NCBI GenBank assembly: GCA_003194525.1 | Contig: NBIV01000240.1 | Location: 62,001 to 126,000 of the forward strand | Reading direction: 5' to 3' | Source: Gracilariopsis chorda | Lineage: Eukaryota; Rhodophyta; Florideophyceae; Gracilariales; Gracilariaceae | Length of the DNA: 64,000 nucleotides | Translations under genes and position numbers: made by a program | Part shown: one piece after another, positions 1-64,000 of the stretch | How positions within the stretch are numbered: position 1 is the first letter of the stretch | How the letters are laid out: the number at the start of each line of letters is the position of its first letter | The notes under the pieces: generated by a model | What the model was told of the DNA's origin: nothing | Databases searched by the model: none | The model's input: only the letters and a program-made list of their open reading frames with translations

Positions 1-2
1 TT

Positions 3-1953
3 CGCGCACCCTTTCGCACGGACAACTATCTATCACATCTTAAGAGCCAGCAAATTCAAAAATGGACCGAATATGAAGTTCTTGAAACTTCGGAAAAAAC
101 GACATTCTTTGACTTTGAATTGCCGTACGTCGAAAAAATAACGTCTCATTTCGGCAGTGATGATAAAATGAGCTTTACGATTGGTAAGGATATTGTGAAG
201 AGCATTTTAATTGGATTTTCCATTGGAAAGGAAGAAAATCGGCAACTAATTGAAAGGAACTGTCTCTTTAAATTTGATATGGAAAACGATCACTATGTTG
301 TGATTATCAAGAAAAGAAGTTTTTTTCGCATGAGTATCGGAAATTTGTCCTTAGTTCTGTCTTTCAGGCAAGCGTACAGGTCGGCAAGAGTAACGAAAAA
401 TGTATAGGGTCTTGGAGCGCTTTCAGGTTTGACTGAGAAAATGGTTTCGCAGTATATAAAGGCGTTAGTGGCTGTGAAGCTACAGCATATTTCTCAAATA
501 CTATGTGACAAAGACGGCTGGGCGTTTTCTATATCATTTGATGCTGCAAAAAATCATGGAAACTCCTACATTGACGTCCGAGCTCGGGTGTGTCTATCAA
601 AATAAATTGGAAAACATACACGTCCTCGTCATTCCATTTTATGATTCACATACCAGTGAGGCTATGTTTTCCGTAGTCCGTTCTATGTTAGAGTCCTTGA
701 TGGGTGGAAAATGGTTTATGAAGTTGATCTCAGTTGCAACAGATGGTGCTGCTAATATGGTTGGCAAGTACCAAGGGGCAATTACACGCTTTAGTTCTTG
801 GCACTAGGGGGTTCTACCGAATTTGGTGTGCTGTGCATTAATTGGATCTTGTCATACAAGATGTAGTCTCTGGTTCTCTACGTGAGCAATTTTACTCGAC
901 ACTGAGGCGGATGATTGCCTTTCTAAGACGCCAAACTAATCTGTGAAATGAGATGAGAACTACGTGCCCGCTTGTCGCGTCGACGCATTGGCTTTCGCTT
1001 GAAATGTTCTCCATTGGCTGTCAAAGCACAAAACTACTGTTGTGCAATATATAAGTACAATGAGAACGTCACCAATTGTCTTTCCTACTCGAAAGTGGTG
1101 GGTACTTTTGTCTGCACTGTCGCGCCTTATAAATGGCGTGGATGTGTGCTGTAAATCTATACAGGGGAAAGACAATTTAATATGCGAGCAAAACAGTCAT
1201 CTTGCAACATTAGTGGAAGAGATCAGAAGCATGGGAGGAATATTGGATCCTTTATCTGCGATTCAAATGCTTCCGGCCGTCACAGAGGTTGATGTTGTCA
1301 CTCAAAGCTCAAAGTTAATCATGGAAGGGTTATTTGTTCCTAATTTCATTATGGATATCAGTTCGCAGACGATGGAAGACTTCATGGCTCTTCCCGATTG
1401 CGAACAGCGAGGTATCTTCGTCACTCTAGGAGGTCTGTTCCTTTGCTCCTTCGAAAAGATATCCAGGTTGACTGCAGATTGTAATCCCTACAATGCCCCA
1501 TCCGAATACCGCGTCCCGCTGATCCTTCCCCAGGAGCTTGCCTGCTTACGCCCTATGGATTTCTATCATATCGTAAATGCGCAAAAAGAATGACTCTATT
1601 TTTCTCTAACGCCACAGGAAATTGTGGACAGAGAACATTGTTTCGCCGAGTTCAAGGATACTCTCCGCCGAGATTCAGCGGTTTCGCAACATTTGGAGCA
1701 TGTTAAAGATTCCTTTAAGTGTAAAAACGTCTTCAGTTAGTCATGGAAGAATTTCTTGCCCTTCTTCACAAAGTTGCAAGATTTCTGCGCTGAGCTCGCG
1801 ACGGTGTTCTCCGGAACCTCTACTGTGGAAAGCGATTTCTCAATCTTACACTGGGAGAAAGATGACGATGGTCAGAATCTCACAGACTTGGCTTTTGAAG
1901 AGGTGCTGGAGTCCAAGCAATACGACATGCTGAAGACGGTAGTCCGGGCGTAA
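3..1953 (+). pseudogene. hAT-like transposase, decayed, cut by window start
   Basis: A DNA-transposon transposase that once cut and pasted its element. The frame is open from base 3 and begins inside the region that normally follows a BED-type zinc finger. Pieces are in different frames: 3-407, 505-807, 1042-1593 and 1756-1953. The 505-807 piece carries VATDGAANMVGKYQGAITRF, the conserved stretch around a catalytic Asp in this hAT lineage. Just upstream (about 520-590) another frame reads as the preceding SFDA motif. The last piece ends with GTSTVESDFSILHWEKDD, typical of the C-terminal hAT dimerisation domain. At least three frame changes and several stops (for example after 807, 945 and 1593) make it a pseudogene. 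The first part lies outside the window. Family assignment is from remembered motifs; the decay is seen directly. Confidence 0.8.
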
Positions 1954-1973
1954 AGTAACGTACGTTTTCTGCT

Positions 1974-4900
1974 TTAGATGAGGAGTGCAAACAAAACTAG
2001 TAAGCCTGCCTCTGCAGAAGCCTTACCGCATGCTGAGATGGTGGCGGCAGCCTGATACAAGACAGGGGTCAGTGAGACTGCCCATTTATGATGTCGGTTT
2101 CCATCTTGCCTGAAACGTAGGCTTTGAGCAAAGGTACGGCATTGGAGGCGGTAGCATATTCGAAAGAGCTTTGCAATGTTTTGAGCTTGAGTTTCTCCTC
2201 TAAAAATTGAATGCCACAAAGCTGCGCAGGTATCCAAAGAGGATTGGTGTCGTTCAGTGTGCCTCAACAGGCGGCCGGCCAGAAAAAGCAGAGGATTTTC
2301 AAAGTAGGGCTGAGATGCGTAACACGTGCAACCGGGGGAGCGAGAGTAGCAGGCAGACTTGCAGAGGTAGAGTGGTGGCTGGCAGAGCACACGGGGTATG
2401 TTGGGGACCGTAAGAAATAGGAGGGCCAAAGATTGGCGAGCGAAGGTGTGGAAGACAGGCAGCAACAGAGCACGGATAGCCAACCAGCCGGCTAGCTGTA
2501 GAGAAGAGCGCAAAGCCCTTGTGAGGTAAAAGTTTGAAGGTCCATGTGAGTCGTCGGTAGTTATTTTTGCAAAGGCTGGACGGTGGTGTGAAGAACAGAA
2601 ACCAGGTGGAGGTACCAACAGCGCGAATGTGTTTTTCGCACTCCCAATGGGGATGTACAGCCCATGCAGTGGCCGGTACAGCACAAAATACCGTGCAGGG
2701 CCCATGAGAGATGCGAGGACCAAGCCAAGGAGGATAAAGCTACAAAGATGTGAAATACTTCCCGCTTCACAACACGCAAGCTGCACGCAAATGTAAGCAG
2801 CAGTAGGAAAGAAGAAGAGGTTCGAAATGTCGTTCTCACGGTTAGAGTGCGGGCGCCGGCAACCCGCGAGAGTAGCAGTAGAATCCAAACTGCGAAGGCG
2901 GAGAAGCAATCGAACAACGGTGAAAGGTCCAGAGACTGGGTGGTAGATTTCGAAGCAATAGTTCTCCGATAACAATTTTTGTCACTTTAAGGTAAAGTAG
3001 TGAACAATGACAGAACAAAGTCAAAGCGGCGCACACACGACCCTTGAGTAGTGCGGACATTAGAAGGGCCAACATTGGAACCAAAGAAAGCAGTGTGTGT
3101 GGTGCTCATGGACCCGCACTCGAGATCAAGTCTGATGATAAGAGCGAGACAGTTTGTATGCCGTAGCAGTGTCTTCTGAGAAGAACAGTAGTGCGCAAAG
3201 TTGAACAATTTCAACGGGGAATCGATTAGAAAATGTGGCAGCCCAGGAGTGAGAAGAAATGTTGTCGTTGAGCCTCAGCAAATTGTACAGACCAAGCAAA
3301 GACCAGTAGATGCAGTAAAGTGGTGAGCGAAAGCGCTTGAACGGAAAATGCCGGCAACTCGTGGGTTAGATAAGCGACGGCAGCGTTGGCAGGGCGGGTG
3401 GCTTCGCCTGACGAGTAGCGAGAGATTTACACTGGCGTTCGTGAGGCTGATAGTGTGTGGCTAAAGCCAAATCCGAAATTGTGCCGAATTCTATTGTCTT
3501 GCTGCTCCGAAAATGGTCTAAAAACGAATAATTCGGATCGATCCAAATTGTAGAAGGCCTGCTCATACCATACGTGGTACTTCCATGTCTAAGAAAATGG
3601 GAACATTCCTTTGCACTCGGGCTTTCGGCATGAAAGTTACTGGCTTTAGCTATTGCACAATGGTTTATTATGCAAGATCGTGCGCTATAGGTCTGGGACC
3701 AGTTCGAGTTCACGAGCAATCATGCTCTGACTATTCGAAAGTTAGCTCTCATAAAAATTGATAATTTTGGACCGGTCATGTTCTGAGCATTGACCGGATG
3801 GTTTCCACCTTCATTATCATTTGACATGATTCCAAACGGACGGGGGAGAGCAGTAGAAGCCCTTTAGGACACCTGATTGCCCGGTCAAGCAGGCTTCCGA
3901 TTTCGAACACTTGCGAAACCGGTGTCCGTGCAGAAATCTTGACATTTGCCGCGCTCTGGTTCTAGCAGACCATTCTGTGCCTTATGCACAGAATATTAAA
4001 CCGAGTTGTCTATTGCATGACTTCTATATATAGTTCATATCAGAAACGACCACATGACCTTCGCGACCGGTAGAAAAGCTTACTCATGACCGCATGGGGT
4101 TGGTAACCTTGGAAACGATAGAAATTCTCGCCGCCCACACAACCATCTTCGGCGTGGCTTTGCCTGGACCCTGGCAAATCACATTATGCCCCATGGACGG
4201 CATGGACTACCAAACGTTATATGATGTGAGAGATACCTGGTCTCCATATCAGCAGTTCCTAGAACCCTTCCAGAAGAGCTATGCAGGAACGTTTCGATGA
4301 CCGTACTGGTACTACAATGAGTACCATCGGACTGAATTGCATTTTGTAAGACCGTCCAAAAACTGATGATTTGCAATGACTAAGCTGTACGCTTGGAAGA
4401 TTAAAGTATAGTTTTCCACCGACCTGGGACGGCCAAAAATGTAGTCTGTGCGCTTTGGTGCGTGGCCCTGCGCACGGATTATTGCTTTTGTATCCGATGG
4501 CGGAAAGAAAACCGCAAGGGTGTGTGACTGACAATACTGACCGGTCAAGTACAAGAGCCGGAGAGGACAGAAATGGGCAGGAAACCAGAACGGAATCTGG
4601 CTATGAGGATGGTGCCCAGCACTACTCTCATTCAGCTGCATGGACGTTAATGGAAAGGATGAAGCCACTAATCTGGCTTTGGGAGAATCATGACCGAGTG
4701 CGAAGTTAAGCACTCTGAGGACGTAGTGCAGATTAAGAAGGAGGTTATGTGGTATAGTGGCCGAACGCGGTGGTATCTGATACATGAAACCAATCTGACA
4801 CCAATGTCGCAAACATGGGAAGCGCCATGTGTGGGAGTATTGTGCAAGAGAGGGGTGTGCTGTTATTGGATGAGGTGCCAATATTTTCGTTGAGTGGTAC

Positions 4901-6469
4901 CTAGTAATTTTTATTATTCTTAGAGTAGATAGAGTATTGCATGGCACACCGTAGGGCTACTGGGGAATGTTGGGCTGCATGCTGTGTTTTTAGCGTACAA
5001 CGTCATTCTACTTAACCCGCGCGGACAGCGCAGCACACTCAGTAAACCTCGACGTCTTCCTACCAAACGGATGAGTATATTGTTGTAGATAGCGATACAT
5101 ACTGCCTATGAGCCTTTTCTACTAACCCAAAAGGTAAACCAATAACAGTGACGATTGCCAAAGCTTTACGCGTGTTTCCCGACAACGCCTGCCGAATTTG
5201 CCATCTCGGTCTCGCAGCCCTCAACTGGCATTTCCTGACTTCAATAGTTTGAAACAGGGAATCCATCTTCCACCTGGGCTATCTAAGAAATCTTTGTACT
5301 AACTGCTGAGGTATGCCCGACCAATCAGCACCTTATACTAGGCATTGCCATTCCCCACAGTCCTCAGAGCGCTATACCACTTATATGGGCGGATTGTAGT
5401 CGTCTTTGGGCATCTGAGTGCTCTGTTCGTCGCGATGAGTTGGCACACGTGCAGAATGCGTGCGATAAAAACGCACCTTTTCAAAATAAGAAAAATATTC
5501 GGGGTTTTCATATGTTTAGGGCCTTAAAAAGTGTGGTGCAATGTCCTAAAGGGGAAAAACGCCGAAAGAAGTTCGGAATCTTCCTCTCACGATGTGAACC
5601 CAGTTGGGTAGAGCCCTCCCAGGGCTGTCACGGCAAAGCCGGTTTGTAAGACCAGGGACACCTGTCGCGACTTTGGCAGGGAGGTGAAGGCGAAGAATCG
5701 GTATCCGCGTGAGCGGAGTGTGATCCTCAGTAGAGTTATGTTTCCACGTAAGTGGGGGTGTGTGGACGGATGCGCACACGAGGGCCGCGGATAGCGGGAG
5801 GTGCTACCTTAAAAAGGGGAAAAAGGAAGGGCCGAGAGGAGGAAGAGAGGACGAAGTGAATCGCGAGAGTGACGGGGGCGAACGGCGATGTCGGTAACAA
5901 TATCCCTATACAAGGCGAAACACCAATGAAATTGGAATAATACGACTCCCAGTGATGGGTCCCTTTAGATGTGCAAGGGGGGTTGACGTCCCGTGGTTCA
6001 CGGCGTTTCCCTCCAAGGAGGAGTAGATCACGCGCGAAAGCGGTAACAACTAGAGCCAATTCCCCAGGTTTGGGTCCCTTGTTGGGGAAGGTTTACTGGT
6101 GCCACGGCAGTGCGCCGTCGCACTAAGTACTAGCTTCCCAGAAATGGGTGTGAAAATAATAAATAAAAATAACTAAATACTCCACATTCCGTGGCAACAT
6201 CCACTACTGTGGCCAACTGCCAATTGAACCAAAACTGTGTCCCACGTGTCCATATCCACCATTGTGGGGCGTAGTTTATATACACACTACACAACCGATA
6301 ATATCGGGAAAGCATTCAAGTACCAAGATTCCCTCCCTGAGGGCTTTGCACTTCAAAAAGTATCACTTTAGCTCCAGGACTTTTACTTCTACAAGTACGA
6401 GCAAATGGAAAGACTTTTAAAGTGTTGTTCGAAAGTTGATCTGAGATAAAATATCTTTCGAACCCTTCC
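1974..6469. other. intergenic stretch, nothing recognised
   Basis: About 4.5 kb with no ORF that I can match to a family. The longest open frame (minus strand, 1974-2975, 333 codons) is compositionally odd, rich in Leu, Ser, Arg and Cys, and lacks any motif. A 211-codon minus frame at 4312-4947 is similar. Both look like chance open frames. The stretch at 5740-6060 is purine-rich on the plus strand but I see no RNA gene in it. It could hold very old transposon sequence. Confidence 0.5.
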
Positions 6470-7800
6470 GTGACAAGAGTGGAAATCCCAACACTTGAAA
6501 CCACCTGCCAAGCCGACATTGCGTTCGGATCCACTACCGTCCTAAAGGATACAGACAATGATGGTGCCACACTACACGTAGAACACTTCAAAGAAAAACG
6601 ACAGTTCGCCATCCGTCCTTTGTACGGATATGATGCAGTTCTTAGAAATAATTAACTCCACCAGCACAATACCCCTATATGAAGCACCTAAAAAACTTCA
6701 TACCCTTCTGTCACGAAAATAAAGAAGTTATCATTTGTGCAACAGAGAAGAAAGCAAACAACATAACGAACATCAATACCATCAACAAATGTATCCAGAG
6801 GCCATTGCTCGCATTTCAGTTCTTCTACGAATCCATAGAACAAGAACTACAAGCTTCAAATCAAAATTCACTCAATAAACATATATCGTGAAGTCTTCCT
6901 TTACAAAATTCCGAAGAGAATACACCCAAAACGGGAGCTACCGTCTGGTTTTTCCAGTTCTATATGATCGGACCGGCACATGCACTGGTTCAGTACTGAA
7001 AAACTGGAGAGACCAACGCGGCAAATGTCCGCAAGCGGGACATGCTGCGTACGTACTCAGAAGTGGTCAACGTTCTGTTGAGCACATCTGGTACCGACGA
7101 GGTCATCGCAGACGGATACGTCAAAGTGATCCCTTATCAGCAACCATCTGGCATATCCGAAACGGAATTTGCCGAGAAGCTCTGTGATAAAGCTCTCCGT
7201 GGCAGGAACGTGTTCTCAGATTGAAGTTTAAAGCCAATCTTTGTGTAGATCTTGCTGCCCGCCATACGGTCGAAATTCTGAAATAATCTGACAAATCACC
7301 CGCACATCGGGCTGGATGCGTTAGTTAGATACGCACAATCGTACGGCAACAAGCAAATTGCGGGCGGACGGCAGGCAACTCAAACGAACTGTCTGGCAAC
7401 TGAATGCCGTGGCTCGTGCTCACGAGTGATAAGCCTAGACAATTCTGACGAAAACTCTTCAGAACTGGTGGATGGCGAAGTGCTCTTGATTGGGAGCGAA
7501 TCAGTCTACCGTCCCCTCGCACTATACCGACTTCCACTACGTCTCACTCCTCCCTGCTGGTTCATTTTGGCTCACCAGCAAGAGGTCTAGTGCCTATATC
7601 CGTACATTTATTGGACAAACGGCGTCGGATTTGCCTTTCACGGGAACTGGACCGTTGAAAGATGCTATCATCAGATGTACGTGTATCATTCGAGATGCAT
7701 TGGTATCGGATCACCAAATGATAAGTTTTGTCGAGGACAACATTCATTGCTTTCGAATACAGTACCTGGCTGTCCAGCGAGGACTATGACAGGAACCCCT
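6470..7800 (+). pseudogene. possible retrotransposon gag remnant
   Basis: A chain of short plus-strand frames (6470-6655, 6679-6891, 7042-7224, then shifted frames to about 7800) gives protein-like text broken by stops. The part at 7042-7300 (around EFAEKLCDKALRGRNVFSD and the following frame) resembles the helical part of LTR-retrotransposon Gag, where a run of basic and aromatic residues precedes an Asp-Leu-Lys helix. No zinc knuckle, protease or reverse transcriptase can be seen beside it and I find no flanking LTRs. This is an inference from style of sequence only; it could be another decayed gene. Confidence 0.3.
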
Positions 7801-7989
7801 TCATGGAAAAATGCGAACTACGAATAGTATGTTCTGGTATTGTAGTGGGCCTCCACCACTTAGTAGTTTTATTTTATTTATTTTTAAGGAAGTTAGTGGA
7901 GAGCCACCCATTTAGGCTGTGCAGTCAAACTACTGCATGGCTTCGTAGCCTAATAAAGGGTGACCTGCCCAGGTAAGGCAAAAAAAGGC

Positions 7990-10900
7990 CAACCAACAAC
8001 CAAATTCTTATCCCGGTGGTAAACTGGAGGAATCCTAAGTCGCTAGTGACGATGGAGCGCCGTTAGCACCAGTACCGGATGGTATCAGAACTGCAGCTCT
8101 CGTTCCCAGGATTTCCTCATATTCCTGCCACCGTTGGCCCTCTTCTCGCCCCTTTTCCTGGCATTGTGTGCAGCTTTCTCAGGTAATCCTGTGCTGTACT
8201 CGACGCCGAAATCCCTGGACCCTCCGATCGCTCGTCCGTTCGTGCACTCACGAAACACCACTGACTGGGACCCAAGCCTGTGTTTCTAGCTAGTTGCCCG
8301 CAAGGCGGTGCCCGCTTATGCGGTTACTCTATGGCTATCTACCCCCTTTACGGAGACCCTAAAGTCAACGGTGGAATAACACAATACGCACTTTCCTCTT
8401 GACTGCACGGGAAGCTAATTATACCCTACTTCGAGATAAAAGGTATTACAGCTTCCCAAGAAGCCCGTCCTGTAATACTAGCAACCCCGGCTCCACACGC
8501 GCTAATGTGGGTATGCGTCAGGGGCCACCTCCGATTCAAACGAAAACTCAAGCCTGATTGTGAATACAAGTCCAATCAGTCCAGCTGGTGAGCAACAACA
8601 TGCCACCCGCTCCGGAAAACTGCTTGGAGGGGGAGTAGGGGCGACCCACCCTCAGAGGTCAGAAAGCCTCAAGAAGGAGACCGACCGCCGTCATAGTACG
8701 TCGTATTTGGCAGTCACGTCTTCAAAAGAAGACTATTGCATGGAATTTGACCAAAATATCGCCGGTGACCCAATAATGCTGTTCAGTAGAGTGCATTACA
8801 AAGTCCGTTTTTCGGTTGGCCTTGAATCTCAAGTATAACTCCGTATTACCAGCGTCTTGGACACCAGCGCAGGACCAAATCCCATCCATGAAAACGCTCT
8901 TCCACACAGATGGCAGTCAACTCTGGTAACGAAGCCGTGCTCGAATATGATGGATGCGTCTCGTAGCCGTATGTGGACTGTGGGATTCATCCAACTTTTT
9001 ATCTGAATCGGTAACTTCAGAGTGTGGGACCATTTTTTGGTCTCCACAAACTAGCAAAAACGTGCTGGTTGGGATCAAAGTTCATCGAAAAGCACGTAGT
9101 GGCCATATAACCACAGCAAATAAAATTGCTTTTCACCATTCCCAACCGGGTTGCTCTCTTTGAGCCAGGGCACGGTTTCAATCCAATAACGTTCACGATT
9201 GTTTCCCGACAACGAACACTCAATCTTTAATAAGATCCGAGTGGCCCAAGTGGTTAGTATAACACAATAGACAGAGTATGGAAATTGCACTAATACACGA
9301 TCTCAAGAAACACAATGACACCCTCTGCACCAAAAAGAAACTGTTTTTCCCAAAGTTTAGTAGGCCAGTTCAAATTTCTCAGTCACTGCATTCTCCCTCA
9401 AGGATCTTTCGTTGCAAGAAAGATGCAGCATAACGTGCTGAGTACTTGCGTCCCGCACATTCACCAGCTATAATCGGTTTGGGTTTATGTGAAGTCCTTG
9501 ACTTAAATTTAGCTTCTAAATTTATTGTAACCCATTTAATTCCAGCCAAGCTTCAATAAATATTTTCACTCTCAATGATGTAAGAAGTGGTACTAGTCTC
9601 TACAGACAGAAGGAAATTCTCTGCTGCCTAATATTTCTTTCAAAGGGAAATCTTTTCCAGCATTTCTTAAATTATCATAGATAAAAGCAAGACTGAGTCT
9701 CTTTCTTCTCTGCTGGAGCCAGGAATATTGCCGCTGCTCATGCAATGGACCATGTTAATCATCTTCCTGAAGTGCTTCGGTCTATCAACAGTTTGGGCGG
9801 TTTGGGCATGATATACAAAAGGGAATTGTGAATGGACTGGCGCGGATTGTTCTGCGCCATATACATCTTAGACATACAAATTGACTCTCGGTTGAGATAA
9901 GATTTCACCTGCATGCAAGATTCGTTTGAATCAAACTAGATCAAATACCTTCGTTGAGGAGCTTATACTTTGGACCCGGCATGCACGCTGAAAACAATCA
10001 ATCTCCACGATTCCAAGGTTCATAAAAGCTCTATGAACGAGGGAATGACATCTGTTAGTTGGTCGAGTTCCTTGGCCACACTCAAGTTAAAAGGTGCGTT
10101 TACTTTGTCATTGCAAGTTTTTGTTACATTGGTTGGCCTACTCTAACCTCTTGAAACTACAAATGCGAAGTTTGGACGAGCACTTGTGTCGTCTATTCAA
10201 ATTCAACAGCTGATCGAACCTGCTAACGTTCAACACACTTTCGAAGTCACAAGCATTACCAACGCAGAACTTGAGCGCCTCCATGCACCAGTACAGTAGA
10301 TATAAGTGGACATAATCTGAACTCACGGGACATGATTGACTTCAATCGAAGACGTTTTGTGCGCGCTGTATAACTGGGAACAAACAGCTCTTCTGTGCTA
10401 TCAGCAATGGACGTCTGACCGTCCGCAATTCTGAAACAATGCAAAGAAAAATTAAAATCACCAATTTATCGTGCAAAGTAACCCATTTTTCAGCGCCTGC
10501 ACAGGAAATCATGGGGATTAGAGGAGCTTTCAACAGTTCTTTTCATTTATAATTTTCGTTCACTTCAAGAGCAATGGTGTTTGAAATTGAACCATGTATG
10601 CATGGTCCACTTGTGCTGCAAACCAGCCTACAATCTTCCTTCATTTTGAATACATCAGTGGTTTATAATGGAGCTTGCGTAACCCAGACTCGAGAAATGT
10701 AGGGAAAAGATGGATTTGTGCAGACTATTAAGGGTTTCGATTGCAACGGACATCACACAAGCCACCATCATCCTTAATTCCGTCAAAATGTCATGTTTCA
10801 AAGAAACTACGGTGTTTTTACTCCACAGTTTTTAGTCACCAAGCGTGTTGATGAGCAATCCACGGTGTGTATGGAATAGTAGTTCACGTTTACCATACTT
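7990..10900. other. intergenic stretch, nothing recognised
   Basis: No coding frame longer than about 90 codons and none with a recognisable motif. 8020-8700 is more GC-rich than its surroundings and might be the leader of an old non-LTR element, but no reverse transcriptase is present to support that. 9300-10900 is AT-rich and featureless to my reading. Confidence 0.5.
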
Positions 10901-10929
10901 TTGGTTACTGACAGTTATGGAGATTGTCT

Positions 10930-11057
10930 CCAATTCTACTTCGAACATTCTAAGGCTTCTGTTCTTATAGAACTGCTAACAATCCTTCGTCAATCTTTGA
11001 ATGATATTCAATGATACACGTGCATTTGTTCAAATTTAACTATGAATGGTTGGGATG
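10930..11057 (-). repeat. terminal relic of chromodomain gypsy family (outer part, copy 1)
   Basis: This stretch matches 29360-29475 at roughly three bases in four by eye. Both end in the shared run AACTATGAATGGTTG, then ATGC after a few bases. On the minus strand it continues the 3' end of the gypsy relic whose gene remains lie at 16347-18200. The gypsy element at 11058-16346 sits between the two parts. It is therefore read as the LTR-proximal end of an older minus-strand element. Confidence 0.55.
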
Positions 11058-11365
11058 TGTTAAGTATTGCAGCAATTTCCGGAAGTGGAAACAGTGATTT
11101 CCGGAAGAAGCACCAAAATTAAAACTGAAGCAGTTTGTATCGTGTGGTAGCCCACGCAGTGCAAACGTAACCTACGCAGTCATAGTTGGGCTTCCCGAAG
11201 AAGGTTGTGCGCAATAGAACTAGGGAATAAATAAGCCTGCCTTCGGTGAGAACTCCGAAGGAAGGGCGCAGAACTCAGAGAGACCTCTGAGCCTTTCTGT
11301 GTCTGTTTTCTTTGCCTACAGCGCTATTCAGACAGACTTCAAAAGCGTATCGTATCCGACTAACA
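11058..11365 (+). repeat. left (5') LTR of gypsy element
   Basis: 308 bp, begins TGTTAAGTATTGCAGC and ends CCGACTAACA. It aligns along its whole length with 16036-16346. Shared internal blocks include TTTGTATCGTGTGGTAGCCC and GAGAGACCTCTGAGCC. The following bases do not show the TGG start of a usual tRNA primer site. Confidence 0.85.
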
Positions 11366-11411
11366 AAGCGCTTAGAGACGTCAAGTCGTACCGGAATGCT
11401 ACGAGAAGAAG

Positions 11412-12470
11412 ATGTCTACTTATGGAATGGTTAATACTATCCAAGCCCCAAACTTGGCTAAGGCAGCGCAACCAGAACTAGTTCGATCTGAGACAAAGTA
11501 CTCAGCCTATGTGGAGCGCTTGAATGATATCAATGCAGGCAGACCGGCAAACCAGAGAATCAAAGCTACATCAAGTATTCAATGCATCAAACCCAAGCTA
11601 CTGCACAGCCTTTGCATCCTAGGCAGGATCGAGGGCACTTCGAAGGCCGAAGAAGCAACGGACGACTCTGTGAAGAACTAGTTCGATTCTCGCCTGGCAC
11701 AAACATCTCGAGACCAAAATGATAGCGTGGAAGAGGCAATTTCAAGATTAACGTATAAGGTATTCCCAAGAGACCCCGCCAGAACCGCCAAACAGTTTGT
11801 GCTCGGCGTTATAACTGCACTAGACGATCATAATGCATGTGAGGTAATCACAGAAAGCGACAGATGCAGGCAGCTGATCACGACGCTCGTGAGCAAAGTA
11901 GAACCACCCGAGCTTAAGCAACTGGTTAGAGACCAGATAGGCCTGTGGGCTGCAGAGCAGAAAGGAAATTTCAAGTTCTTTGCAAACACACTGTCAACAC
12001 TCGCCTACCAAATTCATGCCGTTCAGTTAACTACTTCAAAGCTGAAACGAAAGCAAGGGCAGAGCTACCAGAAGTACACCCAGAACGGGACCAGGCAAGA
12101 GCGCACAGGAAAGGTCCAGAAGACTAACCGCCCCGTCCGTGAACGTCTCAGAAAAAGGTAGACTCCATTGACACGAAAGAGAAGGAAGCCCAAGGAGACT
12201 GGAATAAGCCGTGCCTCAACACTGAGGAATGCGATGGCATCCACCTCATGAGCAAGTGTCCAGTCACCTCGAAGGAGAAATGGAGGGAGCTTTTGGACAG
12301 ATTCTTTGGAAATAAGAAGAAAAACGGGAAGAAGGCGAATTTATCTTCCGTTCGTTCCCTTTCACGAACAACTTCGAATGAAGACGAAGGCAGGTACTCG
12401 GTATTGCTCAACGATGTGGAAGAAGCTGCCTTGGGAGGCTCAAGAGCCGACTATTCTACCATCTAATCCT
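11412..12470 (+). pseudogene. gypsy gag and protease start, decayed
   Basis: Structural protein of the element at 11058-16346. Open pieces are 11412-11681, 11727-12161 and 12248-12466, in different frames. A variant zinc knuckle is encoded at about 12210-12260: cysteines and histidine spaced CX5CX3HX4C, ending HLMSKCP. The same reading then leads to LGGSRADYS near 12430-12455, where the retroviral-type protease should have D-S/T-G-A. The catalytic Asp is Gly and the Gly is Arg, so the protease was already dead before later stops. The gag part (11727-12161) is helical and basic with no other landmark. Confidence 0.65.
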
Positions 12471-12540
12471 CATTATAGCAGTAATCAGGGAGAAGCATCC
12501 CGACACGCCCTATCAGAGATTCGAGGAGCCAATCACACTA

Positions 12541-15500
12541 ATGCCAGCATTTAGAGACCGTACGGAAATGCGCAAATCGACAGCCGAAAGAAAGACACAG
12601 CTATCAATCACGATCATCTCGCCAAACAATGGCCTCCCCGTCCGCATTCGAGATGTCGAAGTTTTGATTGCAGAAGACAACATGGCAGAAGTACTGCTAG
12701 ATATACCACTTCTCAAGGCAATCGGATTTGATCTAGGAAAGTATCTTCGAAATATGGGCGCAGCAATCGACGGTATGTCAGAGCGAGAGCTGAAGTCAAG
12801 GATTGCACGGCGTTTTTCAACAACCTTCAAAAAACTGAGCTACGAAGAAGCAGAAGACGATCCGATAGAACTTCCAGAGTGTCTGCAAGCGGCATGTGGG
12901 ATGGAAACTAACGAAAAGACTCAGAAACTAGTACTGAATGCTGTTGAAAACGCCACAGCGAACGGAATGTCACCAACAGGTAACAGAGAGTTGAATTCAT
13001 TATTGGAAAGCCACTGGGACTTCTTTCGCATCAAACTGGCGCCCTATCTTCCTGCGAAGGTAACACTGCTGTCCGTACGCCTCAAACCTAACTTCAAGCC
13101 CTTCCAATGCGCCTAGCGCCGCTATGCTCCAAACCAATGATTTTTCATGCAACACACAATACGCCAGCTCAAGAAAATCGGCGCCGAAAATGAAAACCAG
13201 AGCGCACTTTGGGCAAGCCCTGCACTAGCAATAGCGAAGCCAGGCACGCCACAACTACGTTTTGCAGTGGATCTTCTTAGCACCAATGCCAGGACACTTC
13301 CGCTGCTGTCAGCGACGCCACATCTGGAGTCCCTTCTCCAGAAGTGTAGTGAGAGCGAATGCTTTGCGAACATCGATTTCATGCACGGATAATGGCAAAT
13401 ACCCTTAGACCCTACCTCGCAAAAAATCATACCTATACAAACCCCATATGTAGTTTACTCACCAACACGACCTTTGCAGGGAGGAATGGATTCTGGGAAT
13501 CATTTCCAGCCGTCACTAGCAAAGAATTTGCAGGAAAGCTACAGCGAATGATGCAGTGGCTTGACAACTTTCTTGTGTACGTAAAAACGGAGGAGAATGT
13601 ACTAGAAGAAACTAGGGCTTTTCTATCTGTATGCCGCAAGATTGGTTTCAAAGTCAACCCGGCCAAATCCTGTTTCTTCTGCAAGAAAATGAAGTTCTGA
13701 GAAAAAATAATATGGCAAGAAGGAGTCCGTTTCGACCCTCGGAACCTTGAAGCACTGTTGACCATGCGAAAGCCTGAGATGGGTAGCGAACTGCAAAAAC
13801 TCATGTGCGCCGCAAACTGGATGCGATCTTCTATTCTGGACTACTCACAGATATTTCAGCCACTCCATGACTTTCTCGAAGAGGCGTATAAGCAGGCTGG
13901 TAAACGAACCAAGAAGTCAGTGGGGAACATTCGCATCAGCAACTTTTGGAGGAACACACACACAACAGCATTCAACCAAATAATTTCACAACTATATACG
14001 GCAACTAAGCTCTCGCTGGCCAAGAAAGGGTACAGACCTTGCCTCTTCACTGATGCCTCGGATTATCATTGGTCTGCCATTTTAACGCCGTCGCCTGAGG
14101 CGGAAGAACGCAAATCAGTCGAAAACCCAAAAACGCGAGCAAATATGTTTCTTGTCTGGTTCGTTTAGAGGTTCTGCTGAAATATGGAGCGTCCCCGAGA
14201 ACAAAAGACTCGCTGTAGTTGGAGGCATATGCAGAATGGAATATCTAAGAGCTACCAGAATGACCTCAATCTACACCGACCATTCCAAACTCGTATACAT
14301 ATACGACCCATACGACCAGAACCCGGGGATCGCGCGATATGCAGCAAACAAACTCATGCGGTGGGCCCTCAAGATTAGTGCATTCCGTTACATCATCGAG
14401 CACATGCCGGGAAAGAAGAACGTCTGGGCTGACATGCTCTGTAGCTGGGCGGTAGAGCCAAAGAGGACAGTACAGTCTTCGAATGTAGGAAGAGCCAGCG
14501 CACGTATGGTCGCCCCGATCAGTCCAAGTATCGGCGAAGAACTCGAATGGCCGTCGAAGAAAGAAATCATCGTGTCACAGAGTATACACCCCACACAAGC
14601 TCCCAAGAACCTCTTGAAGCAAGAGAAGCCTTGGATATTTTTTTTCAGGCCAGATATGGATCTCCGAACTGGACAAGCTGTGTCTACGAACGCTTATCGC
14701 CGCACATGCCAGAAGAGGAGCCCACAGAGCATTCGCCCTTACGCTGGCGCCCGTCTCTGAACATTTTCGTTGGACGAACACTCGCAAATACACCCAGCAG
14801 CTTGTATCATCCTGTTTCCCCTGCATAGCAACAGAGTCTGGTTGTACTGTACCCAGACCACTCGGCCACACCATCCATGCCAATAAGCCAAACGAGATAA
14901 TTCACTTCGACTACTGTTACATGAAACGCGGAGAGAAAAGCCTTCTGTACGTCCTAATCGTCAAGGAAGATTTGTCGGGATACATTTGCCTGACGTGTAC
15001 ATCAAAGCCTGACCCAGAGAACACAGCAGAAGTACTACTGGACTGTTTCGCATCCTTCGGAGTGCTGAAATGATGGATATCCGACAAAGGAAGCCATTTC
15101 AAGAATCAGCCAGTGAAACAGGTCGCCGAAGCACTGAAGGCTAATCACCATTTCACACTCCCGTATTGTTCCTGAAATAATGGATCTGTGAGAGTAGTGT
15201 GCAGAGAGGTAGTGAGAACAACAAGGGCGATACTGTCTGAATTTCAAATGCCGAAAAAGGCCTGGCCTTCAATCCTTCCTCTAGTTCAGTCTGCCCTGAA
15301 TAATTCCCCCACGCGTAGACTGAACGGCAAATGTCCCGTCACGATTTTCACCGGCCTACCACGGGACTCACAAATATCTACAATTGTCAGGGATCATGAA
15401 GTGGTGCCCACAAGGAGTGTTAAAAAAGCGAGAAGTTGTACGAATCAATCTCGCAGCTCCACAGAGAATGTGCTAGCCACGCAGATAAGCGCAGAAAGGC

Positions 15501-15690
15501 TGCAGTAGACTCCAAAAATCATAAAACAGGAATCAGAAGCATCAATTTCTCAAAGGGAATTTTCGTACTTCGACATGTCTTGGAGAAGCATGTTGGTTCA
15601 AAACTCAATCTGAAATGGCATGGACCTTTTAGAGTTACACTCTGCAGAGACAACTACGTCTTTCAAGTCGAATAATTGTTGTCAGAAAAG
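12541..15690 (+). pseudogene. gypsy pol: reverse transcriptase, RNase H, integrase, decayed
   Basis: Replication polyprotein. 12541-13116 is the spacer before reverse transcriptase. 13147-13700 holds reverse transcriptase: NIDFMHG near 13370 is the first catalytic block. WLDNFLVYV near 13558 is the YxDD box with the second Asp changed to Asn. RNase H follows at 13758-14450, with LFTDAS near 14041 and HMPGKKNVWADMLC near 14400. Integrase remains lie at about 14880-15400, with HFDYCY, ISDKGSHFKN and an NNGSV where NG-x-x-E is expected, so the catalytic Glu is missing. Many frame changes and stops separate the pieces. Domain order (RT, RNase H, integrase) identifies gypsy rather than copia. Confidence 0.8.
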
Positions 15691-15741
15691 AAAGAGTGGG
15701 TTCATGGACGCCGTTTGAGGTTTTGCAGCAACTAAGATATT

Positions 15742-15930
15742 ATGGTTACTCAAGAAATCAAAGACCATCTTGCGTATCAAGCAAACGAGATACTGAATAT
15801 CGATGAATTGAAGGACATTCGCCCCAGCACTGTGGTTCAAGAACTGCTTCTGAAGTGGGAAGGTTTTACCGACGATGGAAAAGATTGGGTATCTATCGAA
15901 TCACTCAAGAAGACGTACCCGTACTACTGA
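15742..15930 (+). pseudogene. gypsy C-terminal chromodomain remnant
   Basis: A 62-codon frame with LLLKWEGFTDDGKDWVSIESL, the recognisable second half of a chromodomain. In chromoviruses this module sits at the C-terminus of integrase and guides insertion towards marked chromatin. It is separated by stops from the integrase piece ending near 15675. It lies just before the right LTR, as expected. Confidence 0.7.
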
Positions 15931-16035
15931 AAACATATCTGGAAGATCTGCAAATGCCATGAACCCAGCGTCAGTGAAAAATTGCTCGCAACACCGAACT
16001 ACACTAATCAAACGAGTCGTATGATAATGGGAGTC

Positions 16036-16346
16036 TGTTAACTATTGCAGCGATTTACCAAAGTGGAAACAGTGGTTTCCGGAAGAAGCACCAAAATTCA
16101 AACCGAATCAGTTTGTATCGTGTGGTAGCCCACCCAGTGCAAATGCAAGCTACACAAATTATACGTGGGATTCCAGAAGAAGGCTGCGCGCAATACAACT
16201 ATGGAATAAATAAGCCTGCCTTTGGACAGAACTCCAAAGGAAGGGGGCAGAACGCAGAGAGACCTCTGAGCCTTTTCGTGTCTGTTTTCTTTTGCCTAAT
16301 GCGCTATTCAGACAGAATCAAACCGCGTATTGTATCCGACCAACAA
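16036..16346 (+). repeat. right (3') LTR of gypsy element
   Basis: 311 bp, begins TGTTAACTATTGCAGC and ends CCGACCAACA. It pairs with 11058-11365. The minus-strand chromodomain frame of the older element runs into this LTR from the right, which shows that the LTR interrupted it. Confidence 0.85.
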
Positions 16347-18200
16347 AATGCTACAGTTCTATTATATTCACCGTCTCTTAGAACTTGTTGCGCTGGCAAG
16401 TTTTCAAACTTCTTAATGACTTCTAAACATTTAGATAGTTCACTTTCGCTCATCCAGACGGCTTCTTCTCCAGAATTTTCTTCAAATTGAACTAGATAAT
16501 GCTTTTTGCGATTATGTCTTGGCCTATCAAGTATACCAATCACTTTCACTGCGAAGAGTTCACGTTATTCCTTTGCTACTGTCTTGGCCATATTTCTCAG
16601 CGATATCTGCTTGAAACAAATTTATTTTGATGATGGAGAATGTTCTCTTCTGGGGACTATCGTTGCTACAGTTCCATTACTGCACTTGATGTTGAGATCA
16701 TTGCTCTGATAATCAATCTGTGAATTGTGTTCACATATCCAAGTTCTTCCTAGTATGAGCACTGGTTTCTAAAACTTTTTATTCATACTGATGACAAGAA
16801 CCTTCTCGTACTTATGAATCCATTGATGTTTAAGATTCCATGTAACTCTCCAAATACTTCCGTCTTTGGTGATTCTCTTAAATCAACCTCCATATGGTCG
16901 AATGTCTTCACTTATAGGTTCTCATTTCTTTTGCGTCGGCCATTGACATAAAGTTCTGGGACGCGCAGAAATCCACCACTCTCTTCACTGGTTGCCCTGT
17001 AACTCAGCCATCATACATCCAGTGATCTTCCTCAGCATGATTCAGTGCAGAGAGGTAAGGCAATCTTTCTTCTAAAGTACCTTCTATAGCCGCACGTCTG
17101 TGCGCCATCACTCGTTCTTAAGTGACTACACTCTTTATCCAGAGTCTGGCCCTTTCTGCAAGGATGATTTGGATCGTTCCACCTTTTCGTGCCACACCTA
17201 CCACATCGATCCTCTTTTTCATAAATGCCAAAGTACCCGCACTTCATTGCACCCCAGCTCATAGCACTTGGGTCCTTATAGGCATTGCTTTTCTCTTTAG
17301 GTGCACCTGATCTTTGGGCTTTCTTTCCTGCTTTGCTCTTTTTATTGTCTGAGCCATGCTCCTTATCAAAATTTAGTTGCTCACCTTCGAGCTTGAAAGA
17401 CATTTCCAGATTCCTTGCGTAATCATAAGCTGGCTGCATAGAAGCGTGGCCAATGCGATCGGTTGGTTCGGAAGTTGGAAATCGTTCCGTCAACTTGCCT
17501 TTATACTTGTTCTGAAGACTATTGAAGAAGTATATGTACGCTTCACTACGTTATATGCCACAAAGTGTAACCAAGTCTTCGAATTCAGCAATGTAATCCT
17601 CCATAAATTTAATGTCTTTCAAAATAAATTCCATCATCTTAACGTGCGCGCTAGCTTGCTAGTTTGCCGGAACAAACTCTTCAATCATAGCTCTCCGGAG
17701 CTGTTTTAGGCTGGTCGGTTTGGTATGTTCCTTTTCCAGACGCCACATCCAAGAACCCGCTCTATCTTGGAAATGTCACTGCGCTAAGTCCAGAATTTTC
17801 CGCTCTGAATAGTTCCATACCTTGCCGTAGTTCATGATTGAGTAGGAAAAGCTCATCTGTTTTCTTTCGTTGTATCCGAAGTCTTGCCCGAAAAATTTGA
17901 AACTTGTAGTGCCTTGATTTCATTGGAAGTTCTTGGCAGTGGCTGTTGGCTGCTCTGCTGCTACTGAGTCTGTAGTTTCCCAATCGTGGTGTTTTGCGAG
18001 TGAACTGTGTCTCCCAAAGCTTGCAGTTCTTCACGAAACTGTAGCGTTGAGGTCTCAACCACGTTACTTGAATCCTTTTGCTGCCGAACTTGGCTGCAGG
18101 TTGACGGAGCCATCTTTCAAAACGTTTTCAAACACTGATTTCGGTCCCTATGACGTACCCATAGATACTACCAAATTTATGAGTAACTTACTCTTACCAA
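16347..18200 (-). mobile_element. internally deleted chromodomain gypsy, minus strand
   Basis: Read on the minus strand from about 18130 down: gag (17762-18058 and 17032-17493, in separate frames), a Cys/His cluster RCGRCGTKRWNDPNHPC, protease-like text near 16960-17000 (VDFCASQNFMS, compare V-D-S-G-A-S-x-N-F), then directly a chromodomain at 16420-16549. The whole reverse transcriptase, RNase H and integrase core that should lie between protease and chromodomain is absent. The 3' end is interrupted by the gypsy element ending at 16346, and its continuation is at 10930-11057. This is a relic with stops in every part. Confidence 0.65.
16420..16549 (-). pseudogene. chromodomain of the deleted gypsy
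   Basis: The minus-strand frame from 16549 reads VIGILDRPRHNRKKHYLVQF and then a Glu-rich loop and WMSESELSKCLEVIKKFE. That is the strand-loop-strand-helix outline of a chromodomain, with aromatic residues at the usual cage positions partly kept. The open frame runs on through 16347 into the invading LTR, so its last 13 or so codons belong to the LTR. Confidence 0.6.
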
Positions 18201-18726
18201 ACCTTTGTTTACTGAACTTTATGAAGGCTGTCTCCGATTCGATTTCAAACGCTCTAAAGGCCGTTCTATGACTATATTTACACGGAAACAGTGAATGCAA
18301 AATTTGAATATGTCCAGTAAAAGCCATGCACGTTGCAAAACATGCTTGCCAAATTCGTTTCCGTCTGCAGCCCACAAGTTTTCACAGTCATGTGAACAAC
18401 AATTTAACTCATCTGCATACCCTTTCTTGTTGAGTGACCTTCTGCTAATCAAATTTTAACGAGAAGATGGGCACAAGCGCAGTTTATGCCGTTGGCTCGA
18501 ACAGGTCACAACACCACGGCAGCATAACTCTTCTTCCAAGTTCGAGAGATTATCGACTATACAACATGGTGGAACCCAATCAGACACAATTCAAGCGCCA
18601 AAGATAGTCAAGGAAGCTAAATATTTGATCAAAGCCGCTTCTCTCTATAATCAGAAATGAAAGGCAATTATCAAAGAGTTAATAATAATAGGCGTACAGA
18701 ACGCTCGTCTATCGAGCAAAAACCTT
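18201..18726. other. intergenic stretch, nothing recognised
   Basis: About 500 bp with only short overlapping frames. The upstream LTR of the minus-strand gypsy relic would be expected here or beyond, but I could not match it to 10930-11057. Confidence 0.4.
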
Positions 18727-19900
18727 TTGCTACCACATAAGATGGTGCAAAGATCAATTACTATGCAACAAATTAGAACACTGAGTACCGATCAGCTATA
18801 TTCAAAACACAACAATAATTGGACCGACAAAATTGCATCAACTACGGTGAGAATCGTACGCACAGAAAATAGCGATGAAAAAATTCAATACGCCAGAGAA
18901 GACGTTCCAGTTATTACCAATGAAGTTGTAGCGGTAGATCCTTCAACTATTATGTCTAACGAGTAAAGTATAACTCATAGTGGTGACAGAAGACCTGTAT
19001 TTGAAGCTGTAGAGTATTTTTGTTTTCTTCATGTAGTAGAAGATGTTCGAATGACAGCTACAAGACAAAGGTTGATGTAATGCATGTCTCCGGAACAAAT
19101 GGATCGGCAAGAAAATGACCCATGGTCTGTTACAATTGCATTAGTTTTCAATGATGAAAGGTTCAGACCAAAGGCAAAGAACGTTCTATTGAAAGGCGTT
19201 ACACTGGATTATATCATTGCAATTGACCCAGCAAAACGTCCGCATATACAGAATGGTGGAGTATTGAAGCGGAAGTTTGGGGAGTTCAAAAGTGTTTACG
19301 GAACATGTGTTTCTCGTTTTGAAGCATCAGTATAAAAAGTTCTCGATGCATTTGCGAACTTGCTGACGGCAAATCATATATTATGTTCGCATACTGTTAT
19401 TTACAATTAAATCTTATTCTGCAACCATTGTCTACTAGTGTGCTGATCGCAGATGTGCAAAGAGAAGAAGGCGTGGGTGAAGGTGTGTTTCCGTATGGGT
19501 ACGGTGGGCGTCGGGTTTTGTATCATTTTCAAAAACGACGTAAGGAAGATTTGCGGGAGGTTACTTTCGTTGCAGTGGAAATTCTTATATCTGCTCTGGG
19601 TTCTAACAAAAAAAAGCGTAGACGACGATTGTAAGTGGTCCGAGAAGAGAAAATGTTCGTTTGAGAAAATGGATGCGGCATCACGGGCTACAAGATCAAC
19701 TTTGCAGACGTTGCCTGAAGCGAAGCAGATGCATTAAAAAAGTGAATACAGAAGGAGAAAGAAATATTCTGCAGGGAATCATACACAAACTTCTAATTCA
19801 GCTTGAACAGGCAGAGGCTGCCATGTCACGTTTTCATTGAGCAGCATTGCGGGTTTTGCACATCGTCTGAAATGATTGAAATGGTCGCAATAAGTATTCA
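18727..19900 (+). pseudogene. Myb/SANT-like transposon-associated protein, broken
   Basis: Frames 18727-18966, 19084-19335, 19383-19490 and later pieces form one protein text broken by stops. The central part, DPWSVTIALVFNDERFRP followed by an acidic-aliphatic segment and GGVLKRKFGEFKSVYG, has the shape of a Myb/SANT-like DNA-binding module. The next piece gives YCYLQLN and LIADVQREEGVGE, and near 19740-19850 a Lys/Glu/Gln-rich coiled-coil tail. I remember proteins of this architecture as multi-copy, transposon-linked genes in protist genomes. The partner transposase is not visible next to it. Function is inferred from style of sequence only. Confidence 0.45.
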
Positions 19901-20930
19901 CCCTGCAAGTTTATTCGTCTTCAATATCGTTGCAGAACGGTGATAAAGATGAGCCAATCGAACAGACTGCAACTGCAGTTGACTATATCGGGCCATCACC
20001 ATCATATCCACGTCTGCGAAGAAAAACAACAACTGCAAGGGATAACCGGGCGCTGGTTAACTCCGTCTATAGAGCTGTCACATGTACTCTACTCGAAAGG
20101 ATTCTGACGCTCCTACGTAATACCCGAGGAGCGCTTATGTCTCGTTTAGCAAAGGCGTTACGATACTTTCAAGTACGAGCACAATGCTATAGGGGATGAT
20201 TTTCAATGAGCCGGGGGGTTCTCTGTGGAACACAAGGAACGAAAAAGCAGATCGGAAGTGTGCAGCAGAACAGCTAAGCAATAAGGTACATGAGAAGTGT
20301 CGGTGCTTGCGCCAGGAGACGAATCAAGATATAGAAGTTTGCGATGGGAGGCATCGTGTATGAGGGTTTTCTTTTCAATTTCGATAAGAAAGACGCCCTA
20401 CTCACCTCCCATTGAGATACGTGTACTAGGAAATTGTTGGCGCACAAGGCATTGAATTGCCAAACATTTGGGCAACACGGACCTGTCTATCACGTCTGAC
20501 GGTTCTCTGGTGGGCATAGCAGGAAGGGACAAGATAGTGCAGATATGAAAAAGCAAGCATGGGGAAGTCTTAGCGACAATGGACACAGTAATGCCCGCTT
20601 TTGCACGCATTCACATCAGAGCGATTTGCTTTTTTTCAGCACTACCCGGTTTGAGGTTCACAGCGGGAAGCAACCCCAGGCGAGGGGGATGGGTTGTGGC
20701 TTAACGAAAGTCTAGTAGATTTGAGATAGTGCGCTCTTCACCAAATACGAAGATCAAAGCCCTTTCTGATTCCCTCACAGCAATGTGTGTGAATAATGAA
20801 GGGTTACTACAGCTAACAGCTCTGCAGAAGGCCATGTGTCTCTGTTTGATTGGGATGGACTTGCGTTTTAAAATCGGAGTGCGCACATACATCTGCTAAC
20901 AGCTGTGATAACATGCTTCCATTACGGTGA
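19901..20930. other. intergenic stretch, nothing recognised
   Basis: Only short frames, none with a motif. The right end, just before 20931, contains a reading HASITVNEGIL in another frame that resembles the lipoyl-site end of the E2 lipoyl domain; see the next feature. Confidence 0.45.
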
Positions 20931-21978
20931 ATGAAGGTATTCTTTGAGCATGATGCTGCAGATGTTCCGGTTGGAACCCCATTCGCTGTTGTTGTCGAAG
21001 AAGAAGAGGACATTGCAGCCTTCAAAGACTACGTGCCTGATGAAGGGACCGTTGAGCACACCGCAAAACCTCAGCCATCTGAGCCAACACCAAAACCCTT
21101 ACCCCCAATTTCAATGCCGTCCACACCTCAAACAACGCAGCCTGCTGCAAAACCTGTATCCGCAGCGCATACGACAACATCCAGAGTATTGGCCTCGCTC
21201 TTAGCCCAAGTATCGGCGGCAAACGCAAGCTTACCCCTTAAATCCATTACTGGAACTGGAACAGGTGGCCGCGTCATTGCAGCAGATGTGGGATGTTGTA
21301 GTTACAAACGTCAAGCGGGTGATTGCAGAAAGATTGCTGCAATCTAAGCAAACTGTGTCACAATACTACTTAACGGTTCAATGCGAGGTTGATACCATGC
21401 TGGAACTGCACTCTAATAATAATTCAAAAGCTAGAGATGGTGAGTATAAGATCAGTGTGAACGATTTTGTCATCAACGCTGCAGCTGCAGCTCTTCGCAA
21501 AGTGCCGGAGGGAAACGCGCAATGGATGGGAGATAAGATTCGTATGTATCATGCTGCAGACATATCAATTGCTGTCCAGACTGAACAAGGACTGATCACC
21601 CTGATTGTCAAGGATGCGGATCGCAAAGGCCTAAAGGAAAGAACAAGCGATGTGAAAGAGCTTGCGACAAAAGCTAGAGAAAATGCATTGGCCTCAAAGG
21701 AATTTATGGGCAGTACTTTCACAATCAGTAATCTGGGTATGTTTGGAGTAAGCAACCTCTCCGCAATAGTCAACCCGCCACAAGCCGCTATACTGGTGGT
21801 AGGGAAATCGGAGCAAAGGGTTGTTCCAGATGAATCTGAGCCAAGTGGTTTTGGAACGAAGACATTTATGAACGTCTTGCTCAGCTCCGAACACCGCCTC
21901 GTTGGCGGTGCTGTGGGGGCGCAATGGCTGAGTCAAGTCAGGTCATGTTTGAAGGATCCAGTGAATATCATAATGTAG
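20931..21978 (+). pseudogene. pyruvate dehydrogenase E2 (dihydrolipoamide acetyltransferase) pseudogene
   Basis: The intact enzyme moves acetyl groups from lipoyl-lysine to CoA in the mitochondrial pyruvate dehydrogenase complex. Here 20931-21300 gives the end of a lipoyl domain (DVPVGTPFAVVVEEEEDIAAF), a Pro/Thr-rich linker and the E3-binding domain (GTGTGGRVIAADV). The frame then jumps at about 21290 to 21293-21978, which starts directly in the catalytic domain (VKRVIAERLLQSKQTV); the second linker is lost. TISNLGMFGV and NPPQAAILVVG are well kept. The active-site motif HRxxDG reads HRLVGG: the Asp codon at 21904-21906 is GGC. The lipoyl-lysine half of the first domain is missing (the aligned position in a neighbouring frame is His after a stop). 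No intron is seen, so a retrocopy is possible, but no poly(A) tail is visible. Confidence 0.85.
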
Positions 21979-23095
21979 GCGAGGAATAGACTGTTGGTCT
22001 TCAATTTTGCAAGAGCTCTAGCTAGCATTCGGTTTTTTTTGGCGCAGCTGAGCGCATCTCGGTAACCCTTTTCTTTCAAAATATATGCACGAACATTGAT
22101 AAGGAAAGGAGACAACCTCCGTGCGCACGCCCGAGGAGTCACGTGGTACAGTAAAAAGGGTTACTACACATCATACCCTTCGAAGTGTATACTTGCAACA
22201 ATTCGCCGTGCCGACGTATCTCCCGCCCATATCAATACCAGCGCAATCCCTACATCCCCTCACCCCGATCGGTAATGTCTCAAATCAGATCCACACACTC
22301 ATAGAATACTTGCAACTCGTTTATTGTGCTCATCTATCACCGCCTTTGTGATACGACCTGTCTTCAAGACTTTAAATTGCTCATGGCCCACACAGGTCAG
22401 CGCTCCGTTTTGGAAGCCTTTATTAAACAGTATCCCCTCGTCCGTCATAAGAATGATGTCATGCTTTCCAGGCATATCATACCGAGAGAGGGCGCGGTTT
22501 TCCGCGCCAGCAGAAGTGGATCCCGCCGAGCTCTAATTCTATGCACAGCGTCGAACGAAAACGATTTCCAGCGGCGTCTGCAGAAGTGGAGCAATATGGA
22601 GCTCAAGTTTGTATCGAAGTCAGTGAAAGTAGATGGTTAAAGACTCCTATCAACTACTGGAACACATTGTAAAAGTACTGGAAGCGGAGGGAGAGCCAGT
22701 CAGATGGCGGATGGTAGACTCCAATCAGAAGGAAAGAACATGCCGTGCGGATGCCGTAGTGACGACTTCGTGATTCACAATTTCATGATATGACATGTAT
22801 TTGCTGCGACTGCTGATTTTTTTCTGTGTCTTGCGCAATCAACAGGATTGAAACATTAAACACTTTACTATGTTGGGGCATATTCGACAAACATGATTTG
22901 CAACCTCGGCGGTCATACTTTATGAGTAAGTCTCGTTCTCTTCCTCCCAACATGACTTCGAATTCCTAAGCTCGGGTTTGATTTCCACCATACCGTAAAC
23001 CACTCGGCCCACGCAAATTGCCTGACTCGAGTCTTGCTCGGATTCAAGCCAAACAACTTTGATTTGCCCCTGGCAATGCATAAAAGCTCTTGTTG
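21979..23095. other. intergenic stretch with one unassigned ORF
   Basis: Contains a 104-codon plus frame at 22326-22640 that reads like protein (segments LLMAHTGQRSVLEAFIKQYP and SNENDFQRRLQKWSNMELKF) but matches nothing I know. It has no motif and no partner. The rest shows only short frames. Confidence 0.35.
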
Positions 23096-23126
23096 TTAGC
23101 CCTTTTGACACTAAAAGCTTATGTCC
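23096..23126. repeat. piggyBac left terminal inverted repeat
   Basis: Starts TTAGCCCTTTTGAC, continues ACTAAAAGC and ends TTATGTCC. It pairs with the reverse complement of 26296-26326 with a few differences. Confidence 0.85.
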
Positions 23127-23534
23127 GTTAAAATAGATTTAACATCAGAATATCATTGGGCATTGACGGGAATACTTCGCTGCCAGCCTCCCATGTGTTC
23201 GCTTTGCCTATGGCTATCTCAGTAGACATAAGCGAAGTCAAGGTCATTGGCTGTGGCGAAATTCTGCGCTCCGCAAAGCCAATAACGAGATTTGTAATAG
23301 TTCTCTAGTATCTCGAGATAGCCATCGCTGACAAGCGTAATTTGAGTCCCCTTTGTGTAATATGCATGATACACAACGACCAAACTACGATGAAGTTCTC
23401 AGCAGACGCTGCGCTGAATTTGTGCTTACAATTTGTGAAGACAATAGCAACCGCCAAAAGGCGCGGCCACTCCATTCTGATGTTGTTCCGCACTTGTCGT
23501 TGCTACCATCCCCAACACCTGTGTCCCAATCTTC

Positions 23535-25569
23535 ATGACAGTAGCAACACCACAGACCACAATTTTCAACGTAAATGAGGGAGAGTTCATGGTCCAAAAT
23601 GATGTAGAATGCAATGCTGAAGACGCCGGTGACGCCTTTTGGGAAGCAGATGATACAGAAGAGTTTCCCGTAAGTGCTTTAGGATCCACAGAAAAGCAGG
23701 AGTTGTACAACACGGTTGCATACTGTGAGAAATGGCATAGTTTGAGTGGTTTATATCTGTCTCAACCACATCTTATCAAACGCGCTTATGCGCATAAGAA
23801 AGAATTGGGCTTGTTCAGCCTCTTTCTCAATCACTCGTACCTGAATTGCGTAAAAACATGGACTAGTAAAGAGCTTCTGAGGCGTGGAAAGCGAACGAAA
23901 CCCCTTCGCATGGATGAGTTGCTAGCATATCTAGGTCTCGAACTTGCGACGTCTGTGCATCGTGTAAACAGGTTGAGGGATTATTGGTGCAAATCAGAAC
24001 TTCTTAGCAATCCATTCTTCAAGAAGGTAATGGGAAGGGACACATTCATGAATATACGTGCTGCGCTACGACTGTACTCTTCATATGATCCAGATCTCGC
24101 CATTGTAGATCCCCTCTGGCATAGTCGTTCTATTCTTGAACACTTCGCAAGAAATTCCGCGTCTCTTGCAGTTCCCGTTGGCGTGAGCTCCTTGGATGAG
24201 AATACGGTGAAATGCAAAGGCCGCACAGCTGCTCGTTCGTACATGAAAATCAAACCCGTAAAGTTCGGGATTAGGTTCTACGCCGTTGTAGGCTGGTCGC
24301 ACGCTTATCTACATAGTTTGCAAGACAATGGTTCTGGGAATAAGACTGGCCAAAGTCCAGTACAGAGGTATACCACATTGTTCCGAAATCTGCGAGGAGC
24401 GGTAGAACGGAAGCTTGATTCGAAGCTGGTCCCGTGGTCGAGCCCATCCGCCTTATGGTGTGCACAGATGGCACATCAGACCCAATTGCATGCCACACCC
24501 GTCCACGGACGACTTATGGTTATGGAAAATTTCTACACTAGGCACGTTGTAGCACGCCAACTCCATCGTCTGAGTGACGGTGAGTGTGGAGTCCTCGGTA
24601 CCGTCAGATTCACAAATGTCGACGGCATAAACCGTCCTGCGCTAAAAGAAGCAATATCGGAGCTCAAACATGCTCGAAGAGGAGATTGGCGATTAGTTCA
24701 AGTTTTGGAGAAGAGTGAAAGTGGCCATTCTCACGTGATAGTTGCACCGAAAGCCGGGTTTTGTTGTTTTCAAAGACAGATCGGTGGTTTCCTTCTATAC
24801 AAGCGATTTGGCCGATACGCCTACTTCTCGTATTCACACACCGGACAATCACGCAGTTAGTTGCGTTCACGGACTGGCTCCGTTGCAGAGATGGACTGGC
24901 GAAGAATCATTACAGCGCACAACTCTACAGGTGCCATCAATAATTGTCGCATACAATCTGTTTATGAACGGGGTAGACAGATTTGACCAATTCCGTTTTA
25001 CAACTGCAACTGTGCGAAAGGAAAAGAGGGTGACGATGAGTATTATGACGTTCATTTTAGACGCAGCAATTATCAATGCCCATGCTCTTCTAGATGCCAT
25101 CTCGAAACCCGGAGACGCCATTATTGACGCTTCGCTAATGAAGCAACGAATTATTCAGGCGCTTGTACACGATCATGTAGAATACAAGCAGGTGAGAGCC
25201 TCATTGTCGGCAGTTGCTCCGACAAACGACTCCATAGTCCCCAACACCGCGCAAAATTCCTCACCGGGGGATCTTCATCTTTTGATGGAGACTGAAGGCA
25301 GAAAGAGTGTGAACTGCGTCTTGTGCGGTTTATTTTCAGTAGAAAAACGTGGCGGGTACACCATGTTTTCTTGCACAGAATGTCAACGAGGTTTCCATGT
25401 GGACTGCTTTTCTCTTTTTCACCATCCCGAGGCCATTCGTAATATTCGTCCTGTTGTTTACAACGCCGTAATACGCGCAAAAGCGAAACTATCCTCTAAG
25501 AATTATCGGAACCGACGGAACAACGTGACTGCTAATCTATCCACTGCAAAGGTTTTGTTCAAGACATAA
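23535..25569 (+). pseudogene. piggyBac transposase (DDE_Tnp_1_7 type), one frameshift
   Basis: Cuts and reinserts the element at TTAA. The first frame is 23535 to about 24740; the rest continues one frame over (24742-25569), so about 680 codons in all. Near 24195 SLDENTVKCKGR holds the first catalytic Asp. At 24522-24533 MENFYT replaces the usual M-D-N-F-Y-T, so the second catalytic Asp is Glu. VDRFDQ at 24973-24990 holds the third. The tail at 25310-25420 has CVLCG, SCTECQRGFHVDC and a later His, the Cys-rich zinc domain usual at piggyBac C-termini. The frameshift falls near 24730-24745, inside APKAGF / HRKPGF. I found no stem structure or classic slippery site, so it is taken as a mutation. 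Otherwise no stops. Confidence 0.85.
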
Positions 25570-25571
25570 AT

Positions 25572-26012
25572 CTAATGTTCCTTGAACCCCATATAGGCCC
25601 CAGTATCATCCGGCCAGATCTTTCTAATACCTTCGAGGGCGCAGTGGGGTATCTGAACTCGCTTCCCTTTCCCAAGAAATCCGTGTCTTTCGTAAACGTA
25701 TGCTTTGTAGGCTGTCTTACGCGCTTCATTATTATGCTCTCCGCAAATACCACCAGCAGGGAACAGTGCAGCTGTTTTGGTAACAACACATGACGCTAGT
25801 TGAATCCAGTAACAAGGGGTACCCCCACACTGTTGACATGTAACATCTTCGTTGGCTGTAGTCAGTAGCGGGAAATCAATACCAATGATTTCAATCTGTG
25901 TCGTGCAAGCGTTCGGTCCGTTTTCTTCCATATTGTAAGGGTCTTGCGGAATCGCTTCTTCCTTGAACAACAGGGGAGGAACACTCTGCTTCTTGTCTTC
26001 TTTGGCGTTCAT
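25572..26012 (-). CDS. antisense cysteine-containing ORF of the piggyBac element
   Basis: 146 codons from the ATG at 26010-26012 (MNAKEDKKQ) to a TAG at 25572-25574. An ATG further upstream (26198) would add 62 low-complexity, Cys/His-rich codons; I prefer the internal start because conserved-looking text begins there. The body has CQQCGGTPCYW, a possible zinc-binding CX2CX4C, then CVV, CGEHN, a Tyr/Lys/Arg-rich helix (TAYKAYVYERHGFLGKG) and the end PHCALEGIRKIWPDDTGAYM. I recall short proteins with this ending (Gly-Lys-Gly, then Pro-x-Cys, then I-R-x-x-x-P-D) as numerous hypothetical proteins in oomycete-like genomes. Its place inside the transposon ends, with an intact frame, suggests an accessory protein. 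Function is unknown; a repressor or DNA-binding helper would be guesses. Confidence 0.6.
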   Translation of the reverse strand: MNAKEDKKQSVPPLLFKEEAIPQDPYNMEENGPNACTTQIEIIGIDFPLLTTANEDVTCQQCGGTPCYWIQLASCVVTKTAALFPAGGICGEHNNEARKTAYKAYVYERHGFLGKGKRVQIPHCALEGIRKIWPDDTGAYMGFKEH

Positions 26013-26211
26013 TACGATATAATAAAACGATTGAAACGAGTCACAGCACTGAAATCGAAGTACTTCAACGGCGGAAATTGAGAACACGATGTGGTGGCAA
26101 ATCGTGAGTCGGTGTCCAGTTACTTCTACCGACTCGTATAGTTTGCACTTCAAAAGTTCATTGAAGCACATGTGTGTGTGCCAGACGCACACACACAAGT
26201 GTACGTTTCAA

Positions 26212-27105
26212 TCAACTATAATGCCTTTTGAACGACCCACTTAACTTCGCGCTCGCAAAGCTTATTGGTCTTTGTTTATGTCTGTCTCTGTGGACATAAG
26301 AATTTTTAGGGTCAAAAGGGTTAAATGTTTTGCTTGTCACGTTTCGTTCCACAAGGAATGCAACGATCTCATTTTCCGTTATCGGTAACTCGACTGCTGT
26401 AATCTCAACTACGTCTGCGAGAATGACAATCAGATCACGAAAAGCGTATAAAACATCAGAACCAGGTAATGCTATACTCTCACTGTCGAACACTTCTGGT
26501 GGACTTGTGATTATCACGTTTTCCTTTTCTTGTCTCTTGTTTAGGAGCAGCGGCTTCTTTGCTTTACGCTCGTTGGTAGTAAGTCCAAGTACGGTGCCAG
26601 AAATAGACAGGATACGTGGCGCGTATTCGATACGTGGCGCGTATTCTTGCGAATCGATGTTCATTAAGCTAAGGAAACGACTTTGCTCATCATGCTTTCT
26701 CACAAGAAATATATCCACCCTTGCATCAGAGTTTGGTGCCAATGCTGGTCTGGAACTGGAGGACAGCGGTGTCGGCATTTCGTCTGTAGGGGATTTGTCA
26801 GCTTTGGCTTGTGCTTCTGTTTCTTTATCTGCAGCTTGTTTTTCTCGTAATTCACGAAGCTCTTCTAATTGACGTTGTAGGTGCTTTGCTGTTGCAGGAT
26901 CACCTCCGCCCATCTTGCGCATAACATTGAGTTTGTCCCACTCTTTCACTCCCACAGACACGCCCACACCGCCGGTTGGCGTTATATCCGCTGCGTGAAT
27001 CGCTATCCATCCACCAGATACACTTTCCACACCAAGAGGAAGTGAAGCACATTCGAGTATGACCTGCCCACCGTCCTTCGACTGTTGTCCAATGCTGTCT
27101 TCGAC
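26212..27105 (-). CDS. unassigned coding-like frame truncated by piggyBac
   Basis: An open minus-strand frame of nearly 300 codons with no ATG at its start; it opens right after TAG at 27106-27108. There, CGGGAGTAG followed by GT could be a 3' splice site, so an upstream exon is possible. The text begins with a compact Gly/Val-rich domain (HAADITPTGGVGVSVGVKEW), then MRKMGGGDPATAKHL, a Glu/Lys coiled coil (LEELRELREKQAADKE), a low-complexity linker and a C-terminal part (SGSDVLYAF-like, LADVVEITAVELPI). The last 38 codons (26212-26326) are encoded by the piggyBac end, so the true C-terminus is lost. An 18 bp tandem duplication at 26611-26646 doubles the hexapeptide EYAPRI. I do not recognise the family; it may be a host gene. 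Confidence 0.4.
   Translation of the reverse strand, partial: VEDSIGQQSKDGGQVILECASLPLGVESVSGGWIAIHAADITPTGGVGVSVGVKEWDKLNVMRKMGGGDPATAKHLQRQLEELRELREKQAADKETEAQAKADKSPTDEMPTPLSSSSRPALAPNSDARVDIFLVRKHDEQSRFLSLMNIDSQEYAPRIEYAPRILSISGTVLGLTTNERKAKKPLLLNKRQEKENVIITSPPEVFDSESIALPGSDVLYAFRDLIVILADVVEITAVELPITENEIVAFLVERNVTSKTFNPFDPKNSYVHRDRHKQRPISFASAKLSGSFKRHYS
26294..26326. repeat. piggyBac right terminal inverted repeat
   Basis: On the plus strand it runs GGACATAAG, then AATTTTTAGGGTCAAAAG and GGTTAA. The final TTAA is the target-site copy. Confidence 0.85.
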
Positions 27106-29355
27106 CTACTCCCGGAGCAATACACTGGCCATTGAACCATCAAGCTCATATATGACACTGCCCTCGCATTTCGTGATTGATGCAAACTGATCCCCTTTCT
27201 CGTATAGTGGAAGCAAGCAAGATCAGAAAGAAACATAAGCTTTCATGCCCACCGCTCAGAAACCCGCTGAAGTCACGCCATCTTCTGAAAGCAAGCTCCA
27301 GTCTCCTCCAACAGTGTTGTCTGCAGCAGCCGACCCACCAAATATTCTTGCATTTGGTAGAATTGCTGAGAAACAGTCCATAACCTCCTCCTGTATTCCA
27401 AGTGACGTGGTGAGGAGAATGTTTGAAAACTCTCCAATCTGCTCTCTTAGCCCCGAAGGTACTCAATTGGTCGCCTCCTTTGCGTCAGAGGTTCGAGATT
27501 GCTCGATGCAGCCGCCATGTCTTATTGTTGATCAAGCGAGTCCCAACATCATTTGGTATTGCTCTTGTGTTTGAAAAACGTGCACCACAGGTGGTAGCCC
27601 CATGGATTTGCACATCTAGCAGTCGCTTGCGATAAATTCCATGCACATCTGCTGCATTGTGGTGAACTGTGTGAGTCACAACTGCCAGCGTCGGGGAGGG
27701 GGTTGAAGTTAGTGCTTCATTCAGCGCTGTGTCAACTGCTTCTTGAGAGGATATGAGGTCAGACGAGCCAAGGGATACTGAAAGCCTGGGAACTATTCTT
27801 TCCAGTTCCTGAACGCACTGCATATGCCTTTCTCGCTTTCTAACCTACTTTTTTATCATCAGCTCCCCACATAACACCGCAAAAGTTGCGCCCATTTTTC
27901 AAAATGCTCTGAACATTTCCCTCACACTTCAGCATGCTGTTTGTCTAATAATCCCAATTCTCTACAGATTTTATGCGAGTTCATCTGTCAGCAAGGAGCT
28001 GTCTTTGGCACGGTATCTGGCGCTCATACTATATCTCTCGGTATGTACTTTGTCTGGGAAGTGAACTATGGGATTTCCGGCTACATGGTTGTATTCATGA
28101 TGAGAAATATATATTCATAAAAACTGTCGTTAGAGTAGTATATCAGGAAGTTGTGTAATTTACAAGCCACTATAATTATAAGAGTCGTTTAAGGCCGGGA
28201 GTACCTTATCGCAGACCAGAAGATACCAAAACGACATATCAGCACTCTAAATGCCTGTTCGAAGCATGTTCGCGCTATACAATGATATGCATTATACGCG
28301 TCTTGTTTTGGTGTGAGGTCTCGACCACAGTAAGTCATCAAAAATTTAGACTTGTTTGAGTACGCATCGTCCGCCACGACAGCCGCGCGCCCACGCTGGC
28401 ATCTCATCACAATGCAGTAGATTTAAGAGTTCTTTGTTACTGAAAGCAGTGAAATCATGAGTCCCACCAGAATGACGGGCTGAGAAAAACGAGAAATTTT
28501 ACTTTGCCTGCACTGTTGATTGAACACAAAGAGCAACTAACTTCTTACGGTTGTACGTGTTCACTGGCTCCGATACTTCTTGTAAAATAGGGCGACAAAT
28601 TTCAATTGCAATTCCGTCCGAGATGGCGATGATACCATGAAAAGGACTGTTTCTCAAACACTGAAAAAGTGCTGCCTTTTTTTAGCACTCTTCTTCTCTG
28701 ACTGGAAATTGTATTTGGGGCAAAATATGATTCATGGATAGTAGTTTCTCAGATAAAGTATAAGATACCGCTGAAGTTCCAATACCATACGCCCACGAAA
28801 TGTCAAGATCACGTGCTCCTGCTAGCATTCGTAAAGTAAAAAAACAGCATAACAGAAGCATGTAGAGAACTTGCAATGTTAGAAACATTATTCTGGCATC
28901 CTTGTATTTTGGTTTCTACTTCATGTAGCAGAAACAAGAATTGAGATTTGGAAACACGATAAATCCTTTTAATGATAATGTCAGAAATACTCTCAATGTG
29001 CGCTTGTGTATCAAACGATCGTCGAGCTAGGACGCATTGGAGTGCTCGATTGTCGGTTTCTTTCAGTTGCGCGTATATTGCAGAGCAAATAATGTGGACA
29101 ATATACAACATCGTACTTCGTCTTCAATTTTGTTTTTTTAGGCTATAAAAATGCTTGATTTGGAATGAGGTTGAGGAAAGTGGTAGTGCTCGGAGAAACA
29201 GTGAGTCGATTCATGATATGGAATTGAATGGATGAATACTCTTCGGCATGTAATGGAAAGATCCTTCTAGCTTTGTTACAGAGAGACAACAAAAACGGAC
29301 AGAAATCGAAAGGTTTGTAATTCAGAGTTATTCGTTCACAGATTAAAAAAGTCAT
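27106..29355. other. mixed stretch, weak coding frames only
   Basis: Two frames look more protein-like than chance. One is plus 27245-27574 (Pro/Ser-rich start, then FGRIAEKQSITSSC). The other is minus 27485-27823 (ERIVPRLSVSLGSSDLISS, then QIHGATTCGARFSNTR). They overlap each other, so at most one is real, and neither shows a motif. The minus frame is on the same strand as the truncated frame at 26212-27105 and could be an upstream exon of it. 27840-29355 is AT-rich with only short frames. Confidence 0.3.
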
Positions 29356-29700
29356 AGAATGGCCCTAAGGGTTCTGTTGTTAGAGTACTGCTAAAAACCG
29401 TTCGTGAATGTTTGAGTCATATTCAATCATTCATGTCCATTTGTTTAAGTTTAACTATGAATGGTTGCAATGCTACATTTCTATAACAGTGTAAGTCTAT
29501 CCCGTTTCCACCCCACTCAAATTATTCATTATAAACAGCATAATAGATCGGCGCATAAACACGTCAAACAACAACACCGATACAGAAGAAGACGCTCGTT
29601 ATTTGAGCCAATTTGTAGACATTTTGCTTCCATCGCAGCTGCTGCAAAGGCAGAGAAAAATACCATATTTAGTCTGTTACGTCGCGTTTGATTGTTATAG
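29356..29700 (-). repeat. chromodomain gypsy family, second terminal relic (unoccupied site)
   Basis: 29360-29475 matches 10930-11057. Just to the right, 29465-29490 (GCAATGCTACATTTCTATAAC) matches the sequence that follows the invading gypsy at 16347 (AAATGCTACAGTTCTATTAT). So the two halves split at 11057/16347 are contiguous here, showing the state before insertion. No gene of the family can be read beyond about 29500. Confidence 0.55.
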
Positions 29701-29939
29701 CGCATTGATAAGCGCTATCTTCGTTTCTGCTGGAGCCAGCTTTCAGCACTGAGTACTTGTGTCATCACTAATCTTGATTTTTATCAAATAGGAATTGAAG
29801 AGGGTTGTCGCATTCGAAAGCAGCGCGGTATTACACCTTGCCCAAACATTCAGACCTTGACGCCACCTCGCGTTGCTTCCCAGCTCTCCGGACGCTCTGA
29901 AATCAACAAAGAGATTAACCAAACTCTCACAGATATAAC

Positions 29940-30465
29940 TGTGGAATATCTACGTGATTGGGTGTCGTGTAGTTGGGTGGAGAAGGTTTTTGTGCTACTG
30001 AAGATTCATGCACGCGTACTGAAGAGATGTACCAGATTGTACATCTGCATACTGCGTCACACGGTGACGGAGATGAAGTGATAATGATGCTTTGTAGGAC
30101 TGATTGTAATGGATTCTGACATTATTGGTGGTCTACTCTGCGCAATTGCGGGTCTATGATAATGTGTAGGACATATACACTATATGTGCATGTAGTCTAC
30201 TGTTACTGAAATACTTAAGTAGTTGTTGAGAGTTCAATAGCTCTCGACTAGAACAACAACGAACTATTTTACAACCGTCTTTCGACTTCTTCTTCTGTAC
30301 ATCCGCGCTTCTTCGCGCTTTTCGTGCTACTCCGCCTCTGTTTGTCCGTAGGGACCTCAACAGCGCATTTACCTTGTGTCTGCTTGTTCGCCATGGACCT
30401 CAGCAGCACTCCGGACTACGGTGCGCCTCGCCCCTGTGGTTCGAACCGACCAGATTGTTTGATAG
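29940..30465 (+). repeat. left LTR-like repeat of a small LTR element
   Basis: Starts TGTGGAATATCTACG and matches 31512-31615 followed directly by 38113-38537 nearly base for base, the second copy being split by the copia element. A stretch near 30410-30450 contains a perfect palindrome GGTTCGAACC. The exact right end could not be fixed; similarity stops shortly after GTTTGATA. Confidence 0.75.
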
Positions 30466-30539
30466 TTATAACTGTCGTCGGTCTTGCCGGCCGCCTCTCG
30501 ACAAGTATAGCTACGCAATATGTCGGGCTATCTTTCTGA

Positions 30540-31452
30540 ATGAGATGCTCCGACCGTTTCCGGGAGGTAGCTCTATATCTATGGAAATGCGGACCTTTCC
30601 GGTTACCTTCCCCCGTTCTCCGCTGATGAAGTGATGTATGAAGCAGAAGATCCGGACCCGCTGACCCCAAATGCTACCGCTACTGAGAAATCCGCATATG
30701 CAGAGCAGGTGCAGTTCTACTGTGATAGTATGATGGATGCGTTCAAGTCTACTGGATGTACAGGAGAGGCACTCTGGATTGAGTAAACTGCTACGTTTCG
30801 CAGGCATACAATCCTAGCTATGACGAAAGAGACAGCTCAGCAATGGGTTTCGTTCCTGCTCTCACGTGGGGTGCATGTTTCCCACAAACACTTCCTCCCG
30901 CATGCATTAACACTTATCGAATGCCTTCTACAGGAGACATTTGTTCCCGCCGCAGCGATTTCGGGTACAAAAAACCAGCTCTTGGGATCCAGAACCGAAC
31001 TCATGGAACATGAAATCCTCAGAAGCGGAGACGTGGCTGAAAAACGCCGTGTTCTAGTCATCAATGCTGACGAATCTCATCATGAATCTGATGTAGAAGG
31101 GACTACATGTGAACAGCATCGTTCCGCTACTGTTATGGTACTTTCTGAACGCCAAAGTGCTACGAGCTCGCAACGCAGAAGCGATGTAGAGCGTGCAATG
31201 TGTCCTCAAACAGCTAGTGAAGAAGCGAAGGGAGCTGTGAGGAATATATCTATTCTTTGGAACTCGTCACAAGTCCAAGACACCAGCCTCTGTAGCCATT
31301 CTCTTACCACGAACGGCTTGATGCGCGCTTACCAAGGAGAGGACGAATTCGGTGGACGTTGTGATCACGATCTTTCGTTCGCATTTCTACTGTATGAAAC
31401 CTTGTCTCGCGCTAACCGCTGCAACGAGTTAGGATGGAAGGCAGAAGTTTAG
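30540..31452 (+). pseudogene. gag-like ORF of the small LTR element
   Basis: Two in-register pieces. About 30620-30784 contains VMYEAEDPDPLTPNATATEK and a helix YCDSMMDAFKSTG before a stop. 30820-31452 (210 codons) begins MTKETAQQWVSFLLSRGVHV. The position, directly inside the left repeat, is that of gag. There is no zinc knuckle and no match to a known Gag, so the label rests on position. The second piece ends 60 bases before the right repeat. Confidence 0.35.
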
Positions 31453-31511
31453 TTCAATCGGAAAGGTGGGACGAAGGATTGAGGATCCTCTCCAGAAAGA
31501 AAAAGTGTGAG

Positions 31512-31615
31512 TGTGCAATATCTACTTGATTGGGTATCCTGTGGTTGGGAGGAGAAGGTTTTTGTGCTACTGAAGATTCATGCACGCGTACTGTAGAGAT
31601 GTACCAGATTGTACA
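31512..31615 (+). repeat. right LTR-like repeat, first part (before copia)
   Basis: TGTGCAATATCTACTTGATT onward matches 29940-30040. It ends in GTACA, the target duplication of the copia element, and resumes at 38113 with the second GTACA. Confidence 0.8.
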
Positions 31616-31989
31616 TGTTAACTCACCCTGACTCAGCGCCTTTTGTGTCAGGCGCTGAGCAGAAAGAGATGGAACAGACCATCTCACCATCCTTGGGGGT
31701 GGTGAGAAAGCGTCTGGCCTTCTCACCATTCCTTAGGATGATGAGATGGCCTGCTTACAATACCGCTTGGCATGCAGACCCGTAGGATTGCGTTGTAGTC
31801 GAGAAAGACGAGTAGCGTCTTTCTCTACACTATAAAAGGGGAGGAAGAGAGCTTGATCGTCCTAAACTCTCTTCCCCAACCCATCTTCTTCATCAACTAT
31901 CATCTACCTAAGTAAAACCAATTTGGTTTTTTCGATACTAGTCGTAACTACCGATGTATCGCTTTTCATATAATCGAGTTTTATCGACA
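31616..31989 (+). repeat. 5' LTR of copia element
   Basis: Begins TGTTAACTCACCC and ends TTTTATCGACA. It carries the promoter (TATAAAAG at 31831). The sequence after it, TTCCGGAATTAATCGG, is not the usual tRNA-iMet primer site; priming mode is unclear. Confidence 0.95.
31831..31838 (+). promoter_or_regulatory. TATA box in copia 5' LTR
   Basis: TATAAAAG, followed by a purine-rich stretch and an expected start of transcription about 25-30 bases on, near 31860. The same box is at 37954 in the 3' LTR. Confidence 0.75.
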
Positions 31990-32027
31990 TTCCGGAATTA
32001 ATCGGAAGCTCGTTATCTTGATTAAAA

Positions 32028-32160
32028 GTAAGTTCAAATAAGCTCTCTGCAAATTTGATAAATTCTGTTTATTGTAATACGGCGTTGTTAAGCTAAGGCG
32101 AAGGACGTATAAGACCTGATTACTAATTTAAACGATTCTTCTATTTTCTAATTTGCACAG
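32028..32160 (+). other. spliceosomal intron in copia leader that splits the ORF0 start codon
   Basis: 133 bp. Donor GTAAGT at 32028-32033, branch site TACTAAT at 32121-32127, then a pyrimidine-rich run (TTCTTCTATTTTCTAATTT) and acceptor CACAG ending at 32160. Joining 32027 (A) to 32161 (TG) makes AAAATGGCT, a start codon in a favourable context at the first codon of the zinc-finger frame. In the unspliced RNA this frame has no AUG at its beginning. The sites are seen directly; use of the intron is inferred. Confidence 0.75.
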
Positions 32161-32822
32161 TGGCTAATTTCTATTGTCAAAGTATTGTCCCTCGTAACCA
32201 ACCAGGGCCTACTGTTGAAGTAGTTCAACACTTATACCCTATCACAGTGGAGGAACCCGCCACTCCATCACCGCACTTTACATTGCTGGATAATCAGCCG
32301 CCGCCACCGCTCCAACTATTGGCACCGGCCAACAATCAACCAACAGCCAATCAGAAGCCGAAACGCACACCGGTGCTGCACCAGCTCGTTGACAGTGACG
32401 TCGACAGCGAGCATTTCACACCGCCCCGCCGGCACCCCAGTGTAATTGACCTCGAGGCAGAAGAAGTACCCGTACCACGAGTCCCACGTGGCATACCGAT
32501 GCCGAAACCCAAACCTTTCATACAAAAACTTCGTGTTAAAAAGGACAGACTGTATCGGGACCGTTGCCAACCGAAACCACGTAGCCGCAACGTGGCCAGA
32601 TCAAAGAGATTTTGCAAACTGTGTGACATACAGTGCAATTCTGCCAAAAGGTACTTCGACCACAAGCAGTCACGCGGTCACAAGACACGTTTACAGAACA
32701 AACGTGATCCTTCGTTCTGCAAAACGTGTGACCGTCATTTCGAGTCACACCACCACCTCAACCGTCACCTAAACGGCAAAGATCACCATAAGGTGCTTTA
32801 CCGTAAGAATTTAAATAAATAA
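32161..32822 (+). CDS. copia ORF0: tandem U1C/JAZ-type zinc-finger protein
   Basis: 220 residues when the ATG is made by splicing (first base at 32027). The first 110 residues are Pro-rich and acidic in parts. A basic stretch lies at residues 116-151. Two zinc fingers follow: C152, C155, H168, H174 and C187, C190, H203, H209, both spaced CX2CX12HX5H. That spacing marks the U1C/JAZ/matrin class, which binds RNA (often double-stranded) more than DNA. The frame is intact and ends at TAA 32820-32822, 128 bp before gag. Copia elements normally have no gene here. A role in handling element RNA, packaging or nuclear transit would fit but is inference. An origin by capture of a host zinc-finger gene is possible. 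Confidence 0.75.
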
Positions 32823-32950
32823 ACTTCCATTTGCTTTTACGCTTTACTTCAAAACCTATTAGTAGTGTCTAATAAAGATAGTATTTTCTTAAAACAAAGA
32901 AAATATAGGTAATAACTAAAAAGAACAGTACAGTTACTAGTTAGTACACT

Positions 32951-34555
32951 ATGCCTCCACTTAACGGAAACTTCACAACTAATGTCAGGTATGCCGACCC
33001 ACAGCAACGACAATCCATAGAGTTCATTAAGAACATTCAAGAGAATAATGCCGATGCTGAACCTGCGCACATTATTGAACTTTTGAGAACAGGGTACCCA
33101 CCAGACAAATTACTCACATATTCTATTTTGAGTAATGGGTTGCTAATGCGTAAGCTCGCAAAGTTCCTAGAAGATCGAGGAATAACTCTTCCAGAACACG
33201 AAAGTAATCACCTCTTGAAAAGAATAGCTAAAACTATTTTCGAGGTATCAAACCTAGAGGATGCTTTCGCTGCAATAGATTTATTCGAACAGACCCCATC
33301 TTCTGCCCCGAACAGCCGCAATCAACCAGTCAGCAACACCGAACCACAAGAGACCGTCGAAGCTGAGACGATACGCGATGCCTCACCAAGCAAACGTACA
33401 ATTGAGCAAAACCGCCAACGTCAGCCATGGCGCTCTCCAATACCCAACAATGAACCACAAACAAACTTTGGAGACCAGCGAGACAAGATCACTCATTATA
33501 TTGCCTCTCGTTTCAAAGATGAATCTTCCAAATTCTCAGGGGCTCTTGGCGAATGTTGGGAGGAATTTCTAAGCGATTATAAGTATGCCGCTTTAGATTA
33601 CAATCTATCCAACCACCAAAGACTCCAGTACTTGCACCATCTCTTGCGTGGAAATGCAAAACGGTTTTACGTACAAAACGTTGATGGCAGAGTGCGAAGC
33701 TTCAGGGAAGCTTCAGCAATCATGGAAAAGGAATACAACTCTCTCTCCCGTCAGAACCGCATTGCTGCCTATCTACGCAACCTACGAATCCAGAAATTTG
33801 CTTCAAAGAGCTCTTCATTAAGCGACGCTTTGGAGAAACTCCATGAAGAAATTTCCAAGCTGTCTCCACAAGGCCCTATGCACTGCCGATCCGAGCGCAA
33901 CCGGATTGAATATTTACAGAATCCTGTTATTGGGCATTCATGGGCCCGAGACGCCTGCAGCAGAGCCAATGCGGGACTAATTAGCTATCACGAACTTTAT
34001 GGACAGTTGGAAGCCGCAATTCAACTAGATCAGGAAGAGAAAATCGGTCGCATGCGAGATCAGAAAAGTCTTCAGTTAGACTCCCTCTCTACCGAAGATT
34101 TCCAGAATCCCGACACGACTGAGACATTTTATGCTGGCCAATCTCGGTACACACGTCATCCAAATTCCACGAACAGGACAAAATATCGTCAATCCAAGAA
34201 CAAGCGAAACGTTAACTGTTGGAATTGTGGTAAATTTGGACATGTGATAGCTGAGTGTAGGCAACGCAAGGACCTCACCAACACTGCCGCCAACCGGGTG
34301 CAATATTTGCAACGTAACGGCTGTAAGGATCAGAACAAGGCTTTGAAACGCGTTTTATACGAAATCTGTCAACAGCTCGAAGAATCTAGTGATTCCGATG
34401 AGTTTGAACGTGCTGAAACATTCTTTGCATGCAATGGCGATGCAGATTTTAGTGAGGGCAACGAAAATTCATATCCTTCTGAACAATTCTTTGCGTCCAA
34501 CTTTGGAACGCAAAGTAGCGAGCCATCCCTCTCAAACTGCCTTGAAGATTTTTAA
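32951..34555 (+). CDS. gag: copia Gag, capsid protein with zinc knuckle
   Basis: 534 codons from ATG at 32951, no stops. It forms the particle in which the element's RNA is copied. The central part (about residues 180-370) is helical, as in Gag capsid domains. A classic knuckle CWNCGKFGHVIAEC lies at C423, C426, H431, C436 and binds the RNA. The last 100 residues are acidic and Ser-rich, which is unusual after a knuckle. It ends TAA at 34553-34555. How pol is joined to it is unclear: pol is in the next frame and opens only after 34583. Confidence 0.9.
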   Translation: MPPLNGNFTTNVRYADPQQRQSIEFIKNIQENNADAEPAHIIELLRTGYPPDKLLTYSILSNGLLMRKLAKFLEDRGITLPEHESNHLLKRIAKTIFEVSNLEDAFAAIDLFEQTPSSAPNSRNQPVSNTEPQETVEAETIRDASPSKRTIEQNRQRQPWRSPIPNNEPQTNFGDQRDKITHYIASRFKDESSKFSGALGECWEEFLSDYKYAALDYNLSNHQRLQYLHHLLRGNAKRFYVQNVDGRVRSFREASAIMEKEYNSLSRQNRIAAYLRNLRIQKFASKSSSLSDALEKLHEEISKLSPQGPMHCRSERNRIEYLQNPVIGHSWARDACSRANAGLISYHELYGQLEAAIQLDQEEKIGRMRDQKSLQLDSLSTEDFQNPDTTETFYAGQSRYTRHPNSTNRTKYRQSKNKRNVNCWNCGKFGHVIAECRQRKDLTNTAANRVQYLQRNGCKDQNKALKRVLYEICQQLEESSDSDEFERAETFFACNGDADFSEGNENSYPSEQFFASNFGTQSSEPSLSNCLEDF

Positions 34556-34583
34556 GTGGGAGTACTAATGATTTCTGCCGTAG

Positions 34584-37500
34584 TGCTCCTCCCAAGCAGC
34601 AGAAAAAAAGGGACCAGCCAAGTCCTCCAACGGCTCACCACGAATCATTCGTTTTTGTACACGTAAGCAAGCACGATACAGTTCACACACACCTCGTTGG
34701 AACCTTATCGACATACATAGCGTAAAGACGAGCTCATTCGACAAAACACGACGCGAATTTCAAGGCGCATGCCTGGACTCTGGCGCACAACAATCCTTAG
34801 TGGGAAAGCAACAAGCCCACGCGTACTGTAAACTTGTTGGCATTCCATTTAAGCCGAAACACTCCAACAAAGCTTTCAAATTTGGAGATGGCGTATACTT
34901 CAGCCGTGGAACCATGCAAGTCCGCATTCCAATCCCTGGCAACACTTTTCTTCCACTAGAAATTGATGTTGTTGACGCCTCAGTACCGCTCCTTATTGGA
35001 CTCGACATCTTGGACTTACACGCTCTTGTACCGGACAACGTGGAAAACATGCTTATCAATAAGAAGCTCAATTGGTCAATCCCAATCACGAGAAAATTCG
35101 GTCAAATGTACTTAGAATGGGACTTCTCTGAGACACTTTACACAAAAAGTGAACTCCGCAAGATGCATATGCACTTCTACCATCCTAGCGCAAGCAAGCT
35201 TTTCAACTTGATCTCCCGAGCAAAGCCAGAAAATGCCACACCCGAGACCAGGAAACTCATGGAGCGTATATCAAAATCATGTGCCACGTGCCAACGTTTC
35301 ACACCCCGGCCACAGTCCTTCCAAGTATCCGTTCCAGGCAAAATAATATTCAACAGTGAAATTGCTTTGGATCTTATGTTTTTGGACAAAATACCGGTAC
35401 TACACGTTGTTGATACACAAACGCACTTCAGCTCTGCAGTATTCCTTAAGAGTCAAACCACCGAAGCGATCTGGTACGCATTTCTCAGTTGTTGGGCAAC
35501 ACTTTACACTGGATATCCGGACAGAATGAAACTGGATAAAGCCAGACAATTTACATCTGCTCGATGGAAAGAACTGACGAGCATGGCTGGAATCACCTTA
35601 CAGTTCTCAGGCGTTGAAAGTCACAACTCCCTTGGCCCAGGCGAACGATATCACGAACCCTTACGACGTATATACCAAAAGATCCGTTACAGTGAGCACG
35701 ATGTACCTATCGCACTAGCCCTTCGTCTTGCTGTAAAGGCTATGAACGATACAGTGAACCCCGAAGGACTTGTACCTTCACTACTTGTATTTGGAGTTCT
35801 TCCCCGCTTCCCGCCCTTTAGCACAGAACTTCCAAATCATGAGGAGCGAATGAGAGCTCTTCAACTCGCGCGCACCGAAATGGAAACCATCACCTCGGAG
35901 CTTCGTTTGCGTCGAGCAGTCGTCGCTCGCATTCCATCTGCCGCAGCAACAAACTTGAAAGTTGGACAAGAAGTTCTAGTTTATCGAGAGAATCTGAAGC
36001 CAATAAAATGGACTGGACCATACAAAATTATGAAAATTGACGACAAACAAATCTACATCAACCGCAATGGCGAAACAGTCCAACATTCTATTGCGCAAGT
36101 CAAGCCCTTCTATCGTGACGAACTAATGAACAACCTTCATATTTGTCTACAACCAATACTTCCTAGTGACTTTGAACTCTATGATGTTCAAATCACTGAA
36201 GTATTAGGTCCTTCCGATGAACGTCGGAACCTACCAGCATTCAGTGAAGCCAAACGAAAAGAGCTGGCAGGATTAATATCCCGTGGAACGTGGAAAGTCA
36301 TCAGAAAGGACGAAGTGTCAGAAGATGCCAACATTCTCACTGGCAGATTTGTGCTCGTCATCAAAAATCCAGAAACTGATGAAGAGATATTCAAAGCCAG
36401 ATTTGTCGCCCAAGGGCACAAAGATCCCGAAAAACCTCTTCTTGTACATAATTCTCCTAATCTGCGACAATATTCAACCCGAATTCTCGTTACTATCGCC
36501 GCTATTCTTGGATATAGAGTATGGAACACAGATGTTCGCCAAGCATACTTACAATCCGCCCAGAAGCTCATGCGTAAAGTATATTTGAAACCTCCAAAAG
36601 AATTAGTTCTTCCACCAGAAATGTTGTTGGAACTTCTTCGCCCTCTATATGGACTTTCAGACTCTGGAGACTATTGGTACAGAACAATAACCACCCATCT
36701 GAAAGAAGACCTAGGAATGAAACCGAGAAAGGGAGATCTGTCATTATTTATGAGACACGAACAGTCAAAGCTTATTGGCTTAACCGGTGTTTACGTAGAT
36801 GAGCTCCTCCAGTGTGGAAACGAGCAGTTCCTGCAACAGGCAAAACGCACCGTTCAGAAATTTGAATCAAAGGACTTGGAAATGGATTGTGCTCTATTTG
36901 CAGGCGTAGATTGCGCACAATGGACAAAGGATTCTCACTCAGTCAGAAACATTATACCAAACGATTGCGAATTCTTCCGAAAGATTGCACCTTCTCCGAT
37001 TTCCGTTCTCTGAGACATAAACTTGCTTGGTTAACTCACACGCGACCAGACATTTGCTGTGCTGTTAACATGGCTGCACAAGTTACGGAACCTTCTTTCT
37101 CAAAGGAAGATGTGAAAAACATCAACAAAGTCGTAACGCATATCCAGCAGACTCAGGACGTAAGTCTGAATTATGTTAAACTTGATGTCAATTCACTTCA
37201 TCTTAAGGTATATTCCGATTCATCATTCGCCAACAACACAGATAACTCATCCCAAATCGGATTCATCATTCTTCTCGTGGATAAGTTTGAAAACTGCAAC
37301 ATTCTTCACTTCTCAAGTCACAAAAGCCGGCGCGTTACCCGATCCGTTCTCGGAGGAGAACTATACGCATTTGCAGATGCCTTCGACGTTGCTTACGTTA
37401 TCAAACATGACTTAGAGTAAATACTCGGGAAAAAAATACCAATCACAATGTTGACTGACTCAAAAAGTCTATTTGATGTAATAACAAAAAGCTCATCGAC

Positions 37501-37717
37501 ATCTGAAAAGCGACTCATGATCGACATTTCAGCAGTTCGTGAAGCCTACTCGAACCATGAAATCTCCGATGTTGGATATGTCACTTCCAATAACAACCCC
37601 GCCGATTCATTCACAAAAGTTAAGAACTGCGATGCTTTGAACCAACTAGTAGTAACCTCAAAATGCGTTTTAGATATTGAACAATTAGTAATTCGTGAAC
37701 CAATGCGACAATTGTAA
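34584..37717 (+). pseudogene. pol: copia Pol: protease, integrase, reverse transcriptase, RNase H; damaged
   Basis: The frame is open from 34584 to 37013 but has no ATG before the protease, so it must be translated as a fusion with Gag or from a spliced RNA. CLDSGAQQS at 34770-34796 is the protease active site. H-H-C-C (HMHFYHPS to CATC, 35163-35292) is the integrase zinc domain. The core has LDLMFLD, KLDKARQF and GPGERYHEPLRR as D, D, E. Reverse transcriptase runs from about 36230 (WKVI..., TDVRQAYLQ). Its catalytic box at 36792-36803 is YVDE, not YVDD. A frame change lies near 36890-36930; the rest, LSQKHYTKRLRILPK then RNase H (YSDSSF, MLTDSKSL), is at 36887-37717 with one stop at 37418-37420. 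Integrase resembles copia lineages with SHNSLGxGERYH. Confidence 0.9.
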
Positions 37718-37739
37718 GCCGTATGAAAAGAGAAGGGAG

Positions 37740-38112
37740 TGTTAACTCACCCTGACTCACCGCCTTTTGTGTCAGGCGCTGAGCAGAAAGAGATGGAACA
37801 GACCATCTCACCATCCTTGGGGTGGTGAGAAAGCGTCTGGCCTTCTCACCATCCCCTAGGATGATGAGATGGCCTGCTTACAATACCGCTTGGCATGCAG
37901 ACCTGTAGGATTGCGTTGTACTCGAGAAAGACGAGTAGCGTCTTTCTCTACACTATAAAAGGGGAGGAAGAGAGCTTGATCGTCCTAAACTCTCTTCCCC
38001 AACCCATCTTCTTCATCAACTATCATCTACCTAAGTAAAACCAATTTGGTTTTTTCGATACTAGTCGTAACTACCGCTGTATCGCTTTTCATATAATCGA
38101 GTTTTATCGACA
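37740..38112 (+). repeat. 3' LTR of copia element
   Basis: 373 bp, nearly identical to 31616-31989. Differences seen include CAGCGCC/CACCGCC, one missing G in a G run, and GTAGTCGAG/GTACTCGAG. It follows the polypurine tract directly. Confidence 0.95.
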
Positions 38113-38537
38113 GTACATCTGCATACTGCGTCACACGGTGACGGAGATGAAGTGATAATGATGCTTTGTAGGACTGATTGTAATGGATTCTGACATTATT
38201 GGTGGTCTACTCTGCGCAATTGCGGGTCTATGATAAAGTGCAGGACATATACACTGTATGTGCATGTAGTCTACTGTTACTGAAATACTCAAGTAGTTGT
38301 TGAGAGTTCAATAGCTCTCGACTAGAACAACAACGAACTATTTTACAACCGTCTTTCGACTTCTTCTTCTGTACATCCGCGCTTCTTCGCGCTTTTCGTG
38401 CTACTCCGCCTCTGTTTGTCCGTAGGGACCTCAACAGCGCATCTACCTTGTGTCTGCTTGTTCGCCGTGGACCTCAGCATCACTCCGGACTACCGTGCGC
38501 CTCGCACTTGTGGTTCGAACCTACCAGGCCGTTTGAT
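38113..38537 (+). repeat. right LTR-like repeat, second part (after copia)
   Basis: Starts with the second GTACA and matches 30036-30465 closely. Together with 31512-31615 it forms one complete copy of the repeat. Confidence 0.85.
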
Positions 38538-39348
38538 AATAAGTAAACAAGACTTAGCTACGCCTGGAGCAGATAGAGAGCACAACTGCCAGAGAATAGT
38601 AGTTACGTATTTCCTTTTTACTGATCCCCCGACTTCTGCATACTTCCAATACTCTTCTCATGCGATCAAGGTAGGAAGAAAAACCACTTCACACAGAAAA
38701 GTTTGATTATTCTGGCCCCTAAGAATTGTGCAAAGTATTGGAGTTTTTACTGCGTTACTCTCCTTCGTTAGAGATGCTTGTAGTATGATGTTCGCACTGA
38801 GTGCTGCCAGCACACAAATGTGATAATCAGATTTGTCAAATCCCCTCCAAAGCCATATTGGATACTCTCTATGGTTTCAGGTCCGTTCTGATATCATATT
38901 TTAAGAAGTACGGATATATATATATATATATATATATTCAGTTATTATTCAAATGTTTCGAAGACCCAATGTAGTAAATTTGAAACCGTACGCCTGCAAT
39001 ATAGCAAAACTGGGCATGACTCTTCAAAAATGAGTCAGCATTTATTTCATGCCATATATAAAAAAAGTAAAAGCGTTGAGATTTGTACGCCTGCTTCTTT
39101 TCTGTGAGCCCTGGAGTATTACTCTCCGAGGGGCTACCAGTACCACCGTCAGCCCCATCTCTTGATGGCAGCACAGTCCGAGTTCACGAGGGCTGCTTGT
39201 CGCAGTCCAGCGTATTTAACTCGTATGGGTCGTTGAAGCACTGTGGAGACCCCTCCATCGAGCGCCGCAATCCACGTTTCAAAGCTCAAGATTCATACCT
39301 TTTCTCGCGCTGGGCGTTCAACGCGATCTATGCGAACACGACCGCGTA
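38538..39348. other. intergenic stretch with an AT microsatellite
   Basis: No recognisable gene. An (AT)12 run lies at 38914-38937. A plus frame at 39083-39463 overlaps the start of the Harbinger transposase in another frame and has no motif of its own. Confidence 0.5.
38914..38937. repeat. (AT)n microsatellite
   Basis: Twelve uninterrupted AT dinucleotides. Confidence 0.9.
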
Positions 39349-39785
39349 TTGCAGCGTAGCAACCACATATCGAGCAGTAGTTTTTCGTTCAACTTCCACG
39401 GTTATGGCGATCAAGATTGCTGCTACAACTTTGGTTTTACTCGGCTTGACGTGGAGTGGATGATTGAAGCAGTGGGGTGGCCATCGCTCCGGATAAATAC
39501 AGCCCGCAACCACTACATCGTCACCCCAATTCTCGCGACCTGCCTCGTCCTGCGTCGAATGTCCTCTCCTGTGCGATTGGCGGACCTGAAGGGTCAGTTT
39601 GGCAAACACCGCCCTCATATCTCGAAAATCTGTTGGGAGGCGCTAGAGGTTATGTGGAGTACACTCCACTCTCTCATGTGTAGTATTCTGCCGTCATTTA
39701 TTGGGACACATGAGACCCATTACGCAGGTTCTACTCATGAGAAGTCACAGAGACTAACTAACTGTGTTGGTTTTATTGATGTTAC
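39349..39785 (+). pseudogene. PIF/Harbinger transposase, N-terminal part before gypsy insertion
   Basis: Encodes CCYNFGFTRLDVEWMIEAVG, then LVLRRMSSPVRLADLKGQFG and ISKICWEALEVMW, the usual N-terminal half of HARBI1-type DDE transposases. It ends NCVGFIDVT at 39767-39785; GFIDGT is the first catalytic motif, and here the Gly after Asp is Val. The start is not clear: no ATG is in frame nearby and an upstream exon is likely. The gypsy element begins right after codon Val at GTTAC. The other half is at 45072-45584. Confidence 0.8.
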
Positions 39786-40007
39786 TGTAACACAAAAGCA
39801 AATACGAGGGTGTAGGATGTGCTTGTGGCTGGTGTCTGGCCGAGCTCTGCCAGAATCAGCTGTTCAAGCCTTTATGTAGTGCTAGCTTCTCTACATAAAG
39901 GTAAAGTTCTATATCTTCTATCCTATCGTTGTAAGTAGATAGATAATGATCACAAAATCTAACGTAACAGGAGAGGAGTCTGTAGCGTACTGCAACGTAT
40001 TGGTACA
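39786..40007 (-). repeat. 3' LTR of minus-strand gypsy
   Basis: 222 bp; pairs with 44850-45071 over its full length. It carries an internal inverted repeat CTTTATGTAG ... CTACATAAAG at 39872-39901. Confidence 0.92.
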
Positions 40008-40028
40008 CTCAACCCGTCCTTGGATGAG

Positions 40029-40307
40029 TCAATGTCCCATTGGCTTTCCCTTCCGGTTGACTTTTCGAACTGCGTCTTTGCAGTTCTTCAGCGAAGTTGT
40101 CGGGAGCCAAACTGCGTCATCGCGAGTGTCGTTGGTGAAGGGCACATGGTAGAAAACAAGTCTGTGAAACTTGCACTTTTCCAGCATATCTGCTACTTCT
40201 TGTTCCATTTCACCGTCGTTGTTGATCACAATATCAAGAGTGTCCTGATTCCTAACGTGATACGCTTTCAACTTTGACACATGAATGACGTCGTGGGCTC
40301 GCTTCAT
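40029..40307 (-). pseudogene. gypsy integrase C-terminus with chromodomain-like fold
   Basis: Minus frame starting at 40307: VIHVSKLKAYH is the conserved end of the integrase C-terminal barrel. It is followed after an acidic loop by VADMLEKCKFHRLVFYHVPF and VWLPTTSLKNC, which fits the strand pattern of a divergent chromodomain. It is separated by stops and a frame change from the integrase core ending at 40742. Confidence 0.6.
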
Positions 40308-40741
40308 GGCGGGGGGAGCTCAATACGGTATGTCACGGGGCCAAGAACATCCACAATCCAGAAGGTTCCAATATATCGAGGCTGCCACTTCTTCGGCAAA
40401 GTGGTCCTGCGCGCAAGCGAGAGTGAGTCGGCTTCAAGGAGAACCAGATCACCTGTCTGGACCGAGACATCTCTGCGGCGCTGATCTGCATAATAATTCT
40501 GGCGGGCAGCCGCTTCGGCGAGATGATCCCTAGTCAGGGCACGCAGCGCGTTTTGGCGATCAAAGACACCGGATGCTTCCTGTTCTCGAACGCCGCAGTC
40601 TTCGAGCTTACGAGTGACAGGCGTATGCGGAATGAATCCAAGCTCTACTTCAAATGGCCCAAGCTTTGTAGAACCGTGTCTCGACGCGTTCTATTCAAAC
40701 TGAGCTGTAGGGAGACACAGGTGCCATTCCGTCGGATTCTT

Positions 40742-41590
40742 CTATACAATCGCCCACAGCATTGAAGAGAGCGTTCGGATCATATTCTCGGACTGTCCAT
40801 CAGTCTGGGGATGGTTAGTGGTAGAAAGATTGGAGCGGATGTTCAACAGTTCGACGAGGGACTTCCAGAAGTTCGAGGTTACCTTGGGATCGCGATCACT
40901 GCCCAGTGTATGCGGTACACCTTGGATACCAAGCAGATGAACGTCGAACAAATGGGCAGTTTCTCGGGCTGTGGCAGTCGTTGTAGTCGGTACGAAAATT
41001 CCTTGTTTGAACAGCTTATCAACCATCACTAAGATCGCGTCATGTCCGGCACTGGAAGTTGGGATTTCTGTGAGGAAATCAAAGGTTACGATCTCTAAGC
41101 AACGGTTTGGGATAGAGAGAGGTTGTAGCAAGCCTTGACGGAGGCGGTTTGATGACTTGTTCGTATGACAGTCGTGACAATTGCGTACGTGTATGGAGAT
41201 AATCTCATACATCTGAGGCCAGAATACGTACTTCTGTGCCACATAATAGGCTTTGTCGGCATCTACATGTCCTATTCCATGGAAGTACTCTTCACTGTAT
41301 GACGAAGATCGGTTGAAGGAATATACATTCTGATCGAACCTGCGCCAGTCCAATACAGCATGTCATTCGCGATTCGAAAGTTGCGTAGATGACGTCGGAC
41401 AAGAGCCGACGGTTCGTAAGAGGCATCGCGAAGCGTGCGGAGCATTTCGGTAGCGAACGAATCGTCAGTGTAGTCAGTACGGACTGATGCCAAGAGGTTA
41501 GGGATCTGTATCCCGATGGAGCGAAGGTGGGGGGCGTGGTCGGGTCTTCGACTGAGTGCATCTGGTACAAAGTTCAACCGTCTGGCAATG
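40742..41590 (-). pseudogene. gypsy integrase and RNase H end
   Basis: Minus frames 41272-41577 and 40742-41353. The first continues pol after a stop at 41593: LNFVPDALSRRPDH is the end of RNase H. The second has the zinc domain (CHDCHTNKS), VTFDFLTEIP with the first catalytic Asp, SDRDPKVTSNFW with the second and HPQTDGQSENMIRTL with the Glu. All three catalytic residues are present. A stop at 40742 cuts the C-terminal part. Confidence 0.85.
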
Positions 41591-41592
41591 TG

Positions 41593-43341
41593 TTAGATGT
41601 CGAAGGTGTACTCCTGAATTTCGTCGAGCCATCTGCACTGGCGGCCGGTAAGCTTCGGCTTCGAGTACAGATATCGAATCGGGTCATGGTCAGTGCGTAA
41701 AACGAAATGTCGGCCACGTGGACATGGAGCCCAAGTACGAAGGGCAATCATTACAGCAAGGAGTTCTTGGTCTCCAGTGTCCCATCTCGATTCAGTATCC
41801 GAGAAGTGATGGGAAAGGTATGCAATGGGGTGATTGTCTTGCGAGAGGGTCGCCTTACCTGCGTACTTCGAGGCGTCAGTAGACAAGACCAACGTCTTGT
41901 CTGGAGAATAATGGGCCAGGACGGGAGCGGTGGTTAAGGCTAGCTTGATTGCATCAAACGCTGACTCCTGTTGGGCGTTCCACTTGAACTCATGTGATCG
42001 CAGTAGGTCCGTCAGTGGCCGGAGTATGTGAGCGTAGCCCTTAATGAAGCCGCGATAGAAGTTCGTCAGGCCCACTAACTGTTGAATGTGACGTAAATTC
42101 TGTAGGGTAGGCCAGTCTCTGACTGACGCAGTTAATCTTTCCTGGGTGGATACTCCCTTATCTGACACATGTAACTCAAGGAAGTCTACTTCCTTGACAC
42201 CAAAAGCGCATTTGCTGAGCTTTGCGTATAGTTTGTGCTTACGTAAAGCCACGAACACCTTTCGTAGATGCTCTTTGTGTTGTGTTATCGATTTGCTGTA
42301 TACCAATATGTCATCAATATACAGAACCAGACATTCTCCATTTAGGTCCTTCAGTGCTGATGCAATCAGCCTCGAGAAGGTGGCTGGAGCATTCGCTAGT
42401 CCAAAGCATAGGACCTTCCATTCGAACGATCCAAAGCGGGTTCGGATGGCTGTCTTGTGACAATCTTCATCACGAATGCGCATCTGATGATACGCACCTA
42501 CTAAGTCAATCTGGGAGACCACTTTCGCGCGCGCAACTTGATCCAGAGCCTCGTCGATGAGGGGTAATGGGGTGGAATCAGGTATGGTAATTCGATTGAG
42601 AGCACGACAGTCGCATACCATTCGTAACTGACCACTCTTGTTCCTGACAAAAAACACCGGTGCACCAAACGGGGAGGAAGAGGGTCGAATGAGCCCTTTG
42701 CGGAGGAGCTCACCCAAGGTGTTTCGAAGCAGCTGAAGTTCTTCATTGGAAAATCGGATGACTGGACGAACTGGCAGTGGCGGATCCTGTTTGAGATTTA
42801 TCTCAAAGTCCTGTTCTCGGCGTGGGGGAAGCTCGTACGGAAGCTCTTCCTTGAAGACATCGCGGAACGTGTCAACGATGGCTGCCAATTCCGGATGACA
42901 GTCCACAGCGGTTGAAGGATGTTGTAACCGCAGTGCATACAACTCACAAGCTCGTTGCTTGAAGAGCTTGCGCAGTCGTTTAAAGGAGATTGTTTTCATC
43001 GTGGGAGGCTTTGGTCGGGCTGACGCCGCCGTATTGTGACGAGGATACACTGTAGCCGTTGAACCATCTGCGCGCTTGATGGTCATTGTGTGTGTCTTCC
43101 AATCTACGTGCGGGTTGATTACGCCCAATCATTCACGTCCTACTGTCATGAGAGGAGCACCGTCATGCTCTTCGTTCATCTCGATGACAAAGAGAGATAC
43201 TGTGGCGGAAGTTTCGTGCAGGTCCACTTTGGCTGAAGTTTCATGCAACACAGGAATCAAGCTGTGATTGCCAAGTTGCGCTTGAGCGCATACAGAAGAA
43301 TGGAGTCCGAGTCCGCATCGTTTTGCGGCAGCCGGGGACAT
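41593..43341 (-). pseudogene. gypsy protease end, reverse transcriptase and RNase H
   Basis: A 511-codon open frame from 43128 holds reverse transcriptase: SQIDLVGAYHQ near residue 208, FGLANAPATFSRL near 242 and YIDDILVYS at 270, all intact. RNase H follows (LSTDASKYAG, LRTDHDPIRYLY) up to a TAA at 41593. Upstream in the same frame, 43129-43341 (MSPAAAKRCGL) is the body of the protease, ended by a stop just before 43128. The protease active-site part is in another frame (43257-43598, HLDPALRT), so a frame change lies near 43330. Apart from that single frame change and the stops this polymerase is well preserved. Confidence 0.9.
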
Positions 43342-43498
43342 AAAAGCGTGCGAAGCGCCGGGTCCAGGTGGAACGCAACACGGACACCGTTGACATATGC
43401 GTGGTAAATTATGTCCTCGGTGTAGTGCGCATTGACTGCGGAAAGGCGAGGAAGGGTGTCAACACGAACTGAACGAGCTGCACTGGCGTGCGGCGTGG

Positions 43499-44785
43499 TT
43501 AGTTTTTTTGTTTGTTCTTCAACGGCTTCTGCGCGGAAGCAGTAGCAACTGTCATACGACAAGGATGCTTCGGAACACTCCAGGGTTTCTTTCCACATTT
43601 CATACAGCGGTCGTGGCTGCGGTATGTGTCAAGCTCAAGATGGTTCTGGAAATCGGCTGGACCCATCGGTTCGTCGTCTGGATCTTTGTTGATTGCCACA
43701 GCTCTTAGCGGTTTCGTGCTATGGCGGGCTGGACGTTGCGAGCGATTGACTTCCTTTGCATGCGATCTCTGCCGTCGTGAAGGTTGGGAATGTATCCCAG
43801 AATCTTCCCAACTCTCAGAGTTGTACATCATGCGGACAAAGTTGAACAATTCCGACATGGATGGCGGCTGTCCAGATGGGTACCGCTCAGACAGCTTCTT
43901 GCGAAACAGGGTTGGCAAACTGAGTTGGAAATACGTAAAGGCTTCATTGATTGGCGTTGCGCAAATATTGGTGAGCTCGCGGAACTTCGAGATATGGTGT
44001 TCAAGTGACCCGTTCCTTCGCAGTTGGAATAGCGAGAGCCGAGCGTTTGCGTGTTTGTTTGCAGGGACAAACTCTTGGATCATGGTGACTTGTAGCTGTT
44101 CAAGAGAAGCAAATTGCTCTCCAGTTAGAGTTACACGATTGTACCAAAGATCGGCGTGATCACGCAGGAGGCAGACGGCGATATCAACCCCTTCTCGTGC
44201 GGTACGTCCTCGACAAAGATTGGTCACTTTGCGAATGCTTGAAATGAATGACCTAACCTTTGTTGAGTTTCGTTCATGCTCTTTGCTACAGTAGGGAAGA
44301 AAGTTGGACGATTTGAGGACTTGCAACGTCGTCTGGTTCGGTTTTGACTGTTCCTAAAACATAGAGTGCAAGTGCAATGGTTCATGCTGTGCGGTTCTTG
44401 CATCTGGTGGTGCTACCTTTTCCTGCACTATGGCTGGCACCGAACTTGAATGGGTATTGTCACTTGCGCCTAGTGCGGACAATTGTGACCTGAGTGCTTC
44501 GATGGCCACTTGTTGTTTTTCAAGCATTTGCAACAAGACGGGCCCACTTGTCGCTCTTGCGAAGTCGTCTGGGTTGGTCACTGGCCGGAGTGAACGAACT
44601 TCGGAGAGAGCACTGGGCTGCTCATCGTTGGCGATTTGTGTTGAGCGAGCTGAAGAAGACGCGGCATTCTTAGCAAGCGAGGTGGACGCAGGCTGCATTG
44701 AAGACGAAGCTCCACCTGATTTAGACCTCGTAAGCTTGGCTGCTTTCGATCGAGTAGCTATTAATCTTTCTGAAGCCAACGGCAT
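43499..44785 (-). pseudogene. gypsy Gag with one in-frame TAG
   Basis: 429 codons from ATG 44783-44785 to 43499, broken only by a TAG near 44351-44353 (MFTAG then GAACAG). The N-terminal 143 residues are Ser/Ala-rich with a coiled coil (LLQMLEKQQVAIEALRSQL). After the stop comes the capsid-like domain (LRDHADLWYNRV, LEHHISKFRELTNI, typical of Retrotrans_gag). A CMKCGKKPWSVPKHPC cluster follows near the end. Pol overlaps the last 100 bases in another frame. The TAG may be a mutation; readthrough cannot be excluded from sequence alone. Confidence 0.85.
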
Positions 44786-44849
44786 TGCGTAAACTGAGCA
44801 AGACTGAGCAAGTTCCGAGCGGTGGGAACTTCAAAAATATGCTACCAAA

Positions 44850-45071
44850 TGTAACACAGAAGCAAATACGAAGGTGTAGAATGTGCTTGTGGCTGGTGTC
44901 TGGCCGAGCTCTGCCAGAATCAGCTGTTCAAGCCTTTATGTAGTGCTAGCTTCTCTACATAAAGGTAAAGTTCTTTATCTTCTATCCTATCGTTGTAAGT
45001 AGATAGATAATGATTACAAACTCTAACGTAACAGCAGAGGAGTCTGTAGCGTACTGCAACGTATTGTTACA
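44850..45071 (-). repeat. 5' LTR of minus-strand gypsy
   Basis: 222 bp. The gag ATG lies 65 bases inside it. Pairs with 39786-40007. Confidence 0.92.
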
Positions 45072-45584
45072 GTTACCATAACTGGAATAGCAAGACTGAA
45101 GGGGAACACGCCCCAAAGTGTGGTGTACAATGACCACAAGTGAAAGCAACGCCTTGAAATATATCAAGCTGTCAACTCACCTGACTGTTTGATTCTACAC
45201 GCATGTGTCCCTATTAATGGCAGGGGTCACCACTAGACACTATACTTTCGCAGTGAGCTCGACGACGTACTGCTGTCAGTGCTACAGATTGATAATTGGA
45301 GGTATTGTTTGTACGGTGACTCGGGGTACAATAGACATTGGTACCTCGAGGTGCCGTTTCAAGTTTCAACACTGATGCAAGCGCAGAGGGCCTTCAATAA
45401 GGCCATGTCGCCGACAAGGATAACGGTGGAGTGGACGTTTAAGGAGGTGAGAATGCAATTTACTGTTCAAGATTTCAAGCGGAAGATGAAGCTACTGGAG
45501 AGTCGTATCGGGTTGTTGTTTTTGTGCCGCATGTTCTTCAGCAACTGCCGCAACTGTGGTTATCCAAACCAGTTATCGAAGTAA
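45072..45584 (+). pseudogene. PIF/Harbinger transposase, C-terminal part after gypsy insertion
   Basis: Resumes in frame after the second GTTAC. There is one TGA soon after (near 45140) and a frame change before 45279. YCLYGDSGYNRHWYLEVPF holds the second catalytic Asp; AFNKAMSPTRITVEWTF holds the third residue, Glu. FLCRMFFSNCRNCGYPNQLS is the usual HARBI1 ending. Together with 39349-39785 this is one transposase of about 320 codons. Confidence 0.85.
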
Positions 45585-45838
45585 TTCAATTGCCCCCCGC
45601 CATCACTTGAGTCGTATCCTAGCATGCACAGAGGATAGAGAGCAACATGGCGGTGAGGAGAGGTTCTACGAGTTGGTGGGCAACTTGTGTACTGCCCAAG
45701 CTGCAGTTACGACTTGAAACGCGTTTTTCGTCACTTCTGTTGCGCCTGGAAAGCGCCCAATAAAACCGGCAGCTTTTTCAGCTTCAGTTCACTGTTCTCT
45801 TATCTTTCCAAACGACATTCTTACCGGTCTTTGCAGCG

Positions 45839-46662
45839 CTACTTATTCTCCACATCGAATCTGTGGCGCTCAAATTTCAATTGCTCACTCTCCGAGTCAA
45901 CCCGTGCCATGTCGGACTCCTTGAGAGACTCACCAAATGCTGCCAACTTCCCACCTATACCTCCACCTCGCACCATTCTGCGCTTGTTGCTATACTTTGG
46001 AATTCCACCTGAGTCAATCCCGAAGCCTTCTTCGTTGCTCCTGTAATCAACTGAAAGCTTGTTCTTTTTAGATAACGACACTGTAACAAAAGCTTTCCGG
46101 ATTCTTTCCTTCTCTTTCTCCTCTTTTGCCCCTTTCTCGTTCTTCGGGTGTTTTTGCTTCTTCAATTCATCCTTGTCTTCACGCATCTGTGATAGTAGCT
46201 CGTTGAGCTCACCCAACTCCTCATCCTTTATGCCAAACCTTAAATGAGTTAAACCATCCCCCTTATCGAAAGATTCCTGTAAACGATCATAGCGGTCTTG
46301 GCACTGCTTCCACTTAAGCTTACACGTCATTACAGGGTTTTCATTGCATCGATCAGCAACAATCTCGTCCAGGGCTCTTGTTTTGCCGTAAGGTGCGATG
46401 TGTGCCTTCGCCGCCGCAACTTCACGCACAATAACTAGGTCCTCAGTAGCGGTGTACTTAGAACGATGACTGCTATTTTTACGGCATTCATCCGTGCCCA
46501 TGGGGGAAGCAGCAGACTCTGAAGAGGAGAAGTGGGCAGATACAACTGCAACAGCGTTCTTGGCTGAAGGTAAAACATGGAGATTAGCGTAGCAAGCTGA
46601 GTTGGAGGAACTTGTGGTGTGAGAGGGGATGAAACTGCGTCACTAGCCGGCACATTAGCCAT
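45839..46662 (-). pseudogene. Myb/SANT-like partner protein of the Harbinger element
   Basis: Harbinger transposons need a second protein with a Myb/SANT domain for nuclear import and end recognition. The frame from 46501 down has TATEDLVIVREVAAAKAHI, KWKQCQDRYDRLQESF (the third helix with its Trp) and a Glu/Lys coiled coil to 45839. The start is likely at ATG 46660-46662 (MANVPASDAV); a one-base frame change near 46567 then separates the two parts. TTTTACCTTCAG at that place could also be a 3' splice site. It is convergent with the transposase, 255 bp apart, as common in these elements. Confidence 0.75.
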
Positions 46663-49187
46663 AGTGCAGTTGTGTGGGTTAGCGGCAGTGTGGCTTCTCT
46701 AGGGATGCAAGGTATAAGGAAGAGCGCGGAGGGTACCTGTGTTTGCTTTCTTTTACCTCCCGCCAAAATCAATTACTCACGCGTCCCTGGCTTTGTCACA
46801 GACTCGTGACTAGCCAGGCAGATGTCAGCCTGGTTTGTCACGAATCCGAAGCAGAAGTCCGTAAAATGGCTTGCAGTGTAAATTCTTTTACCGAAATGTT
46901 GCAGTTAGAAAACTCATTCCCTCAGGTGTACGGTCACTATTACGACATTCGTGCGAATTATCTGGTCGAGCACAGATCCTCCCCCCGCCATAGCATAGTG
47001 CTCTGCGTTTTATGGCAGAGGCGGTATCTGTGCTGCTACAAAAAGGCAACTGCACCAGATTAAAGACTATGTGAAACTTAGATTACGTCTGCAAAATCTT
47101 GTCACTAGAGATAGACTATGTGACTGCAGTGAAACACATAAAAACCATAATAGACTACAAAGAACATAACCTGACGGACTTTCCTACGCTTTCGACAGAT
47201 CTATTCATCCCCAGCCAACGTCATGGACAAATTGTCACCCACTCACACTAGAAACTCGATAAACTTGCCGACTTAATCAATCTTGCAACGCCAACGAGAA
47301 ATTGACGCTGCTACCAGGAGCTCCGTTCATTCCAGTAAAGACAAAGATTCGGCTCCCGAAGCCGACTCTTAGACACTTTGTACCAGCAAAACGTGTCCAG
47401 AACCCCTTTTTTGAATGACGAACTTTAATCCTTCAAATTGGAACAGGTCTAAAAGTGCATTTAAAAGTTTACTCCTGAGAACTAGAAAAAAGGATGTTAG
47501 AAAAACCTTTTTAGTTCTGGGAGGGATATTTTTACTTAATATCCCGACTGTCGTGAAACACGATGAAACATTGGACTTCGTGGCAAGTATTTAAAAAATC
47601 AACTATTTCTATGCGTCTAATAAGAAATGTTCTTCCTTACTATTGTAAACCCCGTGTACAATGAGTTCTTTAAAAAATCTGACGTCCGTTAGTTCGTGCA
47701 AAAACCAACCAGGAGAATAAAAGTTTCACATACGTTTACTTATCCAGGCTACGCCACTGATCTTACTTTTCAGCAGTCCCACCGTCCATCATAACGTGTT
47801 GATGAAGAGAAATGACTTTTTTAAGTGGAATGCATAAGCTTTTTGTATTGGAACCTGAACTATCTCTCCTATCGAATAGTTTCAAACTTCAATGCTCTAG
47901 CTATTATACTGGCTTAGTAGCAAATGTCAGTATTTTGCGTGAAAGTTTTTAAATGTTTCATGCAGCTGTTTTGAAAAACTTTTGGGAAACATATTACCGA
48001 AATTGGTATTTTCTCTAGCTAGTACAAATAATACGAGGAGGTAATACTAGAAAAATGATAACAGGGAGCAAAGAAACTTGGTAGGGGTATACATTATTGA
48101 AAAAAGCCTAGAAATAGCTTGCTTAGTTTGATGAAAAGATGATCATAGAAAACTTTCATTGGATCGGATTATCATGAAACCCTATTTCGGGTGCTTGCAC
48201 AACTTCTGGTCTATTCTATCTTTCCAATTTAGGTTCAAAAAGAACAGTTATGACGAAATGTGTCAAATATTCTCTTGAAAGAAGAAACAATTACATCATT
48301 TTGCACTCGCTGCAAAATATAGATGGAAATATTTATGTGCGTGACGTGAACAAGAAATGGGCTGTCGAGAAACCACTTCGAGAAAAACATTATCTACTCA
48401 GAAGTGCCACAGTAGAACTCTAGGGACACTTGAACATTCAGTTTCGTTGCGTTGTGAGCGATGATGAGACGCTTGATCCGGGTTGTTGATACAAAAGTAC
48501 GTAGCTCGCAGTTTTGCGTATTTGTTTAGCCAAATAGGACAGTACTACACTTATTGATACGTTTTTGACTATATAATTTGTTTGCGCTACCTGCAATGCT
48601 GTGCTCCACATGCACATTAACTCCAAACAAACGCTTATTTGATCTCTTTGCCATTTAGTACATGAACTGCTTCGTTGTTCTAATAAACTAAAACATATCC
48701 AAGAGAGCCGTTTTAATACCTCTACATCACCAAAGAATGGACATATTAGAAGTAAGAGACTTCATTATTGCTAATTTCTGCCTAAATTATAGCATAAAGT
48801 TTTTATCAACGTAAGAAATATTGTCAAAAAGCGTTTGACGAACGGAGCTAGTAAGCACAAGCTTTTACGACTTGTTATGAGGTGTTTGGAGTTGGTTACG
48901 CAAAAGGAGACACTGTTACTCCTCGGGCGACCGATTATAATTGTTTGCACATGAGGCGAATACTGAGTACGGTCAGCGTTAGGCTTTTTGATATAAAGGA
49001 TTTCTCTTTTTAATATGTGTAATTGAAAGGTGATGTGGCTTACAGATCGGCTTTTTCGGAGTCAAAAAGAATTTTATATATTTATTCGTAGTGAATAATC
49101 TGCTTGTAACATACTAAACGAATCACGGAAGCCATGCAGGGTCTTTATTTTGCATAGAGTCATACAGGGAGCTAGAAAGAAGTTCTA
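46663..49187. other. AT-rich stretch, nothing recognised
   Basis: No frame with a motif. The right end of the Harbinger element should lie near 46700-46900 but I could not match it to a left end. 47100-49187 is AT-rich and apparently non-coding. Confidence 0.5.
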
Positions 49188-49602
49188 CCAATGGAAATCT
49201 GAGATATAAGTTTGATATGAGTCTGGTACGTTTAATACAGAACTGATACATTTTACATGTATATCAGATATCCTTTCGGTATACTATTGAATCAAACACT
49301 ATATTTCTGTGACTCTCATGCAAGATAAGGATATGTATTTGATATATTTCTGAGGTAAGTTGCAACACTTTCTGATATGGAAAATTTCAAAGTATATCAG
49401 ACATATATCAGAAGCTTTCGGAACCCACTCTATTCACTATCAATGAAATAGTATACACATATATAGTGAGTATCCAAATATAAACAAATTATATTATTGC
49501 CCTATCTTTACCATATCAAAACTTTATACCCCTTTTTGCATACTTATGGTTCTCATGGGATAGCATTTCTATATCCGTACCATATCCTGGATTTTCACTG
49601 GG
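49188..49602 (+). repeat. MITE-like repeat, copy 1
   Basis: 415 bp, starts CCAATGGAAATCTGAGATAT and ends CATATCCTGGATTTTCACTG plus GG. The end, read backwards, matches the start, giving imperfect inverted ends of about 20 bp. Aligned along its length with 50158-50573 and with the reverse of 57967-58381. No coding capacity. The target duplication could not be settled. Confidence 0.7.
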
Positions 49603-49740
49603 TTCCACCATCTTAAGGAGAACGGCGACGTGAGATTAAAGAAATTATTTGCTTCCAGAAATCGACTCTGCAAGTGCTATGGCACGGCGCACTGCTTCAC
49701 AAAGTATGGCAACCGCTCTACAAGTTCGATATGTGCATAT

Positions 49741-49925
49741 ATACCCTATCTGAAAAGCATGGCACATCTTTACCTAATCTGGTAAGTGTGACATTTCTAT
49801 GTATACCTTATCTAATAAGTATGACATGTCTATCTATAACTTATCTGATAAGTGTGACATGTTTATCAATACCTTATCCGACAAATATGACATGTGTATC
49901 TATACCTCATCTGATAGGGTATGGA
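49741..49925. repeat. 33 bp minisatellite
   Basis: About five units of 29-34 bp, each reading roughly CCTTATCTGATAAGTGTGAC then ATGTxTATCTATA. Clear units are 49773-49805, 49805-49838, 49839-49871 and 49872-49904. Each centres on CTTATC-N-GATAAG, an inverted repeat. Because the period is a multiple of three, all forward frames stay open and spell an 11-residue repeat (for example LSDKYDMxIYT). I do not take it as a gene. Confidence 0.75.
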
Positions 49926-49936
49926 TACACATGTCA
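49888..49936. repeat. hairpin closing the minisatellite
   Basis: TGACATGTGTATCTATACC (49888-49906) pairs with GGTATGGATACACATGTCA (49918-49936) at 18 of 19 positions, with an 11-base loop. The last unit is thus followed by an inverted copy. Confidence 0.8.
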
Positions 49937-50157
49937 CACTTCTACATACAGGATTTGCTATACTTTACAAAGCCGTGCGCCGTGTTATTGCACTTGCAGA
50001 GTCAATTTCTACAAGTTAACTCATAGGTCAGGCAGTACATCTTTTGTGACCTAGATGAAAAAGGCGAGAGGGAGATTTTAGATGAGATACGACTTCAATT
50101 TCAGAACTACCCCCTCTCTCCCCTGCTTCCATGGCAATCTCTCGCCTTCTCCGCGCA

Positions 50158-50573
50158 CCCAGTGGCAATCTGAGATACCGGTTTGATATGAATCTGATAC
50201 GTTTAACGCAGAACTGAAAAAGTTCAAATGTAAATCACGAATATTCTCGGTATATTATTGAATCAGGCACTATATTTTTGAAACACCCAGGCAAGAAGTG
50301 GATATAAATTTGGTATATTTTTGAAATGCATTTCAACAGTTCCTGATACCAGAAATTTCAAAGTATATCGGGCGCATATCAGATGTTTTTGTAATCTCCT
50401 TAATTTACTATCAACAACATACAGTGCACAAATTTAGTGAATATGCGATAACAACCAAATTTGCTCACTGGCATACTTCTACCTTAACAAATATTTATAC
50501 TTCTTTTCGCGTACTTATGGCCTCATGAAGTATCATTTCTTCCTTAGTAACATATCCTGGATTTCCATTAGGG
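50158..50573 (+). repeat. MITE-like repeat, copy 2
   Basis: 416 bp, starts CCCAGTGGCAATCTGAGATA and ends GGATTTCCATTAGGG. Same orientation as copy 1, 555 bp away, with the minisatellite between. Confidence 0.7.
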
Positions 50574-51514
50574 CTAAATACACGCTTATACCCTCATGAA
50601 AACCATGCGAACTTGTTGCCCTGCCGGCGCCAGAGGCACAGCAATCAGCTCCATCTGCAACTGCAAGCGCTTCCGAATACCTTATGTGCAAGTTTTCAAA
50701 GGGCGTTGGCACGCTGGCGTCCGACCAAAATGCTTATTCTGTAATAGTCCTTCTCAGACGAGTTTTTCGCGCTACAAGCGCAGCGCGGTAAACCCTCACC
50801 TGCAAAAAACCTTCGAAGCGTGTTAAGGACTGTCCTTGCCATCCTACGGATAACGAGTACAGTCTTTGTCAACCACCTTTGCTGTGGCTGGTTGTTGCTG
50901 GCGCTGACTGTTGTTACCGCTGACTGTTGATGCTGCTGGCCGTTTCCACCCAAATTTCGCTTTTCCGATTTTTAAAAAGATGGTGTAAATTACTAGAATG
51001 CAATTGGCTCTTTATTAAAATTTCATTATGCCTTGTGGAGAGTAGCTTATCAGGCGATTTGTATGGTCTTGGCGTCCTTTACTTGTCGAGAGGCTTCACG
51101 AAGAGGGCAAGAAGCACAGAAACAATGGCCAGATTCTGTTTGCAGAAACACTTTGTTGCAAACAGAAATCCTCGGAGCAAACCGCAAACATATAGAGTGC
51201 ATTCGGCTATGTATATCGCTTAGGATAAGGCTATTCTCTTTGATATTTGTCTCCTATTTCGAAATCAACTTTAGAAATTCTTCCATCTCGAGCATCAGGG
51301 AATCCGACCAGACAAATTAGAGAGACTCATCTACTAATACTTCTTTTACATTCTGAGCAGTACATTAAGGTTCTAAAAGAGGAGGGGCTTTTTCAGCCTC
51401 TACTTCACCGAGATTGCAATACGGAAAGAAAATACTTGACAAGCTAAAGTCGTCTGACATTTCTCGAGGAATGGCTGTACCATCCGTTGTATCTAAAATG
51501 AGGTGGTTAGAGTG
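50574..51514. other. intergenic stretch, nothing recognised
   Basis: Short overlapping frames only (50596-50826, 50927-51223, 51033-51320), none with a motif. Confidence 0.45.
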
Positions 51515-51765
51515 ATGTTCCTATAACCAACTGGTGCCATCATCGGATATTATATTGAAGAATTATAGATTCACAGGGACAACGTCTTTGCCAAGCTGGT
51601 TTTTCATGGCATGGAAATGTCTCAGGACAGATTGCTATGAGTTGTTGCTTAGACCTACTATGCAGAAATATAGGTTATGCTTCTAGCTCAAGTGTCTGTA
51701 AAAGCCTGGTGTGGGCGGTCTCCAAGCTAGCTTGGGTCAAACTACTTCTTCTCTCTTTGGAATTG
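51515..51765 (+). repeat. direct repeat (LTR-like), left copy
   Basis: Matches 53195-53450 in order: a block near CTGGTGCC and ATATTATAT, then GCCAAGCTGGT, TCATGGCA, TTAxACCTA, and finally CCTCCAAGC-like and ACTTCTTCTC. Moderately diverged. Direct orientation and spacing of about 1.4 kb suggest LTRs of a degenerate element, but no retroelement gene lies between. Confidence 0.55.
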
Positions 51766-51986
51766 TCAGGCATTCCCCCCCATCTGTTGCCCTAAGTGGA
51801 AACGACTGGGAGGGGGTGGAGTCCCTATGAGATTCGATCTCATTTTAAGGGCCAACCCCCTCTCGCCGCTTCCACCCCAGGCGCCTCCGCCTCAGCAGAT
51901 GTGCGCTCCGCTGCAAAGCGCGCCCCTGCCACATCGACCGTTGCACAGCAGCTCCGTTCTACGCCGATCAACGTCTGTTCGTCGGT

Positions 51987-52640
51987 GTGAAACCGCTGTC
52001 CATGCTCCCTTTCACACCTACTTCCGTGTACCACAAGCTCGTGTTCCGTCAGTACACGCCCGCCTTCACAGCGCACATCACCCGCCGTCGCCACGAACAT
52101 CACCTGGCCTTAATCTTCCCCGTGCTCCGCGCCGCCGTGGCCGATTTGCTCTTTGTCGTTCTACGCGCCCCGCTGCGCTTTGCAGCCGCTCATACGTTCC
52201 CATTTCATTCCACCTAACGGCTTGCAACATGTCGGTATAAATGCCTTGCTCACGCGTCCGCGCCAGGTGATCGCGCTGCGCTTCCGCGTCACTGCTGTAG
52301 GCGTTTGAGATGTAGGAGGGGCGGCGCACCAGGTTGTACCATGGTACAATGGACAATGAAGTCGATTTGCATACCGCGCATATGCATGGCTTGGTGGGCG
52401 TTACGGCTGGAGGTGAGCATGTGGATTCGATACTTCTGTTACTGGGCTCCACTGCTGTAGTGGAGATTGTGCCGGATAATACTGGCGTATGGTTGTTTCA
52501 ATGTCATGTCAACAATCGTCTACATACCAGTATGCAAGCGTTGCTGTCCATGCGTCCGGCTGCTGCTGGTTCTGCAAAGCGTGCGAAGGCAGTGTCGTCG
52601 TTCGTGCAGAATAGACGACGCTGCTAAAACAAAACCGGCC
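51987..52640 (+). pseudogene. multicopper oxidase (hephaestin/ferroxidase-like) pseudogene
   Basis: Multicopper ferroxidases oxidise Fe(II) at the cell surface for iron uptake. The first piece, 52020-52217, has VYHKLVFRQYT and LIFPVLRAAVADLLFVVLRA, the start of the first cupredoxin domain (compare GPxLRAxVGD). It ends HTFPFHST where a His-rich copper site should be. After about 115 bases without a match, 52340-52630 gives NEVDLHTAHMHG, EIVPDNTGVWLFQCHVNN and MQAL, the C-terminal copper site. HCHV is QCHV, so a copper-binding His is lost. The middle domains (some 700 residues) are missing. GC content here is clearly higher than around it. It is enclosed by the direct repeats at 51515 and 53195. 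Confidence 0.7.
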
Positions 52641-52779
52641 AAACCGGCCGACGGAAACGGAGCTCCGCCTGAAATCCAAGCAAACCCCAAATCAGACAAC
52701 CACACCTATAACAGTGTTCAAAACGGCTACCCAGGAAGGTAAACAGTATGAGAACATATGCACGCAACAGCAGAAGTGT

Positions 52780-53187
52780 TTACTTAGTAATACGCTGGTG
52801 TATAATGGAGAGGAAGGAATGAAGAGGAGTATGATTCTGCAGGCAATGGCAGTTTGACGCAAATACTGCCCCATGCATCAGTCCGCGCACATACAATGCT
52901 GGCGCTTGGGATATGAGATCATTCAGAGTGGTAAGGACGTCTTTCATTTTCAACTCTTTGTCCGGAATACAACGTAAGATGTCCTCTAGTTCGAGCAGTG
53001 AAGATGAAGAAAACCCAAAGCCCTCAACATTATCAGTAAGTGTTTCCGTCGCCATCTGTGTGGTCCACAAAGGTGACGGCGCGCTTTCTTCTTCGGCTTC
53101 CACCTCGACGAGGTCAAAGTATGGAATAGAGGAACTGGAATCCTCAGAAATATTGCGAATGATGGCGGTTGCGTCTGGCCTGGGCAT
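52780..53187 (-). CDS. unassigned acidic ORF
   Basis: 135 codons from ATG 53185-53187. Acidic and Ser-rich first half (VEVEAEEESAPSPLW), then ELEDILRCIPDKELKMKDVL and SQAPALYVRGLMHGAVF. The frame is uninterrupted and its composition looks like a real protein, but I know no match. It starts right beside the right direct repeat and points away from it, so it may belong to the same mobile unit, or be a captured exon. Confidence 0.35.
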   Translation of the reverse strand: MPRPDATAIIRNISEDSSSSIPYFDLVEVEAEEESAPSPLWTTQMATETLTDNVEGFGFSSSSLLELEDILRCIPDKELKMKDVLTTLNDLISQAPALYVRGLMHGAVFASNCHCLQNHTPLHSFLSIIHQRITK

Positions 53188-53194
53188 GATGAGG

Positions 53195-53450
53195 TGGCTG
53201 GAACAGTGTTGCTGGAACTATCTGGTGCCTTCACAAGATATTATATAGACAACAAAATACCCTAAGAGTTATAAAACCTTTTGCCAAGCTGGTCCGTCAT
53301 GGCAAGGATGTGTCCCTTAACAGGTTATTCTGGGTTACTACTTAAACCTAGTATGCGAAACTAGAGGGTATTCATATAGAACGATTGTCCATAAAAGCCC
53401 AATTTCGGTGCCCTCCAAGCCAACTCGGGCCAGACCACTTCTTCTCCCTT
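53195..53450 (+). repeat. direct repeat (LTR-like), right copy
   Basis: Begins near GTGTTGCTGGAACTATCTGG. Shares ordered blocks with 51515-51765 (for example GCCAAGCTGGT and the ACCTAGTATGC/ACCTACTATGC block). Confidence 0.55.
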
Positions 53451-53669
53451 CGGCAACCACCACCTTCTCTCAGAGCAGTCTGCTCCTCCCTGCCATCAAC
53501 CACACTTATCACCAACTACCCTTTCACTGAGTGCGGCTTGGTCTCCCGCCCCTTTACACGTGCTTGTACTAATACCGCCCTTGTTTGGGCTTATCATCTG
53601 TGCCACGGTGCACTTCGGCCGCGTACTAGACCTAAAGTCTTGGTCGTGCGTGTTGGCCGTGGTGCTATA

Positions 53670-54540
53670 TTGGGAGTAGTCATCAGCACTACGCTAAATC
53701 TAAGGTTTTGATCGCGTAGGTTATCCGCTGGTGTAGTCTCTTTGCTACATTGTCCCGGGCTTTGGCACTCGTTGTGTTTTGCGGTCACTACCGGGTTTTC
53801 TTTCTACATTGCCTCTTGTTTCTTTGTCACGGTTTGTCCCTATTCACCACATTGGCATTGCACGCCTGTGCTGGTACTCTCGAGCTACGAACCCATTTAT
53901 TGTCCTCTTTTAGCTAAGAAGGGGGCATATTAAGGACTGTCGTCGTCCGGTGTCGTTTCCTCGTGGAAAATGACACTCACAGGAATCATGGAACTTCTCT
54001 TAGAGCTGTTCACTCCTCTTTGCCTTCAACACTACACTAACCCCCTTTTGGTCCATAAATGTGCAGCTCAGTGTTTTGCACACCGTGAGAGACTCTGTTG
54101 CTTTGATCTTGTGCGAGGTCAGCCAACGTACTCATCACAACGATATAACGAGTGCTAAATTTAAAGCTTTTTTCGGGCACGTTAACAGCTAAAGTTCTAG
54201 CTGGTGCGATGTTAGACTTAAGTTTTGGGTGGCACAATCCTGGGTGCCACTGCTTTTCAAGTTTACAGCTGCTATGTTTGCTTTAATTCGTGTCTCATAT
54301 CAGGTCTATCCTAACTGACCTGTGATGGCGCATCCGAATTGCTAAGGACCTTTAAAGGATGTGGGCGTTTCTTTCTTTCATTGTTCATCTTTGTCTATTG
54401 ACATTGTACGTCAGTGCTGGTACTCTCCAGCTGAGAGTGTATTTCCGATCTACTCTCAGCTAAACAAGGATACAAAAGGGTACAAAAGGGACTGTTGTTG
54501 TCAGGGGTTGTAAAAGCGTGAAACATGAAGCTCACACCAT
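53670..54540 (+). repeat. tandem pair of about 0.4 kb diverged repeats
   Basis: 53690-53990 resembles 54145-54540. Shared blocks include GCTAAATYTAARG, GTGCTGGTACTCTC, TTAGCTAA/CAGCTAA and GGACTGT-GT-GTC. The copies are about 450-550 bp apart. No coding frame. They may be internal duplications in an LTR. Confidence 0.5.
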
Positions 54541-57008
54541 ACCAAAAATAATGTATTGGAACGGGTCTTATTCCTCGTCCAATCTTTTGGGACGTTAAGA
54601 TATCACTATGGAAGCCATACGATATGGTTGTACCGCAATACTCCGCGAGCAGGAGACGGTAGAGCGCATTTTCGTTGTCATCTGATCTGTGCCACACGAG
54701 AGAGCCTCGTCGGCCATGGAATTCTATAAGTCAACACGTGCCATAAACAGTGGCGAGTGCAATGTGTCCAGCTGATCTTATAGCGCCTTGGCTTGCTTTC
54801 GTCATTCGCAACAACCCTCAAGGCGTAATGATGGGCTTTAAGACTTCACCACGTACTATACTAGTTCTTCATCAAAATGCTAGCAGCAGTCAATACAGAA
54901 TCGTGACACAAGTTTCTTATAAACTCATTTCTTCTGATATCAGTATCTATCAGCTTTATGGGGCATTATGGAGTACAAATATCGTTCACTTGGTCAGCTT
55001 ACAGGCATATAACTCAACCGAAACAGGGACAAAACATGTAGCTCTGCACCTGTACACGCCATAACTATAGCCAAAGCTCCAAAACCCATTTGGAAAAATA
55101 AGCCTACACTGCGTAGGGAAAATGAAAAGGTGCGCAAAGCATAAAAAAGAATATAAAAGTGATATCAAACCTGCAACTAAAAGACAAGAAAATGCATACC
55201 ATAAGAATCTTGATGAAAAAACCAAAGAAAAAAGAACAAGTCAGTTGTGTTAGTAGTAGCACCTGCATGTACGTTAGCAGGAGTTCAGATTCATCAGGCT
55301 GGTCATCTTTCTCACATCTTGGAGAGAGGCACACTTTTTCATAATATCAGCGATCTGCAGACTTCTTGGAAGTTGTTCAACTCTTAGCACATTCTTTCAG
55401 CATAAAACTCTTACATGAAGCATCTTCAAATCAATTTGTTTGTTACGAACACATATTTGAAAGTTATTGGTCAATGGAAAAGCAGAAAAGCCATCCAATT
55501 TGACAGTGGTTTTTTCGTACTATACGGTTACGCTCCAAGGCTGTTGGTTTGAGAATTACAAGAAGGGTTTTCTGATCCACGTGACATCGTTTACACAAGT
55601 TGCCAAAGAGATATACTCAGCATCAGCAGAAGAGAGGGCTACAACGGATTGCTTCTTCGACTTACACATCACTGGTACGTCGTTGACGACGATAACATAA
55701 CAAGTTGTTGATTTTCTTGTCTCAATACGTCCCCCCCAATCGGCGTCAGCTTACGAAGCAATGGAATTAGGAGAGAAAACATGATCTGAAACGAAAGGGG
55801 TACCATATTCCGTTGTGCCACATTGGTATCTGAATACTCTCTTACGTAACTGCAGATGTCTTTTGAAAGGGACTATGCAGATGATTTGAAAGAGCAGAGA
55901 CTGGATATGAAAGGTCTGGGCGAGTTTGTACGGCAATGCAGGGTAGTCCACCAATGCCAGATCTGTATTCGACATGATAAGAAAGTGAAAGAGTTGATTC
56001 CGTATCTCTTGTAGGCAGGAGGTCTACTGATGGAAGAGAGGGAAATCAGACTACGTTCGCATTTTTCATACCATACGTCTTTGAAGGTTGCAAGGCGTAC
56101 TCGTACCGTATTCCCTTAATGTCTGGTGATCGTTTGAAGCTCCATCCCATGAGTGATGTGAGCTTGCCGTATAAACTCACATCGAAAGCTACTAATAGTT
56201 TGTTCCTAAAATTACTAAGAAGATCTGCATCGTTTGCAATCCTGCAGTCATCCACTATAGCAGCCAAGAATATAAACCTATACTGGTTGTGAAACATGAA
56301 CACTAGAGGGTCCATGCTATATGATACGAAGTTCTACGTCAACAGAGTGTCGGCAAGCAGAGATACGCGTATCATATTAGCTTGTTCTGCGCCATAAAAA
56401 GAGTTGAGGAGTTTGTACAGATGCCCTGGCTTTTCCGAAACTCTCGAAGAGTCGTTTGACTATTTCGTCATTATGGGGTCGTACAGGGTACCGTACCGGT
56501 AAGAGTTTGAGATCTCCGCACCTTCCAGAATCAGATTATAAGTGGCGGCAAAAGCTATGATAATGCAAAATGCTTCATGGCGAGTGACAGGCGCATACGT
56601 ATTGAGTGAGTCATACTCAATTAATGGCTTCTGCTTGTCTCCCCGTAGACGACAGCGTGTCTTCTTCACGAACTCTTATCATCTGCTTCCAGCATCTTAT
56701 CCTTGAATACCCAAGTGTAGAGAACTGGTCTGATCCACGTTTGTCGAAGAATGGGTTCCCAAGTGTTCCTGTAGATGAGCGCATTCATTTCTCAGTCATT
56801 TGCTTCACACTAACCAGGATCTTTGGATGTCTCCTTGAAACTCTGTGGCAGAGATGGATTCTTAATAGTTTTATTTGAAATCCATACTTGAAGGACGTTG
56901 TGCATGATGCCGTCCGAACGATCAGAAAGGCTGAGAGTGTGTAAGCCTGGATCGGTTCCGCTCAGCGACGACTCTGAATTTCTGCACATGACGGCGCCGT
57001 CCGTCTAA

Positions 57009-57033
57009 CCACGCCGACTTTTTGTTGGCGTGG
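57009..57033. repeat. short hairpin in inserted stretch
   Basis: CCACGCCGAC and GTTGGCGTGG form a 10 bp stem with one non-Watson-Crick (G-T type) pair around TTTTT. It lies in a stretch (56880-57060) that does not fit the copia frame. Confidence 0.6.
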
Positions 57034-57966
57034 TCAGCACCATATCCAACACTTTTTCTGTTTTTTTTGCAGAAGTGGAATATCCTGCACATGACCGGAA
57101 TGGGACCGGAGTGTGTAAGCGCTTGAGTAGTCTTTGTTACTGCGATTGGCTGAGCATATCCGTTGTTCTTTTCATTCGTTTTATGGTTGTAAAGGCTTTG
57201 AATATATGTTTCTTCAGATCAGCAGTGTTCTCTTGCTCATCAACTGGATTAGTAGCCCCTGTTTCTTGTTGCTCGGAAATGCATTCACGTAGACTAGAAA
57301 TGTTAGGAAGAGAAGAGAACTTAATGAAGTTGAGGTCAAGGTTGCGGCAAGGGACGATCCAGTTCTTCTCCAGAACGATCACACAAAAGAGGGCAGTCTC
57401 GCTTTGAATGCCTACGAATTGTGCGAAAAAGAAACGAGGAAGAAACTTCTTATTGGCAATGTTCTTTGATATATAGACTAAGGCGTACCCAGATTGCCCA
57501 AAAGGTGGGATATGGCTGAAGTCAATGTTCGTTATTGGGTCCCATTCAAGTATTGGAATTCGTCTCTGTATTTGTGAGGAGAGCGCTCGATTTTTCATTC
57601 AATTCGAGTAGCTCATTGGTTCAGCCCAAAACGAAATGAGTAGTTTGATTGCCGAGAGAAGCACTCGAGCCCGGGTTCTATGTTCCTGCAAGCTTTTCTT
57701 CAACTATACTAATTTCGGAGGCATGGGCTGGTAAGTAATCGAGAAATAGTACGTTCTCAAAGCAGAACACTGCCAATGGTTTCCTTTTATGTTCGCCTGC
57801 CTCATATAGGCGGAAAGTCTTTAGCCGAAACGAGTGGTTGAGTTCTAACTGTGATATTCTTTTGTACAAGTCTAGGTGCTTAAGAGTGTTTGCACCACTT
57901 TTATCCTGTAATAAGAACGCAGTGTAATTTGAAGTACAATCGTCGAGAATGGCGAGCGCTTACGTT

Positions 57967-58381
57967 CCAATTGGAATTCCAGGATAGGGCACTGATATAG
58001 AAATGATATCTCATGAGGACATAATTATGGTAAGTGAAGTATAAAGATTTGATAAGGTGAAGATATGGTAATAAAAAGATTGGGTTCTTATCCGATATAC
58101 ACTAGATGTGTGCACGGTATGTCATTGATCGTGGATCGAGGAAACTACGAAAATCTTTGATATGCGTCCAACATACTTTGAAATTTCTGGTATCAGAAAC
58201 TGCTGAATAGCTCTTCACAACTATATCATATTTATATCCACTTCGTGCCTGGGTGTTGCAAAAATATAGCACCTGATCCAATATTAAACTCAGAATATAT
58301 CTGATTTACACCTAAAATATAGCCTTTCTGCGTTGCACGTGTCAGAATCATATCAAATTTATATCTCAGATTGCCACTGGG
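57967..58381 (-). repeat. MITE-like repeat, copy 3, inside copia integrase
   Basis: 415 bp in reverse orientation to copies 1 and 2. The right edge on the plus strand reads TTGCCACTGGG; the left edge reads CCAATTGGAATTCCAGGATA. On the minus strand the copia frame stops making sense at CAGCCATT, just before it, and resumes about 20 bases after it with LAILDDC. Confidence 0.75.
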
Positions 58382-61190
58382 AATGGCTGCCTCAGACAGC
58401 AATGGAGCGATTTTCCTGAGACATCCATACCTACTAGTTCCCAGTGGAAGGAAGTTGAGACTGAACATTGTCTGGCAATAAGTGGATTGCGCTTCATTTT
58501 GCCAGTAAGACATGGCACAGAGTTTAAGGAGTCGAGAATACTGAGTTGAAAATTTGGAACAGATTTGAAGGTCTTTGCGACATCCTGATACCTTTTCGGA
58601 CTAAGACGACCATTTATTCCATGCCACTCTAAGGCCAGCTCTTGGTTAATGTTGCAAGCGCTTATTAAAATGGCCTGTTTGGCATTGTTGGTGAGTTCCA
58701 TTATGAACAGACCTTGGTAGAGTTCAGTTTCCCATATGATTTTGGAGTCACGCTTGTGTTCCATGATAAAAAACCCGTTCTACGGTTGAATAGTAGAGGT
58801 GAACACAACCACAAAATCTAAGCTAAGAACACCAACGGAAAAAATGTTGGACGGAAATGCCAGAGCATGATATGCTTCAACAAAAGTGCCATTGTTGAGT
58901 GGTATTCACACATGTTCTTTGCCAAGGAAACGTGTGGTTCCAGAAGTAGCTTGGACCGTTTCAAGGTCAATGCGTTCATAGTGAATGAACGACGTCGTTG
59001 AGTGAAAGAAGTGATGGGTAGCTCCAGATTCAATGTAGGCAAAGCTTACTTTCTGTTGGAGTGGGAGCGTGATGTTAGTTTTAAATTTGGAATGTGGCCG
59101 TACTGCAGTTGAATAGAGAACAAAAAGGGTCATCACCTCTTTGCACCATATGCGCTATGAGGTTATAATTTCCATTGCTGTTTCCATATCTATCCGTCTT
59201 TGGTGCAAAGCGTGGTGTCCGATTTCACTTTGGTTCTCCGTGACTTGGATGTTTGTGTTCCATCTGGTGGTAGTACAATTTGTAACAATTACTGCTTTTG
59301 CGCCTACTCTTTATACGAGAATCATTTCTGTTGTGGCCAGAGTCTTTGCGTTTGTGCTTGTAACAGTTTCTTGCATAATGAAAGTGACGACTACAGTAGT
59401 GACCAGTGTTGTTATCTCGAAAGTTTTTCAGAAAGTATTTGTTTCGTCGACTGTGTCATTTGCCACAATTCAAACTAGCCGTATTAGCCTTTGGTCTTGC
59501 GAAGGATGCCTGGATGGTTGTTGAAGAGAACTGGGGATTGATATGACTCTTTCTGCGAGCCAATTCTGCATCGACTGCGTTGACGATAGAATCAAATCTG
59601 GCGTCAGTAAAATTAGATGTCATGGCTATCGGAGCAAACTACCTGGGAAGACTCCGGAACAGTTTGAGTACCTCTTCTCACTTGGGTAATTCTTCATCGA
59701 GGGTGGCAAATTATCCGATGATCTCCGGAAAGAGAGACACCTGTTTGTTCTAGTCTTCATGGTCCTTGTAGACAAGCATGTCCAAATAATGTCAGATGCC
59801 TTGACCAGATTGTGTATTTGAGTTAGTGTAAACGCTCTGGAACTCGTCCCGTAGCTCTTTCGTGGTCTCTTCATAGTTGTCCGAAACCGTCCCAACCAAA
59901 GCACGGGCAGAATTTCCCAGACATAAGATTAGTTTGCTTTTTCTTGTGACCGACTTTTTAAACCAGGCTGGTATGGCAAAGTTACTGAGCGTGAATCCAT
60001 CGCGGCGCAGATACAGACCGAAAAGTAAAGGGTCTTCACGTCGTAGATATACCAGTATGCATTGAAGCCAAAAATTAAAGTCTACTGGAACCTTGAACTT
60101 TAGAAGCTAACAAAAGAGTCACTCTTGTGAGTCGTAAGCCCGACGTTTTGCCTCAATGGGGTACTAGCAATTTGATAGAATTTTTTAAGTGGGAAAGGAT
60201 TCAATAAGATCTACATATTTAGGAGAGAAAGAACTCTGCAGCCGTGAGCTTCTTCGAAATTCTTATTCCCCTCTTTCTTCTTCTTGCCTCTAAGTTCGTT
60301 GCTTTGAGGTGACTCTAAGCCAACCCATGGAACTAAGAGATCAACAAAATACAGATCCACGCACTAAAACAGCTAATTCCGCATCTGAAAGGATGGATCT
60401 GTCCAGAATATATATTCTGAATATATCCTTGATAGTTTTACTTGACAAGACAAAACAAGATAAAAAGTCAACATAAATATCACCAATGTTAAGTAATATT
60501 GCGTCTTAAATGTTGTTGCAGCACTCATGATAGGGGATGAAAATCTGCAACGGAAAAGAAATTTTTGTTTTTGCTTTGATGATAAGGTACACTTTTCGGT
60601 GATCAAAGGAGCAAAATAAGAGGTGCTTCTGGACTTCGTAAGTGATAGAGGTAGAAAGCAGAAGTTTTGAAATGGTGAAAGGCATCAGTTTAATTGCACG
60701 AGGCTCAAATGTTGCTCTGCACATCTTGGAAGTACTTGATACAATGAATAAATTCAATGCTGATTGTTTATTAACACTATGAGCTGAATGTTTTTACTAC
60801 GCAAGAAGATAGTGGATAAGAATGGCAGTGCAACAACTAAGAAAACGAGAGTAACGCCCAGCCACACTGCCATGTAAAGATGAAAAAGCCTTCTTGAGCG
60901 TCGTTTTACTGTTTCCTCGAGTTAGAAGTAAAGCGCGTAGCACGATGTAGCAGCGGAGGTGACGGCGATTCCAGGCGATTGCTAACATGTCGGGGCGCAA
61001 TGCTCTGGGAGCGAGAAACTGTAGAGGGCATTTGGGTTGTCGTCTGCCCTGTGCCACCCGAGACAGGCTCGTTGGTGATGGGCTTTTTATTTTTAGCACG
61101 TGCCAAAAATGGCAGCGGCTGCAACGTGCCCACCTGGCCTCATTGCGCCTTGCAAGAGGGCTTTAGTCATTCAAAGATATCCCGTCATGC

Positions 61191-61453
61191 AGACTGTCCT
61201 GATAGCATGTTCACCCAGGTGCAACGTAACCAGATAAATGTGCAAAGATGTGGCATCACGGGTATGTCATTCATTGGATGACGTTATAGCGACGAATTTC
61301 CATAGCTCCATAGTATTAGGCATCTCCAGTGGGTCACTCGTTGACGAATTGTCTGGTGATGCCCAGCACAATCTCATCTGACCACCAAACACCAAACAAC
61401 AAACAACCGTTAACGTCCTGCCGTATGAAAGACCCGCCGCATCCTTCACCACC
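61191..61453. other. intergenic stretch, nothing recognised
   Basis: Between the copia end and the second Harbinger transposase. Minus frames at 61267-61588 are shadows without motif. Confidence 0.4.
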
Positions 61454-63452
61454 ATGATCATGACAATACTTGGCATCAGAGATCATATTCGAGACCGTCG
61501 CTCTCAAAAACGCAGACATGGTGAATCCCTTCCGAAAAACGCACCACATCACAGCAATGGACGCCAAAAAGTGGCAATTTATATACATGAGGCATACTTT
61601 CCCAGTGCTACAGAACTGAACCCTATCACAGGGAGAATTGGTCCAATTTTCTTTGACGAAGAATTCAAGCGGCGATTCCGCATGCCACGACTCGTTTATA
61701 ACCGTGTCTATGATTTATTTCTCCAAGTTGATCACTACTTATGACAAGAAACAGACTGCGTCGGAAAAAAGTCGGCTACCACCCATCAACAACTTGTCGG
61801 CGCTCTTTCCAAGCATAGTTTGAGGATTGGCTCAGATTGCTTAGCAGAATTCACCCGGCTCTCTGACTCCACACCACAAGAGCGTCGAAGTAGCTTTATT
61901 CGTGCTATGTGCTATCGTTTCACACATGAGTACATTCGGAGACCGAAAATAAGAGATGTTGAAACCATATTGAAGTCACACGCTCGGCTGTGATTTCCTC
62001 TGGCGCTAGGTTATTTGGACTGCTCTGAGTGGAAGCTGCGTTTTAGTGCTGTTGTGGAGGAACGGAAAAACATTGGCAAGTCCGGGCATTCCGAGCTACC
62101 TCTAGAATGCGTCTGTAATGATAGAATTTGGATCTGGAATCTTCTTTTGGCTTTCTCGCGGCTATGAATGATATAAACATTCTAGACTGCTTGCCTCTTT
62201 TCAGCGACGTACGTGCAGGCGTCTGGCCACCATTTAAGCCCGAATTTGTCGTTTTAGGGAGAGTCACTGACTGGTTCTACTGGCTTCTTGATGGAATATA
62301 TCTGTGTTTCCGCATATTTCTTAAGACAATACTGTTAGGATCAGAGGTGAAATGGTTGAGAGTGGTTGGAAGTCGATAGTGATGATCCGCGTTGAAGTTG
62401 GAAGCATCCATCGGCGTTTATATAGAAGGTCTAACCTAGTTCTATCAGTGCCGCTAGTCGATGAGAAATCGTCGGTGTTTAACTGCATTATGCTTGGTCT
62501 TCTCGTTGGCCTCCATATGTGGGTAGTTCACCAGGGTCAATGCAAGAACTAGCCATTTTGATGACTTGGCGAATTCCCCAACTGGTAACTTGTTCTATGA
62601 CTTGGCAAGGACCAGAAACAGACAGGGTATTGATGATCTGGCGTAAACCCAAAGTGCTCATGACGAATTGGCACGGATCTCTCGGGACCTTTATATGACC
62701 GTCTGATCATTGCTGTGCCATGTGGGGTGATTGCCAACGTTGTAAGTGGTAGGCAAAGAGTATTTCGGAGCCAGCTTTGTCCACGTGGTTGGTCGGGGCT
62801 TGTTTGACATAAGTATGTTGTCGTGTCATGTTGACAGTATGTCACAAAAGATGTCAACTCGGCTTTAAGGCCAGGTACACATGTCAAATAGGTAACTGAT
62901 CCCTTCAGGAGATCGAATAGAATAAAATTAGGAAATGTAGACACGTTGCAACGGATGCTGGAGCCATCTATACTCAAAAAAAGGTAAAATAGTAACTAGA
63001 TCTAACAAGTATCCAACCCGCATACGAAGCCAGAAAAGAAATTTGCCAGGGCACAGGAGGCGTTCCAGAAGGGGGCAGAACGTGTTTAAGATGTTTTATT
63101 CAGTAGGTAGCACTTTCTATCTAATCCACCACGTATATGGCGCACAGAGGATATGGATTTTATTGCACAGACGTATGCAATTATGCACAACATGATTGTG
63201 GAGAAACGTGACAGGGTTGGAAATTTGGGTACAAAGAATATCTTAAGAATTGATCTAGATGCAGAAGTAATCACCTTGAGGACGAGTACGTCTCCGAGTG
63301 AAGCGAATGCCGCAGCAGACTTTTATCGTCAGCATGTGCATGCTATTTGGGAAAATTGTGACAATGATATGTTAACGAACGCATTAGCGGACTTCATATG
63401 GGAGCGGTATGGAAAAGAGCAGTCTGGACGAAGGTCTGGTCTCTTACAATAA
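61454..63452 (+). pseudogene. second PIF/Harbinger (ALP1/HARBI1-like) transposase with nested insertion
   Basis: The frame from 61454 has FFDEEFKRRFRMPRLVYNRV, the usual N-terminal block. After a stop at 61742-61744 it goes on in the same frame to about 62150, with YIRRPKIRDVETIL and LGYLDCSEWKL (first catalytic Asp). One frame over, 62128-62340 gives FLAAMNDINILDCLPLF (second Asp) and DGIYLCFRIFLKTI. The text then breaks for about 690 bases and resumes near 63025 with PEKKFARAQEAF and AERV (the Glu), then DMDFIAQTYAIMHNMIVEKR and a C-terminal tail to 63452. It is a different Harbinger lineage from the one at 39349-45584. Two stops, a frame change and the insertion make it inactive. Confidence 0.85.
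62341..63022 (-). mobile_element. insertion with gypsy-like integrase fragment
   Basis: About 680 bp that split the Harbinger frame. On the minus strand, broken frames near 62700-62850 read KAGSEILFAYHLQRW and HMAQQ, like the end of a gypsy integrase core (L-x-x-x-L-F-A-Y-N). Nothing else of an element is clear and its ends were not found. The assignment is weak. Confidence 0.35.
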
Positions 63453-63578
63453 ATGAGACGAAACTGAGTAATGAGCTCCAACACACAGGGATGACCTACC
63501 GTGTTTGGGTACCGGCGCTTCTTCTTGTTCTTCTTCCATGTGTAGTTTTCGAAAGCTCTTCGTTTTCAAAACTTTCTT

Positions 63579-63878
63579 TTACTGCAAACTGTCTTTATCG
63601 TTATCAATAAGAAGAAATCTAACAGTCCCAAACTCGTCTTGCTCTTTTCGGAGTATCAAGTCTTTATCAGCGCGTTCACAGTATACCACTGCACGCTTAT
63701 TCACAGTTCCAACCGATAGGCTGGTAGCCTCGGGAAATCCTTTTGTCCACGAGGCCAAGGCTGATTTGATACCGTTGTCCTCGTACGCCGCTTCTACTTT
63801 TGATTTTCTTCGAAACGTTCGTCTATCCTGAGCGCACTGAACTTTTGTGAAGCGTTGGGGTCGACAAAACCGTTGCAA
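63579..63878 (-). CDS. unassigned ORF near the second Harbinger
   Basis: 99 codons, minus strand. The text (KSKVEAAYEDNGIKSALASW, then GTVNKRAVVYCERADKDLIL) looks like a globular protein and has no stop, but no motif is recognised. It is convergent with the transposase at 61454-63452, the place where a Harbinger partner gene is often found, yet it lacks the Trp pattern of a Myb/SANT domain. The end of the gene may lie beyond a frame change. Confidence 0.3.
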   Translation of the reverse strand: MQRFCRPQRFTKVQCAQDRRTFRRKSKVEAAYEDNGIKSALASWTKGFPEATSLSVGTVNKRAVVYCERADKDLILRKEQDEFGTVRFLLIDNDKDSLQ

Positions 63879-64000
63879 CTATTACAATCTTCACCTCACC
63901 GTCTATAACGTCTAGTACTTACTAGCCTCACCACGATTGACAGGAATGCCAGGTGCTAACAGAATTTCTCTGGTACTGATGAGGGAAGAGGATCAAGCTT

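Follow-up and report, generated by a model that had tools for sequence, protein, structure and literature searches.

How can a protein be made from an open frame that has no start codon in the DNA? This question is raised by a frame lying ahead of gag in Gracilariopsis chorda contig NBIV01000240.1. The element that carries it belongs to the Ty1/Copia-type LTR retrotransposons and has an accessory gene, ORF0, placed between its leader and gag. Positions given here are those of the window, the whole 64,000-nt stretch of DNA analysed, and the features of the element are on the plus strand unless noted. The best explanation, to which we assign a probability of about 0.82, is that splicing of an intron located inside the start codon would switch ORF0 on, and that the unspliced RNA would be read for gag.

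The element and its coding regions

The element is bounded by a 5′ LTR of 374 nt with TG...CA ends (31616-31989) and a 3′ LTR of 373 nt (37740-38112), which differ by 6 mismatches and 1 gap column when compared with each other. The 5-bp target-site duplication GTACA (no strand assigned) is found on the left at 31611-31615 and on the right at 38113-38117, and a single GTACA is present at 30040-30044 in a paralogous empty site of the same window. The LTR pair, the duplication, and the empty-site paralogue identify an LTR retrotransposon. The surrounding DNA is locally duplicated (29940-30338, 31512-31615, and 38113-38412); one copy contains the insertion and the other is the empty site. Elsewhere in the window, a frame at 23481-25569 resembles a piggyBac-type transposase and frames on the minus strand at 41593-44353 resemble a Ty3/gypsy element, both labels being assigned by eye.

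The gag frame is open over 534 codons (32951-34555), and its CCHC knuckle scores 20.7 bits, marginally below the Pfam cut-off of 20.8. Pol, containing protease, integrase, and RVT_2, occupies 34584-37420 as two overlapping open pieces; its frame is broken in the window copy, and other copies hold longer open pol frames. The RVT_2 reverse transcriptase match (73.6 bits, Pfam cut-off 31.6) assigns the element to Copia. The domain order in one frame is also that of Copia (protease at residues 62-148, integrase at 269-343, and reverse transcriptase at 579-781), although two of the matches stay under the Pfam cut-off, the integrase at 30.3 bits against 32.6 and the protease at 17 bits against 26. 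In the window pol frame 34584-37013, the integrase core is followed by TGPYKIMKID..., which resembles the GPY/F module of Ty3/gypsy integrases, an odd feature for a Copia element.

Two other splice events were considered and rejected. The gag and pol frames of the window copy do not overlap and have TACTAAT...TAG between them, which suggested splicing at the gag-pol joint. In six other copies, the pol frame overlaps the end of gag, and the joint is therefore coding sequence that is merely interrupted in the window copy. For an alternative acceptor directly 5′ of gag, the two subfamilies of the element described below share no branch-like motif by eye.

The first bases 3′ of the 5′ LTR are TTCCGGAATTA, and the 17 sources scanned gave no tRNA genes for comparison. 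Positions 31990-32010 (TTCCGGAATTAATCGG) contain a short inverted repeat, and subfamily 2 has a different one (by eye). This start is unlike a tRNA 3′-end primer site, and priming of the element may be unusual.

A predicted intron inside the start codon of ORF0

ORF0 (32027-32822) would comprise 220 codons once spliced, starting with A 32027 joined to TG 32161-32162 and ending with the stop codon TAA at 32820-32822. The predicted intron of 133 nt (32028-32160) lies inside the start codon, with donor GTAAGT at 32028-32033, branch site TACTAAT at 32121-32127, and acceptor AG at 32159-32160 in the context GCACAG. Exon 1 ends with GATTAAAA at 32027 and exon 2 starts with TGGCT at 32161, and the predicted joined exons read AAAATGGCT, in frame with ORF0. 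The initial annotation had described a 133-bp intron with GTAAGT, TACTAAT, and CACAG that joins A 32027 to TG 32161 in frame, and, ahead of gag, an intact 220-codon frame containing two CX2CX12HX5H fingers; both are confirmed in the sequence, base by base. It had also stated that the gene has no ATG in the DNA. This is correct for the start of the frame, but inside the frame the window copy has an in-frame ATG at 32499 (residue 114), which is missing from copies L002-L004 and from P0001, a public predicted protein.

We propose that transcription would start ~30 nt downstream of the TATA box. On the unspliced RNA of well-kept copies, a scanning ribosome would meet no AUG for ~1.07 kb, cross ORF0, and initiate at gag, and the same RNA would double as the genome. 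If the host spliceosome removes the leader intron of 120-133 nt, the A at the exon end would join TG to form the first AUG, in the ORF0 frame, and the spliced RNA would yield ORF0 instead of gag. A single intron would in this manner choose between two proteins, provided that splicing is partial and regulated, as we assume.

Host actin-family introns share the grammar of the element intron (GTATGC..CACTAAC..CACAG and GTAAGT..GCTAAC..GCAG). Six actin-family intervals were inspected, with boundaries set by eye: in four, a donor starting with GTA is combined with CTAAC and AG (two of the four loci are near-identical), one lacks CTAAC, and the donor of one was not displayed.

Conservation of ORF0 and its splice signals

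A search of the host assembly (91.3 Mb, 1081 contigs) with ORF0 gave 114 matches at E <= 0.001, counted as rows, with some copies giving several. Near-full-length rows, with a query start no later than 13 and an end at 209 or beyond, number 40 by our own count; 24 of them are free of stops and 16 contain stops. A stop-free row may still hide a frame break, as seen by eye near the start of L005. Leader and ORF0 DNA were readable in 30 copies, 29 of which have an alignable leader (L009 has no leader). Subfamily 1 includes four copies matching at 97-100% and older copies at 58-74%; most copies of subfamily 2 match at 50-54%, with older copies lower. The ORF0 proteins of the two subfamilies are 52-54% identical. 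The copies are not independent, and the comparison effectively involves two subfamilies plus a single older branch. Some subfamily 2 matches lie head to tail with a spacing of ~6.0-6.1 kb, as in tandem arrays of elements (G000 contigs C312, C520, C673, C1040, and C1058).

The A|TG junction is the first codon of ORF0 in both subfamilies, and subfamily 2 keeps the split with GTAAGT, TACTAAC, and TTTTAG. When copies were mapped to their own subfamily, donor GTARGT, branch site TACTAAY, and acceptor AG|TG were all intact in 24 of the 29 alignable copies, from both subfamilies. The donor is exactly GTAAGT in 23 of these 24 copies and GTAGGT in L020. Signals are broken in L007 (donor), L008 (donor and branch site), L013 (branch site and acceptor), L026 (donor lost), and L029 (acceptor). 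Intron length is 133 or 132 nt in subfamily 1 (120 nt in the decayed L008) and 120 nt in subfamily 2. From these alignments we conclude that the A|TG arrangement exceeds chance, because it is found again in a second subfamily whose synonymous divergence is saturated and the stop-free rows are as numerous as given above.

The intron could be incidental if unspliced RNA were itself translated into ORF0 from a near-cognate codon. On the 5′ side of the acceptor the frame stays open as far as 32127, and GTG at 32160-32162 spans the acceptor; subfamily 2 is alike in this, since any AG|TG junction gives GTG. P0001, which is identical to the L004 copy save for its first letter, begins at exactly the predicted first residue of ORF0. 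A DNA-based predictor using GTG would yield the same start, so P0001 is not proof of splicing. A near-cognate start needs no splice signals, yet the donor, branch site, and acceptor are kept in those 24 copies of two subfamilies, and we regard such a start as very improbable.

Between the subfamilies, ORF0 has pN of 0.34-0.35 and pS of 0.79-0.81 in three pairs (0.353 and 0.786 in the first pair; Fisher P 5e-19 on rounded counts), where pS is saturated and the pN/pS ratios are therefore rough. The last 75 codons, the finger part, are tighter, with pN of 0.24-0.26. This dN/dS-type comparison across copies, with pN of ~0.35 well under pS of ~0.79, indicates that ORF0 is under purifying selection. 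In gag codons 1-100, pS is similar (0.76-0.78) and pN is only 0.07-0.08, and codons 101-200 are faster (pN 0.21-0.22); compared with early gag, ORF0 evolves fast as a protein. Synonymous divergence is lower downstream, with pS of 0.37-0.38 in gag codons 201-300, 0.52-0.53 in 301-400, 0.41-0.44 in 401-453, and 0.30 in the first 98 codons of pol (one pair). Because of this drop after ORF0 and early gag, the 5′ portion of the element may have a greater age, or may have been swapped as a block between lineages. The uneven profile between the window copy and subfamily 2, saturated over ORF0 and early gag and down at 0.30 where pol begins, has the look of mosaic elements or of 5′-block exchange.

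These data also bear on the idea that ORF0 is a relic or a chance frame without function. The stops in 16 of the 40 rows would fit this idea, and so would the lack of any ORF0 match in the 16 more distant Copia loci inspected in this genome (RT 34-50%). It is hardly credible, though, as pN is far below pS between the subfamilies, all eight finger ligands are kept in the six ORF0 sequences aligned, and 24 of the 40 rows are stop-free. ORF0 appears to mark one clade, because the 16 distant loci are without a match. Three of them (L041, L042, and L045) contain one finger-like motif each in one frame or another, none matching ORF0, and the motif of L042 and L045 sits 5′ of the gag match. Ten gag relatives were found elsewhere at 30-69% BLAST identity, and one scan of viral contigs with P0005 gave no match.

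The ATG-poor leader

The predicted leader of the unspliced RNA runs from 31861 to 32950, that is, from 30 nt past the TATAAAA box (31831-31837) to the gag ATG. The ATG-poor stretch starts directly downstream of this box and takes in the whole ORF0 coding region. With the RNA start assumed at TATA+30, the leader is 1,065-1,113 nt long in the mapped copies, which are 27 of the 30 (L009, L022, and L026 are unmapped over the whole leader). ATG is missing from the leader in 14 of these 27 copies (12 of the 19 subfamily 2 copies and 2 of the 8 subfamily 1 copies), and in copies with such a leader the gag ATG is the first ATG of the unspliced RNA. At most three ATG are present in 25 of the 27 copies, among them the older-branch copies L005 and L006 with one each. 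The ATG-rich leaders are those of L007 (8) and L008 (10), both decayed and with a broken donor.

Pooled over all 27 copies, the leaders contain 34 ATG versus 525 CAT (our own sums). Dinucleotide shuffles of seven copies gave a mean of 10.3-13.0 ATG, with minima of 2-5 in 1000. In five of these seven closely examined copies, ATG is the sole missing trinucleotide of the 64; the window copy has two ATG and L025 has one. The flanks are not depleted to this degree: the 200 nt upstream of the TATA box contain 5-8 ATG, and the initial 300 nt of gag contain 5-7. The flank counts come from 21 copies, the set of an earlier fixed-motif count (21 of 30 copies, 12 without ATG) that the mapping superseded for leader counts. 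The two ATG of the window leader, at 31954 and 32499, both look recent on comparison with related sequences, because 31954 reads CTG in the 3′ LTR of the same element and 32499 is missing from L002-L004 and P0001.

Low Met content was rejected as a signal in its own right. Gag has only 4-5 Met in 342-456 codons, so 0 Met in ~210 ORF0 codons would be unremarkable alone. Recoding with the ORF0 protein fixed gave a probability of 0.005 to 0.047 for the observed number of ATG or fewer in seven copies, a weaker result than that obtained for the leader as a whole.

On the simplest reading, AUG in the leader is selected against, and a ribosome that loads on unspliced RNA has to scan across ORF0 before it reaches gag. 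As the leader is nearly ATG-free, the unspliced RNA should allow such scanning, and splicing would create the start of ORF0. This evidence comes in effect from few lineages, as copies within a subfamily are close, though the lineages are saturated at synonymous sites. The ATG-poor leader is an addition beyond the initial annotation. The sequence-level support for the switch thus comprises the intact frame, the conserved split and splice signals, purifying selection, the ATG-poor leader, and a search that found no spliced-junction copy (below). As a counterpoint, subfamily 1 has no more than two wholly ATG-free leaders among its eight, and the window copy is not one of them.

Predicted spliced and unspliced forms

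Spliced-junction patterns of the two subfamilies had 0 and 0 matches in the host genome with up to 3 mismatches, and control patterns of the unspliced acceptor (29 and 30 bases) had 6 and 58, a total of 64; at this limit old intronless copies could escape, and the subfamily 1 control consists of 6 junctions only. Frequent back-copying of spliced RNA should leave intronless copies, and their absence from these matches suggests that the unspliced RNA is the packaged form. The view of the initial annotation that splicing is the on-switch gains support from the A|TG split in both subfamilies and the constraint at the protein level. Its view that unspliced RNA serves gag-pol is in line with the near-ATG-free leader and with the lack of spliced-junction copies relative to the controls.

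The leader intron might instead be removed constitutively, with no switch, and gag made from the same spliced RNA via leaky scanning or via reinitiation downstream of ORF0. Subfamily 2 would form its AUG in the context CCAAUGU, which the usual rule rates as weak, so part of the gag output could also come from spliced RNA. The ORF0 stop lies ~130 nt 5′ of gag, and the lack of an internal ORF0 AUG in well-kept copies would favour leaky scanning too. Subfamily 1, however, makes its AUG in a strong context (AAAAUGG), and under constitutive splicing retrotransposition should leave intronless copies, of which 0 were found versus 64 unspliced junctions (up to 3 mismatches). We consider constitutive removal distinctly improbable and favour the switch.

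The switch could also be elaborated into an early/late one based on one intron. RNA spliced first would make ORF0, ORF0, as an RNA-binding protein, would then restrain splicing or aid export and packaging of unspliced RNA, and the AUG-free leader would keep the outputs exclusive, a logic like that of Rev/Rex in complex retroviruses. We hold this elaboration, drawn by analogy, to be unlikely.

Between the subfamilies, the intron is 80% identical over 112 columns, with 29 gap columns, and U3 is 82% identical. As the intron is no better conserved than U3, a packaging signal in it would be a guess. The intron RNA of L015 folds with a z score of -1.86, and 7 of 200 shuffles folded equally well.

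Relation to known elements

Drosophila gypsy produces Env, which is encoded 3′ of pol and has a long intron; the element described here instead has a leader intron of 120-133 nt, a zinc-finger protein encoded 5′ of gag, and an ATG-poor leader. ORF0, by its place 5′ of gag and its zinc fingers, is not an envelope product encoded 3′ of pol. The likeness is a start codon joined by splicing, described as AT|G for the Ty3/gypsy element gypsy in the part of the report consulted (PMC2585583) and predicted here, at the sequence level only, as A|TG in both subfamilies of a Copia element. The initial annotation had called the arrangement undescribed, which holds in part: a splice-made start codon is known from gypsy env in that same part (PMC2585583), and searches of open-licence papers did not show the combination. 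Nor did these searches show a Copia element with a splice-made start codon or an AUG-free coding leader.

The MDG1 group of Drosophila, which includes 412 and Stalker2, belongs to the Ty3/gypsy elements. In the sections consulted (PMC11952523), these elements resemble ours in having accessory frames 5′ of gag, sORF1 and sORF2, which bear signs of selection and encode a helix-turn-helix-like protein and a membrane protein. According to the same sections (PMC11952523), full-length MDG1 transcripts gave no evidence of splicing and a short isoform stops after sORF1. Such sORFs would be read from unspliced RNA with their own AUG, unlike ORF0, which has no ATG at its frame start and an ATG-free leader in 14 of 27 copies.

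The Arabidopsis Copia element EVD makes different products from spliced and unspliced RNA (shGAG/flGAG-POL), but its spliced RNA makes GAG and no extra protein, and no split start codon is described in the sections consulted (PMC8892269). Plant LTR elements carry additional ORFs, some 5′ of gag-pol and most often between pol and the 3′ LTR, and in contrast to ORF0 neither a split start nor a zinc-finger product is described for them in the part consulted (PMC7264820).

If the switch operates as proposed, a start-codon intron with apparent selection against AUG would give a simple retrotransposon a full translational switch, indicated by sequence alone, and a 1-kb AUG-depleted leader would double as protein-coding sequence. 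The ATG-poor leader could then be a searchable signature for other elements and viruses, one that may expose protein genes overlooked by ATG-based ORF finders. The gypsy env trick would then also occur in Copia and serve an accessory protein that probably binds RNA.

The ORF0 protein and its possible role

The two CX2CX12HX5H fingers of ORF0 are located at 32613-32681 (residues 152-174) and 32718-32786 (residues 187-209). Finger 1 is the best stretch of the zf-met match (30.8 bits, cut-off 21.2), and finger 2 is that of the zf-C2H2_jaz match (26.3 bits, cut-off 22.6). The initial annotation had called the fingers U1C/JAZ-type; the JAZ part is borne out by these two matches over cut-off, and the U1C part is not, as U1C is absent from the 5 Pfam families matching ORF0 at E up to 1. 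ORF0 is like zf-met and zf-C2H2_jaz proteins in having two such fingers over the Pfam cut-offs, and differs in having no homologue beyond the element family in ~5.8 billion proteins and weak PDB matches (best E 0.029). The relatives found in that set are only P0001 and P0012, both element-type proteins with the source tag lgn, which we take to mean Logan; P0012 is 35% identical to ORF0 over 43%. The whole-genome ORF0 search of the host assembly pointed to no host donor gene, and the predicted fold of ORF0 has a mean pLDDT of 45.8 and a pTM of 0.23. ORF0 is probably an RNA-binding accessory protein, a role suggested by its fingers.

As to function, which is separate from the switch, ORF0 might antagonise host RNA silencing through dsRNA-binding fingers and fast evolution. 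This idea deserves weighing because the host has two stop-free near-full-length Piwi-domain matches. Pfam describes zf-C2H2_jaz as double-stranded RNA-binding, and ORF0 pN (0.35) exceeds that of gag codons 1-100 (0.07-0.08) at similar saturated pS. However, gag codons 101-200 are also fast (pN 0.21-0.22), and with saturated pS the rates are approximate and the constraint may be weak. We therefore regard silencing antagonism as possible, with the odds against it.

Piwi-domain gene fragments recur every ~8,000 bp in G000 contigs C483, C648, C777, and C944, with fragments of opposing orientation separated by a few hundred bases, a pattern resembling a tandem array that bears an inverted repeat of Argonaute pieces. 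At one such locus, L055 (C648:700-3700), no Rfam match at the gathering threshold was found, and an 83-nt inverted repeat of 88% identity is present. An Argonaute inverted repeat of this kind is a possible hairpin source of small RNA against the host's own Argonaute.
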